39,616 bases of DNA from a virus. The notes under the pieces are model-generated. The model searched no databases, was not told where the DNA came from, and worked only from the letters and a program-made list of their open reading frames with translations. Positions 1 to 39,616 of this stretch are shown here, piece after piece; within the stretch, counting starts at the first letter, position 1, and each line of letters opens with the position of its first letter. The stretch is taken from IMG/VR virus record IMGVR_UViG_3300030406_002406, positions 1-39,616 of that record; one strand, 5' to 3'. Both the position numbers and the translations under genes were made by a program.

Positions 1-1056
1 TATAAAACGCAAGTCGCCAGCAAATACTGAAGCTAATCCATTGTGAAATGAATGACTTTTGTCCAAACTAAGATTGCCATGCTGAGGATATGAATAACTT
101 TTGTTAGGCGAATTTGCCAAGTTAGTCGCTTGTATAAATTCAAAAGAACTAACGTCTTTACCATCGTCCCAGTTGTATAAAAACTTAGTGTCGTGTAACA
201 AAGCGTTTGTCAATCCAATAGGAGTATGACCAGTTGCTTGACACCAAGGACTCCATTGCATCATCGATAGTGACATTAGGTTGCGTAATTTATTGTAGTC
301 CGTCTTATTTTTAGCGGTCATTGCACACCATGTAACATTAAAAAATTGCAAAGTTGTTTCAAAATGTATACGAGCAAGGTCAGCTTTAACATTGTGATTC
401 CATACTTTACCTTGACCTCCGAACTTTGGATGCAAGTATGGGCGTACAAAATTATTAAACCGAAGGTGTCCCATGCCTGAGATTTCATCCCACTCTGCAT
501 TTGTAGTTGCATCAAAATCTTTTGGATGTATAAACATTATTGATACTGGAGGAGTAACAAACTTGTTATCAAGCATGAAAAACTGAGTGACACTAAACCC
601 TGTCCATCCTTCAATGTAATCACCTTTGCCATGAGGAGTTGGAAATGAACTGTTCACAGCTTTAGTCAGCAGAAATCCAACCTTCTTGATTTCTCTGTCG
701 TGAGTTGTACCAATTTCATAACCTTTGCCTTTGTATAGTTTGTTTAGGTTATCGATACGGAACTGGTTATCAAACTCTATCCACATAGGAAAGTTTGGTA
801 CTTTGCAAGAGTAAACTGCTTTGACTAAATTATCGATACTACCGATTGAGTTTGCATCTATCTTTTCAATCATGTTGTTAGTGATATTGAACTTAGTACT
901 TCTGATTAATACATCTTTAAGAGTTCTGTGAACCATATTCAAATGTTTTTTAGAAGAAACTTTTCGTGCATCGGATGCCCCATATATACGGTGCTTCGGG
1001 TCATTAAGTGCAAGTATGCACTCGTTAGCTAAGCGTAGTGATTCATTGGTTGTCAT
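1..1056 (-). CDS. Hypothetical phage protein, C-terminus cut by window edge
   Basis: The frame is open from an ATG at 1056 down to base 1, giving at least 352 residues with no stop, so the gene continues outside the window. I checked the frame codon by codon and found no stop. An AGGA-type ribosome binding site lies just upstream of the ATG, and the gene starts 12 bases after the stop of its upstream neighbour, so both are probably in one leftward operon. The protein is mixed in composition, with many aromatic residues in the middle and no predicted membrane segment or signal peptide. I do not recognise a family or a catalytic motif. Real coding is supported by its length and operon position. 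Function unknown. Confidence 0.8.
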   Translation of the reverse strand, partial: MTTNESLRLANECILALNDPKHRIYGASDARKVSSKKHLNMVHRTLKDVLIRSTKFNITNNMIEKIDANSIGSIDNLVKAVYSCKVPNFPMWIEFDNQFRIDNLNKLYKGKGYEIGTTHDREIKKVGFLLTKAVNSSFPTPHGKGDYIEGWTGFSVTQFFMLDNKFVTPPVSIMFIHPKDFDATTNAEWDEISGMGHLRFNNFVRPYLHPKFGGQGKVWNHNVKADLARIHFETTLQFFNVTWCAMTAKNKTDYNKLRNLMSLSMMQWSPWCQATGHTPIGLTNALLHDTKFLYNWDDGKDVSSFEFIQATNLANSPNKSYSYPQHGNLSLDKSHSFHNGLASVFAGDLRFI

Positions 1057-1068
1057 AACGATTCCTAT

Positions 1069-1611
1069 TTATAAACCCATTTTATAAAAAGCGTTTCTCA
1101 TATAATCTAAACTAGCTTCTTGTTTTACAGGTTGTTCTTCATTAAGTTTCCAATAGCCGTACACGCATCTTGTTCCATCTCTGGAACAATCATATGTGTC
1201 ATAGATGACACCGTTTATTACTGCAACGAGGTGTTTGCTGACACTACAAATGATTCGACCATTGGGTAACTCACGTTTTCTGAGATGAACTTTACAACCA
1301 GAGCCAATGGACATAGTAGGAGTCCATGTAAAACCAAGAGACTTCATGTAATCTTTAAACCACTTTCTTTTGGTTGAGATGCCATGAATGGCAGTAACTT
1401 TGTTGGCTTTTCTCATGGCTTTTTTAGAGCGTTTTTGACGAATGGTAACTCTTTGCTTTGCATTGCTTTCGGCAAGAAAATCGTACACTTCTTTGTAATC
1501 TCTACCAGTTGCAATTGCTATCGCACGAGTTACACAATCTCCTACTTCTTTGCTCTTAAAGTATTTACTACGACCGCCATCGTTGTAAACAAAATCTATG
1601 AATGAGTTCAT
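1069..1611 (-). CDS. Small phage protein with papain-like Cys/His/Asp arrangement
   Basis: This 180-residue protein begins after a clear TAGGAGAACCA leader. Near the N-terminus it has GDCVTRAIA, with Cys26 at the start of a helix-like stretch. Later comes a basic linker (about 55-85), then SKHLVAVINGVIYDTYD with His127 and Asp138/Asp141. A cysteine at a helix start, then a histidine before a beta strand, then Asp is the order of catalytic residues in papain-like and C39-like cysteine peptidases. I have also seen this general pattern in uncharacterised phage proteins. The activity is inference: the arrangement is seen, but the fold has not been tested. It lies between other leftward small genes, so an early host-takeover role is possible. 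Confidence 0.82.
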   Translation of the reverse strand: MNSFIDFVYNDGGRSKYFKSKEVGDCVTRAIAIATGRDYKEVYDFLAESNAKQRVTIRQKRSKKAMRKANKVTAIHGISTKRKWFKDYMKSLGFTWTPTMSIGSGCKVHLRKRELPNGRIICSVSKHLVAVINGVIYDTYDCSRDGTRCVYGYWKLNEEQPVKQEASLDYMRNAFYKMGL

Positions 1612-1619
1612 TGGTTCTC

Positions 1620-1892
1620 CTATTCTATGTACTGAAGATAGATACCTACCTCATGTAAATCGTCTTCGCTATAGACAGGTAACTGTCTTGTTATTCTGAC
1701 GTATGAAACAGCATCTTCTATTTCATCAAAAATTACAGGATTACTATTTATATCTTCAAAGTAAATTACCTCGCCATGTTCGTCATTTTCATAGATAGCG
1801 TATTGACCTATGTAGTTACCATGTGCATCTTTTGGAAAGTCAAGTTGGCTTTTCATTAAAGCTATCATCGTTTCAAATCTTTCGGTATTCAT
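1620..1892 (-). CDS. Small acidic hypothetical protein
   Basis: I place the start at 1892 (MNTERFETM), giving 90 residues, rather than at an ATG 27 bases upstream. The inner ATG is preceded by AGGAGAACCA, which is identical to the leader of the next gene in the operon, and the outer ATG would overlap the upstream gene. The protein is acidic and rich in Asp, Glu, Tyr and Ile, with no cysteine pair, membrane segment or recognised motif. Its pattern of alternating hydrophobic residues is compatible with a small alpha/beta protein. Operon neighbours are all small leftward genes of unknown role. No function assigned. Confidence 0.75.
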   Translation of the reverse strand: MNTERFETMIALMKSQLDFPKDAHGNYIGQYAIYENDEHGEVIYFEDINSNPVIFDEIEDAVSYVRITRQLPVYSEDDLHEVGIYLQYIE

Positions 1893-1908
1893 TGGTTCTC
1901 CTTGTTTG

Positions 1909-2232
1909 TTACCATACATAGTTGTCCCAGCTCTCTCCGAACTTAAGCATGTCAGACTTTTCTAGTACATGTTGAATGCGAGCGTAGAGAGTTCTGCGTA
2001 CTTCAGAATCCATTGCTTCTCCGAAGCTTTTGTTGTTGCTTAGTTTATCTATCGCTCTGGATGCAAATACAAAGTATTCTTCTGCATACTTTCCTCTGTC
2101 TCGTTGCAAAGTTTGCTGAAAAATTCTTTGAACCTTTCTGTTGCCTGTCTTTGTAAACATTGCCCAGTCTTCACAGTCTGCAATCTTTTCATAGACTTCA
2201 ACATTTAAATAATCATTGGGATTGTTAGCCAT
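1909..2232 (-). CDS. Small helical hypothetical protein
   Basis: The protein has 107 residues and starts after an AGGAGACCGT leader. It is predicted by eye to be mostly helical (long Lys/Glu/Arg/Gln/Leu runs in the middle and C-terminal parts) and ends in the aromatic SWDNYVW. No membrane segment, signal peptide or metal-binding motif is visible. It sits in the leftward operon, 11 bases downstream of the stop of the gene starting at 2576. I do not recognise a family. Confidence 0.75.
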   Translation of the reverse strand: MANNPNDYLNVEVYEKIADCEDWAMFTKTGNRKVQRIFQQTLQRDRGKYAEEYFVFASRAIDKLSNNKSFGEAMDSEVRRTLYARIQHVLEKSDMLKFGESWDNYVW

Positions 2233-2243
2233 ACGGTCTCCTG

Positions 2244-2576
2244 TTATTGATAGTCAGGCAGATTATCGAACTGATAATCTACAAGTTTGGTTACTAGATT
2301 AAGCAAGGTATTTAATTCTTTAGTATCGTTATCGTGGTCTGGTGGACAATCAAGTGAACCATGACATAAGTGGTTCGCCAAATCGTCAACAGTTTTATTG
2401 AAGGTAAACTCGCCTTCGCCTTTGAAGAAGTCGTTTCTACTACATAGTTCATAGACTAGTCGTTCATCTTCGTCATTGAAATGTCTGCCGATGTGATGAG
2501 CAAACTCATTGATTGTCATCTGCATTATCTTGTCAAACAAAGATTGTTGGATTGCTGTGTTGTGTTCGCAACTCAT
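2244..2576 (-). CDS. Small acidic hypothetical protein
   Basis: This is a 110-residue acidic protein with a strong AGGAGAAAGT ribosome binding site. It contains several histidines and cysteines (ANHLCHGSLDCPPDHD in the second half), which could bind a metal, but they do not form a standard zinc-finger spacing. The rest looks helical. It lies 18 bases downstream of the 58-residue zinc-ribbon-like gene and is probably co-transcribed with it. No family recognised. Confidence 0.75.
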   Translation of the reverse strand: MSCEHNTAIQQSLFDKIMQMTINEFAHHIGRHFNDEDERLVYELCSRNDFFKGEGEFTFNKTVDDLANHLCHGSLDCPPDHDNDTKELNTLLNLVTKLVDYQFDNLPDYQ

Positions 2577-2594
2577 ACTTTCTCCTTAAGTTAG

Positions 2595-2771
2595 TTATAG
2601 GGTGTCCCAACCGTCTTTAAAAGCTTTTGCTAATGCTTCTTTATCGTTTGAAACACTCCAAGGTTTGTTGTCAGACCAGCATTCATCGCATCTTTCTATT
2701 TCGTATTTGTCGTCTTGAAAGATGTAGACTCTGGTATAACCTCTGTTGTGACACATTTCACAAACTGTCAT
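2595..2771 (-). CDS. 58-residue zinc-ribbon-like protein
   Basis: This short gene reads MTVCEMCHNRGYT... and ends ...KDGWDTL. It has two CxxC pairs, Cys4/Cys7 and Cys28/Cys31, separated by 20 residues, the usual layout of a small zinc ribbon. A near-perfect GGAGGAACCT ribosome binding site supports the ATG at 2771. The C-terminal half is charged and helical. Proteins of this type in phages often bind nucleic acid or modulate host transcription, but that is only family-level reasoning. The gene lies directly downstream of one copy of the TAGAACTAGG upstream element (2786-2819), so it may be the first gene of a transcript. Confidence 0.78.
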   Translation of the reverse strand: MTVCEMCHNRGYTRVYIFQDDKYEIERCDECWSDNKPWSVSNDKEALAKAFKDGWDTL

Positions 2772-2785
2772 AGGTTCCTCCGTAA

Positions 2786-2819
2786 GTGTGGAAATAGAAC
2801 TAGGAATAATTAGCTCAAG
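2786..2819 (-). promoter_or_regulatory. Conserved upstream element, copy C
   Basis: On the minus strand this reads CTTGAGC, 8 bases, CCTAGTTCTA, then CCACAC a few bases on. It matches copy A at 4284-4316 with the same 8-base gap, and both stand just ahead of a leftward gene. Here the core is 22 bases or so from the ATG at 2771. It may be a promoter or operator. TTGAGC resembles a -35 box, but I see no good -10 at normal spacing. Confidence 0.45.
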
Positions 2820-2827
2820 GCTGGGGT

Positions 2828-3016
2828 TTAACCCAGCAGTTTACTGCTTAAGTATTTGTTCATACGGCAAGCAATAACTAATGTGTTACATACATCGCAA
2901 CACCTACCTTCAGACTTCAAAGGTGCTGGGTTATGACCTTGATGCCAGCCAGTCTTGTCATTACGACAAGACTCGCCACATATACAGCAATCAGGGATGG
3001 TTGTTTCTTGATTCAT
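2828..3016 (-). CDS. 62-residue cysteine-rich zinc-binding-like protein
   Basis: The protein has CCICGESC near residues 10-17 and CCDVCN near residues 39-44, so it carries two Cys pairs about 25 residues apart, plus two histidines between them. This suggests a zinc ribbon or small zinc finger. An AGGAGC ribosome binding site lies 6-8 bases before the ATG. The start overlaps the end of the upstream 202-residue gene by 26 bases, which suggests translational coupling. The stop codon falls within a small hairpin (CTGGG/CCCAG, 2821-2836). Nucleic-acid binding is a reasonable guess and no more. Confidence 0.72.
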   Translation of the reverse strand: MNQETTIPDCCICGESCRNDKTGWHQGHNPAPLKSEGRCCDVCNTLVIACRMNKYLSSKLLG

Positions 3017-3599
3017 CTTTTGCTCCTAGTTTTTCTGGATGCCAGACAAGAGTATTCATAGTCTGGTAAGTTAATGGAATCTCCCAATCATAGGCTTGGG
3101 CTTCTGTCATGCTGTGGTAATGCATTTGTCTCAAATGCTCACGCACCCACCGTAAGTAGGGTGTATCTAGGTTTTCGCTGGTAGCAAATAATTTAAAACC
3201 ATAGTCTGTTTTTACAAACCAGTTACAAATTCCTTCGCCATATCTAAAATCAGGAAGGATAGCTATATCGGATGTTGATACAGGTCTCATAGGACTATGC
3301 ACTATAACTTGAGGATGTTGATAATCCTTAGCATTGTATGATTCATAGCTTTCATACATTTCTGATTTCAATAGACGTTTGACTTGGTTACTAAGACCTT
3401 TGAATTGTTTTTGACTACTGTCAAACGCAGAAGGACAAAAGATATTAACGATATCATCTAGATTATGACAATGAGCAGATGCTACATGGCGATACGAACC
3501 GTTAGCAAGATGGAGTGTGACTTCTGAGATAGATGTCTTTAGACCTTCAAACAAATCACGGTCTACTTGACACACATAAACAAGTTGTAATAGTTTCAT
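2991..3599 (-). CDS. Hypothetical protein, 202 aa
   Basis: This gene starts after AGGAGAAGTT and is the second largest complete gene seen in the left arm. The sequence alternates strands and helices (MKLLQLVYVCQVDRDLFEGLKTSISEV at the start) with no signal peptide or membrane segment. The C-terminal third is rich in His, Tyr and Trp (REHLRQMHYHSM), and no catalytic motif is clear. It overlaps the next gene by 26 bases. The N-terminus has the look of a small alpha/beta domain. I do not recognise the family. Confidence 0.78.
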   Translation of the reverse strand: MKLLQLVYVCQVDRDLFEGLKTSISEVTLHLANGSYRHVASAHCHNLDDIVNIFCPSAFDSSQKQFKGLSNQVKRLLKSEMYESYESYNAKDYQHPQVIVHSPMRPVSTSDIAILPDFRYGEGICNWFVKTDYGFKLFATSENLDTPYLRWVREHLRQMHYHSMTEAQAYDWEIPLTYQTMNTLVWHPEKLGAKDESRNNHP

Positions 3600-3607
3600 A
3601 ACTTCTC

Positions 3608-3862
3608 CTAATCTATAGTAGTTGTTAGTGTTACGTTGTACATTCCATTGCTGATAATCTTTTCTATCTGCTCTGGGCTGATTGTATTGTTAGAGTTGTT
3701 AAACATACGCATGGATTCTGTTGTGAATCTAGTTGCTGGATAGAAGCGAGGAGTACCGTATGCAATACGGCACTCAAACTCAAGCTTCGGTGCGTTCTTA
3801 TGAACAGGAGATACAAATGTCTTGTCCAGAACGAATGGACGATGAAGGTTTGCTAGTCTCAT
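3608..3862 (-). CDS. Small hypothetical protein, 84 aa
   Basis: The protein begins MRLANLHRPF after an AGGAGATGAC leader and lies 8 bases upstream of the 202-residue gene, so the two are probably co-transcribed. It looks like a basic beta-rich N-terminal half followed by a short helix (SPEQIEKIISNGM) and a beta strand at the end. No motif is recognised. Confidence 0.72.
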   Translation of the reverse strand: MRLANLHRPFVLDKTFVSPVHKNAPKLEFECRIAYGTPRFYPATRFTTESMRMFNNSNNTISPEQIEKIISNGMYNVTLTTTID

Positions 3863-3870
3863 GTCATCTC

Positions 3871-4260
3871 CTAATGCTCAGATGGTAGATAGACTGTGTA
3901 ACCATCGCCATTCCACGCAATCCAGAGTTCATACTTGCCGTCCTTCAAAGAGACAAGATTGTATAGTTTTGAATAGTAACCCATGCCATTTTCATCTGTA
4001 ATGTTAAGGATTCCATCACCACGCTCGTTCTCACGGTCAACCGTTAAGGTTGCAACCATTAAACGTGAAGAGTTATGCGTAGCACATGAATGCCATGCAA
4101 CAACATCTGTTACAAGCCAAGTAGCATGACAACGCTCCATCAGGTGCTTGACACCTTCAGACACGCAATACTTAGGAAATACTGGACTCAAACTAGTGAA
4201 CTCCAATGAACCATAGAATGTATTTAATTCATAGTTCTCGTTAGTAACTGCTAGTACCAT
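3871..4260 (-). CDS. DUF6876-like protein
   Basis: This 129-residue protein has the pattern of the uncharacterised DUF6876 family: an N-terminal ELxxFxG motif (here ELNTFYGS), then a short segment leading to 'EGVKHLMERCHATWLVTDVVAWH', a strand with the substrate-side 'LTVD', and a C-terminal 'YTVYLPSEH'. The assignment is from memory of the family's layout and has not been searched. The family has no known function, and members turn up on phages and plasmids and in bacterial accessory regions. The ATG follows AAGGAGTATTA. Two copies of the TAGAACTAGG element lie 30 and 75 bases upstream, so this gene may head a transcript. Confidence 0.78.
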   Translation of the reverse strand: MVLAVTNENYELNTFYGSLEFTSLSPVFPKYCVSEGVKHLMERCHATWLVTDVVAWHSCATHNSSRLMVATLTVDRENERGDGILNITDENGMGYYSKLYNLVSLKDGKYELWIAWNGDGYTVYLPSEH

Positions 4261-4283
4261 GTTAATACTCCTTTTAAAAAGTG

Positions 4284-4316
4284 TGTGTGCCTAGAACTAG
4301 GCAACATATGCTCAAG
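4284..4316 (-). promoter_or_regulatory. Conserved upstream element, copy A
   Basis: On the plus strand TGTGTGCCTAGAACTAG is at 4284-4300. It includes the near-palindrome CCTAGAACTAGG (4290-4301) and is followed 8 bases later by GCTCAAG (4310-4316). The 17-base word recurs exactly at 4329-4345, and the whole layout, including the 8-base gap, recurs at 2786-2819. The position 30 bases ahead of the ATG at 4260 fits a promoter or repressor site. Confidence 0.5.
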
Positions 4317-4328
4317 CTTTAAAAAACT

Positions 4329-4345
4329 TGTGTGCCTAGAACTAG
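4329..4345 (-). promoter_or_regulatory. Conserved upstream element, copy B (core only)
   Basis: An exact 17-base repeat (TGTGTGCCTAGAACTAG) of the core of copy A, 45 bases further from the gene. The GCTCAAG part is not present at the matching place, so this is a partial copy. Tandem half-palindromic sites ahead of one gene are typical of an operator, but the role is inferred. Confidence 0.4.
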
Positions 4346-4372
4346 ATACAATGTGTTTAGTGGGGTTTTTTC

Positions 4373-4460
4373 GAGCGACCTTTCGGTCGCTCTGAAAACC
4401 GAGCTTCGGGGCGAGCGAAGCTCACCCACGAAGCGAAGCGGAGGTAGTTCAAATCTCCGC
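4373..4460. other. GC-rich island of three consecutive hairpins
   Basis: Three perfect stems follow each other: GAGCGACC/GGTCGCTC with a TTTC loop (4373-4392); GAGCTTCG/CGAAGCTC with a 7-base loop (4401-4423); and GCGGAG/CTCCGC with an 11-base loop (4438-4460), the last covering the stop codon at 4449-4451. The GC content is far above the surroundings. The T-run lies on the wrong side of the first stem for either strand, so these are not simple intrinsic terminators. They could stabilise or process the leftward mRNA, or form a small structured RNA. Confidence 0.6.
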
Positions 4461-5033
4461 TGGTGGAACATCCGCTTGCTTTTGAAACTCTTGCAAGCTG
4501 GAATCGTAGTTCCAAATTGACTCGGTTTGCACCTCGTCACGGTTGGTTGATGGATGCAACTCTGCGAACTTAGCAGTAGATGCTACAAGTTTAGTAACTT
4601 GTAGTATCAGCGTTTCGCAAGTTGACTCTGGGTCTTGACCTTGCATCAAGCTGTAGTGAGCTTGTTGCACCGCCTTCAATAGCGAATAGCTAGTTGAATG
4701 CTCGGTCAAGAAGTAAATCGTCTTGCCACCGATGTTGACAGGACGAAGGGCAACGCCAAGCTGTTTAGCTTTGTTGACCAAAGCTGGACTGAGCTGGCGA
4801 GTGTTGTCAATCGCTTGAAGCGAAGTCAACATTGCAGAAGCTTCAGCACGAGTCTGAACTGCTTCTACTGCCTGAGTGAGAGACTTCTTCTTGAGAGGGT
4901 CTCTCTGTTTGTCCACAAAGGACATGAGGTAGTTACGCTGTTTAGCAGTAACAGGGGCATCAACAGATTGACTCTGTTGGGCGAGAGGTATCTCAGATTG
5001 AACTGCTGAGCCAGAGTTTACAACGTCAGTCAT
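4449..5033 (-). CDS. Hypothetical protein, 194 aa
   Basis: The ATG at 5033 follows GGAGGTCATACC. The N-terminal 30 residues are rich in Ser, Gln and Val and look disordered. The stretch TAKQRNYLMSFVDKQ (about 30-44) resembles a short helix-turn segment, and the part after residue 95 alternates strands and helices. The C-terminus is acidic and Gln-rich. I recall the TxKQxxYL pattern from other small phage and plasmid proteins, but cannot name a family. The gene ends inside the GC-rich hairpin island and is followed by an intergenic stretch carrying the TAGAACTAGG elements. Confidence 0.75.
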   Translation of the reverse strand: MTDVVNSGSAVQSEIPLAQQSQSVDAPVTAKQRNYLMSFVDKQRDPLKKKSLTQAVEAVQTRAEASAMLTSLQAIDNTRQLSPALVNKAKQLGVALRPVNIGGKTIYFLTEHSTSYSLLKAVQQAHYSLMQGQDPESTCETLILQVTKLVASTAKFAELHPSTNRDEVQTESIWNYDSSLQEFQKQADVPPAEI

Positions 5034-5056
5034 GGTATGACCTCCATTTTGAAGTT

Positions 5057-5103
5057 AAAGGGAGAAAAGGATATCCCCCTTACATAAGTAAGAAGGGGGA
5101 TAG
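5057..5103 (-). terminator. Hairpin repeat, possible leftward terminator (copy 1)
   Basis: A 10-base perfect stem (TATCCCCCTT at 5072-5081, AAGGGGGATA at 5093-5102) with an 11-base loop lies just past the stop of the leftward gene at 5132. On the minus strand it is followed by a pyrimidine-rich tail (TCCTTTTCTCCCTTT), which suits a rho-independent terminator. The same block, AGGGAGAAA plus a hairpin with CCCCCTTACA, recurs at 5642-5690. Confidence 0.55.
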
Positions 5104-5131
5104 AATGAAAGAGAATGCTGGTTAAGGAAGA

Positions 5132-5389
5132 CTACCAGCGTGTCACAGCACGGATATTTCGTGAGAACTTGTAATCTCTATAGATGCTACGGATTGCTTC
5201 ATAGCCCTTATATACGAACCAAGGACTATGCAGTATTACCAATGCAATGCTGAACAGAATAGCGTAGTGCCATCCAGCAGATGGCTCAGCAAGATAGAGG
5301 AAGTATCCGAACAGCGATACTACAGGTATTACGATTGTTACCCATGCTATACAAAACAAAAGCTTGATGATGTCATATTGATAATTCAT
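5132..5389 (-). CDS. Small two-pass membrane protein
   Basis: The 85-residue protein has two hydrophobic segments, about residues 8-32 (LLFCIAWVTIVIPVVSLFGYF) and 42-60 (YAILFSIALVILHSPWFVY), and a basic tail (YRDYKFSRNIRAVTRW). The Lys/Arg-rich tail suggests the C-terminus is cytoplasmic. AGGAGACATCA precedes the ATG. It is next to a second small membrane protein (5403-5579), 13 bases upstream, so the pair are probably co-expressed and act in the host inner membrane. I do not recognise a family. Holin-type function is possible but a different holin lies in the right arm. Confidence 0.78.
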   Translation of the reverse strand: MNYQYDIIKLLFCIAWVTIVIPVVSLFGYFLYLAEPSAGWHYAILFSIALVILHSPWFVYKGYEAIRSIYRDYKFSRNIRAVTRW

Positions 5390-5402
5390 TGATGTCTCCT
5401 TA

Positions 5403-5579
5403 TTACGATGGTAGTTTGAATTGACGAAAGATGAAGACCCATGCTTGTTCGATGAAGTCTTCCATAAAACAGAAGAATACTGTTAAGTATCCAACCCATA
5501 AGCCTGTGACTATAATTGCTTCAGCTAAGGTGAGATGCGATGCGAAGAAGAAACTCGCTATGTATTGCAATATATCCAT
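5403..5579 (-). CDS. 58-residue membrane protein
   Basis: Reading from the ATG at 5579 gives MDILQYIASFFFASHL... ending ...FRQFKLPS. A strong AGGAG lies 8 bases upstream. Hydrophobic stretches at about residues 4-14 and 20-38 suggest one or two membrane passes, and Phe is unusually common. The gene ends 13 bases before the next membrane gene, forming a two-gene unit. Function unknown. Confidence 0.7.
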   Translation of the reverse strand: MDILQYIASFFFASHLTLAEAIIVTGLWVGYLTVFFCFMEDFIEQAWVFIFRQFKLPS

Positions 5580-5641
5580 GAAATGCTCCTATAAGTCAGC
5601 TCGAAAAAGGTATTTAAATCAACGCTTTATCGAAGGTTTTA

Positions 5642-5690
5642 ATAGGGAGAAAGAGAAACCCCCCTTACAGAAAAAGGGAGGGGGGTGAAG
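5642..5690 (-). repeat. Hairpin repeat (copy 2)
   Basis: AGGGAGAAAGAG is followed by CCCCCCTTACA and then a G-run. The stem is ACCCCCC (5658-5664) with GGGGGGT (5680-5686). It matches the block at 5057-5103 in word order and spacing. On the minus strand it would lie in the leader of the leftward genes, so it could attenuate leftward transcription. Confidence 0.5.
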
Positions 5691-5936
5691 AGTAGAGGTG
5701 GGGGTTTCTGGATTTTGCTACGCATTCTCTCGCTCTATCGACCTGTACATTGGCTTGTTAATCGTTTTACGGTATCTGTACATGCTATGGCTTCTCACGC
5801 TAGTCCTACGCTCTAGAATGCTCTACGGTAGTTCTTCTGGCGGTGGAGTCCTGAAGGGGCTACATCGACAGCTCAGGCAGTCAGCATGCATAGGTGGGGG
5901 TACATGGACACTTGGTCTGTGTACATAGGGGTAAAA

Positions 5937-5948
5937 TATACATGTATA
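5937..5948. promoter_or_regulatory. Perfect 12-base palindrome before the packaging genes
   Basis: TATACATGTATA is a perfect palindrome 46 bases upstream of the first rightward gene, just after two of the four GTACAT words. The position suits an operator for a dimeric repressor or an AT-rich promoter element. No sigma70 promoter of good quality is visible around it. Confidence 0.35.
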
Positions 5949-5993
5949 GGGCATATACACGCACACTTATTATATTTTGAAACAGGAAATGAA

Positions 5994-6275
5994 ATGGCAC
6001 GAAGATTAAATCCTAGACACTCTGAGGAAATCAGGAAGAAAATACAGGCATCTCAGCTAATCAATAGGCTTATGAGTCATATTGGTGGAGATGTTGAGTT
6101 ACAGAACTCTCAGATAACTGCTATCAAAATACTTCTTGATAAGTCGTTACCGAACTTATCAGATGTTAAGATGGAGCATACCTCTCAAGGTATTACTTTT
6201 AATTTAAACGTAGCTGGAGTTCCTGATGACGAAGACGAAGACGAAGAAGACGACTCAGACGAAAAAGATAGATGA
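5994..6275 (+). CDS. Terminase small subunit-like protein
   Basis: I start the gene at 5994 (MARRLNPRHSEE), 93 residues. An upstream ATG in the same frame (5886) would add a non-protein-like extension, and AGGAAAT lies just before 5994. The protein has an N-terminal basic helical part (about 8-30), a second helix with the ITAIKILLDKSLPNL pattern (about 42-56), and an acidic tail (DDEDEDEEDDSDEKD). This layout is what I know from small DNA-recognition terminase subunits of marine phages, and the large subunit gene is two genes downstream. The small subunit binds the packaging site and delivers it to the large subunit. The family call is by layout and context. Confidence 0.68.
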   Translation: MARRLNPRHSEEIRKKIQASQLINRLMSHIGGDVELQNSQITAIKILLDKSLPNLSDVKMEHTSQGITFNLNVAGVPDDEDEDEEDDSDEKDR

Positions 6276-6282
6276 GTTTGTA

Positions 6283-6591
6283 ATGCTCGAAGGATTCAAC
6301 AGGGCTATCCTTGGTGCAGTAGATGTCTATTATGGCGGTAAAAAAATTAAGAAGCTTGTTTACGATGCAGACCTAATGGTTCGGATACTTGTTGAACGTG
6401 ATGGTATGAGCGAAGAAGAAGCTTTAGAGTTTATAGACTTTAATGTTGAGAACGCATATATGGGGGATGATGCTCCTTTGGTTATGTGGAAGAACTTTTC
6501 TTTGTTTGGTCATATCTTTGATCGTAGGGAAAAGGACTTGAATGATTTGATAAAGAACACACTAAACGGTTATGGCAATGGAAGTAATTAA
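6283..6591 (+). CDS. Small hypothetical protein between terminase genes
   Basis: I start it at 6283 (MLEGFNRAIL), 102 residues, because the in-frame extension back to 6226 would only be the Lys/Thr-rich reading of the preceding gene's acidic codons. The protein is acidic, with strands at 'AILGAVDVYY', 'KKLVYDADLMVRILVERDGMS' and a helix 'EEALEFIDFNVENAYMGDDAPLVMW'. I recall similar small proteins next to terminase genes in marine phages, but no function is known. It overlaps the terminase large subunit start by 20 bases, so translation is coupled. Confidence 0.75.
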   Translation: MLEGFNRAILGAVDVYYGGKKIKKLVYDADLMVRILVERDGMSEEEALEFIDFNVENAYMGDDAPLVMWKNFSLFGHIFDRREKDLNDLIKNTLNGYGNGSN

Positions 6592-8005
6592 TTATTCTCC
6601 TAGTGGTAAGGTTGCTAAGAAGTTTCATAAGGCAAAGGGATTTGTAAAAGGTCTTATGGGGTGCGTAGGAAGCGGTAAAAGCTCCGCTTGCTGTATAGAG
6701 ATAGTTAACCTAGCCTTACAACAACCGCCCTCTCCTGACGGTGTACGCAAGTGTAGAGCGTTAGTTATACGAAACACATATCCAGAACTAAAGTCCACAA
6801 CAATTAAAACATGGGAACAATGGTTCCCACATAACATTGCTCCTATCAAATGGGATACTCCAATTACTAGCACCATGAACATTTCCGATATTGGGGATGG
6901 GACTGGTTTGAAGTTAGAAGTTTGGTTTATGGCTTTGGATAGGGCATCAGATACTGGTCGAATGAGATCGCTCGAAGTATCACTTGCATGGATTAACGAG
7001 TGTTCAGAAGTACCAAAAGAGATATTTGATATCGCAACGCAACGTGTAGGTAGGTTCCCTAGAAAAACAGATGGTGGTTTTCACAGTCCATGTGTACTGC
7101 TTGATACGAACCCCCCTGACGATGACTCGTGGTATTTTAAACTTGCGGAAGAAGAAACCCCTGATGGCTGGAAATTCTTTCGACAAGCTGGGGGGCTTTA
7201 TAAAGATGGTGAGGAATATAAGCCAAACCCAGATGCAGAGAATATAGAAAACTTACCTAACGGTTATAACTACTATCTTAACATGTTAGGAGCAAAAGAC
7301 GACAACTGGATTAATGTTTTTGTTCTAGGAAACTATGGCTCTACCTCAGACGGTAAGCCTGTGTTCCCAGAGTTCAAAGATAAGATACATGTATCCGAAA
7401 CTCCTTTGGAGCCGATCAGGGGCATCCCTATCGTCTTAGGATGGGACTTTGGATTGACTCCTAGTTGCGTGATTATGCAACAAACGAACCGAGGTCAGAT
7501 ACAAGTACTCGAAGAAATCGTTTCAGAAGACATGGGTATAAGACAATTCGCTAGTGATATTGTGAAACCAATCTTGTTAAACAACTACTCAGGATATACA
7601 AAGGTTTCTACATGTGACCCTAGTGGGAACCAGAGGTCACAAGTAGATGAAAGATCATGTGTTCAAGAATTATTTGAAATCGGAATACCAACTGAGATAG
7701 CAGATACTAACGATTGGCTACCCAGAAGAGAAGCTGTTGCATTCTTTTTAACAAGAATGAACGATGGAAAGCCAGCTTTTTTGCTGGATAAAAGATGTAA
7801 AGTACTCAGAAAGGGACTAAACGGTAAGTACCAATACCAACGTCTTAAAGTATCTGGTACTGCAAGATACCGTGACAGACCGTTAAAAGACGACATGTCA
7901 CACATACAAGATGCATTACAGTACGCATGTTTAAGGGTACGAAGCGGTTTAGCAAGGACAAGAGCAAGAGCGGTGTCGCAAAGAACAGCAGTAGGCTGGA
8001 CATGA
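6572..8005 (+). CDS. terL: Terminase large subunit
   Basis: This is the ATP-driven DNA packaging motor with headful or cos nuclease, docking on the portal. It is 477 residues long, near the usual 450-600. The ATPase half shows a Walker A motif GCVGSGKSS (residues 30-38, Lys36) and a Walker B-like VSLAWINE ending in catalytic Glu143. The nuclease half has the first acidic residue in VLGWDFG (Asp292), a second in STCDPSGN (Asp349) and a third region in SHIQDALQYA (Asp447), the usual RNase H-like acidic triad. The gene overlaps its upstream and downstream neighbours, and the 8002 gene starts within its stop (ATGA). Confidence 0.95.
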   Translation: MAMEVINYSPSGKVAKKFHKAKGFVKGLMGCVGSGKSSACCIEIVNLALQQPPSPDGVRKCRALVIRNTYPELKSTTIKTWEQWFPHNIAPIKWDTPITSTMNISDIGDGTGLKLEVWFMALDRASDTGRMRSLEVSLAWINECSEVPKEIFDIATQRVGRFPRKTDGGFHSPCVLLDTNPPDDDSWYFKLAEEETPDGWKFFRQAGGLYKDGEEYKPNPDAENIENLPNGYNYYLNMLGAKDDNWINVFVLGNYGSTSDGKPVFPEFKDKIHVSETPLEPIRGIPIVLGWDFGLTPSCVIMQQTNRGQIQVLEEIVSEDMGIRQFASDIVKPILLNNYSGYTKVSTCDPSGNQRSQVDERSCVQELFEIGIPTEIADTNDWLPRREAVAFFLTRMNDGKPAFLLDKRCKVLRKGLNGKYQYQRLKVSGTARYRDRPLKDDMSHIQDALQYACLRVRSGLARTRARAVSQRTAVGWT

Positions 8006-8157
8006 TAGACCCGAATTTACCTTCTATTAATAAGTTTGTTGTAGTAAATCAGCAGAATCAAGTAAAGCTAGTTACATCAAACAGAACAATTGCGAAGTGG
8101 TATCAAGGTTTATTTGATATTGGTAAACTACAAGATATAAAAATTTTTTTAAAATAG
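8002..8157 (+). CDS. Small hypothetical protein, 51 aa
   Basis: I start it at 8002, where ATGA overlaps the terminase stop, so it is translationally coupled. An in-frame ATG at 7927 lies inside terL and would add a basic extension. The protein reads MIDPNLPSINKFVVVNQ... and has a strand-rich middle (KFVVVNQQNQVKLVTSN) and a helical end. It is basic and soluble-looking. No family recognised. Confidence 0.6.
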   Translation: MIDPNLPSINKFVVVNQQNQVKLVTSNRTIAKWYQGLFDIGKLQDIKIFLK

Positions 8158-8166
8158 GAGAAACAC

Positions 8167-8319
8167 ATGGCTTACACTAAGGGCAAAAGTAGAACCACAA
8201 TGAAAAACAAAAAAGATGACAAAAAGAAACAAAAACTAAAAGGCGGTGGAGTAGTTGGCATGAATATGCAGAAAAAGGGATATGCTAGAGGTGGAAGAAT
8301 AGGCAGTAAGATGAAGTAA
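8167..8319 (+). CDS. Very basic 50-residue protein
   Basis: An ATG with AGGAG 9 bases upstream opens a 50-residue frame that ends in TAATG overlapping the next gene. It is strongly basic (many Lys and Arg) with Gly-rich parts (KGGGVVGMN, YARGGRIG). Small basic Lys/Gly-rich proteins beside packaging genes may bind DNA or decorate the capsid, but there is no specific evidence. It is too small for motif recognition; support comes from the ribosome binding site and tight gene spacing. Confidence 0.65.
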   Translation: MAYTKGKSRTTMKNKKDDKKKQKLKGGGVVGMNMQKKGYARGGRIGSKMK

Positions 8320-8993
8320 TGGCTTATCTGATAAGCAACATTCCTTATGAAAAAGTTTGGATTCGTAAAGACTTTACAAATAATCATGGCGATTATGAAG
8401 GGGAGTTTTTACATGGATTAATTATTGCAGTTACCACAATGCCTGATAGGTGTTTAAGTTTTCAGGTTATGTTTACTGGCTGTGAAACAGATGGGACAGA
8501 CGAACCCAATAAAACTGGGGGAGCGATGTGGGCTAGAATGCCAATTACAGGTCTAGTCTATGATATGCCTTTGGACTCAGCTCCTGAGAAAATGCCAACG
8601 CATTTAGCACAACCTTGGGATTGTCCTTCACATCATCACTCAATTGTGCAACTTGCGAGGTGTAAACCATCTCCGTGGCTTTGTAAAATTGATGGAGAGT
8701 TTCATACAGGTAGATATTTATTTACTGTAGATTACTCTGAAAGTGAGATTGCTGATTGTCCAGCTCAACATAAACAGAGTCATGTCCTTGCATTAACAGA
8801 CGGAAAATGGAAAGGCAACATAGTTGCCTTACCTAATAATAGAGTTAGGGTTACTTCCCCAGCTTTATGGGAAACAGGAAGTTCTGCTCCAGATTGGTTT
8901 AGACCATCACAATATACACATTGTGCAGAACAAGATGATTCCTACAAAGACCCTGAAGTGACCTTTAATAATTTATACAAGGATAAGAAGTGA
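8319..8993 (+). CDS. Hypothetical protein, 224 aa
   Basis: It starts at the TAATG overlap with the preceding gene. The sequence begins MAYLISNIPYEKVWIRKDF and is rich in His, Cys, Trp and Pro, with several Cys (CETDG, LCKID, IADCPAQH) and His clusters (SHHHSIVQL) that might bind metal. No signal peptide or membrane segment. It is located between packaging and lysis genes. I do not recognise a named family; I think related proteins occur in marine tailed phages, but that is recollection only. The last bases overlap the next start (GTGA). Confidence 0.8.
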   Translation: MAYLISNIPYEKVWIRKDFTNNHGDYEGEFLHGLIIAVTTMPDRCLSFQVMFTGCETDGTDEPNKTGGAMWARMPITGLVYDMPLDSAPEKMPTHLAQPWDCPSHHHSIVQLARCKPSPWLCKIDGEFHTGRYLFTVDYSESEIADCPAQHKQSHVLALTDGKWKGNIVALPNNRVRVTSPALWETGSSAPDWFRPSQYTHCAEQDDSYKDPEVTFNNLYKDKK

Positions 8994-9160
8994 ATGAAGA
9001 AATTGTTAATGACATTGACAAACGATTGACTACACACGAAGCAGTTTGTGCAGAACGATACAATGGTTTGTTAGGTAGGCTCAAAAGGCTAGAAACAATA
9101 ATGATTGGGGCTTGTGGTTTCATCATTGTCTTATTGTTAAGTTTAGTAACAAAAGGATAG
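8990..9160 (+). CDS. Tail-anchored small protein of the lysis region
   Basis: The 56-residue protein begins at a GTG overlapping the stop of the upstream gene (GTGA). The ATG at 8994 is in another frame that stops after eleven codons, so GTG is favoured. The first 35 residues form an amphipathic coiled-coil-like helix (IVNDIDKRLTTHEAVCAERYNGLLGRLKRLETI), followed by one membrane helix (MIGACGFIIVLLLSLV). This layout matches XhlA-like and other small helper proteins that act in the inner membrane with a holin. The actual role is inferred from its place next to holin and endolysin. Confidence 0.68.
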   Translation: MNEEIVNDIDKRLTTHEAVCAERYNGLLGRLKRLETIMIGACGFIIVLLLSLVTKG

Positions 9161-9164
9161 TCTC

Positions 9165-9668
9165 GTGCTTGACCCCATCACAGCGATTACAGTTGCTGGG
9201 GCAACAATATCAACCATCAAAAAATGTGTTGATGATTCTGAAGCACTATGGAGTAGTTTGCGTAAATACGCTGGAGCCATAGAAGATGCCAGAGAACATG
9301 TCCGTCAAGAAAAGCAGTTTGGTAAAACCAAATTAAAAAAAGCAGTCAACAAAGCGAAGAGTGCAACCGATCAGGCATTCGACATCATCATTATGGAGGA
9401 GAAGATTCGTCAACATGAAAAAGAACTCTACAATTTTTTTAGTGCGAATTGGACTCAAGAATGGGGAGGTCGTGGTGGATGGCTCCGCTTCCGCAAGCTT
9501 AGAGAGGAGATTAGAGCCAAGAAGGAACAGGAAGAATATAATCGAATCCGAAGAAGGAAAGCTCTCATATATAACTCCAAGCTTGGCTCGCTCATTGGAT
9601 TTCTATTGGTGATTTTGTTTTATTTATGTTGGTTCTTGTACAACGCTATTATGGAGAGTTCTAAGTAA
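9165..9668 (+). CDS. Coiled-coil protein with C-terminal membrane helix
   Basis: This 167-residue protein starts at a GTG (9165) with AAGGA about 8 bases upstream. It has a hydrophobic N-terminal piece (LDPITAITVAGATISTI), a long Lys/Glu-rich coiled coil (about 20-135), and one strong membrane helix near the end (LGSLIGFLLVILFYLCWFLY). It sits in the lysis cluster, just ahead of the holin, so it may be an accessory lysis protein or an anchored virion protein. I recall similar proteins next to lysis genes in marine phages. Family uncertain. Confidence 0.75.
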   Translation: MLDPITAITVAGATISTIKKCVDDSEALWSSLRKYAGAIEDAREHVRQEKQFGKTKLKKAVNKAKSATDQAFDIIIMEEKIRQHEKELYNFFSANWTQEWGGRGGWLRFRKLREEIRAKKEQEEYNRIRRRKALIYNSKLGSLIGFLLVILFYLCWFLYNAIMESSK

Positions 9669-10123
9669 TGTTAAATTTAATTGGCTCATTGTTACCAGTC
9701 GGAGAAAAGTTAATTGATAAACTTATCCCTGACCCAGAAGCAAAACAAAAAGCTCTCAAAGAGTTAAAGCAAATGGAACAAACTGGCGAGCTTGCTCGTC
9801 TGTCTGCCGAGCATGCAAATACTGCGAGTGCCAGAGAGCGAGAGATCAAAGTTGCAACCTCAGAGTTTGCACCTTTCATTAACAAGATCATTGTACCGTG
9901 TTTAGCAATATTGATTGTTCTTCTTACGTTTGGAATGATGACAGCAATTTTGTTTTTAGATATTACCGAAGGTAAGAGCTATGAGATTGCCCTGTATATA
10001 CTGGGTTTGCTTTCGGGAGCATTGATGTCATGTATTAATTATTACTTCGGCAGTTCTACTGGTTCAAAAGAAAAGAGTAAGGAACTACAGGAGATCATGG
10101 AAAAAAAGGAACCCAAGGTATGA
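9668..10123 (+). CDS. Holin (3TM family)
   Basis: Holins make lethal holes in the inner membrane and release the endolysin. This 151-residue protein shows an N-terminal hydrophobic region (about 1-20), the 'IPDPEAKQKALKELKQ' helix, then two clear membrane helices: IIVPCLAILIVLLTFGMMTAILFL (about 74-97) and IALYILGLLSGALMSCINYYF (about 106-127). The order, including the PDPxAKxKALxEL stretch, is that of the 3TM holin family. The C-terminus is charged. The gene overlaps the preceding stop and the endolysin start (ATGA), forming a lysis operon. Confidence 0.8.
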   Translation: MLNLIGSLLPVGEKLIDKLIPDPEAKQKALKELKQMEQTGELARLSAEHANTASAREREIKVATSEFAPFINKIIVPCLAILIVLLTFGMMTAILFLDITEGKSYEIALYILGLLSGALMSCINYYFGSSTGSKEKSKELQEIMEKKEPKV

Positions 10124-10515
10124 GTAACGTAGCATGGGAAGACTCAAAGTTTTTTATGAAGACTGAGTTTGATTGTTCGCATACTGGCGACAACGAAATG
10201 AAGCAAGTCTTCATAGACAATCTAAATGTTTTGCGAGAAAACTATGGAAAAGCAATGTTGATTAGTTCAGGCTATCGAAGTCCTGAGCATCCGATAGAAG
10301 CTCGTAAAAAGAACGGTGGTGGAATGCATACAACAGGTTTAGCATGTGACGTACTGGTAAGTGGGAAAGATGCTCATCACTTTTTAAAGTGTGTATTAGA
10401 TCATGGTTGTTGGACTGGTATTGGGGTCAGTCAGAAAGGAGATCGTTCTTCACGTTTTATTCATATTGACATGGGAACGAATACTTATACGAGACCGACA
10501 ATATGGAGTTACTAA
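10120..10515 (+). CDS. M15-family peptidase (endolysin)
   Basis: A 131-residue peptidase predicted to cut peptidoglycan crosslinks in the periplasm at the end of infection. The zinc ligands of M15 peptidases are visible: His70 and Asp77 in GGMHTTGLACDV and His115 in FIHIDM; the SSGYRSPEHP segment (about 49-58) is the usual start of the motif block. No signal peptide, so holin-dependent release fits. It overlaps the holin stop by 4 bases. The next gene begins at the TAATG of its stop. Confidence 0.88.
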   Translation: MSNVAWEDSKFFMKTEFDCSHTGDNEMKQVFIDNLNVLRENYGKAMLISSGYRSPEHPIEARKKNGGGMHTTGLACDVLVSGKDAHHFLKCVLDHGCWTGIGVSQKGDRSSRFIHIDMGTNTYTRPTIWSY

Positions 10516-10691
10516 TGAAGTTTTTCTACGAAAAAGATGGGACTCGTCCTGTATACGATGCTAACAGAGATGGCAACGTCTTTGACTGGATTATGGTAGC
10601 TTCAGAAGATTTAAGGGAAAAAGAAATAGAAAAGAAAAGTAAAATGGCTAAAGTCAAAATGCCGATGAAGGAAGTCAAGAATGGCAATTAA
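10515..10691 (+). CDS. Small hypothetical protein, 58 aa
   Basis: I start it at 10515 (MKFFYEKDG), the TAATG overlap with the endolysin stop; an ATG 12 bases upstream is also in frame. The protein has a short folded-looking N-terminal half and a highly charged C-terminal half (SEDLREKEIEKKSKMAKVKMP). The end overlaps the portal start. No family recognised. Confidence 0.6.
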   Translation: MKFFYEKDGTRPVYDANRDGNVFDWIMVASEDLREKEIEKKSKMAKVKMPMKEVKNGN

Positions 10692-12651
10692 TCCAAAACT
10701 TAGAGCGATAAACGAAGACTCTCAAATAGACGATGAACTCGTAATGAGTTCTTTAGCTCACTACATTCACAGTTGTTATGAGGATGCAAAGACAGCTAAA
10801 TCAGATGTAACAGAAAGACTCTTGCGTTGCGAAAGACAACGCAGAGGAGAGTATGACCCTGACAAACTTGCAATGATTAGGGATACTGGCGGTTCTGATA
10901 TTTTTATGATGTTAACTGATATTAAATGCCGTGCTTCCGAAAGCTGGATTAAAGATGTTATGTTTTCTTCTGGAGAGAAAAGCTGGTCACTTACTCCTAC
11001 TACTGAACCTTCTGTTCCTGAAGAGTATGAAAAAGAAATTGTAGAAACAGTTGTGGCTGAAGCACAAACTCTACAACAGATGGGTGGGACATTTAATCCG
11101 AAAGCTATCGAAGCTAGAATGGATGAGATATATCAAGAAGTGTTAGAACAAATCGCACAGGATGTATCAGAGTCTGCTATGGCAATGGAAAAAAGAATTA
11201 TGGATAAGATGGAAGACGTAGGATATAAAGACGTACTGTCTGAAGTAATCTACGACTTTGTAACATTTCCTTGTGCTTTTATCAAAGCACCAATTATTCG
11301 TAAAAAGAAATTTATGGCTTGGGGCGAAAACTATCAGCCAGAAGTCAAAGAAAGAATCATCGAAGATTTTGAAAGAGTTAGTCCTTATGACATCTTTCCA
11401 TCTCCAAATGCTTCTGATACACAAGATGGGTATATTATTCAACGACACAAATTTACAAGAAAAGACTTAGAGGAATTATTAAATACAGAAGGATTTAATA
11501 AAGAAGCTATAGAACAAGTACTAATATCACATGGTACAAGTGGACATAGAGAGTTAACACAATCTGATACAGAAAGAAATCTACTCGAAGGCAGAAACAA
11601 TACTCTTATCGGAACTGAGCTTATTGAAGGTATAGAGTTCTGGGGTAGCGTATCTGGAATCATGCTCAAAGAAATGGGCATGGAAGATGTAGAAGATTAC
11701 AGGGAATACGAAGTTAATGTTTGGGTTATTGGCAGAGAAGTTATTAAATGTGCAATGAATATTGACCCGCTACAAAGAAGACCGTACAGCAAATGTTCAT
11801 GGGAGCAAATCCCTTCAGCATTCTGGGGTCTAGCATTACCAGAGGTAATGCGAGACATTCAAACAATGTGTAATGCTAGTGCTAGAGCTTTAGCGAACAA
11901 TATGGCTTTAGCTTCGGCTCCTCAAGTAATGGTTAGTGTTGACCGATTGCCAGAGGGAGAAGATTTAACTAAGATGTATCCGTGGAAGATATGGCAAACA
12001 ACATCAGACCGAACTGGTGGTGGACAGCCAGCAATACAATTCTTCCAACCAAATATGAATGCAGATACCTTATTAAAGGTATATCAATATTATCAAAAAC
12101 AAGCAGACGAAGTGACAGGAATACCAAACTACGTTTATGGCTCAGGTAGTAACATTGCTTCAGGTGCTGGAAGAACAGCAAGCGGTTTATCTATGATGAT
12201 GGAGAATGCATCAAAAGGTATTAAACAAGCAATATTAAATATTGATACTGCTATATCAGATGTATTGAAAAGACTATATGATCATCTTATGATCTATGAC
12301 CCTGACCCAAAAATCAAAGGCGATATGCAGATCGTTGCATCTGGTATTATTGCTACTTTATTGAAAGAGACAGTACAGCAGAGAAGAAACGAGTTCTTGC
12401 AACTTACATCAAATCCTGTTGATCTTCAGATCATGGGTCAAGGGGGCAGAGCAGAGTTACTTCGAGAGACTGCTAAAGTTTTAAATATGGATATTGATAA
12501 ATTAATTCCAGACCCAGAAAAACTTAAAGCAAAAGAAATGATGCAAGAAGCTATGATGGCACAACAAGCTCAGCAACCACAAGGATTGCAAATGCCACCA
12601 CAAGCACAGCCGTTACCACAACAACCAACAGAAGGAGATACACCGCAATGA
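10681..12651 (+). CDS. Portal protein
   Basis: The portal is the ring at one capsid vertex through which DNA is packaged and ejected. This 656-residue protein begins MAINPKLRAINEDSQ and has long helices, Trp/Arg-rich strands and a helical core with SPYDIFPSPNASD (about 235-247), a pattern I associate with portals of podovirus-like marine phages. The C-terminus (about 620-656) is a disordered Gln/Pro-rich tail (QQPQGLQMPPQAQPLPQQP). Position between the terminase and scaffold/capsid genes supports the call. A hit to a portal family would confirm it. Confidence 0.85.
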   Translation: MAINPKLRAINEDSQIDDELVMSSLAHYIHSCYEDAKTAKSDVTERLLRCERQRRGEYDPDKLAMIRDTGGSDIFMMLTDIKCRASESWIKDVMFSSGEKSWSLTPTTEPSVPEEYEKEIVETVVAEAQTLQQMGGTFNPKAIEARMDEIYQEVLEQIAQDVSESAMAMEKRIMDKMEDVGYKDVLSEVIYDFVTFPCAFIKAPIIRKKKFMAWGENYQPEVKERIIEDFERVSPYDIFPSPNASDTQDGYIIQRHKFTRKDLEELLNTEGFNKEAIEQVLISHGTSGHRELTQSDTERNLLEGRNNTLIGTELIEGIEFWGSVSGIMLKEMGMEDVEDYREYEVNVWVIGREVIKCAMNIDPLQRRPYSKCSWEQIPSAFWGLALPEVMRDIQTMCNASARALANNMALASAPQVMVSVDRLPEGEDLTKMYPWKIWQTTSDRTGGGQPAIQFFQPNMNADTLLKVYQYYQKQADEVTGIPNYVYGSGSNIASGAGRTASGLSMMMENASKGIKQAILNIDTAISDVLKRLYDHLMIYDPDPKIKGDMQIVASGIIATLLKETVQQRRNEFLQLTSNPVDLQIMGQGGRAELLRETAKVLNMDIDKLIPDPEKLKAKEMMQEAMMAQQAQQPQGLQMPPQAQPLPQQPTEGDTPQ

Positions 12652-13121
12652 GTTTTAAAGTAAATGCAACAAATGTGGGGGTAGGAGTCTTAGGAGGAAT
12701 TTTACAAGGAGCCTTGATAAAAAAACGAAAAAGAGAATCTGATGAATTTAAGGCTAAGTTTGATCAACTTATTAGACAAGACTCTGGAGTGACAAACAGT
12801 AATGTAACTTATGGAATGCCTAATGCAACAGAAATGGATTCTAATGGTATGAAAACCAGAGACTTTGCTGGTGGCACAACAACGACTTTTGGCGATAAGC
12901 CAAAAAAACCAGATGTAGTAACAGACAAAGCAAACGAATTATTTGGATTTACGAAGCTATCAGATGGTTCTTACATGCAAGATAGTGATGGTGGTAGAAC
13001 AACTACATTTGCTCATGGTGGAGTAATTGGAGATACAACACCTGTTGGTGGTTTCTATCATGGTGGTCAAGGTGGTGTTGGTGATCGCATGATGTGGCAA
13101 AAAGAAAATTTTAAAAAATGA
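12648..13121 (+). CDS. Glycine-rich hypothetical protein
   Basis: The gene overlaps the portal stop by 4 bases (ATGA). The 157-residue product has a small hydrophobic Gly/Val N-terminus (VGVGVLGGILQGALIKKRKR), a disordered middle and a Gly/His-rich end (FAHGGVIGDTTPVGGFYHGGQGG). The final part is reminiscent of short glycine-rich segments at the end of other proteins in this phage (around 30840). The role is unknown; it may be a minor virion protein. Confidence 0.72.
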   Translation: MSFKVNATNVGVGVLGGILQGALIKKRKRESDEFKAKFDQLIRQDSGVTNSNVTYGMPNATEMDSNGMKTRDFAGGTTTTFGDKPKKPDVVTDKANELFGFTKLSDGSYMQDSDGGRTTTFAHGGVIGDTTPVGGFYHGGQGGVGDRMMWQKENFKK

Positions 13122-13318
13122 TTCCTAGCGAAAGATTAAAGAAGGGAATCAAAAAACTGAACTTAGATGAAGACTTTAAAAGTCTCATCGAGTATTTAAT
13201 TAAACATCGTTTAGATATTCTTGAAGAACTTGAAGATGCGAACAATGCAATTCATGTTCACAAGTTGCAAGGCTATAGCCAAGCTCTACGAGATTTAATT
13301 AGAATGTGTAGTAAATAA
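13118..13318 (+). CDS. Small helical hypothetical protein, 66 aa
   Basis: Starts inside the previous stop (ATGA overlap). Entirely helical, charged sequence (LKKGIKKLNLDEDFKSLIEYLIKHRLDILEELEDANNAI). No membrane or metal motif. Context between portal and scaffold suggests a structural or assembly role, unproven. Confidence 0.68.
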   Translation: MIPSERLKKGIKKLNLDEDFKSLIEYLIKHRLDILEELEDANNAIHVHKLQGYSQALRDLIRMCSK

Positions 13319-13332
13319 TTTTAACCTAACCG

Positions 13333-13372
13333 AGAATACCTTTGCGTAGGCTATAGAATACCTTTATAGGCT
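13333..13372 (+). repeat. Tandem imperfect repeat ahead of the scaffold/capsid genes
   Basis: AGAATACCTTTGCGTAGGCT (13333-13352) is followed by AGAATACCTTTATAGGCT (13355-13372). The repeated core AGAATACCTTT and the TAGGCT end are exact. The second includes CTATAGAAT, which looks like a -10 box. The short gap of 87 bases between genes is the longest in this part of the right arm, so a promoter or processing site for the capsid genes is likely. Confidence 0.45.
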
Positions 13373-13405
13373 CTTATGCACGAAGGAAGGCTCACGGAGA
13401 AAACA

Positions 13406-14401
13406 ATGCCTAGAAAAAATAAAGCTGTTATACAAGCTGAAAGAGTTGCAAATGAATTGCACAATCAAATGTATGGGAAAACTTCAGAAGAAGCTCCTAT
13501 AGAAGAAAAGAAGACAGAAGCAGTAGAAGAGAAAGTAGAATCAGTCGCTTCTGCTACGACAGAAGCTCCAACTCAAGAACAAGTTGAAGCTCCTCAAGAA
13601 GTTGAGGTCGAGCAGAAAAACGAAGTAATTCCACAACCTTCTAATGACTTTGAACACAAGTACAAAGTTTTACAAAACAAATATAGTGCTGAAGTTCCTA
13701 GACTAGCTTCTGAGTTGAGGAGTCTTAAAGAAGAGTTAACCACTTTACGAAGTGAAAACGAATCTTTAAAATCCGTACCAGTTGAACAACAGACTGAATC
13801 CAAACAACTCATTACTGATTCTGACCGTGAACAGTATGGAGATGAGTTGTTAGATGTTATGAAACGAGTTTCACAAGAAGTAATGTCAAAGAGTGTTGCA
13901 CCTTCTCAAAATGTTGCAAAACTAGAGAAGGATGTTACAACTACACAGCAAGAACTTCTTGCTATGAAAGAACAGCGTTTTCGTAACGAATTAATCAGCT
14001 ATTGTCCAGATTGGGAGACTATCAATAAAGACAAAGGGTTTCTAGATTGGCTTGGAGAGTTAGACGATCTTACTGGTCAAACAAGACAATCAATGCTAGA
14101 AGATGCTCATCAATCTTATGATTCTTGGAGAGTTGCAAACTTTTTTAATAAATATTTAGAAGGGCAAACACAAGCCGAACCTTCGTCAAATAAGCCTTCG
14201 CTTGAAACGCAAGTTACTCCAAAGCCAAGTGGCAAGAGTAAATCGCCTTCAGGTAAAACGTATTACACGACTCAGGAAGTAGCAAAGTTTTATGCAGACT
14301 GCCGAAGCGGAAAGTACAAGAACAAGGCTGAGAGGGATAGAATCGAAAACGATATATTTAAGGCAATGGCAGATAATAGGATTAGAACTGCTCAACCTTA
14401 A
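13406..14401 (+). CDS. Capsid scaffolding protein
   Basis: I start it at 13406 (MPRKNKAV), 331 residues; the ATG 30 bases earlier lacks a ribosome binding site while 13406 has ACGGAGAAAAC. Scaffolds are temporary internal proteins that shape the procapsid. The sequence shows a basic start, an acidic Glu-rich disordered region (about 30-85), a long coiled coil (about 85-200), and a basic C-terminal part (KSKSPSGKT and later) that would bind the capsid protein. Composition, length and position between portal and major capsid fit. No catalytic motif. Confidence 0.75.
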   Translation: MPRKNKAVIQAERVANELHNQMYGKTSEEAPIEEKKTEAVEEKVESVASATTEAPTQEQVEAPQEVEVEQKNEVIPQPSNDFEHKYKVLQNKYSAEVPRLASELRSLKEELTTLRSENESLKSVPVEQQTESKQLITDSDREQYGDELLDVMKRVSQEVMSKSVAPSQNVAKLEKDVTTTQQELLAMKEQRFRNELISYCPDWETINKDKGFLDWLGELDDLTGQTRQSMLEDAHQSYDSWRVANFFNKYLEGQTQAEPSSNKPSLETQVTPKPSGKSKSPSGKTYYTTQEVAKFYADCRSGKYKNKAERDRIENDIFKAMADNRIRTAQP

Positions 14402-14422
14402 TTTTTTTAATGGAGAATTATT

Positions 14423-15397
14423 ATGTCTTTAGGCGTAACTAGTGGTTATTATCCATCAGGTGGTACTAATGATGATTATGTAGGGAAGTTTATTCCTGAG
14501 ATTTGGTCAGGTAAACTTCAAGTTAAATTTTACGATACGACTGTTCTTTCCGAAATCACAAACAATGATTTCGAGGGAGAGATCAGAGATCAAGGCGATA
14601 AGGTCAAGATCAGAACCGTACCTTCCATCACAATCAATGATTATGAGAAAGGCGAAACTCTTGCCAATCAAGTTCCTACTACAACTTTAGTAGAACTCTT
14701 GATAGACAAGGGTAAGTACTTCCAAGTGGTTGTTGATGATGTCGATGAGGTGCAAGCCGATCTTCGTCTTATGGATATCTTTACTGGCGATGCTTCTCAG
14801 CAAATGAAGATTGCAGTTGACACACAGGTTTTAACTGGTGTTAAAGGCGAAGCTCATGCTTCTAACAAGGGTGCTACTGCTGGTAGATTGTCTCAAAACA
14901 TTGATCTTGGCGTTACAAGTGGTACTAAGACTGCAAAGAAAGTAACATCAACTGATGTTGTCTCTCATATTGTAGACCTTGGTCAAGTACTTGATGAGCA
15001 GAACGTACCAGAGGATGGAAGATTCTTAGTCATCCCAGCTTGGTTCGCTTCTCGTATCAAGCAGTCAGACTTAAAAGATGCATCTATCACAGGAGATCAA
15101 ATGACTCCTTTGAGAAATGGTCGTTTAGGAATGATTGATCGTTTCACACTTTATGTATCAAATCTTCTTCCAACAGATTCATCATCTGTTGCTGGCGAAG
15201 GTGGAGATACATCAGTAACTGGGACAACAGTCTATGCTGGTACAAGAGATGCAATTACATTTGCTTCTCAGTTTACTCGCATGGAGACATTGCGTTCTAC
15301 CTCAACTTTCGGACAGATTGTTCGTGGTTTAAATGTTTATGGTTTCAAAGTAATTAAGCCAGAAGCATTGGTAGAGTTTCATGCATACCCAGGTTAG
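14423..15397 (+). CDS. Major capsid protein
   Basis: A 324-residue protein predicted to form the icosahedral shell. It starts after a GGAG site and reads MSLGVTSGYYPSGGTN... with an N-terminal arm, then a VGKFIPEIWSGKLQVKFYD segment, several strands (KVKIRTVPSITINDYEKGETL), 'LLIDKGKYFQVVVDDVDEVQADL', a helix, a loop-rich middle and a C-terminal 'GLNVYGFKVIKPEALVEFHAYPG'. These segments are typical of HK97-fold capsids in marine podovirus-like phages. Position directly after the scaffold is strong support. A GC-rich hairpin follows the stop. Confidence 0.88.
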   Translation: MSLGVTSGYYPSGGTNDDYVGKFIPEIWSGKLQVKFYDTTVLSEITNNDFEGEIRDQGDKVKIRTVPSITINDYEKGETLANQVPTTTLVELLIDKGKYFQVVVDDVDEVQADLRLMDIFTGDASQQMKIAVDTQVLTGVKGEAHASNKGATAGRLSQNIDLGVTSGTKTAKKVTSTDVVSHIVDLGQVLDEQNVPEDGRFLVIPAWFASRIKQSDLKDASITGDQMTPLRNGRLGMIDRFTLYVSNLLPTDSSSVAGEGGDTSVTGTTVYAGTRDAITFASQFTRMETLRSTSTFGQIVRGLNVYGFKVIKPEALVEFHAYPG

Positions 15398-15413
15398 GGT
15401 TAACCCTTAGTTA

Positions 15414-15444
15414 ATAGGATGGGGGGCTTGCCCCCCTACCCTAT
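15414..15444 (+). terminator. Strong hairpin after the major capsid gene
   Basis: A GGGGGG/CCCCCC stem with a CTTG loop (15421-15436) is extended by ATAGG/CCTAT outer pairing. A separate perfect 12-base palindrome AGGGTTAACCCT lies at 15396-15407, over the stop. There is no T-run, so this may be a weak terminator or an mRNA stabiliser that keeps capsid expression higher than the downstream tail genes. Confidence 0.5.
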
Positions 15445-15463
15445 GTTACTTGGATAAATAAAA

Positions 15464-16162
15464 ATGGCTTTGACACCGAATAATATTTTTACTAGAGTCG
15501 CTGATACTCTGCAAGACGTTGGTAATGTGCGTTGGACATCGACTGAGCTTTTGCGTTATTTGAATGATGGCAGAAGAGAGCTTGCACTTAACAAGCCTGA
15601 CATTTATTCAGAGCATTCATCAATTGCTTTAGTTGCTGGAACAAAACAATCGATACCTTCTGATGGCAATACATTTATTGATGCGATTAGAAATTATAGT
15701 TCATCAGATGTAGTTGGCAGAGTTGTAAGACTTGTAGAGCGTGAAGTTCTTGATGCACAAAATCCTGACTGGCATTCTACAACGGCAACAACTTCAATCA
15801 TTAATTTTATGTTTGATGAAAGAAGTCCTAAAACATTTTATGTATATCCACCAGCATCAGGCGGTGGACATAAACTAGAAATTTTATACTCTAAGTCTCC
15901 TGTAGATATTAGCTCATCAGACTTAGATTCTACTACTGCGTTGGCAAAAGAAGATTTACATACCAACACTTTATACGATTACATTCTGTACCGAGCATAT
16001 AGCAAAGATGCAGAATATACAGGCAATGCCCAAAGAGCAGTTACACACTTTAACCTGTTTGCTAGTTCTATTGGGATTGATAAACGAATGAAATATGTGA
16101 GTTCTCCAAATGTTGCGAATCAATCTGGAGTACCGCCCAAAGAAGCTGGAGCAGATGCGTAA
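15464..16162 (+). CDS. DUF6682-like phage adaptor protein
   Basis: This 232-residue protein starts MALTPNNIFTRVADTLQDVGNVRWTSTELLRYLNDG, which closely follows the pattern I remember for DUF6682 adaptor proteins (VRW... ELL.YLNDG.RE). These are thought to form a ring between portal and tail. A helical N-terminal domain is followed by a beta-rich middle and a helical C-terminal part (RAYSKDAEYTGNAQRAVTHFNLF). The gene comes right after the capsid, the usual place. It ends in a TAATG overlap with the next gene. Confidence 0.78.
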   Translation: MALTPNNIFTRVADTLQDVGNVRWTSTELLRYLNDGRRELALNKPDIYSEHSSIALVAGTKQSIPSDGNTFIDAIRNYSSSDVVGRVVRLVEREVLDAQNPDWHSTTATTSIINFMFDERSPKTFYVYPPASGGGHKLEILYSKSPVDISSSDLDSTTALAKEDLHTNTLYDYILYRAYSKDAEYTGNAQRAVTHFNLFASSIGIDKRMKYVSSPNVANQSGVPPKEAGADA

Positions 16163-16818
16163 TGGCTACCTTAACAAGTTTTTATCCTTACATAGTTCCT
16201 CATGTCAGCGGATGTCCTGAGATAACAATTGATACTCATTTAATGAGTTCTATCATTGAGTTTAGTGAAAGAACTATGATTTTAGAAAGAGATCACGACC
16301 CAGTAACAATTGTAAAAGATATTTCTGATTATGATTTTGAACCACCCATTAATAATCATTTAGTTATTAAAATTGTAAATGCATGGTGTCAAGGAAAAGC
16401 ATTAGAACCTATAGCACCAGATATAATAAAAGACCCAACAATTTATAACAGGTTCGCAAACAAAGATAATAGTGTGACTACAGGATATCCAAGAAATATA
16501 TTTCAAAAGGACGAGAGAACATTTACCTTGTTACCAGTTCCTGATGAGACTGTAGCTCAAAGCTTAACAATGCGAGTTGCCTTAAAGCCAACTCGTAGTG
16601 CAACTACAGTAGAAGATGTCTTCTATGAAGACTATGCAGAAATTATTGCAGATGGTGCTTTGTCTAAGCTGATGCTTATACCAGCACAGAAGTTTACTAA
16701 TCCGCAAATGGCTGGAATACATAATCAGAAGTTCGTAATGGGTATTAATAAAATTAAACAAATAGCTACCAGAGGATTTGTTCGGTCAAACGTAAAAATA
16801 AATATTCCGAGAATATAA
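16162..16818 (+). CDS. Head-tail adaptor-like protein
   Basis: A 218-residue protein beginning MATLTSFYPYIVPHVSGCPEITIDTHLM. The start resembles other marine phage proteins located next to the DUF6682-like adaptor. The N-terminal helical part ends in SERTMILERD, followed by beta strands and a C-terminal block with GALSKLMLIPAQKF. It probably adds to the neck between portal and tail, but the family assignment is from position and pattern only. Confidence 0.7.
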   Translation: MATLTSFYPYIVPHVSGCPEITIDTHLMSSIIEFSERTMILERDHDPVTIVKDISDYDFEPPINNHLVIKIVNAWCQGKALEPIAPDIIKDPTIYNRFANKDNSVTTGYPRNIFQKDERTFTLLPVPDETVAQSLTMRVALKPTRSATTVEDVFYEDYAEIIADGALSKLMLIPAQKFTNPQMAGIHNQKFVMGINKIKQIATRGFVRSNVKINIPRI

Positions 16819-16819
16819 C

Positions 16820-17143
16820 ATGGCAGAGAAAATTAAATTAGTTCAAGGCGATACAAAGCCACAAGTACAGTTCACGATCAAGCAGAATGAATCTCCTATT
16901 GATATTTCAAGTGCTACTGTCACTTTGCATTTTAGAGCAGTAGGTTCAAGTACAACTTTGTTTAGTCGTCAAATGGTTATAACAGATGGCTCTGCTGGTT
17001 TAGCGACAGTAGTTTGGCAGTCTACAGATTTAAATCAAGATGCTGGAGACTACGAGGGAGAGATTGAAGTTGTCTTCGATGACTCGACTAGGCAAACAAT
17101 ATTTGACCCTATTAAGTTTAAAATTCGTGAAGACTTCGCATGA
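16820..17143 (+). CDS. BppU-N-like tail or baseplate protein
   Basis: A 107-residue, almost all-beta protein. MAEKIKLVQGDTKPQVQFTIKQNESPIDISSATVTLHFR is the pattern of the N-terminal domain of BppU-like baseplate proteins and related Ig-like tail domains, and the end (DFA) overlaps the next start. It probably anchors or decorates the tail. Confirmation needs a profile search. Confidence 0.62.
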   Translation: MAEKIKLVQGDTKPQVQFTIKQNESPIDISSATVTLHFRAVGSSTTLFSRQMVITDGSAGLATVVWQSTDLNQDAGDYEGEIEVVFDDSTRQTIFDPIKFKIREDFA

Positions 17144-17880
17144 GTTCCAGCTTTTCAGCTACAGTTACAAAGTTAGTTGGTAGCCTTGATGCAAACTATA
17201 TTACAAGTAGTTCAGATGCTACTCAATTAAGTTATACATATTCTGCTGATTCGTTAGATTCAAGTTCTAATGTAACGTCTTTAAGTTTTTCTTCTTTGGC
17301 AAACGAGATATCAACAAGTGCCAATGCTGTTGAGCTTGTTGTTACCGCTTTAGAAGGAGACTTTGTAGAAGTCAAGATATTGCTTGATGGATTTAGTGCT
17401 TCAGAAGTGTTGAGTTTTGACTTTAGTAAAGTTGCTTCTGATGTATTTTCTATTTCTGAAAGTGTTAGCTTTAGTTTATCAAGACCGTTAACAGATTCTT
17501 TTGTCGCAACAGATGCACTATTTGCATCTGTAGCTAAAGGTTTTGTTGAAACGATTACTATATCTGAACAGCTTAATTTTGATACTGATAAACCTCTATC
17601 AAACTCTGCTACGTTTACAGATCAAGTTAGTTCTGTCGCAAGCTTTCTTAGATCGCCAGATGATACGTTTAGTATTTCAGAAAGTTTAGCAATTAGTTTT
17701 GCCAGAGATAGTTTCTCTGATTTGTTTACTGCATCAGATGTACTGGTTCTGAACCCACAACTTAGCAAAACAGACTCAATGAGATTTAGTGATTCTGGAG
17801 AAATTAAATTTCAAGATTATGCGACAGATTATTTTGACGGAAGTAATGGGAACTACGTTGAATCTACACAAACATTTTAA
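17140..17880 (+). CDS. Ser/Asp-rich repeat tail protein
   Basis: The 246-residue protein is dominated by Ser, Asp and Phe in a degenerate repeat of roughly 22-25 residues, with recurring parts such as DVFSISESVSFSLSRP, DSFVATDALFASVAKG and DTFSISESLAISFAR. These read as beta strands separated by SE/SD/TD turns. It starts with an ATGA overlap and has no cysteine. A beta-solenoid or beta-helix rod in the tail or fibre is the best guess. No named family recognised. Confidence 0.7.
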   Translation: MSSSFSATVTKLVGSLDANYITSSSDATQLSYTYSADSLDSSSNVTSLSFSSLANEISTSANAVELVVTALEGDFVEVKILLDGFSASEVLSFDFSKVASDVFSISESVSFSLSRPLTDSFVATDALFASVAKGFVETITISEQLNFDTDKPLSNSATFTDQVSSVASFLRSPDDTFSISESLAISFARDSFSDLFTASDVLVLNPQLSKTDSMRFSDSGEIKFQDYATDYFDGSNGNYVESTQTF

Positions 17881-17894
17881 TAGGAGTAAATAAA

Positions 17895-18353
17895 TTGATA
17901 GTGTCAAAAATGAATATCCGTGGGCAATTAAAAATTGTTTTACGAGATGCAAATGGAAATGTCAAAGAAAGCAAAACAGTTGAGAACCTTGTTGTAAATT
18001 CTGGTTTAGCTTACGCTATCAGTAGAATGACAGGTACAGCAAAAAACGTCATGTCTCACATGGGTGTTGGTTCAGACTCGACAGCTCCTTCTGCATCAGA
18101 TACAGACTTAGGAACTACTCTGGGTTCAAGGGAAGCTTTGGACTCTACAACAATAACAGGCTCAAACAATGAGTCAGTTCAATATGTATCTTCCTTTGAA
18201 GCTGGAGATGGAACAGGAGCAATTGTAGAAGCTGGTTTATTTAATGCTTCATCTGGTGGAGATATGCTCTGCCGTACAACCTTTTCGGTTATTAACAAAG
18301 GTGCTTCAGATACTCTATCTTTAACATGGACAATTACTTTATCGGCATCATAA
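17895..18353 (+). CDS. Phage tail protein, short fibre type
   Basis: I accept the TTG at 17895 as the start, because TAGGAG lies 8 bases upstream and the nearby ATG at 17910 is too far from it. The 152-residue product begins MIVSKMNIRGQLKIVLRDANGNVKES and contains VVNSGLAYAISRMTG and MSHMGVGSDSTAPSASDTDLGTTLGSREAL, a pattern I recall from tail proteins of marine phages. The rest is beta-rich. It probably forms part of the tail near the fibres. Confidence 0.68.
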   Translation: MIVSKMNIRGQLKIVLRDANGNVKESKTVENLVVNSGLAYAISRMTGTAKNVMSHMGVGSDSTAPSASDTDLGTTLGSREALDSTTITGSNNESVQYVSSFEAGDGTGAIVEAGLFNASSGGDMLCRTTFSVINKGASDTLSLTWTITLSAS

Positions 18354-18354
18354 C

Positions 18355-18711
18355 ATGGCTACGATTACAACTAGATCAGGCAAAGGAAGTCCATTAACGA
18401 ATAATGAAGTTGATGCGAACTTTACAAATTTAAATAATGACAAGTTAGAAATATCTGCTGGTACTGCTACGATCTATTTAGGTCAAAGTTCTGGAACAGC
18501 AGAAGCAACTAGTCTTGCTTCTGTGTTCGATGGAACAAGTAGTTTTGGAACTGCAACCGCTACTTTTCAAAGTGTAAATGGCTTGACGTTTCCAGCAACA
18601 GATGGAACGGCTGGTCAAGCATTAACGACTGATGGCAATGGAGTTCTTAGTTTTGATGATGCTGGGATTTCTACTGGTAAAGCAATTGCTATGGCAATTG
18701 TCTTTGGATAA
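18355..18711 (+). CDS. Tail fibre-type protein, 118 aa
   Basis: The N-terminus MATITTRSGKGSPLTNNEVDANFTNLNNDKLE is a well-known pattern of phage tail fibre N-terminal modules. The rest is Gly/Ser/Thr-rich and ends in TGKAIAMAIVFG, a short C-terminal motif also found on such proteins. The gene starts one base after the stop of its neighbour. A short fibre or fibre-base role is likely; no enzymatic part is present. Confidence 0.7.
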   Translation: MATITTRSGKGSPLTNNEVDANFTNLNNDKLEISAGTATIYLGQSSGTAEATSLASVFDGTSSFGTATATFQSVNGLTFPATDGTAGQALTTDGNGVLSFDDAGISTGKAIAMAIVFG

Positions 18712-18722
18712 AAGGTTTACAA

Positions 18723-19097
18723 ATGGCAAATCCTAATATAGTAAATGTCTCAAATATATATGGTGTTACAACTACGATTTACACTATTACAACTAGTACT
18801 TCATACGAGACTTTTGTAACTAATTCTGCAAATAGCGGTAAGATTTATAAAATTAATACAATCTTATTTTGTAACAGAAACAACTCAAATTCAAGGCAGA
18901 TATTTTGTGATCTTGTTCAAAATAGCGATGGCAGTACAATCAGTACAATAATTCACGGAGTAAATTTACCACCAAAAACAAATTTTATTCTTACGTCAAA
19001 AAGTGCCATGATTTATGTTCCAGAAGATCGGGATTTAAAAACTCGTGCTACTGGTAATGATGTAAGTGTTATTTGTTCTTACGAAGAGATCAGCTAA
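18723..19097 (+). CDS. Tail-associated protein, paralogue 1
   Basis: The 124-residue, mainly beta protein starts MANPNIVNVSNIYGV and ends VICSYEEIS. It shares its N-terminal MANPNIV, the central 'SGKIYKINTI' motif and the terminal SYEEIS with the next gene, so the two are tandem paralogues. AAAGG precedes the ATG. It probably is a trimeric or multimeric tail decoration. No family named with certainty; I associate MANPNIVNVSSI-type proteins with tails of marine phages. Confidence 0.68.
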   Translation: MANPNIVNVSNIYGVTTTIYTITTSTSYETFVTNSANSGKIYKINTILFCNRNNSNSRQIFCDLVQNSDGSTISTIIHGVNLPPKTNFILTSKSAMIYVPEDRDLKTRATGNDVSVICSYEEIS

Positions 19098-19462
19098 TGG
19101 CTAATCCTAATATTGTTACAGCAACCAGCATTGAAGCAAAGGTAGAAACTTTTCTTCTTAAAACACAAGGAAGTCAATCTAGATTTGATAATCCAGTTGA
19201 TAGCGGTAAAGTTTTTAAAATTAATACTATAGTTGCTTGCAATGTCTCTGATTTTGACAGAACTTTACGAATTTTTTTAGCTCGACCTTCTGGCGGTTTT
19301 ATTGCAAACATTACACAAGACTTTCCATTGCCTAAACAAACTACGTTTACTGTAATTTCATCAGATACACCTATTTATCTTATGGAAAACATGAGGGTTC
19401 AATCAAGAGCAAATGTGAATAATACTGTGCGGTTGACAATTTCTTATGAGGAAATTAGTTAG
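19097..19462 (+). CDS. Tail-associated protein, paralogue 2
   Basis: I place the start at 19097 (MANPNIVTATSI), in the TAATG overlap; an ATG 24 bases upstream lies inside the other gene. The product, 121 residues, repeats the layout of the previous gene: MANPNIV start, 'SGKVFKINTI' in the middle, and 'LTISYEEIS' at the end. The middle parts differ a lot, so the duplication is old or under diversifying pressure, as for receptor-facing proteins. The next gene starts directly after the stop. Confidence 0.68.
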   Translation: MANPNIVTATSIEAKVETFLLKTQGSQSRFDNPVDSGKVFKINTIVACNVSDFDRTLRIFLARPSGGFIANITQDFPLPKQTTFTVISSDTPIYLMENMRVQSRANVNNTVRLTISYEEIS

Positions 19463-22384
19463 ATGGTTTATAACAGAAACAGAGGATTTACAGGGGTTGT
19501 AAAAAATATAAGCCTGACTGAAACAGAAGGACGAATTGAAGCCCAAGATGTTTATCAAGCTACTCTTGAAGGTACATATCCAGTACACTCAGAAGGAGAA
19601 GTAGTCTTTACTGTAGAGCAGTTTTATGCAAGTGGAAATAATACTGGCTCTATAACAAGGATAGATACAGGAAGTACAGCAAACGCTACTTATGTAAATT
19701 ATTATTGGACTTGTCCTGACGATGTACACAATGTTTCTATAGTAGCAATCGGTGGTGGTGCATCTGGACTTTCTGTTCCAGATGCACCATATACAAATGC
19801 TCCCACTTTAAATATTCGTATTGCTGGCGGTGGTGGTGGTGCGTTAGCTTACTCCAACGAAATGCCTGTAAGTGCTGGCAAAACGTATCTCATTCAAGTG
19901 GGAAAAGGTGGTGGTTATAACATTGATGCCAAAGGAGTAGTTTATGCTACTTCTGTAGGGACAATGACTACAACCGATAATCCCAATGGAGTTCTTTCAA
20001 ATCAAACCCCTAATGCTGGCGGTGGTGCTGGAGATTTTCTTGGAGTCGATGGTGGAGATTCTGGGATAAGAAATGGAACAAGTAATGCGAGTTTTTTAAT
20101 TAAAGCTGACGGTGGTTTTGTTGCTAAAAATATAAAAGAAATTGTTAATTATATCGCCCCTCAAAATACTGATGCTGGTAATTATAGATGGGGAATAAAT
20201 CTTGCTTCTTCATCTGGTGGAGCAACATCTGCTCCGTATTATATCGACCCTTCTATCATAAGTATTTCTGGTGGTGGTTATGGTGGAGAAGGTGGGGGTG
20301 GACAAAATATTCACAGTCTTGGCTACGATTTTGATGATGTTGGTTCTGAAGTTTCTGGCGGTGGTGGAGCTGGGGGCTATGGTACTGATGGAACTACTAA
20401 TCATTACATTACTATTATTAAAGCTGTAGCTTCAGGCGGTAAATTTCAACTTCATAGAACAGAAGGAATAACTGAAGGAGCAATCCAAAATAGTACTGCT
20501 GTTCCCACTTATGGTTATGATGATTCAGGTTTTTGGTCATCAGATGGCATAAATATGTTAGGTCGTGGGACTATTGTATTTGATTGGTCAGACGACTCGT
20601 TTACTAATGGCAATCATCAAATAAAAATTGGTTATAACAGAGAAGGTACATCATCTGGTGGTAGTGCTGGAGATAAAGAAATATCTGCTACTTCTGGGAC
20701 AGTATTAGGTGTACATGATAGTGTTGATGACACAACTCCACAAGGTCTGGGAATCACTATTCAAGAATATACAGTTGATACAGTCAACAAAAGAACTATA
20801 TTAAAAATGCTCGAAGCCAGTCCACATAGTCAGAACATTGTTTTATATACATATTGTCCAAATCATACAGGTATGGGTTTCCCAATTAGAATACAGAGAA
20901 GGTCAGGAGGTGTACCTCACTTTGATGACATGTTTGGTGGTTATCAATATTACTTTAAAGGAAATGGACAAGGCGGTCATGGTGGCTCTCATACTCATAT
21001 AGGAAGCAATTATTCTCCAACAGGGCATACTAGTTCTTATGAACACATTTTAATGTTTCCGCATTTTGGTTTATCTGGTGGGGGTGGAGGTGGTGGCTCT
21101 ATTATGATAAATAAAAGTAATAGTTCCACATATTGGTTTGGGCAACAAGTCGCTGGTGGTGTTTCTACTTTTCCAACTGCAAATAGTGTTTTAATGGCTG
21201 GCGGTGGTGGTGGCACTTCTATCTTTGGATTAGATGCTACAATTAACGAAGCAACAGCAGACATTATTCAAAAATGTTTGGATTATTCAAATCAAGATTT
21301 AGTTGCAAGTACTCCGAGTGCGGTTCGTCAAGCTTCAAATATTGGTTCGACTAACGGCTCTGCTGGTATGAGTTTGTTTACTGGTAATTCGTTTGATGCT
21401 TCAGCTTCAGATACTATTCTTCTTGGTCGAATGGCTAATGCTGGAATTGATGGCTCTGTAGCTGGAACACATTTATTAGGAACGCATGGTGGAGATGCGT
21501 TCCCAAGAAACAGTTTTAACCCACAAAGTTATGAACAGATTTCTCGACAATTTATTTTTCTTGGTTTTATACAGGGTAGAGGTCAATCTGGAACTAATGT
21601 AACAACAGATCAGGGCTGGCAAGAAACTAGTTTTAGTAGTTCTGGTAATATTACCACTTTCAATAATCTTGGAAATCAAAGACAGATAAGACTTTTGTTC
21701 ATGTATCAAAATGGAACTACAGGTACTTCTTATCAGGGAGATATTCAAATTGATAGAGTTAGATTTGTTTACAATACAGGACTAGTTGATTCAGGTAATT
21801 ATTACAACACTACCTATAACTTTAGTAATAATTCAAGTGACGGTTTTGAAAGAAATAATGATTCTGCACATTCTAGCACAGCGTTTTCAGAAAGCAATTA
21901 TGACAACATGAATTGGGGAAGTATTAATACTTCTACTATACTAGCTGGTTTTTGGAATGAAGATACTGGCGGTACTTCTTCTGGTGGAACTGGAAGTAAT
22001 ACTGATGGAAGTGGCTCTACTACTGGCGGTTATCTTTATGTAGAAACAAGTGGGTCAAGTACTGCTGGGAGATGGCATTGGTTAAGAAGTCCAATAGTAA
22101 ATCTTGGTACTATCTTTAACTTAGGTGGAATCTATTTACATTCAGTTCATTTCTATCACGCAAGAATTGGAAGCAATGTCGGAAGAATGAATGTTTATTT
22201 AGTTGCTGAACCAGCAGAAGCAACCATGACCTCTATTCCAGATAATGCTCGCAAAGGTGCTTGTGGCGGTATGTTTGGTGGGGGCGGTGGTGGAGCTGTA
22301 AATCGCAGAGGTGGCGATGGGCAGAATGGTGCTGTACGAATTATTTGGGGAAATAATAGAAACTTTCCATACAATGCGAGGTAA
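19463..22384 (+). CDS. Large glycine-rich tail fibre / adhesin
   Basis: This 973-residue protein probably forms the receptor-binding fibre. After an N-terminal attachment part (about 1-55, ending in EAQDVYQATLEGTYP), there is a beta strand block leading to VHNVSIVAIGGG and repeated poly-Gly clusters near residues 97, 121, 190, 275, 300, 540, 580 and 940. The end reads MFGGGGGGAVNRRGGDGQNG and then a conserved AVRIIWGNNRNFPYNAR-type close. Poly-Gly adhesins of this type are known from T4-like gp38 and marine phage fibres. Non-Gly segments (about 320-520 and 620-930) look like beta-sandwich domains that could bind carbohydrate. A tail-fibre chaperone-like gene is next. Confidence 0.8.
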   Translation: MVYNRNRGFTGVVKNISLTETEGRIEAQDVYQATLEGTYPVHSEGEVVFTVEQFYASGNNTGSITRIDTGSTANATYVNYYWTCPDDVHNVSIVAIGGGASGLSVPDAPYTNAPTLNIRIAGGGGGALAYSNEMPVSAGKTYLIQVGKGGGYNIDAKGVVYATSVGTMTTTDNPNGVLSNQTPNAGGGAGDFLGVDGGDSGIRNGTSNASFLIKADGGFVAKNIKEIVNYIAPQNTDAGNYRWGINLASSSGGATSAPYYIDPSIISISGGGYGGEGGGGQNIHSLGYDFDDVGSEVSGGGGAGGYGTDGTTNHYITIIKAVASGGKFQLHRTEGITEGAIQNSTAVPTYGYDDSGFWSSDGINMLGRGTIVFDWSDDSFTNGNHQIKIGYNREGTSSGGSAGDKEISATSGTVLGVHDSVDDTTPQGLGITIQEYTVDTVNKRTILKMLEASPHSQNIVLYTYCPNHTGMGFPIRIQRRSGGVPHFDDMFGGYQYYFKGNGQGGHGGSHTHIGSNYSPTGHTSSYEHILMFPHFGLSGGGGGGGSIMINKSNSSTYWFGQQVAGGVSTFPTANSVLMAGGGGGTSIFGLDATINEATADIIQKCLDYSNQDLVASTPSAVRQASNIGSTNGSAGMSLFTGNSFDASASDTILLGRMANAGIDGSVAGTHLLGTHGGDAFPRNSFNPQSYEQISRQFIFLGFIQGRGQSGTNVTTDQGWQETSFSSSGNITTFNNLGNQRQIRLLFMYQNGTTGTSYQGDIQIDRVRFVYNTGLVDSGNYYNTTYNFSNNSSDGFERNNDSAHSSTAFSESNYDNMNWGSINTSTILAGFWNEDTGGTSSGGTGSNTDGSGSTTGGYLYVETSGSSTAGRWHWLRSPIVNLGTIFNLGGIYLHSVHFYHARIGSNVGRMNVYLVAEPAEATMTSIPDNARKGACGGMFGGGGGGAVNRRGGDGQNGAVRIIWGNNRNFPYNAR

Positions 22385-22389
22385 TTTTT

Positions 22390-22818
22390 ATGTGGTCATA
22401 TAAAGGGAATTATCCAACAGAATCTCTTCCAGATTATATTGATCTTGAAGACGGAGATACAGTTGAAAACTATAATGCTACCCCAGAACAAATAGCAAGT
22501 GCTGGTTATGTACAGGTGTCAGCATCGCCAACAATTACACACTTAGAAACTTTAACATGGGATTTAAGTGGTTGGAGAGTTGGGGACAATACTGAAGAAG
22601 CTACAAGGTTGCAATGGGAAAAAGTCCGAGCGGAAAGAGATAAAAGAATTAAAGCTGTTGAATGGAGAGTATTCAGGTATCTTGCGTTTGAAAGATTAAG
22701 CAAAGAGCAAATAGATGAAATTGATAACTTAGATGAATACATTCAAGCTTTACGAGATATAACAAATCAATCTGACCCTTGGAATATCGAATATCCAAGC
22801 GGTTATGAAATTGAATAA
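22390..22818 (+). CDS. Tail fibre assembly chaperone-like protein
   Basis: A 142-residue protein. The C-terminal part contains 'WEKVRAERDKRIKAVEWRVFRYL' followed by 'EYIQALRDITNQSDPWNIEYP', the signature layout (WxxVRxxRDxxL ... YxxxLRDiT) of phage tail assembly chaperones of the Phage_tail_APC type. The N-terminal half binds the substrate in such proteins. It lies right behind the big fibre gene, which is the expected partner. An AGG site lies before the ATG. Confidence 0.8.
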   Translation: MWSYKGNYPTESLPDYIDLEDGDTVENYNATPEQIASAGYVQVSASPTITHLETLTWDLSGWRVGDNTEEATRLQWEKVRAERDKRIKAVEWRVFRYLAFERLSKEQIDEIDNLDEYIQALRDITNQSDPWNIEYPSGYEIE

Positions 22819-22829
22819 TGGGGAATTAA

Positions 22830-25742
22830 ATGGCTGGTATAGTTATTAAAAACTTTTCTGGGATGAGACCAGTTGTTAATAAAAAGAATCTTGCTCCTAA
22901 CGAAGCAGAGGAAGCAAAAGATACAAGATTGTTTTCTGGGGCAATAGAACCTATTAAAGAAAATACAACTGTGACTCCTTTGAAGATTTCTTCTGGTTCT
23001 GCTACTACTATTTTTAGAGGACAAGATACAGGAGATGAAGCGAATAACTGGTTAGAGTTTTCTGAAGATGTTGATGTTGCGTTATCTCCAATAACGCAAG
23101 ATCAGTTCAAAAGAATATATTGGACAGGACAAGGTGTTCCTAAGATGGCTACAACTAGTGATGCGTTTGCTACAGGAACCACTCAGTATCCTAGAAACTC
23201 TTTAAATTTAGGAATACCGAAACCTTCTAATGCACCTGTTGCAAGCGGTACATCAGTAGTTGAATACACTTTATCCACAAGAGAATATGCATTTGCAGAA
23301 ATTCTTGGAGCAAGTTCTACTATAACAAACAAAGGTTCTGCATTTGAAAGTGGTTTAACAGACTCTATAGAGATAGAAGCTTTAACAGATGTTGTAGATG
23401 TTGGTAATCTATATCCATCTTCTTTTTCTGCGGATACAGCATCTTTATTTAAAATTAATTTTGAAGTAGCTCATAATTTAGAAATTGGAGATTACATAGT
23501 ATTTAGTGACTCAACAGAAGCTGGATGGAACAATCAATGGGAAGTAGGAGAAGTTCTTAGTCAAAAAAGTATTAAGATAAAAAATACTTATACATTTCCA
23601 TCAAATAATCCATCAGGAGATTATGAGTTAAAAAGAAGATATTTACCTACAGTAAAGCTTAGAGGTTTTAGGAGAAGAACAGATACAGAGCATGAAAACA
23701 TAGCTATCTTTAGAAAAAAAAGTGGTACATTTAGAAGAATTGCAGAAATAGACCCTGATGAAATTGAAGAATATGTAGACGATTTAACTGATGCTCAACT
23801 TCCTTCTGCATCTACCGCAGATCAAAGAACCGCAAAAAGACCTAAAGAACCTCAGTCTGCTCCAACCGTTGTATATACTCCGCAAGATAGAACAATTGAA
23901 AGACTTGAGCAAAGAATCATAACAGTAACGAAAGTTACTGGTTCTGGTTCTGGTGCAATATTTACAACTAATGTTGCACATAGGTTTGAAGTAGGAGATT
24001 TATTTCGATTTAATTCTGGTGGAAGTTCTTTTTCGTCAAACATAAATGACAATGAACCTGTGCAAACTGTTGTGTCGTCAACAGAGTTTACTTCTGATGG
24101 AAGTTGGACTCCCCCTTCTACTCCTTTTAATATCAAAAGATTTGATGTTACAGGAGAAGTTTCTTATATATTTGCATACGCTTTTAAAGGTGGTAGTGCT
24201 GGAGGAAGTTATGATCTTATAGAACGACATAGTGGATTATCAAAAGGCTCAAACAAAATAAAAGGGACAAGTGAAACAGAAATTAGAATATTAATGTCTG
24301 AAGATGCTCCAAGAAATGCGATTACAAGAGTAATATATAGAAACGAGCATTATGGATTAAGTAGTAACAATTTTGAAGAAAATCAAGGAATGTGGACAAG
24401 AGTTGCTGAAGTAGGTGCATCTGTAAAAGAATATACATATAAGTTTAGCGACACAGTTGATTCTCCTACTAATAGTTATTGGTTAAGAGATAAGTCACTT
24501 ATTCCTACATCAATTGTTGGTGGTTTTGCAGTATTGCCACCAAGGTTTGTGGCAGAGACAAGAAACTATGTTTACACATATGTAAGTGCATACGGAGAAG
24601 AAGGTCAGCCATCTGAACCGTCTGTCGCTATTGATATAGACCCATATAGTCCTGTTACAGTTACGATGGATACAGCTCCGACAGGAGATTATAATATAAC
24701 TAGAAAGTTTTTATACAGAACCTCAACTGGTTCTGGAGATACAAACTTTCAATTTGTGAGAGAAGTTTCTGTTGGTACTACAAGTACTATAGATATTAAA
24801 CAGCAAACAGAGTTAGGCGAATTAATTCCTAGTACAAACTATGAACCGCCCCCATCAGATATGAAGGGGTTGCGAGTAATGGCTAATGGTATCTTTGTTG
24901 GGTTTAGTGGCAAAGATGTTTGCTTCTCAGAACCTTTTCAACCACATGCATGGTCATCCCAAAACTTTATAACAGTAGACCATGACATTATAGGACTAGG
25001 AGCTTTTGGTCAATCAGTAGCAATTCTTACAGAATCGTTTCCGTATATTGCAACTGGTATAGACCCAAATGCAATGTCTTTAACCAAAACAAGTATTCAG
25101 CAAGCTTGTGTATCTAAGCGTTCTATTGTTGAAACAGGTAACTCTGTCATCTTTGCAAGTCCAGATGGTTTAGTGTCATTAGGTTTATCTGGTGTCAGCG
25201 TTATTACTGCTAGAATTATTAGCCAAGAACAATGGCAATCATACAATCCTAGTTCTATTCATTCGTATCTGCATGAAGGCAGATACTATGCGTTTTACAA
25301 TAATGGAAGCACAAGTGGTTTAATTATATTTTCTTTGAACGGACAAGATGCTCCATTGATTTTAGGAACTCAATACAGTTCTGCTGGAAGAGTAGTTCCG
25401 CTAGAAGACTCCTTGTATATTGTTGACTCAGGAGACATCGTGAAGATGGACAAGTCTGCAACTACAAAATCATACTCATGGAAGAGTAAATCATTTGAGT
25501 TTCCAAAACCAACAACCTTTTCTACTGCTCAAGTTATTGCAGATAGTTATCCATCGTCTGGTATTACATTAAAGGTATTTGCAGATGGCACAGCGAAAGA
25601 GACTGTTGCTGTAACAAGTTCTGACCCATTCAGAATATCAGGTGGTTATCTTGCTTCTGATTGGCAGATGCAAGTAGAAGGTAGTGCTACGATTACAAGT
25701 ATTCATTTATCACAATCATTAGAAGAGTTAAGTGCGAAATGA
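22830..25742 (+). CDS. Tail nozzle / tubular-B-like protein
   Basis: A 970-residue beta-rich protein starting MAGIVIKNFSGMRPVVNKKNLAPNEAEEAKDTRLFSG. This beginning, followed by 'IYWTGQGVPKM', matches the long tail-tube proteins of marine podovirus-like phages that I remember. Middle parts include FN3-like segments (TRNYVYTYVSAYGEEGQPSEPS, about 580-600) and beta-propeller-like blocks (IDPNAMSL, CVSKRSIVETGNSVIFASPDGL). A nozzle or distal tail tube role fits its size and place between fibre genes and the tip-like protein. A GGGGA site precedes the ATG. Confidence 0.75.
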   Translation: MAGIVIKNFSGMRPVVNKKNLAPNEAEEAKDTRLFSGAIEPIKENTTVTPLKISSGSATTIFRGQDTGDEANNWLEFSEDVDVALSPITQDQFKRIYWTGQGVPKMATTSDAFATGTTQYPRNSLNLGIPKPSNAPVASGTSVVEYTLSTREYAFAEILGASSTITNKGSAFESGLTDSIEIEALTDVVDVGNLYPSSFSADTASLFKINFEVAHNLEIGDYIVFSDSTEAGWNNQWEVGEVLSQKSIKIKNTYTFPSNNPSGDYELKRRYLPTVKLRGFRRRTDTEHENIAIFRKKSGTFRRIAEIDPDEIEEYVDDLTDAQLPSASTADQRTAKRPKEPQSAPTVVYTPQDRTIERLEQRIITVTKVTGSGSGAIFTTNVAHRFEVGDLFRFNSGGSSFSSNINDNEPVQTVVSSTEFTSDGSWTPPSTPFNIKRFDVTGEVSYIFAYAFKGGSAGGSYDLIERHSGLSKGSNKIKGTSETEIRILMSEDAPRNAITRVIYRNEHYGLSSNNFEENQGMWTRVAEVGASVKEYTYKFSDTVDSPTNSYWLRDKSLIPTSIVGGFAVLPPRFVAETRNYVYTYVSAYGEEGQPSEPSVAIDIDPYSPVTVTMDTAPTGDYNITRKFLYRTSTGSGDTNFQFVREVSVGTTSTIDIKQQTELGELIPSTNYEPPPSDMKGLRVMANGIFVGFSGKDVCFSEPFQPHAWSSQNFITVDHDIIGLGAFGQSVAILTESFPYIATGIDPNAMSLTKTSIQQACVSKRSIVETGNSVIFASPDGLVSLGLSGVSVITARIISQEQWQSYNPSSIHSYLHEGRYYAFYNNGSTSGLIIFSLNGQDAPLILGTQYSSAGRVVPLEDSLYIVDSGDIVKMDKSATTKSYSWKSKSFEFPKPTTFSTAQVIADSYPSSGITLKVFADGTAKETVAVTSSDPFRISGGYLASDWQMQVEGSATITSIHLSQSLEELSAK

Positions 25743-27238
25743 CAACAAAGTTACCTCAAATTCCAAACGTATCGGAAGAAACTGTATTGCAAGTTGTAGA
25801 AGCTTTAGCTCAAACTGTAAATGTTCGAGAAGGAAGAGTTGGAGATCAGCTTGATCGTACAGTAACTTTTAGAGATTTAATCGGGCTAAAGTTAGCTCAA
25901 GATAAAAATCAAGAAGAAGTTCACGATTTAAACAAAGTAAACACAATGCCTGTTTACACAAACAGTTATGATTTTCAAATACAGTATGACCCAACAAGCG
26001 ATTTAACCCCACCGCCACAAGCCAGTACAATAGTAGTAACAAGTACTATTGGTGCTATATTTTTACGATGGAATATACCATCGTATAGAAATCATTCGTT
26101 TACAGAAATATGGCGATCTCAAAATGGAAACATTGGAGATGCGGTTTTAATTGCTCAATCTACTACAGGGTTTTATACAGACCCAGTTGAAACAAATGTT
26201 GAATATTTTTATTGGCTACGATTAGTTTCGCAAGCAGATGTGCGTGGTGCTTATTCTCAAGACTCAGTTTCAGGTAAAGCAGAGATTGACCCTAAATTAG
26301 TTATAGAAGCTATTGAGGGAGAGATTAACGCTAATTCTTTAACGCAAGACTTGCAGACACAAATAACAGATATTGCAAATACAAATCAAGAAATACTTGC
26401 TCAAAACTTAAACGGCAAGATTGCACAAGAAGCAGAAATACGAGAACAAGTTGAGGGTGGTTTGCTATCTCAATATACCGTAAAAATTGACAATAATGGA
26501 GCTGTGTCTGGATTTGGTTTAGCTAGTCAAGAAGTTGATGGAAGTGTAGAGTCAGCCTTTATTATAAGAGCAGATAAGTTTGCTATTGTACAACCAACGT
26601 CAACGTCTACCACGTTGACAGGTACGCCAGCATCAGCATCAATACCATTTACAGTTGATTCTGACGGAAGAACAATTATTAAAAGTACAGTTATTGGAAG
26701 TGCTTCGATTAGTTCTGCGAATATTGAAAGTTTGTCTACCACAAAACTAACGGCTGGAGTTGCTCAAGCTAGTGACTTTGCTGGTGGAATAGCCCAATTT
26801 AATCAATTGTATGCTGGAGCTAATAATATAGGATTATCTACGAATACTGCTGGTGAGGTAATAGGTATTAGTGGTGTATCAAATGATTGGTCTATGAGAA
26901 TTACTGGAAACGATGCTTTTTTTCAAGCAGATTATTTTAAAATAATGAATAGTGCTACTGGTGTTTTTGGTACTCCTTTTCAAGTAGTTAATAATACTGT
27001 TTTTATGAGTTCAGCAATGATTCAAGATGCTTCAATTACTAATGCAAAAATTGGTGCTGACATACAATCGAACAGTTATGTAACTGGGCAGTCAGGGTGG
27101 AGAATTAATAAAGGTGGACTCTGTGAATTTACTAGTGTACAACTAAATGGAGGGACATTAACTGCTGGCTTAGTAAAATCATCAGATGGGAAAATGCAAA
27201 TTGACTTAGCCAACAAATCTATAACAATTACTACATGA
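25739..27238 (+). CDS. Lambda J-like tail tip / central fibre protein
   Basis: A 499-residue protein starting with an ATGA overlap. It has a coiled or helical N-terminus (about 1-70), an FN3-like domain (about 90-185, with AIFLRWNIPSYRNHSFTEIWRS), a helical stalk, and then a DUF1983-like section (TVKIDNNGAVSGFGLASQE and AFIIRADKFAIV, about 240-280) and the DASITNAKIGADIQSNSY motif found in the C-terminal part of lambda J proteins. It is probably the central receptor-contacting tip. Finding a siphovirus-style J tail end in this context hints at module exchange. Confidence 0.75.
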   Translation: MTTKLPQIPNVSEETVLQVVEALAQTVNVREGRVGDQLDRTVTFRDLIGLKLAQDKNQEEVHDLNKVNTMPVYTNSYDFQIQYDPTSDLTPPPQASTIVVTSTIGAIFLRWNIPSYRNHSFTEIWRSQNGNIGDAVLIAQSTTGFYTDPVETNVEYFYWLRLVSQADVRGAYSQDSVSGKAEIDPKLVIEAIEGEINANSLTQDLQTQITDIANTNQEILAQNLNGKIAQEAEIREQVEGGLLSQYTVKIDNNGAVSGFGLASQEVDGSVESAFIIRADKFAIVQPTSTSTTLTGTPASASIPFTVDSDGRTIIKSTVIGSASISSANIESLSTTKLTAGVAQASDFAGGIAQFNQLYAGANNIGLSTNTAGEVIGISGVSNDWSMRITGNDAFFQADYFKIMNSATGVFGTPFQVVNNTVFMSSAMIQDASITNAKIGADIQSNSYVTGQSGWRINKGGLCEFTSVQLNGGTLTAGLVKSSDGKMQIDLANKSITITT

Positions 27239-27245
27239 GGTTTAT

Positions 27246-28358
27246 ATGCCACATATTATGATAGGTCAATCTATAGCTTTTACTATTGATGGTAATGGTA
27301 ATCGAAGTAATTTTTATAATCTTGGTAATGTTTTTAACAATAACGCATTTTTCTTTATTACTGAAGACAGAGATTCGTCTTATATGGCTAATTTTTTTAC
27401 AGTCTTCGATTCAAATGGAAACGCAGTTTATTTAAATGGAGCTTCACCAAATAGTGTTTCAGCAAATCTTGATAGAGTTATATGGAGCAATCTTCATTTT
27501 AGTTATCTTGAACATATACCATCGTTATCCAGCGATACAAAAGGAACAACAAGTATAAGTTTGAATAAGTATGATGTGTTAGTTAATGGTGGAAAAAACT
27601 CATCTCTTGTTCCATTTATAGATGAAGATAAATATACGATAACTACTTTTTCTCCTAACCTTTCACAAGCACCGATCTTCACAATAAAAAATAGTACTTA
27701 CCCAACATTGGGTAATGGCGTATTTCTTAAATATGGAAATCATAGTTATCGAATTTTATTTCCTTTTGCAGACACAACAGGAATTTATTTAAGAGAACTT
27801 ATATATTGTTCTGATGTAACAGTCCCTAGTGCTACTATAACTAACATTAATTTTCAGATTGTAAATACAACATCAGATTTTGTAAATGGAGTTAATCATC
27901 CAGTAGCAGATCATTCTTCTTTTTCTAATGTTGTTGAAATGACACCCAATAGAGTAAGAATTGGTACTGGTAGTTTTAATCCAGATACTGGTACTTTTAA
28001 AGCTTTGTTTGATAGTGACAACAATTATTTAAAAAAAGATAATTCTGGAGATGTTCAATTCTATACAAACATGTCTTACACTCTAGAGTTTGGTCTTAAT
28101 GACAATTTATGGAATGGTTTATATGGTTCATCTCAAGGCGGTTATCCACTTAATGGTGTAGAGAAAGATGGCTGGAAATTTAAAATGACAGCCAAAAAAA
28201 ATGGAAGTGTAATTGCAAGTGAAGACTCTCAACCTACCGCATCAATCGTAGTTCAAATTCCAAAACAAACTGTTGGTGGAATAACTACTGGTGCTACAGC
28301 ACTACAATCATTTGTTTCTTCAGGTAATGATGGCGATTGTATAACGTATGATATTTAA
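27246..28358 (+). CDS. Hypothetical tail protein, 370 aa
   Basis: A beta-rich protein beginning MPHIMIGQSIAFTIDGNGN, rich in Asn, Ser, Thr and aromatic residues, with no cysteine pairs except a few near 'LIYCSD' and 'GDCITYDI'. It lies between the J-like protein and further tail genes, so it is most likely a tail or fibre component. No family recognised. The closely packed start suggests co-transcription. Confidence 0.68.
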   Translation: MPHIMIGQSIAFTIDGNGNRSNFYNLGNVFNNNAFFFITEDRDSSYMANFFTVFDSNGNAVYLNGASPNSVSANLDRVIWSNLHFSYLEHIPSLSSDTKGTTSISLNKYDVLVNGGKNSSLVPFIDEDKYTITTFSPNLSQAPIFTIKNSTYPTLGNGVFLKYGNHSYRILFPFADTTGIYLRELIYCSDVTVPSATITNINFQIVNTTSDFVNGVNHPVADHSSFSNVVEMTPNRVRIGTGSFNPDTGTFKALFDSDNNYLKKDNSGDVQFYTNMSYTLEFGLNDNLWNGLYGSSQGGYPLNGVEKDGWKFKMTAKKNGSVIASEDSQPTASIVVQIPKQTVGGITTGATALQSFVSSGNDGDCITYDI

Positions 28359-28360
28359 TT

Positions 28361-29173
28361 ATGGCTACTGAAATATCATTTTCTGGAGGATTGACCTTTC
28401 GAGTAACAGACTCTAATGGCGATACACAATTTGACATAAATAAAAAACAACCAAAAGTTGTTGCAACACACAATTCTTCTCTGACAGTTCCAGACATGGA
28501 AGTTAGGATTAAAGCTTATGGCGACCCTTCATATCCTATGTTTAGTACACTTCCACCATATTCGACTTCAAGTAAATGGGGGATTGTAGATAATTATGTA
28601 ATGAAACAATTGTTTACCCATTTTAAACCTAGTCCAGATTTTTTTTTCATTTGGCATTTATATTTTCCTTCTTCACAACAAAGTGAACTAAGAATTGCTG
28701 GCACAAGTAATAATGCAACCATAGCAAATGCTAACAATAGATTTCTTTTTTATAACGACTTAGATAAATGGATTCAAGCAAATGGTGGTATGCCTATAAG
28801 GCATATGTTTAGTATTAATGCTCAAAGGCTTATTGGTGCAGATTTATTTTTTTATAAGCATGCTAATAATGCTAGTTATCAAGACCCACAATTCGCACCA
28901 AATGGTTCAAGTCCTAATGCCACTATATATAACCATCCATATGTAATTGTATGGGGAGTACATAGAGGCATTTGCGGAAGGATTGGCGGTATAGACATGA
29001 CTAATAATTCTAATGTTAATAGTGGATTTCATTCTTCTCCTTATGTTTACAATTTAAGCATGGATGGCACTAGCAACGCTGTAGGTAGCGTTAATCATGG
29101 AATGCTAGGAACAGGTAAAGTTAAAATGACCCACTATAACTTTTTAATAAGACTTCACATGTGCAAAGGATAA
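28361..29173 (+). CDS. Hypothetical tail protein, 270 aa
   Basis: The 270-residue protein reads MATEISFSGGLTFRVTDSNGDTQFD... and is rich in Asn, Ser, His and Phe, with beta-strand periodicity and many aromatic residues (PDFFFIWHLYFPS). It resembles the preceding gene in composition and probably in fold, so the pair may be tail components that act together. No family recognised. It starts 2 bases after the preceding stop. Confidence 0.68.
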   Translation: MATEISFSGGLTFRVTDSNGDTQFDINKKQPKVVATHNSSLTVPDMEVRIKAYGDPSYPMFSTLPPYSTSSKWGIVDNYVMKQLFTHFKPSPDFFFIWHLYFPSSQQSELRIAGTSNNATIANANNRFLFYNDLDKWIQANGGMPIRHMFSINAQRLIGADLFFYKHANNASYQDPQFAPNGSSPNATIYNHPYVIVWGVHRGICGRIGGIDMTNNSNVNSGFHSSPYVYNLSMDGTSNAVGSVNHGMLGTGKVKMTHYNFLIRLHMCKG

Positions 29174-29179
29174 AAATTT

Positions 29180-29482
29180 ATGAGTTCAAATGAAAACTAT
29201 GAAATAGATGTTACGCAGTCAGAAGCAAATATGGTTAACGGAACTATGAAAGTTACCGTTAAAGTAAAACATGTTGAACCAGAAATAACTACTGTTTTAG
29301 GCGAATACGACATAATAATTAACAAACCGTATAGAACAATTAGTTCAGCAGTACATTGGGAAATTAGAAGAAAGTTACATCAAGCTGGTATATCTGACAT
29401 TACATTTAGTGCAGAACCACCAGAAGATTTTATTCCTGACGGAGAAGTGCCATTTGTAAATGCAACAATACACAACATATAA
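29180..29482 (+). CDS. Small beta-rich hypothetical protein, 100 aa
   Basis: An acidic protein of 100 residues with alternating strands (GTMKVTVKVKHVEPEITTVLGEYDIIINK), a helix near the middle and a terminal 'VPFVNATIHNI'. It lies 6 bases behind the preceding gene and ends in the TAATG that starts the acetyltransferase. No family recognised; possible tail or assembly role from context. Confidence 0.65.
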   Translation: MSSNENYEIDVTQSEANMVNGTMKVTVKVKHVEPEITTVLGEYDIIINKPYRTISSAVHWEIRRKLHQAGISDITFSAEPPEDFIPDGEVPFVNATIHNI

Positions 29483-29991
29483 TGAATAAGATTATTGTAG
29501 GAGAAAAAAGAATCTTAGAGTATGTTGCAAAAAAAACAGATGAAGATAATTTTAATGACAATTGTGCAACTATTGGATTAGTAGATGAGAACGATAATAT
29601 TCTTGCTGGTGTTGTTTACAACATGTGGAGCGGTCATTCGATCTGTATGCACATTGGTGCAGAAGAAGGCTCAAATTGGTTTAGCAGAAGGTTTGCTACA
29701 TTTTGTTTCAATGCAACCTTTCAATATTTTAATTGCAACCGAGCAACTGCGTTAGTTCGTAAAAGCAACGTCAAAGCACAAAAGTTTGTACTCAAACTTG
29801 GTTTTATAGAAGAAGGTATTGTTCGCCAAGCGTGTCACGATGGCGAAGATTTAGTTATGTTTGGAATGTTAGCAAAAGAGTGTAGATTTCTTAAACTCAA
29901 AGAGAAAGAAAATAAATGTGTAAAGTCTTACAAACTGGAGAACAATTATGATTTACGATTGGGACACCATGCTCCCAGAGAGAGCTTTTAA
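29482..29991 (+). CDS. GNAT-family acetyltransferase
   Basis: A 169-residue protein with the GNAT layout: an N-terminal helix, a strand 'NILAGVVYNMWSGHSICMHIGAE', the long helix block 'SRRFATFCFNATFQYFNC', then the acetyl-CoA-binding side 'RATALVRKSNVKAQKFVLKLGFIEEGIVRQACHDGEDLVMFGML'. The last part, N..a..f..klGF..EG..R, is the family's well-known C-terminal motif. Phage GNATs often sit in structural regions, and their substrate is usually unknown. It overlaps the following gene by 44 bases. Confidence 0.82.
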   Translation: MNKIIVGEKRILEYVAKKTDEDNFNDNCATIGLVDENDNILAGVVYNMWSGHSICMHIGAEEGSNWFSRRFATFCFNATFQYFNCNRATALVRKSNVKAQKFVLKLGFIEEGIVRQACHDGEDLVMFGMLAKECRFLKLKEKENKCVKSYKLENNYDLRLGHHAPRESF

Positions 29992-31102
29992 ACCTAGAGG
30001 TGGATTTGGTAACAGGGGCGGTATGACGTTAGAGGGCGGTGGCAAAGGTTCCAGACCTCCAGATTTTACTCCTTTAAAAGAAGCTATGCTTCAGGTAGGA
30101 GATGATATGAAAGCTCTGGGAATGGAGCAGTTACGATTCTCTAAACAAAGATATGCCGATACGTTACCTATGTTTGAAGCACAAGCTCAAGCTGATATGC
30201 GTAGTAGAGCAATAGTCGATTCTTTAGCAAAAGATTTGTTACAAGAAAAAGCAAAGTATTCAGCTCTAGAAGATCGTTTAATTTCTGATATAGCTAGAGA
30301 TGACGAAAGAATGGCTAGAGATTATTACGCTGGTCAAGCTACAGCAGATGTGCAACAAGCATTTGATTCGCAACGAAACATATCAAATAGAAACTTGCAG
30401 AGGTTTGGAATCAATCCAAACTCTGCTCGATTTGCTCAGTTAAACCAGAATTTTGCACTAGGAGCTTCTAAAGCAAACGTAGGAGCAAGAAACAGGGCTA
30501 GACGACAGTCTATGGCAGATAACTTTGCTAGGAAAGCTACGGTAGCTGGACTCGGTAGGAACATACCTAACCAAGCAACTGGTCTTATGTCCTCAGCATC
30601 AGGCTTAGGACGAAGCGGTACAGGTCAGCTTGGCATGGCAACAGGTCAGTTGATGGCTGGCTATGGTGGGGCTATGAGAGGGTTACAGGGACAAATGGGT
30701 GCTATAGGTGGAGCTGGCAACCTTATGGCTCAAGGATATCAAGCACAGGCTCAGTATGATGCAAATCAAATGGGTATGATGCAAGGGGTAGGACAGTTAG
30801 CTGGTCTTGGTGCTGGTCTATACTTTGGTAAACAAGGCGGTGTAATACCAGAACCACCACAAAGAGATCAAGGTGGTAAGTTATCTGGTGCTGGAACAGG
30901 AACCTCAGATTCAATTAAAGCGATAAATGTTGATACTGGAGATGCTATTGCCGTATCAAACAATGAAACTGTTATCACAGAAAAAGGCTCCAAGAAAATA
31001 GGGTATGACGTTTTGGCTGGAATTAATAAAGGTCAAATTAAACGTAGTGACATTAAGCCACAAGCGATAGCAAGGCTTAGTAATAACAAGAGAAAAGGTT
31101 AA
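29948..31102 (+). CDS. Putative internal virion (ejection) protein A
   Basis: It overlaps the end of the GNAT gene and has its own CTGGAGAACAA ribosome binding site. The 384-residue product is Gly-, Gln- and Ala-rich, with long helices in the middle (about 60-200) and small-residue-rich helices (GQLGMATGQLMAGYGGAMRG, about 225-275). A short Gly-rich part (SGAGTGTSDSIKAI) follows and then a C-terminal 'GDAIAVSNNETVITEKG'. Composition and position before two more long helical genes fit a capsid-internal protein that is ejected with DNA. Confidence 0.65.
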   Translation: MIYDWDTMLPERAFKPRGGFGNRGGMTLEGGGKGSRPPDFTPLKEAMLQVGDDMKALGMEQLRFSKQRYADTLPMFEAQAQADMRSRAIVDSLAKDLLQEKAKYSALEDRLISDIARDDERMARDYYAGQATADVQQAFDSQRNISNRNLQRFGINPNSARFAQLNQNFALGASKANVGARNRARRQSMADNFARKATVAGLGRNIPNQATGLMSSASGLGRSGTGQLGMATGQLMAGYGGAMRGLQGQMGAIGGAGNLMAQGYQAQAQYDANQMGMMQGVGQLAGLGAGLYFGKQGGVIPEPPQRDQGGKLSGAGTGTSDSIKAINVDTGDAIAVSNNETVITEKGSKKIGYDVLAGINKGQIKRSDIKPQAIARLSNNKRKG

Positions 31103-31104
31103 TT

Positions 31105-32469
31105 ATGGCTAGGGGTACAGGTTTAGCTGGCGGTATATTTCAGGGTATTTTAGCTTCTGAACAAATCAAGGACAAAGCTGAAGAGCGTAAAATGCGACAA
31201 GGTTTAGTCCTTAGTCAACTTGAGTCAGCGAAAGTTGACAGAGAAGTTAAGGGTTTACAAATGAAAGAGCTTAACTTAAAACTTGAAGAAGCAGAAAAAT
31301 TACGACAGGACAAAATTAATTTTGAAAACTTAGTTAAAGATACTATGTTTGAAATGGTAGATGTTCAAGAAATGGCTCCTAATGGTGGGTTTAGAACTGT
31401 TCAAAAACCTAAACTTAAAAGTTATGAAGGTAGTGGTGGTCATAGAATGTATTTACAAGATATAAGTAAAATCGCACAAGCAAGTTTGTTAAGAGGAGAT
31501 ATAAAACCTCAAGATATAAATTTGTTTACTAAAAATATTATGGATATCGCAAACCAAGTAGGTCAAGAAAAGTTTAAAGATATCATACTTAATCCTAATA
31601 AACCTGAAAATATAGAAGCTATTGTTAGTCAATTAGGAATTCAAGGAGAAGTCTCATCGGCTTCGTTTGGTTACAAACAAGGGACTCCAATATTTACTAT
31701 TTCTATGGTGGGTCAAAAAGACCCAATCAGATATGATGCTAGTAATTTTTTAATTCAAGCTGGTCTTGTAGATGGGATTTCTAAACTGGTTGGAATGCAA
31801 GAAAAAGTCGCAAACATAGGAAAGATTAAAGCAGAGACTACAACTGAAGAGAAACTTTCTGCCAGCATTGACGGCTTTGGAAATTATACAAGACCAAAAA
31901 ATGTTCAAAAAGCAGACAAGCAAGACAATAACTTTAGAAGCAAACATTTTGATTATTTTGACCCAAATAAAAACGCTGGTAGAGTTGACAAGGAAATTAA
32001 AAATCAAGTAAATCAATGGCTAGGTTTAGCTGTTGGTGCAACACCACCAAGAACTAGAGAAACTTCTGCAATGTATAGAGATTTGCAAACTAGTGTAACT
32101 AATTGGTTGCGAACCACAACGGATAGCATTTATCAAAACACCGTAAACGATTTCCGAGGAGGAAGTCCTATTGCTAGTTCAGCTAATATTTCAAGAAGGA
32201 ATTACAATCCTAGTGTTACTGAAACTGCTAGTACAGCAAAGAAAATGTTAAAACTTGACTGGCGAAAAGATAAGGACAGTAAGAAGGTTTACCCTACCAC
32301 AGCAAGTGTTCTTAATGCTGGTTTTGAAAGAGTTCGGAGTGAAGAAGATGGTTCGTTTTTTTTCATTGATAAAACAAATGGACTAGTAATACCACAGAAT
32401 AGTTGGTTTGAAGCTGGAAGATTATGGAATAAGTCTTCTCAGCTAAGTCAAATAATTAGGGTAGAATAA
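31105..32469 (+). CDS. Putative internal virion (ejection) protein B
   Basis: A 454-residue protein with a Gly/Ala-rich start (MARGTGLAGGIFQGIL), a long charged coiled coil (about 20-80: KAEERKMRQGLVLSQLESAKVDREV...), and a mixed second half. AAAGG lies just before the ATG, and its stop overlaps the next start (TAATG). The coiled coil and the position next to the giant protein suggest they assemble together inside the capsid. No enzymatic motif. Confidence 0.65.
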   Translation: MARGTGLAGGIFQGILASEQIKDKAEERKMRQGLVLSQLESAKVDREVKGLQMKELNLKLEEAEKLRQDKINFENLVKDTMFEMVDVQEMAPNGGFRTVQKPKLKSYEGSGGHRMYLQDISKIAQASLLRGDIKPQDINLFTKNIMDIANQVGQEKFKDIILNPNKPENIEAIVSQLGIQGEVSSASFGYKQGTPIFTISMVGQKDPIRYDASNFLIQAGLVDGISKLVGMQEKVANIGKIKAETTTEEKLSASIDGFGNYTRPKNVQKADKQDNNFRSKHFDYFDPNKNAGRVDKEIKNQVNQWLGLAVGATPPRTRETSAMYRDLQTSVTNWLRTTTDSIYQNTVNDFRGGSPIASSANISRRNYNPSVTETASTAKKMLKLDWRKDKDSKKVYPTTASVLNAGFERVRSEEDGSFFFIDKTNGLVIPQNSWFEAGRLWNKSSQLSQIIRVE

Positions 32470-35400
32470 TGGCTGATTTGTATCAAGATAAAGAAGAAGC
32501 TAGAGAAAAAGTTAATGATAGATTAAGAAACATAAATACTATTAGGGATAGACGTAACTCTACTATTGATAGGTTGCAAGCCGTTGAACAATTAAATAGG
32601 CAATCTATATCAACAGGCTCTAATGTTCCTCAGAAAAAATATCAAAAAGTAGATGAAAGTGAGTCATGGGGAATAGAAATTTCTCCAACTAAGTCACAGG
32701 AAGAACCTATTCTTCCTGATACGCAAGAAGACCAACAAACAATTACAGCAACACAGCCAGAACAAACGACTTCAATAACCGATGATATTGGTTTTGGTGT
32801 GCCATTATCAGATGATGAAGTTGATGGATTTAGCACTTCTACTCAATCATATCCTGATCTCGGAATAGATGTAAAAGAAAAACCAGATAGCATATTAGAT
32901 ATGATTCTTGACCCAAATTATGCTGATGCACTTATAGAAGGTGGTAAGCAATCCTTTAGTCGTGCTGGTTCAACATTTGATGTATTAACTGGAGACAATC
33001 TTGAAGTAGAACAAGATGCCAAACAAAGTGCTTTATTGTCAAAGAACTCTCTTTTAGTTAATAAAAAGAGATTCTTAAAAAAAGCAAAACAAAACTATGA
33101 TGAAGCAGAAGGATTCTTCAATACTCTTTATGGATTGTCAGATGCAATGTATCAAGAGAAAGCTGGTGTTGTAGAGCTTGTTGCTGAACAAGCTCCTAAT
33201 ACAGTAGGAACATTAGCTTCTGGGTATCTTGGTGGAAAAGGTGGCTTAGCTATTGGAACTGCTCTTGCTCCGTTTACTTACGGTGCTTCGATTCCAGTAT
33301 TTACAACTGCTGGTTTTATTGCTGGTATGTTTGGCTTTAATATGTTTCAAGAGGTAGGTGCTAAAGCACAAGAAAAAGGCTTAGATGGTTTTACAGAAGC
33401 AGAAAGAAAAGAGTCTTTAAAAGAAGGAGCAACAAAAGCTGGAGTTATTACTGCTGTTGATGTAGTAACATTTGGTGCTACAAAAGCATTTATGAACACA
33501 GCTAATCGAGCTATAGAGAGAGCAACCATTGATACATTAAATAAAAACAATGTTGATGTAGCTGGTTTTACAAGAGATTTAGCAACCTTTAAGAAACAAG
33601 TTGATTTAACAAAAACTTCTACACCATTACGAAGAGATGCTTTTATTACTGGTGCAAACAGAATTGCACAAAATTATGGGTTAGGAGAAAAGGCTGTTAG
33701 AGACTCTGTTACTTTGGCTCATAAAAAAGTAAAGAGTTCTTTGGATTACATAGCTAAAAAAGCTATGACTCCTCCTGTGGCTTTAACTTTAGAAACTGCT
33801 GGAGAAGGTTTTGGAGAATACTTAGGAGAGTTAGTAGCAACTGGAGAAGCAGATGCATTCGATGCAATCATCGAAGCAATTGCTGGTGGTACACAATCTG
33901 TTGCTCAGGTTATGGCTGGTGGAGTTAATAATCTTTACGGTCAAGCGGTAGGTAGAAGAGAACAAATTGGGCAACAAGTTACAGAAGATGTAGATTTAAT
34001 TGATGCAACAATTAGGTCTGATGAAGCTAGACAAGCAGATGAAAAACAAGCAAAAGATGAAAAAATACAATCTAAAGTTAGAGAAAAAACTGAGATAGCA
34101 CAAAGAAATGTAGTTTCTTTGTTTGAAGACAAAGATAACGCAGTTAATTCTTTATATGCTATGCATAAAAAAAGTGCTTCTGGCGATTCAAATACAGATA
34201 AATTAAGAGTAGACACTATAGCAAGAATTGCACAAGACTTAGGGTATGAAGATGATTTTCAAGAACTTGTAGGCAAGAAAGGCAAGAAAAAAGCTGATGC
34301 TCTTGTTACAAGAAGAGAAGAAGCTTCAGAAAACTTAAGTCAATCTCCTAGACTTAGAAGAAATCTTGAAGATTTTATTGATGCTCAATCAGAAGCATAC
34401 GCAAAAGGCGAATCCTTAAATTTGCGTAGGACTCTTGCGAAGCAAACGAAAGATGAAAAAGGTCAAGAACTTTCAGAACGAGAACGTGCAAACATACAAG
34501 CACAACAAGAAGCAAAAGAAGCAAAAGGTTTAATTGATTTAAAAATTAATAAGAGAACCATTGCTACTGGCGATGCTAAAAAAGCAGAACAAGATATCTT
34601 GGGTTTAGATGATGTAAGACCAAAAGAAGGAGAAAATTTAAGAGGTTCCGTAAAACCAGAAACAGATTCTGTAAATGTATTTTATGGAGCAAATGAAAAC
34701 AAAGAATTAAGTAATCTTGCTCAAAGACCTTTTAAATTTAAAGATCGTTCTGGAAGAACCAGAACGTATCAATCTGTAGAACATGCTTATCAAACTCTTA
34801 AGTTTGATTATCTATTAGATAAAAAAGGATATAAAAATCCTGCTGGAGTTATTAGAGATCAAGATAGAATATATAAATTAGACTGGAAAGAAGGTTCTGT
34901 ATTTCGCAACGAAGTAAAAAGAGTTCCAATAGATACGCAAGATACTCCTAAGTCTCCAGACTTTAATGAAAAAAAGATATCTGCAACACCTCAGAGCGAT
35001 TTACAAATACATCAACAGTTTGGTGGCGGTACTGTAGCAGAGTTTAATGAACAAGCTTTATCATTAATGAAAAAACTTGTTAGAGCTAGTGCCTTTGCAA
35101 CAGCAGATAGAAGACTTATTGAAGATGAAAAAGGAGATAAGTTTGTAGCTCCAGAAGAATTAAGCGAAAGTGCTAGAGCATTCCAAAGAGCTTTAATGAA
35201 GACTGGAAATAAAAAAATTACCCACCTTCAGGGAGGTAAGTTTTGGAATAAAGCATTTCCAGAAGCTTTAGAAGAATTAAGAGATTCTTTAAAAGCATCT
35301 GTATCAAACCAAAAGTTAAAAAACAAAGTTAAACTTACTAAACGTAACAACGTATCACAGAGCATAAACGCTAAAGATCAGGCAAAAGCTGATCTTGCTG

Positions 35401-38400
35401 ATAAGTTTATTGGTCAGGGTGGAGAAGGAACTTCTACTGATTTATACCAAAAAGACTTTGATAGATATGGACTAGCAAATATGGGTACATATTCTGCTAC
35501 TGATAAAGTTTTTGTTTCTGCTAATGGTAATGCACCAAACAGATTAAACCCAGACTTCGAGGAAATTAACAAGGCAGTTAGAGCTGGAGCCACATTTATA
35601 ACTGACAGCAGAAACTATGTAAATAAAAGTAAATATAACAAAGGCGAAAGGCAGATATCTAGTTATCTGATTAGCCAAGGTTATCAGTACAATGATTTAC
35701 AAACAGCAGATGGAATTACAGTAGGTCAATACACACCTAAGACAGAAAGTCTTAGGGGTTACTTCAATTCTATTTCTAGAGAGTATATTCAGTTAAGTGT
35801 TGCTCCAAAGGATTTTAATTATCATTATGGTCAAGAAGTAAAAGACAAACTTGGTTTGCGTTTTCCTTCTGGTTTAGTAGACAAGTTTTTTGAAAACATA
35901 GAAACAGTTTATAAAAATGCTTACGATGAATACTATGGCTATGATGCACAAACTAAAAAATATAAAAATAATCCTGAAGAGTTTAAAAATTTATTAATTA
36001 AAAATCCAAACCCAAATAAAATACGAGAGTATTTTATTAAAAAAGGGTTAATGCCAAATTTAAGGTTAAAAAACTTTTCAGAAATATCTTTAGATTTTGA
36101 AAGATTTTATGGTCAAACTTTTAAAGAAGCTGGAGTAAAAGTTAAATTATTTGTAAAAGGTAAAGTAGAGTTTAGAACTCCTAGCAATCTTAAAGAATTT
36201 AATCTTGCTGTTGAGCAAGGTGCTTTTCAAAAAGCTGGTAAATTTATTAAAAATAAAGAAGGTGTTTTTGTAGATTATCATCCTAGATTTATGAAATATG
36301 GGAAAGACAAAGACGGTAATAGAATTGTTTTAGACAAAGGAGAAAGAAGACAAGTATTTCTTGGTAGAAAAAGAGATGATGATTCTGTAGAGTTTGGTCA
36401 GTTTACTAAACAAGTTTCTCAAGATGACAAAGATGAATTTGTTATGACTAAAGTAAGACAAATCATCGGAGCTGTTGATGTTCAAAATGACAGAGACAAT
36501 CCACCTTATATAATTGACTATGTTTTAGCTAACGATTACTACATCAACAAACCAATGGTTGTTGGAGTAGGAATGAATACAAAAAAAGTTGACCCTATTG
36601 GCTCTCATTCCAACCCATTAAATTTATCTTTTAAACAAAGACAAAAAATTTATGATGCATATACTAAAAAAAATGCGACTGTCATTGACATGTTACAAGA
36701 AGAGTTAAAAGCAAAAGATGTAAGTGAAGAAAAAAAGGTAGAAATAGGAAAAGAGCTTAAACGTGAAACATTATTAAGAAGAACGAAAAAGCCCAAGGGA
36801 GCAAGAGGGGTTGGTACTTATGAAATTAGAGATATAAGTTTTCAACCCTCTATGAGAATAGCTTTTGAAAAAGCTAAAGAGTTTCACGGGTCGGGAATAA
36901 CTAGGTTAAGTAGTTTATTAAACCAGAGTTTTGATTATGCTCTAAACAATACTCCTTTGTTTAGATATATTGTAAGAAATAAATTATTAAAATTAGTTGC
37001 AGATAGTCAAAAACCATACTTTGGTGCAATAGATGAATATGTTCCATCTAATGTAAATGGTGGATTTAGAAACGATTCATTTACTTTATCACAAGAGGAA
37101 TATGATCTTGGTGTAGAAGATTTAAGAAAGAATTACAAAATATATCAACAAGGTGGTTTTGTTGATGAGTCAGATAAACAAGAAATCAAAGAAAGAAAAG
37201 CTAAAAAGTCTGTAATGATTGCTGGCTCACAGATGCAATATGGAGAATTTGCAAGGGCTTTTGACAGACTAAGTAAAGATCAAGAAGCAAGAGATCGATT
37301 TAATGAAATGTTTGAAAACATAAAAGAAAAATATTTTGTTACAGAGGTTGATGGTAAACATTTTGTTTCTTTTAAAATCGAAAGCAAGGATGCTCGTAAA
37401 AAACAAGAAAAAATGTTGGAAGGAATATTTGGTTATTATGAGCCACATTTAAATCATTACGCTGATTTTTTTAAAGATGTAAAAAAGATTTTAAATGACC
37501 CAGATGTGTTTGCTAGATATAATCAGTCCAAAGCACAAGCTAAGGAAGCAAACGAATATTTAGAAGAATTAGAAGGAATTTTAAGGAATTGGGATGAAAA
37601 TGAACTTACAGATAGAATCGGTATTAAAAAAGATCAAGCAATTTATGACGAAGTTATTATCGAAAAGCTCAAAAAGAATAAAGCAAGTTATGACCAACTT
37701 TACGAAAAAGTAACAAAATATATAAGATTAGATGATACAGATAATAAAGTTCGTGAAGAGTTAGACAGAGACACAGAAGGAAGAGATAAAGAACAACGCC
37801 CTACTGAGGGAGATCGGGATAAACTTAGATATGCTAAAGCTAATTTAGAAAAGTTTTTATCAGAAACTAGAGATGCAAGCAGAACAACTCCTCTATTAGA
37901 CTTATATTTTAAAGATTCGATTATTAAATCTAAACTAGAAGTTTTGTTAAATAATTATTTAGACCAAGCTGAAGGTTACAGTACAGCTCAACAAGATCAA
38001 GAAGTATTAAGAAGATATGTACAAGGTATATATATAGATTTAAATAAAACAAAGAAAATAGCTGAAGAGGAAATGGGTGATCTCTTGAGAAGAGAAGTCT
38101 ACCAAGAAGACACGAATACCTCTGCTAGAATTTTAGAATATTATAAAGATCAAATACCAGCTCAAGAAACTCCTGAACAGACCAAAGCTTTAAAAGAGAA
38201 GCTTGAAGGAGAAATCACTACCAAAATAAAAGTTATTAGAGATGGCATTGACAAAGATAGGCGATTAGAACAGAAATTTATTAATGATGGTATTGACCCG
38301 ACAAAACAATTTAATATTGATTTGTCGTATCACACTAAAATTAAAAACGAAATTAGATCATTAAACAAAAATCAACAAGAAGAACTATTTTTAAAATTAG

Positions 38401-39616
38401 CTGATGAATACAAAGCTGGTAGGATGACCAGCATGGCTGAATTAGATGCATTGTATAATGCAGTAGGGATGTCTACTCCTATTACATGGAAAACTCTTAT
38501 GTCATATCCGATAATGACAATATCATTGTCGGACTTTGTAGCTAAAAGGGGTACAGGTTATCAAGCAAAAGCAGAATACTTTAGTTCATTCCTGTTGTTT
38601 CAAAAAAGATTACTTGAATTAAAACCCAACAGCGAAGACTTTATAACTAAAATAGAAAATAAGTATTTATCTCTAATAGAACGTGCAGAGTTTAACGATT
38701 GGTTAGAAACAGAACTATTGTATTTAGCTAGAAAACATGTTGACCCTACCACTCTTTTAGAAAAATCAGTAAAAAAGAAAACAAAACAGCAGATGTTGTT
38801 AGAAAGAAATACAACAAAAAAACCAGTTTCTTTATATTCATATATAGTAAAAGATGCTGAAAAAATAACTGCTGACCCAAGCGTTCTAGATAAGTTTTTA
38901 TTCTCTAGATTTTCGTTAACAGATTTAAGAGGGTTCCGTTATCTTGATGAAAAAGATCAATACTTCTTATCTAACTATATAGCAAAACCAATAATTAGAA
39001 CTACAACAGCAGATCAGTTACATAAAGCTAAGCAAAGAAATGTTAAGCAACTCTTATTGCTTAAGGAAGATACATCTACATTTTCAGAAAGACAAAAAGA
39101 ACAGATTGAATTTAAGATAAGTAAAGCTACTCAACAATTTCGTAATGAAGTAGCGAAATATACTAATATATTTAAACCTAGTAGACCGATTAAAGATTCT
39201 GAATATATACAATGGTTTGACATGATGATGAAGAATCATGGCAAAACTATTGAAAGGCAACTTTCCGCACTTGAAAAAAAATCAAATACTATAGAAGAAC
39301 TTAACGCTGTTAACAGTCAATATCAGTTTTTATTTACCAGTCCTTCTGAGATTACATCATTTAAAAGGTCAATAGATAATTACAAAAAATTAGAAAACGA
39401 ATACATTAAAAAAATAACAAATTTACAAAATGTAGCTCGTGTCCCAATAATAGAAAACGATGTTGTAGATCAGTTAGTAAAAGCTTGGCATTCAGACTTG
39501 TATTATGCTAGGAAAAGATATAAAGGTTTTAACGATAAGTTTAAAGAATTAGTTAGTGTAAGAGATCAGCAAGAGTATATTGAATGGATTCGTGACATAC
39601 GAGGTAGGTATGTTAA
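32469..39616 (+). CDS. Giant internal virion protein with NADAR-like domain, cut at window end
   Basis: The frame is open from the ATG at 32469 to the last base: at least 2382 codons with no stop, and the end is outside the window. Layout: charged start (1-110), helical part, a hydrophobic Gly/Ala-rich segment (about 245-298) and a second (about 433-490), as in ejection proteins that enter the cell envelope. Then comes a NADAR-like domain (about 735-945; Phe738-Tyr739-Gly740, Ser-Val-Glu771-His772, closing THLQGGKFWNKAF with Trp926), a second small alpha/beta module (about 990-1095), and a very long, mainly helical charged remainder. The NADAR call is by motif order and has not been searched. 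Confidence 0.85.
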   Translation, partial: MADLYQDKEEAREKVNDRLRNINTIRDRRNSTIDRLQAVEQLNRQSISTGSNVPQKKYQKVDESESWGIEISPTKSQEEPILPDTQEDQQTITATQPEQTTSITDDIGFGVPLSDDEVDGFSTSTQSYPDLGIDVKEKPDSILDMILDPNYADALIEGGKQSFSRAGSTFDVLTGDNLEVEQDAKQSALLSKNSLLVNKKRFLKKAKQNYDEAEGFFNTLYGLSDAMYQEKAGVVELVAEQAPNTVGTLASGYLGGKGGLAIGTALAPFTYGASIPVFTTAGFIAGMFGFNMFQEVGAKAQEKGLDGFTEAERKESLKEGATKAGVITAVDVVTFGATKAFMNTANRAIERATIDTLNKNNVDVAGFTRDLATFKKQVDLTKTSTPLRRDAFITGANRIAQNYGLGEKAVRDSVTLAHKKVKSSLDYIAKKAMTPPVALTLETAGEGFGEYLGELVATGEADAFDAIIEAIAGGTQSVAQVMAGGVNNLYGQAVGRREQIGQQVTEDVDLIDATIRSDEARQADEKQAKDEKIQSKVREKTEIAQRNVVSLFEDKDNAVNSLYAMHKKSASGDSNTDKLRVDTIARIAQDLGYEDDFQELVGKKGKKKADALVTRREEASENLSQSPRLRRNLEDFIDAQSEAYAKGESLNLRRTLAKQTKDEKGQELSERERANIQAQQEAKEAKGLIDLKINKRTIATGDAKKAEQDILGLDDVRPKEGENLRGSVKPETDSVNVFYGANENKELSNLAQRPFKFKDRSGRTRTYQSVEHAYQTLKFDYLLDKKGYKNPAGVIRDQDRIYKLDWKEGSVFRNEVKRVPIDTQDTPKSPDFNEKKISATPQSDLQIHQQFGGGTVAEFNEQALSLMKKLVRASAFATADRRLIEDEKGDKFVAPEELSESARAFQRALMKTGNKKITHLQGGKFWNKAFPEALEELRDSLKASVSNQKLKNKVKLTKRNNVSQSINAKDQAKADLADKFIGQGGEGTSTDLYQKDFDRYGLANMGTYSATDKVFVSANGNAPNRLNPDFEEINKAVRAGATFITDSRNYVNKSKYNKGERQISSYLISQGYQYNDLQTADGITVGQYTPKTESLRGYFNSISREYIQLSVAPKDFNYHYGQEVKDKLGLRFPSGLVDKFFENIETVYKNAYDEYYGYDAQTKKYKNNPEEFKNLLIKNPNPNKIREYFIKKGLMPNLRLKNFSEISLDFERFYGQTFKEAGVKVKLFVKGKVEFRTPSNLKEFNLAVEQGAFQKAGKFIKNKEGVFVDYHPRFMKYGKDKDGNRIVLDKGERRQVFLGRKRDDDSVEFGQFTKQVSQDDKDEFVMTKVRQIIGAVDVQNDRDNPPYIIDYVLANDYYINKPMVVGVGMNTKKVDPIGSHSNPLNLSFKQRQKIYDAYTKKNATVIDMLQEELKAKDVSEEKKVEIGKELKRETLLRRTKKPKGARGVGTYEIRDISFQPSMRIAFEKAKEFHGSGITRLSSLLNQSFDYALNNTPLFRYIVRNKLLKLVADSQKPYFGAIDEYVPSNVNGGFRNDSFTLSQEEYDLGVEDLRKNYKIYQQGGFVDESDKQEIKERKAKKSVMIAGSQMQYGEFARAFDRLSKDQEARDRFNEMFENIKEKYFVTEVDGKHFVSFKIESKDARKKQEKMLEGIFGYYEPHLNHYADFFKDVKKILNDPDVFARYNQSKAQAKEANEYLEELEGILRNWDENELTDRIGIKKDQAIYDEVIIEKLKKNKASYDQLYEKVTKYIRLDDTDNKVREELDRDTEGRDKEQRPTEGDRDKLRYAKANLEKFLSETRDASRTTPLLDLYFKDSIIKSKLEVLLNNYLDQAEGYSTAQQDQEVLRRYVQGIYIDLNKTKKIAEEEMGDLLRREVYQEDTNTSARILEYYKDQIPAQETPEQTKALKEKLEGEITTKIKVIRDGIDKDRRLEQKFINDGIDPTKQFNIDLSYHTKIKNEIRSLNKNQQEELFLKLADEYKAGRMTSMAELDALYNAVGMSTPITWKTLMSYPIMTISLSDFVAKRGTGYQAKAEYFSSFLLFQKRLLELKPNSEDFITKIENKYLSLIERAEFNDWLETELLYLARKHVDPTTLLEKSVKKKTKQQMLLERNTTKKPVSLYSYIVKDAEKITADPSVLDKFLFSRFSLTDLRGFRYLDEKDQYFLSNYIAKPIIRTTTADQLHKAKQRNVKQLLLLKEDTSTFSERQKEQIEFKISKATQQFRNEVAKYTNIFKPSRPIKDSEYIQWFDMMMKNHGKTIERQLSALEKKSNTIEELNAVNSQYQFLFTSPSEITSFKRSIDNYKKLENEYIKKITNLQNVARVPIIENDVVDQLVKAWHSDLYYARKRYKGFNDKFKELVSVRDQQEYIEWIRDIRGRYV
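34671..35300 (+). other. NADAR-like domain within the giant protein
   Basis: Residues about 735-945. The start (VNVFYGANENKELSNLAQRPF), then YQSVEHAYQTLKF, and the end (LMKTGNKKITHLQGGKFWNKAF then ALEELRDSL) follow the order seen in NADAR proteins such as E. coli YbiA. In that family the Glu in SxEHxxQ is in the active site. The middle part is longer than in compact members. Known NADAR enzymes cleave ADP-ribose from guanine and related N-glycosides. This subdomain is listed because it suggests a defined chemistry for an otherwise unknown giant protein. Confidence 0.68.
35436..35757 (+). other. Second small alpha/beta module next to the NADAR-like domain
   Basis: Residues about 990-1096: FDRYGLANMGTYSATDKVFVSANGN, then helix FEEINKAVRAGATFITDS and later 'YNKGERQISSYLISQGYQYND'. 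The strand-glycine-loop-helix-strand order is Rossmann-like and reminds me of nucleotide- or ADP-ribose-sensing SLOG-type domains, though I cannot confirm the family. Its position directly behind the NADAR-like part makes a shared nucleotide substrate plausible. Confidence 0.42.

Follow-up and report, generated by a model that had tools for sequence, protein, structure and literature searches.

This locus raises the question of whether the giant open reading frame that closes a 39.6-kb IMG/VR virus fragment encodes an enzyme that reaches the host cell together with the phage genome. Bacterial antiviral weapons include DNA and RNA ADP-ribosylation, and T4 Alt and P1 DarB are injected anti-defence enzymes. 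The original prediction for this DNA (referred to as the window, 39,616 nucleotides in its entirety) placed a NADAR-like, ADP-ribose-removing domain inside a giant internal virion protein, which prompted a closer analysis of the domain, its carrier and its relatives.

The giant ORF and its phage context

The giant ORF is both the last gene of the fragment and the final gene of the structural module. The predicted length of more than 2380 residues was correct, as the frame comprises 2382 codons and is still open at the contig end; the product (2382+ aa) is a very large multi-domain protein containing the NADAR and a second conserved region, termed domain B. The gene set was that of a short-tailed phage, and the portal protein had its closest counterparts in Rhizobium phage RHph_TM3_14A and in HMO-2011-like podoviruses. 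The module closes with the following genes:

29482-29991, plus strand: GNAT-type acetyltransferase gene (weak Pfam GNAT match, E 0.13), used as a syntenic marker
29948-31102, plus strand: 384-aa virion protein (phrog_8003 virion structural protein, E 9e-33)
31105-32469, plus strand: 454-aa protein directly upstream of the giant, a probable second ejection protein by position only
32469-39614, plus strand: giant ORF, 2382 codons, stop-free, 3'-open at the contig end; an internal virion protein that is probably ejected

The tblastn match of the 384-aa protein fell on BcepIL02 gp66 and JC1 gp64, and a search for relatives of the 454-aa protein found none. The closest IMG/VR relative identified via the 384-aa protein (L008, 66%) is represented by a record that stops before the giant gene, and no parts of that gene were found elsewhere in the same record. 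The GNAT-type gene overlaps the gene for the 384-aa virion protein (29482-31102), and this pairing is kept in Bcep22-like phages, Skulduggery and the Rhizobium phage. A peptidase M15-type endolysin gene (10120-10515; Pfam E 8.5e-10) is conserved in phages of the window family (L138, L072 and L074).

A NADAR domain within the giant protein

34668-35315, plus strand: NADAR domain, residues 734-949 of the giant (profile, model match and alignment)

The domain was present at the place first proposed (34671-35300, residues 735-945), for which 34668-35315 is the better delimitation, and the motifs FYG..LSNLAQRPF, SVEHAYQ, TGNKKITH, FWNKAF and LRDSL were located where they had been reported. Scanning of the full-length giant with Pfam, PHROG and NCBIfam missed the NADAR in all three cases. 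The excised region matched phrog_1017 (E 4e-5) and Pfam NADAR PF08719 (E 5e-4), the latter match covering the N-terminal 49 residues only and, at 20.8 bits, falling below the Pfam cut-off of 35.1 bits. Among named phages, tblastn pointed to giant proteins from crAss-like phages, one being annotated as DUF1768, and the aligned NADARs of these crAss-like giants, when used to scan IMG/VR, returned 27 loci. Several NADARs passed the Pfam cut-off unaided (L028, E 1e-13; L010, 2e-12; L026, 1e-12; L030, 9e-11). A relatives' profile, built from 21 of the 27 loci with the window left out, scored the window giant at 81.1 bits, a value that is not fully independent, because confirmation of the loci relied on tblastn with the window domain, and that is nevertheless anchored, because some members pass Pfam by themselves. 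With the same profile, 200 shuffles of the giant gave at most 6.8 bits and the other window frames 3.6 bits. A sensitive profile search, one of the checks proposed for the domain, hence recovered it with the profile of its relatives, the Pfam NADAR model itself remaining weak.

The second proposed check, comparison of a predicted structure with YbiA, required an alignment-based model, as the single-sequence AlphaFold2 model was useless (pLDDT 40). The model built with the relatives' alignment had a mean pLDDT of 72.7, with core blocks at 83-94. It matched the ADP-ribose-bound NADAR 8bau (Z 10.9, 134 residues) and YbiA 2b3w (Z 9.5, 127 residues), the next, unrelated match having a Z of 4.2; with Foldseek alone, 8bau was the top match and a weak one (E 0.14). 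The NADAR identity and the position of Glu771 were borne out by the profile, the fold and the invariant catalytic residues, and the assignment of residues 734-949 to a NADAR domain is confirmed at the level of profile and model.

The predicted active site

NADAR enzymes use a catalytic Glu, a Lys and a third residue, which is Glu, Asp or, in phage NADARs, His (PMC11543638). The corresponding codons in the window are:

34779-34781, plus strand: Glu771 codon, predicted catalytic; aligns with YbiA E48 and P. nicotianae E43 (PMC11543638)
34800-34802, plus strand: Lys778 codon, predicted catalytic, at Glu+7; aligns with YbiA K55 and P. nicotianae K50 (PMC11543638)
35223-35225, plus strand: His919 codon, third catalytic position; aligns with YbiA E125, with His as in gp30.3-type phage NADARs

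Glu771 lies in SVEHAYQ, with Lys778 seven residues on, and His919 lies in TGNKKITH; all three residues were present without exception in the 64 distinct embedded relatives. Trp926, in FWNKAF, was also retained. The pyrophosphate contacts R79 and W89 of 8bau aligned with Gln and Phe, respectively, in an uncertain alignment and a low-confidence stretch of the model, so the window NADAR may bind the ADP-ribose part differently. These contacts are not a defining feature of the superfamily, and the W89 position was also lost in most of the nearest relatives of the window NADAR. The window copy was the most divergent of the embedded NADARs (branch length 2.9), and within one group of closely related giants (L130-L142) the NADAR gave a dN/dS near 0.1. 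The long branch, the weak Pfam score and the altered R79 and W89 positions would fit a degenerate, non-catalytic fold retained for structure or ligand binding, an alternative that we regard as highly improbable given that the active-site Glu, Lys and His are all present and invariant in relatives, and Trp926 is present too.

Evidence for a probably ejected carrier

The order of a GNAT gene, a virion protein of the 384-aa type and a giant at the module end was the same in the window, BcepIL02, Skulduggery and RHph_TM3_14A, an acyltransferase being annotated at the place of the GNAT gene in the three named phages. The window giant occupies the place of BcepIL02 gp70, JC1 gp69 and SKUL_28. Mass spectrometry of purified virions of the Bcep22-like phage JC1 detected the giant gp69 (4515 aa) with 51 unique peptides, and gp64, the homologue of the window's 384-aa protein, was likewise found in purified virions (PMC9144972). 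A comparison of the window giant with BcepIL02 gp70 and SKUL_28 found no sequence similarity; since the proteins are dissimilar apart from shared domains, the relationship to gp70-type giants is one of positional equivalence and not of proven homology. Outside the NADAR and domain B, the window giant was without similarity to the other giants tested. The gene order of the window was repeated in L043, where the gene at the giant position has domain B without a NADAR.

The N4 virion RNA polymerase (vRNAP) is ejected into the host cell (PMC12633501), and fusion of vRNAPs to large proteins without known function has been noted for crAss-like and N4-related phages (PMC10770324). The synteny with the virion-located JC1 gp69 and the occurrence of related NADARs in N4- and crAss-type vRNAPs are the reasons why we consider the window giant to be probably ejected with the phage DNA. 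The ejection role first proposed for the protein is well supported in this way, through its relatives.

Comparison with known systems

The window copy shares with the NADAR superfamily (PF08719; YbiA, DarT1-linked NADAR and gp30.3) the fold, the active-site Glu and Lys and, at the third position, the phage-type His. It differs in being internal to a virion-type protein of 2382+ residues instead of forming a small stand-alone enzyme, and in the apparent loss of two pyrophosphate contacts, as read from an uncertain alignment. The ORF list at the locus contained no DarT1 or separate toxin gene beside the NADAR, which is internal to the giant ORF; judged by this arrangement, the window NADAR is not a member of a DarT1-NADAR toxin-antitoxin pair. 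The DarB-like proteins (BcepIL02 gp70 and JC1 gp69) and P1 DarB resemble the window giant in size, in closing the virion module downstream of GNAT and virion protein genes, and in a proposed role in guarding entering DNA. However, no sequence similarity was detectable, and the window giant has the NADAR and domain B instead; the dyad of an EcoKI/TaqI-type methylase and an SF2 helicase was absent from the giant and its pieces in Pfam searches of the sequenced part. Polyvalent proteins are likewise giant, multi-domain and thought to be injected with DNA (PMC5512222); no match to their LPD domains was found in the window giant, and NADAR is not mentioned in the 2017 survey (PMC5512222). In many relatives, the N4-like (Schitoviridae) and crAss-like vRNAPs have a NADAR of the same clade added to them, but a polymerase domain was not detected in the sequenced part of the window giant when it was searched with Pfam as a whole and in pieces. 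The virion-packaged NADARs proposed in 2022 would share early delivery in infection with the present case; that study describes phage NADARs as typically stand-alone and does not name crAss phages (PMC9503650).

To call the locus a new type of system was too strong, as anti-defence enzymes that are injected, such as P1 DarB and the polyvalent proteins (PMC5512222), and phage NADARs packaged in virions (PMC9503650) had been described or suggested before. The new point is the embedding of a NADAR in ejected giants and its recurrence, which appears to be undescribed: no prior report of a NADAR within vRNAPs or giants at the DarB place was found among open-licence papers, a search in which absence is not proof.

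Proposed function

The best overall explanation, to which we assign roughly an even chance, is that an ejected phage-type NADAR payload removes ADP-ribose from bases of the entering genome or the first transcripts, counteracting defence. A NADAR with the Glu/Lys/His site would be built as payload into a giant that is packed in the head of a short-tailed phage and ejected into the cell together with the DNA. Once inside, and ahead of any phage gene expression, it would hydrolyse the N-glycosidic bond between ADP-ribose and a base, most likely guanine, in the entering genome or the first transcripts, and DarT1-like or other ADP-ribosylating defences would be undone. Domain B, together with the AlkB-like or SLOG domains of related giants, would represent companion payloads directed at base or nucleotide modifications. 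ADP-ribose removal from incoming DNA, as originally suggested, is plausible, and a NADAR that is injected may wipe away a mark set by host defence as soon as infection begins.

The substrate of the NADARs that have been characterised is guanine-ADPr (PMC11543638, PMC11125620), and a phage NADAR of the gp30.3 type hydrolyses guanine-ADPr on DNA in vitro without rescuing cells from DarT1 (PMC11125620). The missing rescue in vivo and the view that soluble molecules are the main targets (PMC9503650) count against the explanation, as do the divergence of the window copy (below the Pfam cut-off, R79 and W89 apparently changed), the stand-alone close relatives described below (27 of 79 loci), the dissimilarity of the giant elsewhere to other giants and the end of the contig within the gene. 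The widespread phage NADARs are active in vitro and did not relieve DarT1 toxicity in vivo; if the NADAR arrives with the genome, tied to the ejection apparatus or the virion polymerase, tests with free overexpressed NADAR would miss the proper setting.

Embedded relatives

Fusion to virion RNA polymerases was found in several relatives. The L020 giant (4043 aa) combines a NADAR, an AlkB-like oxygenase and the N4 virion RNA polymerase (E 1e-36), and a NADAR accompanied by the N4 RNAP was present in five more giants (L069, L071, L076, L083 and L085). In L029 the NADAR was joined by a match to the crAss-like virion RNA polymerase 6vr4 (E 1e-20), and the polymerase catalytic motif DFD[IV]D was located within the NADAR ORF in 22 of the 27 loci. 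Such fusions in N4-like and crAss-like giants would also fit a repair or housekeeping function that is coupled to the vRNAP's early transcription and serves no counter-defence, its substrates being damaged nucleotides, NAD-capped RNA or ADP-ribosylated RNA ends. This alternative could further draw on an ASCH domain match in one NADAR giant, L010, and on a stand-alone domain B beside ribonucleotide reductase genes in Vibrio phages; we nevertheless consider it unlikely, as an RNA polymerase domain was not detected in the sequenced part of the window giant and the patchy distribution is like that of conflict genes.

Embedding also extended to relatives of the window phage. L072, L074, L109, L131 and L134-L142 are phages that carry NADAR giants and share structural genes with the window phage, having its genes at 15464, 16162, 17895 or 10120, and L090, with an embedded NADAR, has the window genes 22830 and 25739 in common; on this gene content, the embedded NADARs include members of the window's own podovirus family. 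All 27 loci of the first set were embedded, which had suggested a rule for the clade; this sampling effect was overturned by a wider scan, in which 203 loci were confirmed and 80 of them kept, yielding 79 NADAR ORFs. In the wider set, 27 of the 79 ORFs did not exceed a stand-alone domain in length (131-168 aa, one of them open-ended), two were short and open-ended (324 and 399 aa) and 50 had at least 676 aa. Embedding in giants is common and not universal, about a third of the wider set being stand-alone. More distant phage NADARs were stand-alone (171, 147 and 162 aa) with Glu, not His, at the third position, and the embedded clade was separated from them and from YbiA in the tree (100/99). 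T4 gp30.3 was too divergent to be placed, resolution being lost once it was added.

As embedded NADARs recur across N4-like, crAss-like and Bcep22/HMO-2011-like phages, the proposal can be put directly to the test in cultivable phages, and the recurrence offers a way into those regions of giant ejected proteins that lack an explanation.

An N-terminal lytic transglycosylase (SLT), a NADAR and an N4 RNAP helical domain occur together in a 4667-aa giant (L015:347-14347). In three crAss-like phages (L022, cr131_1; L023, cr272_1; L034, cr130_1) the NADAR giants could be read through only if TAG was translated as Gln; with table 11, stops break up the NADAR, and annotation tools can miss the domain.

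Domain B and other companion domains

35358-35762, plus strand: domain B, residues 964-1098 of the giant, adjoining the NADAR; conserved

Domain B follows the pattern FIGxG..SST..Y....ANxGxY...D.vFVS..G.R...AGAT..TD...YN.GE, with 17 invariant columns among 17 sequences, and matched the L017 giant with an E of 9e-18. A scan returned 21 loci, 20 of them within ORFs of more than 1200 aa. Profile searches of Pfam, PHROG and PDB gave no match for the family; the guess that it is a SLOG domain was supported by none of them, and domain B was therefore left unnamed. It lies at residues 3199-3340 of the L017 giant and 1773-1886 of the L044 giant; in L044 the NADAR precedes domain B, as in the window, and in L017 the order is AlkB, domain B, NADAR.

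Among roughly 40 NADAR records, there were 7 in which an AlkB-like 2OG-Fe(II) oxygenase shared the ORF with the NADAR (L017, L019, L020, L089, L100, L109 and L116; residues 1210-1351 of the L020 giant, about 3008-3169 of L017 and 1328-1486 of L109), and it was a separate gene in L138 and L139. Some of the AlkB-carrying giants also hold a virion RNA polymerase. AlkB being a base-repair fold, its presence tips the balance toward NADAR action on nucleic-acid bases. The L028 giant is of the crAss-like RNA polymerase type, and its terminal part (residues 2594-3084) holds the NADAR and, behind it, cpYpsA SLOG and DUF7831; this cpYpsA companion speaks for nucleotide signals as the target.

The ejected NADAR could alternatively break down small ADP-ribose-derived signals (cyclic ADPR variants, ADPR-phosphates) of TIR or related systems instead of acting on nucleic acids. 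We know of no NADAR that cleaves cADPR. Soluble ADPr derivatives have been argued to be the main targets of phage Macro, NADAR and SLOG domains (PMC9503650); on the other side, AlkB-like base-repair domains share the polypeptide in seven giants, and guanine-ADPr is the substrate on which NADAR activity has been characterised. The gp30.3 data (PMC11125620) and the argument of PMC9503650 led us to keep the action on bases at about an even chance and to rate the soluble signals as rather unlikely.

A broader, tentative proposal, which we hold at somewhat less than even, is that an exchangeable cassette for cleaning bases (His-type NADAR, domain B, AlkB-like, SLOG) may be common to several unrelated short-tailed lineages, placed in the proteins that enter first, often the vRNAP, and defence marks on the entering DNA or first transcripts would be erased while the genome enters and is read. 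If so, domain B would be a new domain processing nucleotide or base modifications.

Domain B also matched small stand-alone proteins of Vibrio phages. In SUMAE and Kuja, the stand-alone domain B genes (L002:2926-3330 and L003:2926-3336) are located just before the ribonucleotide reductase genes.
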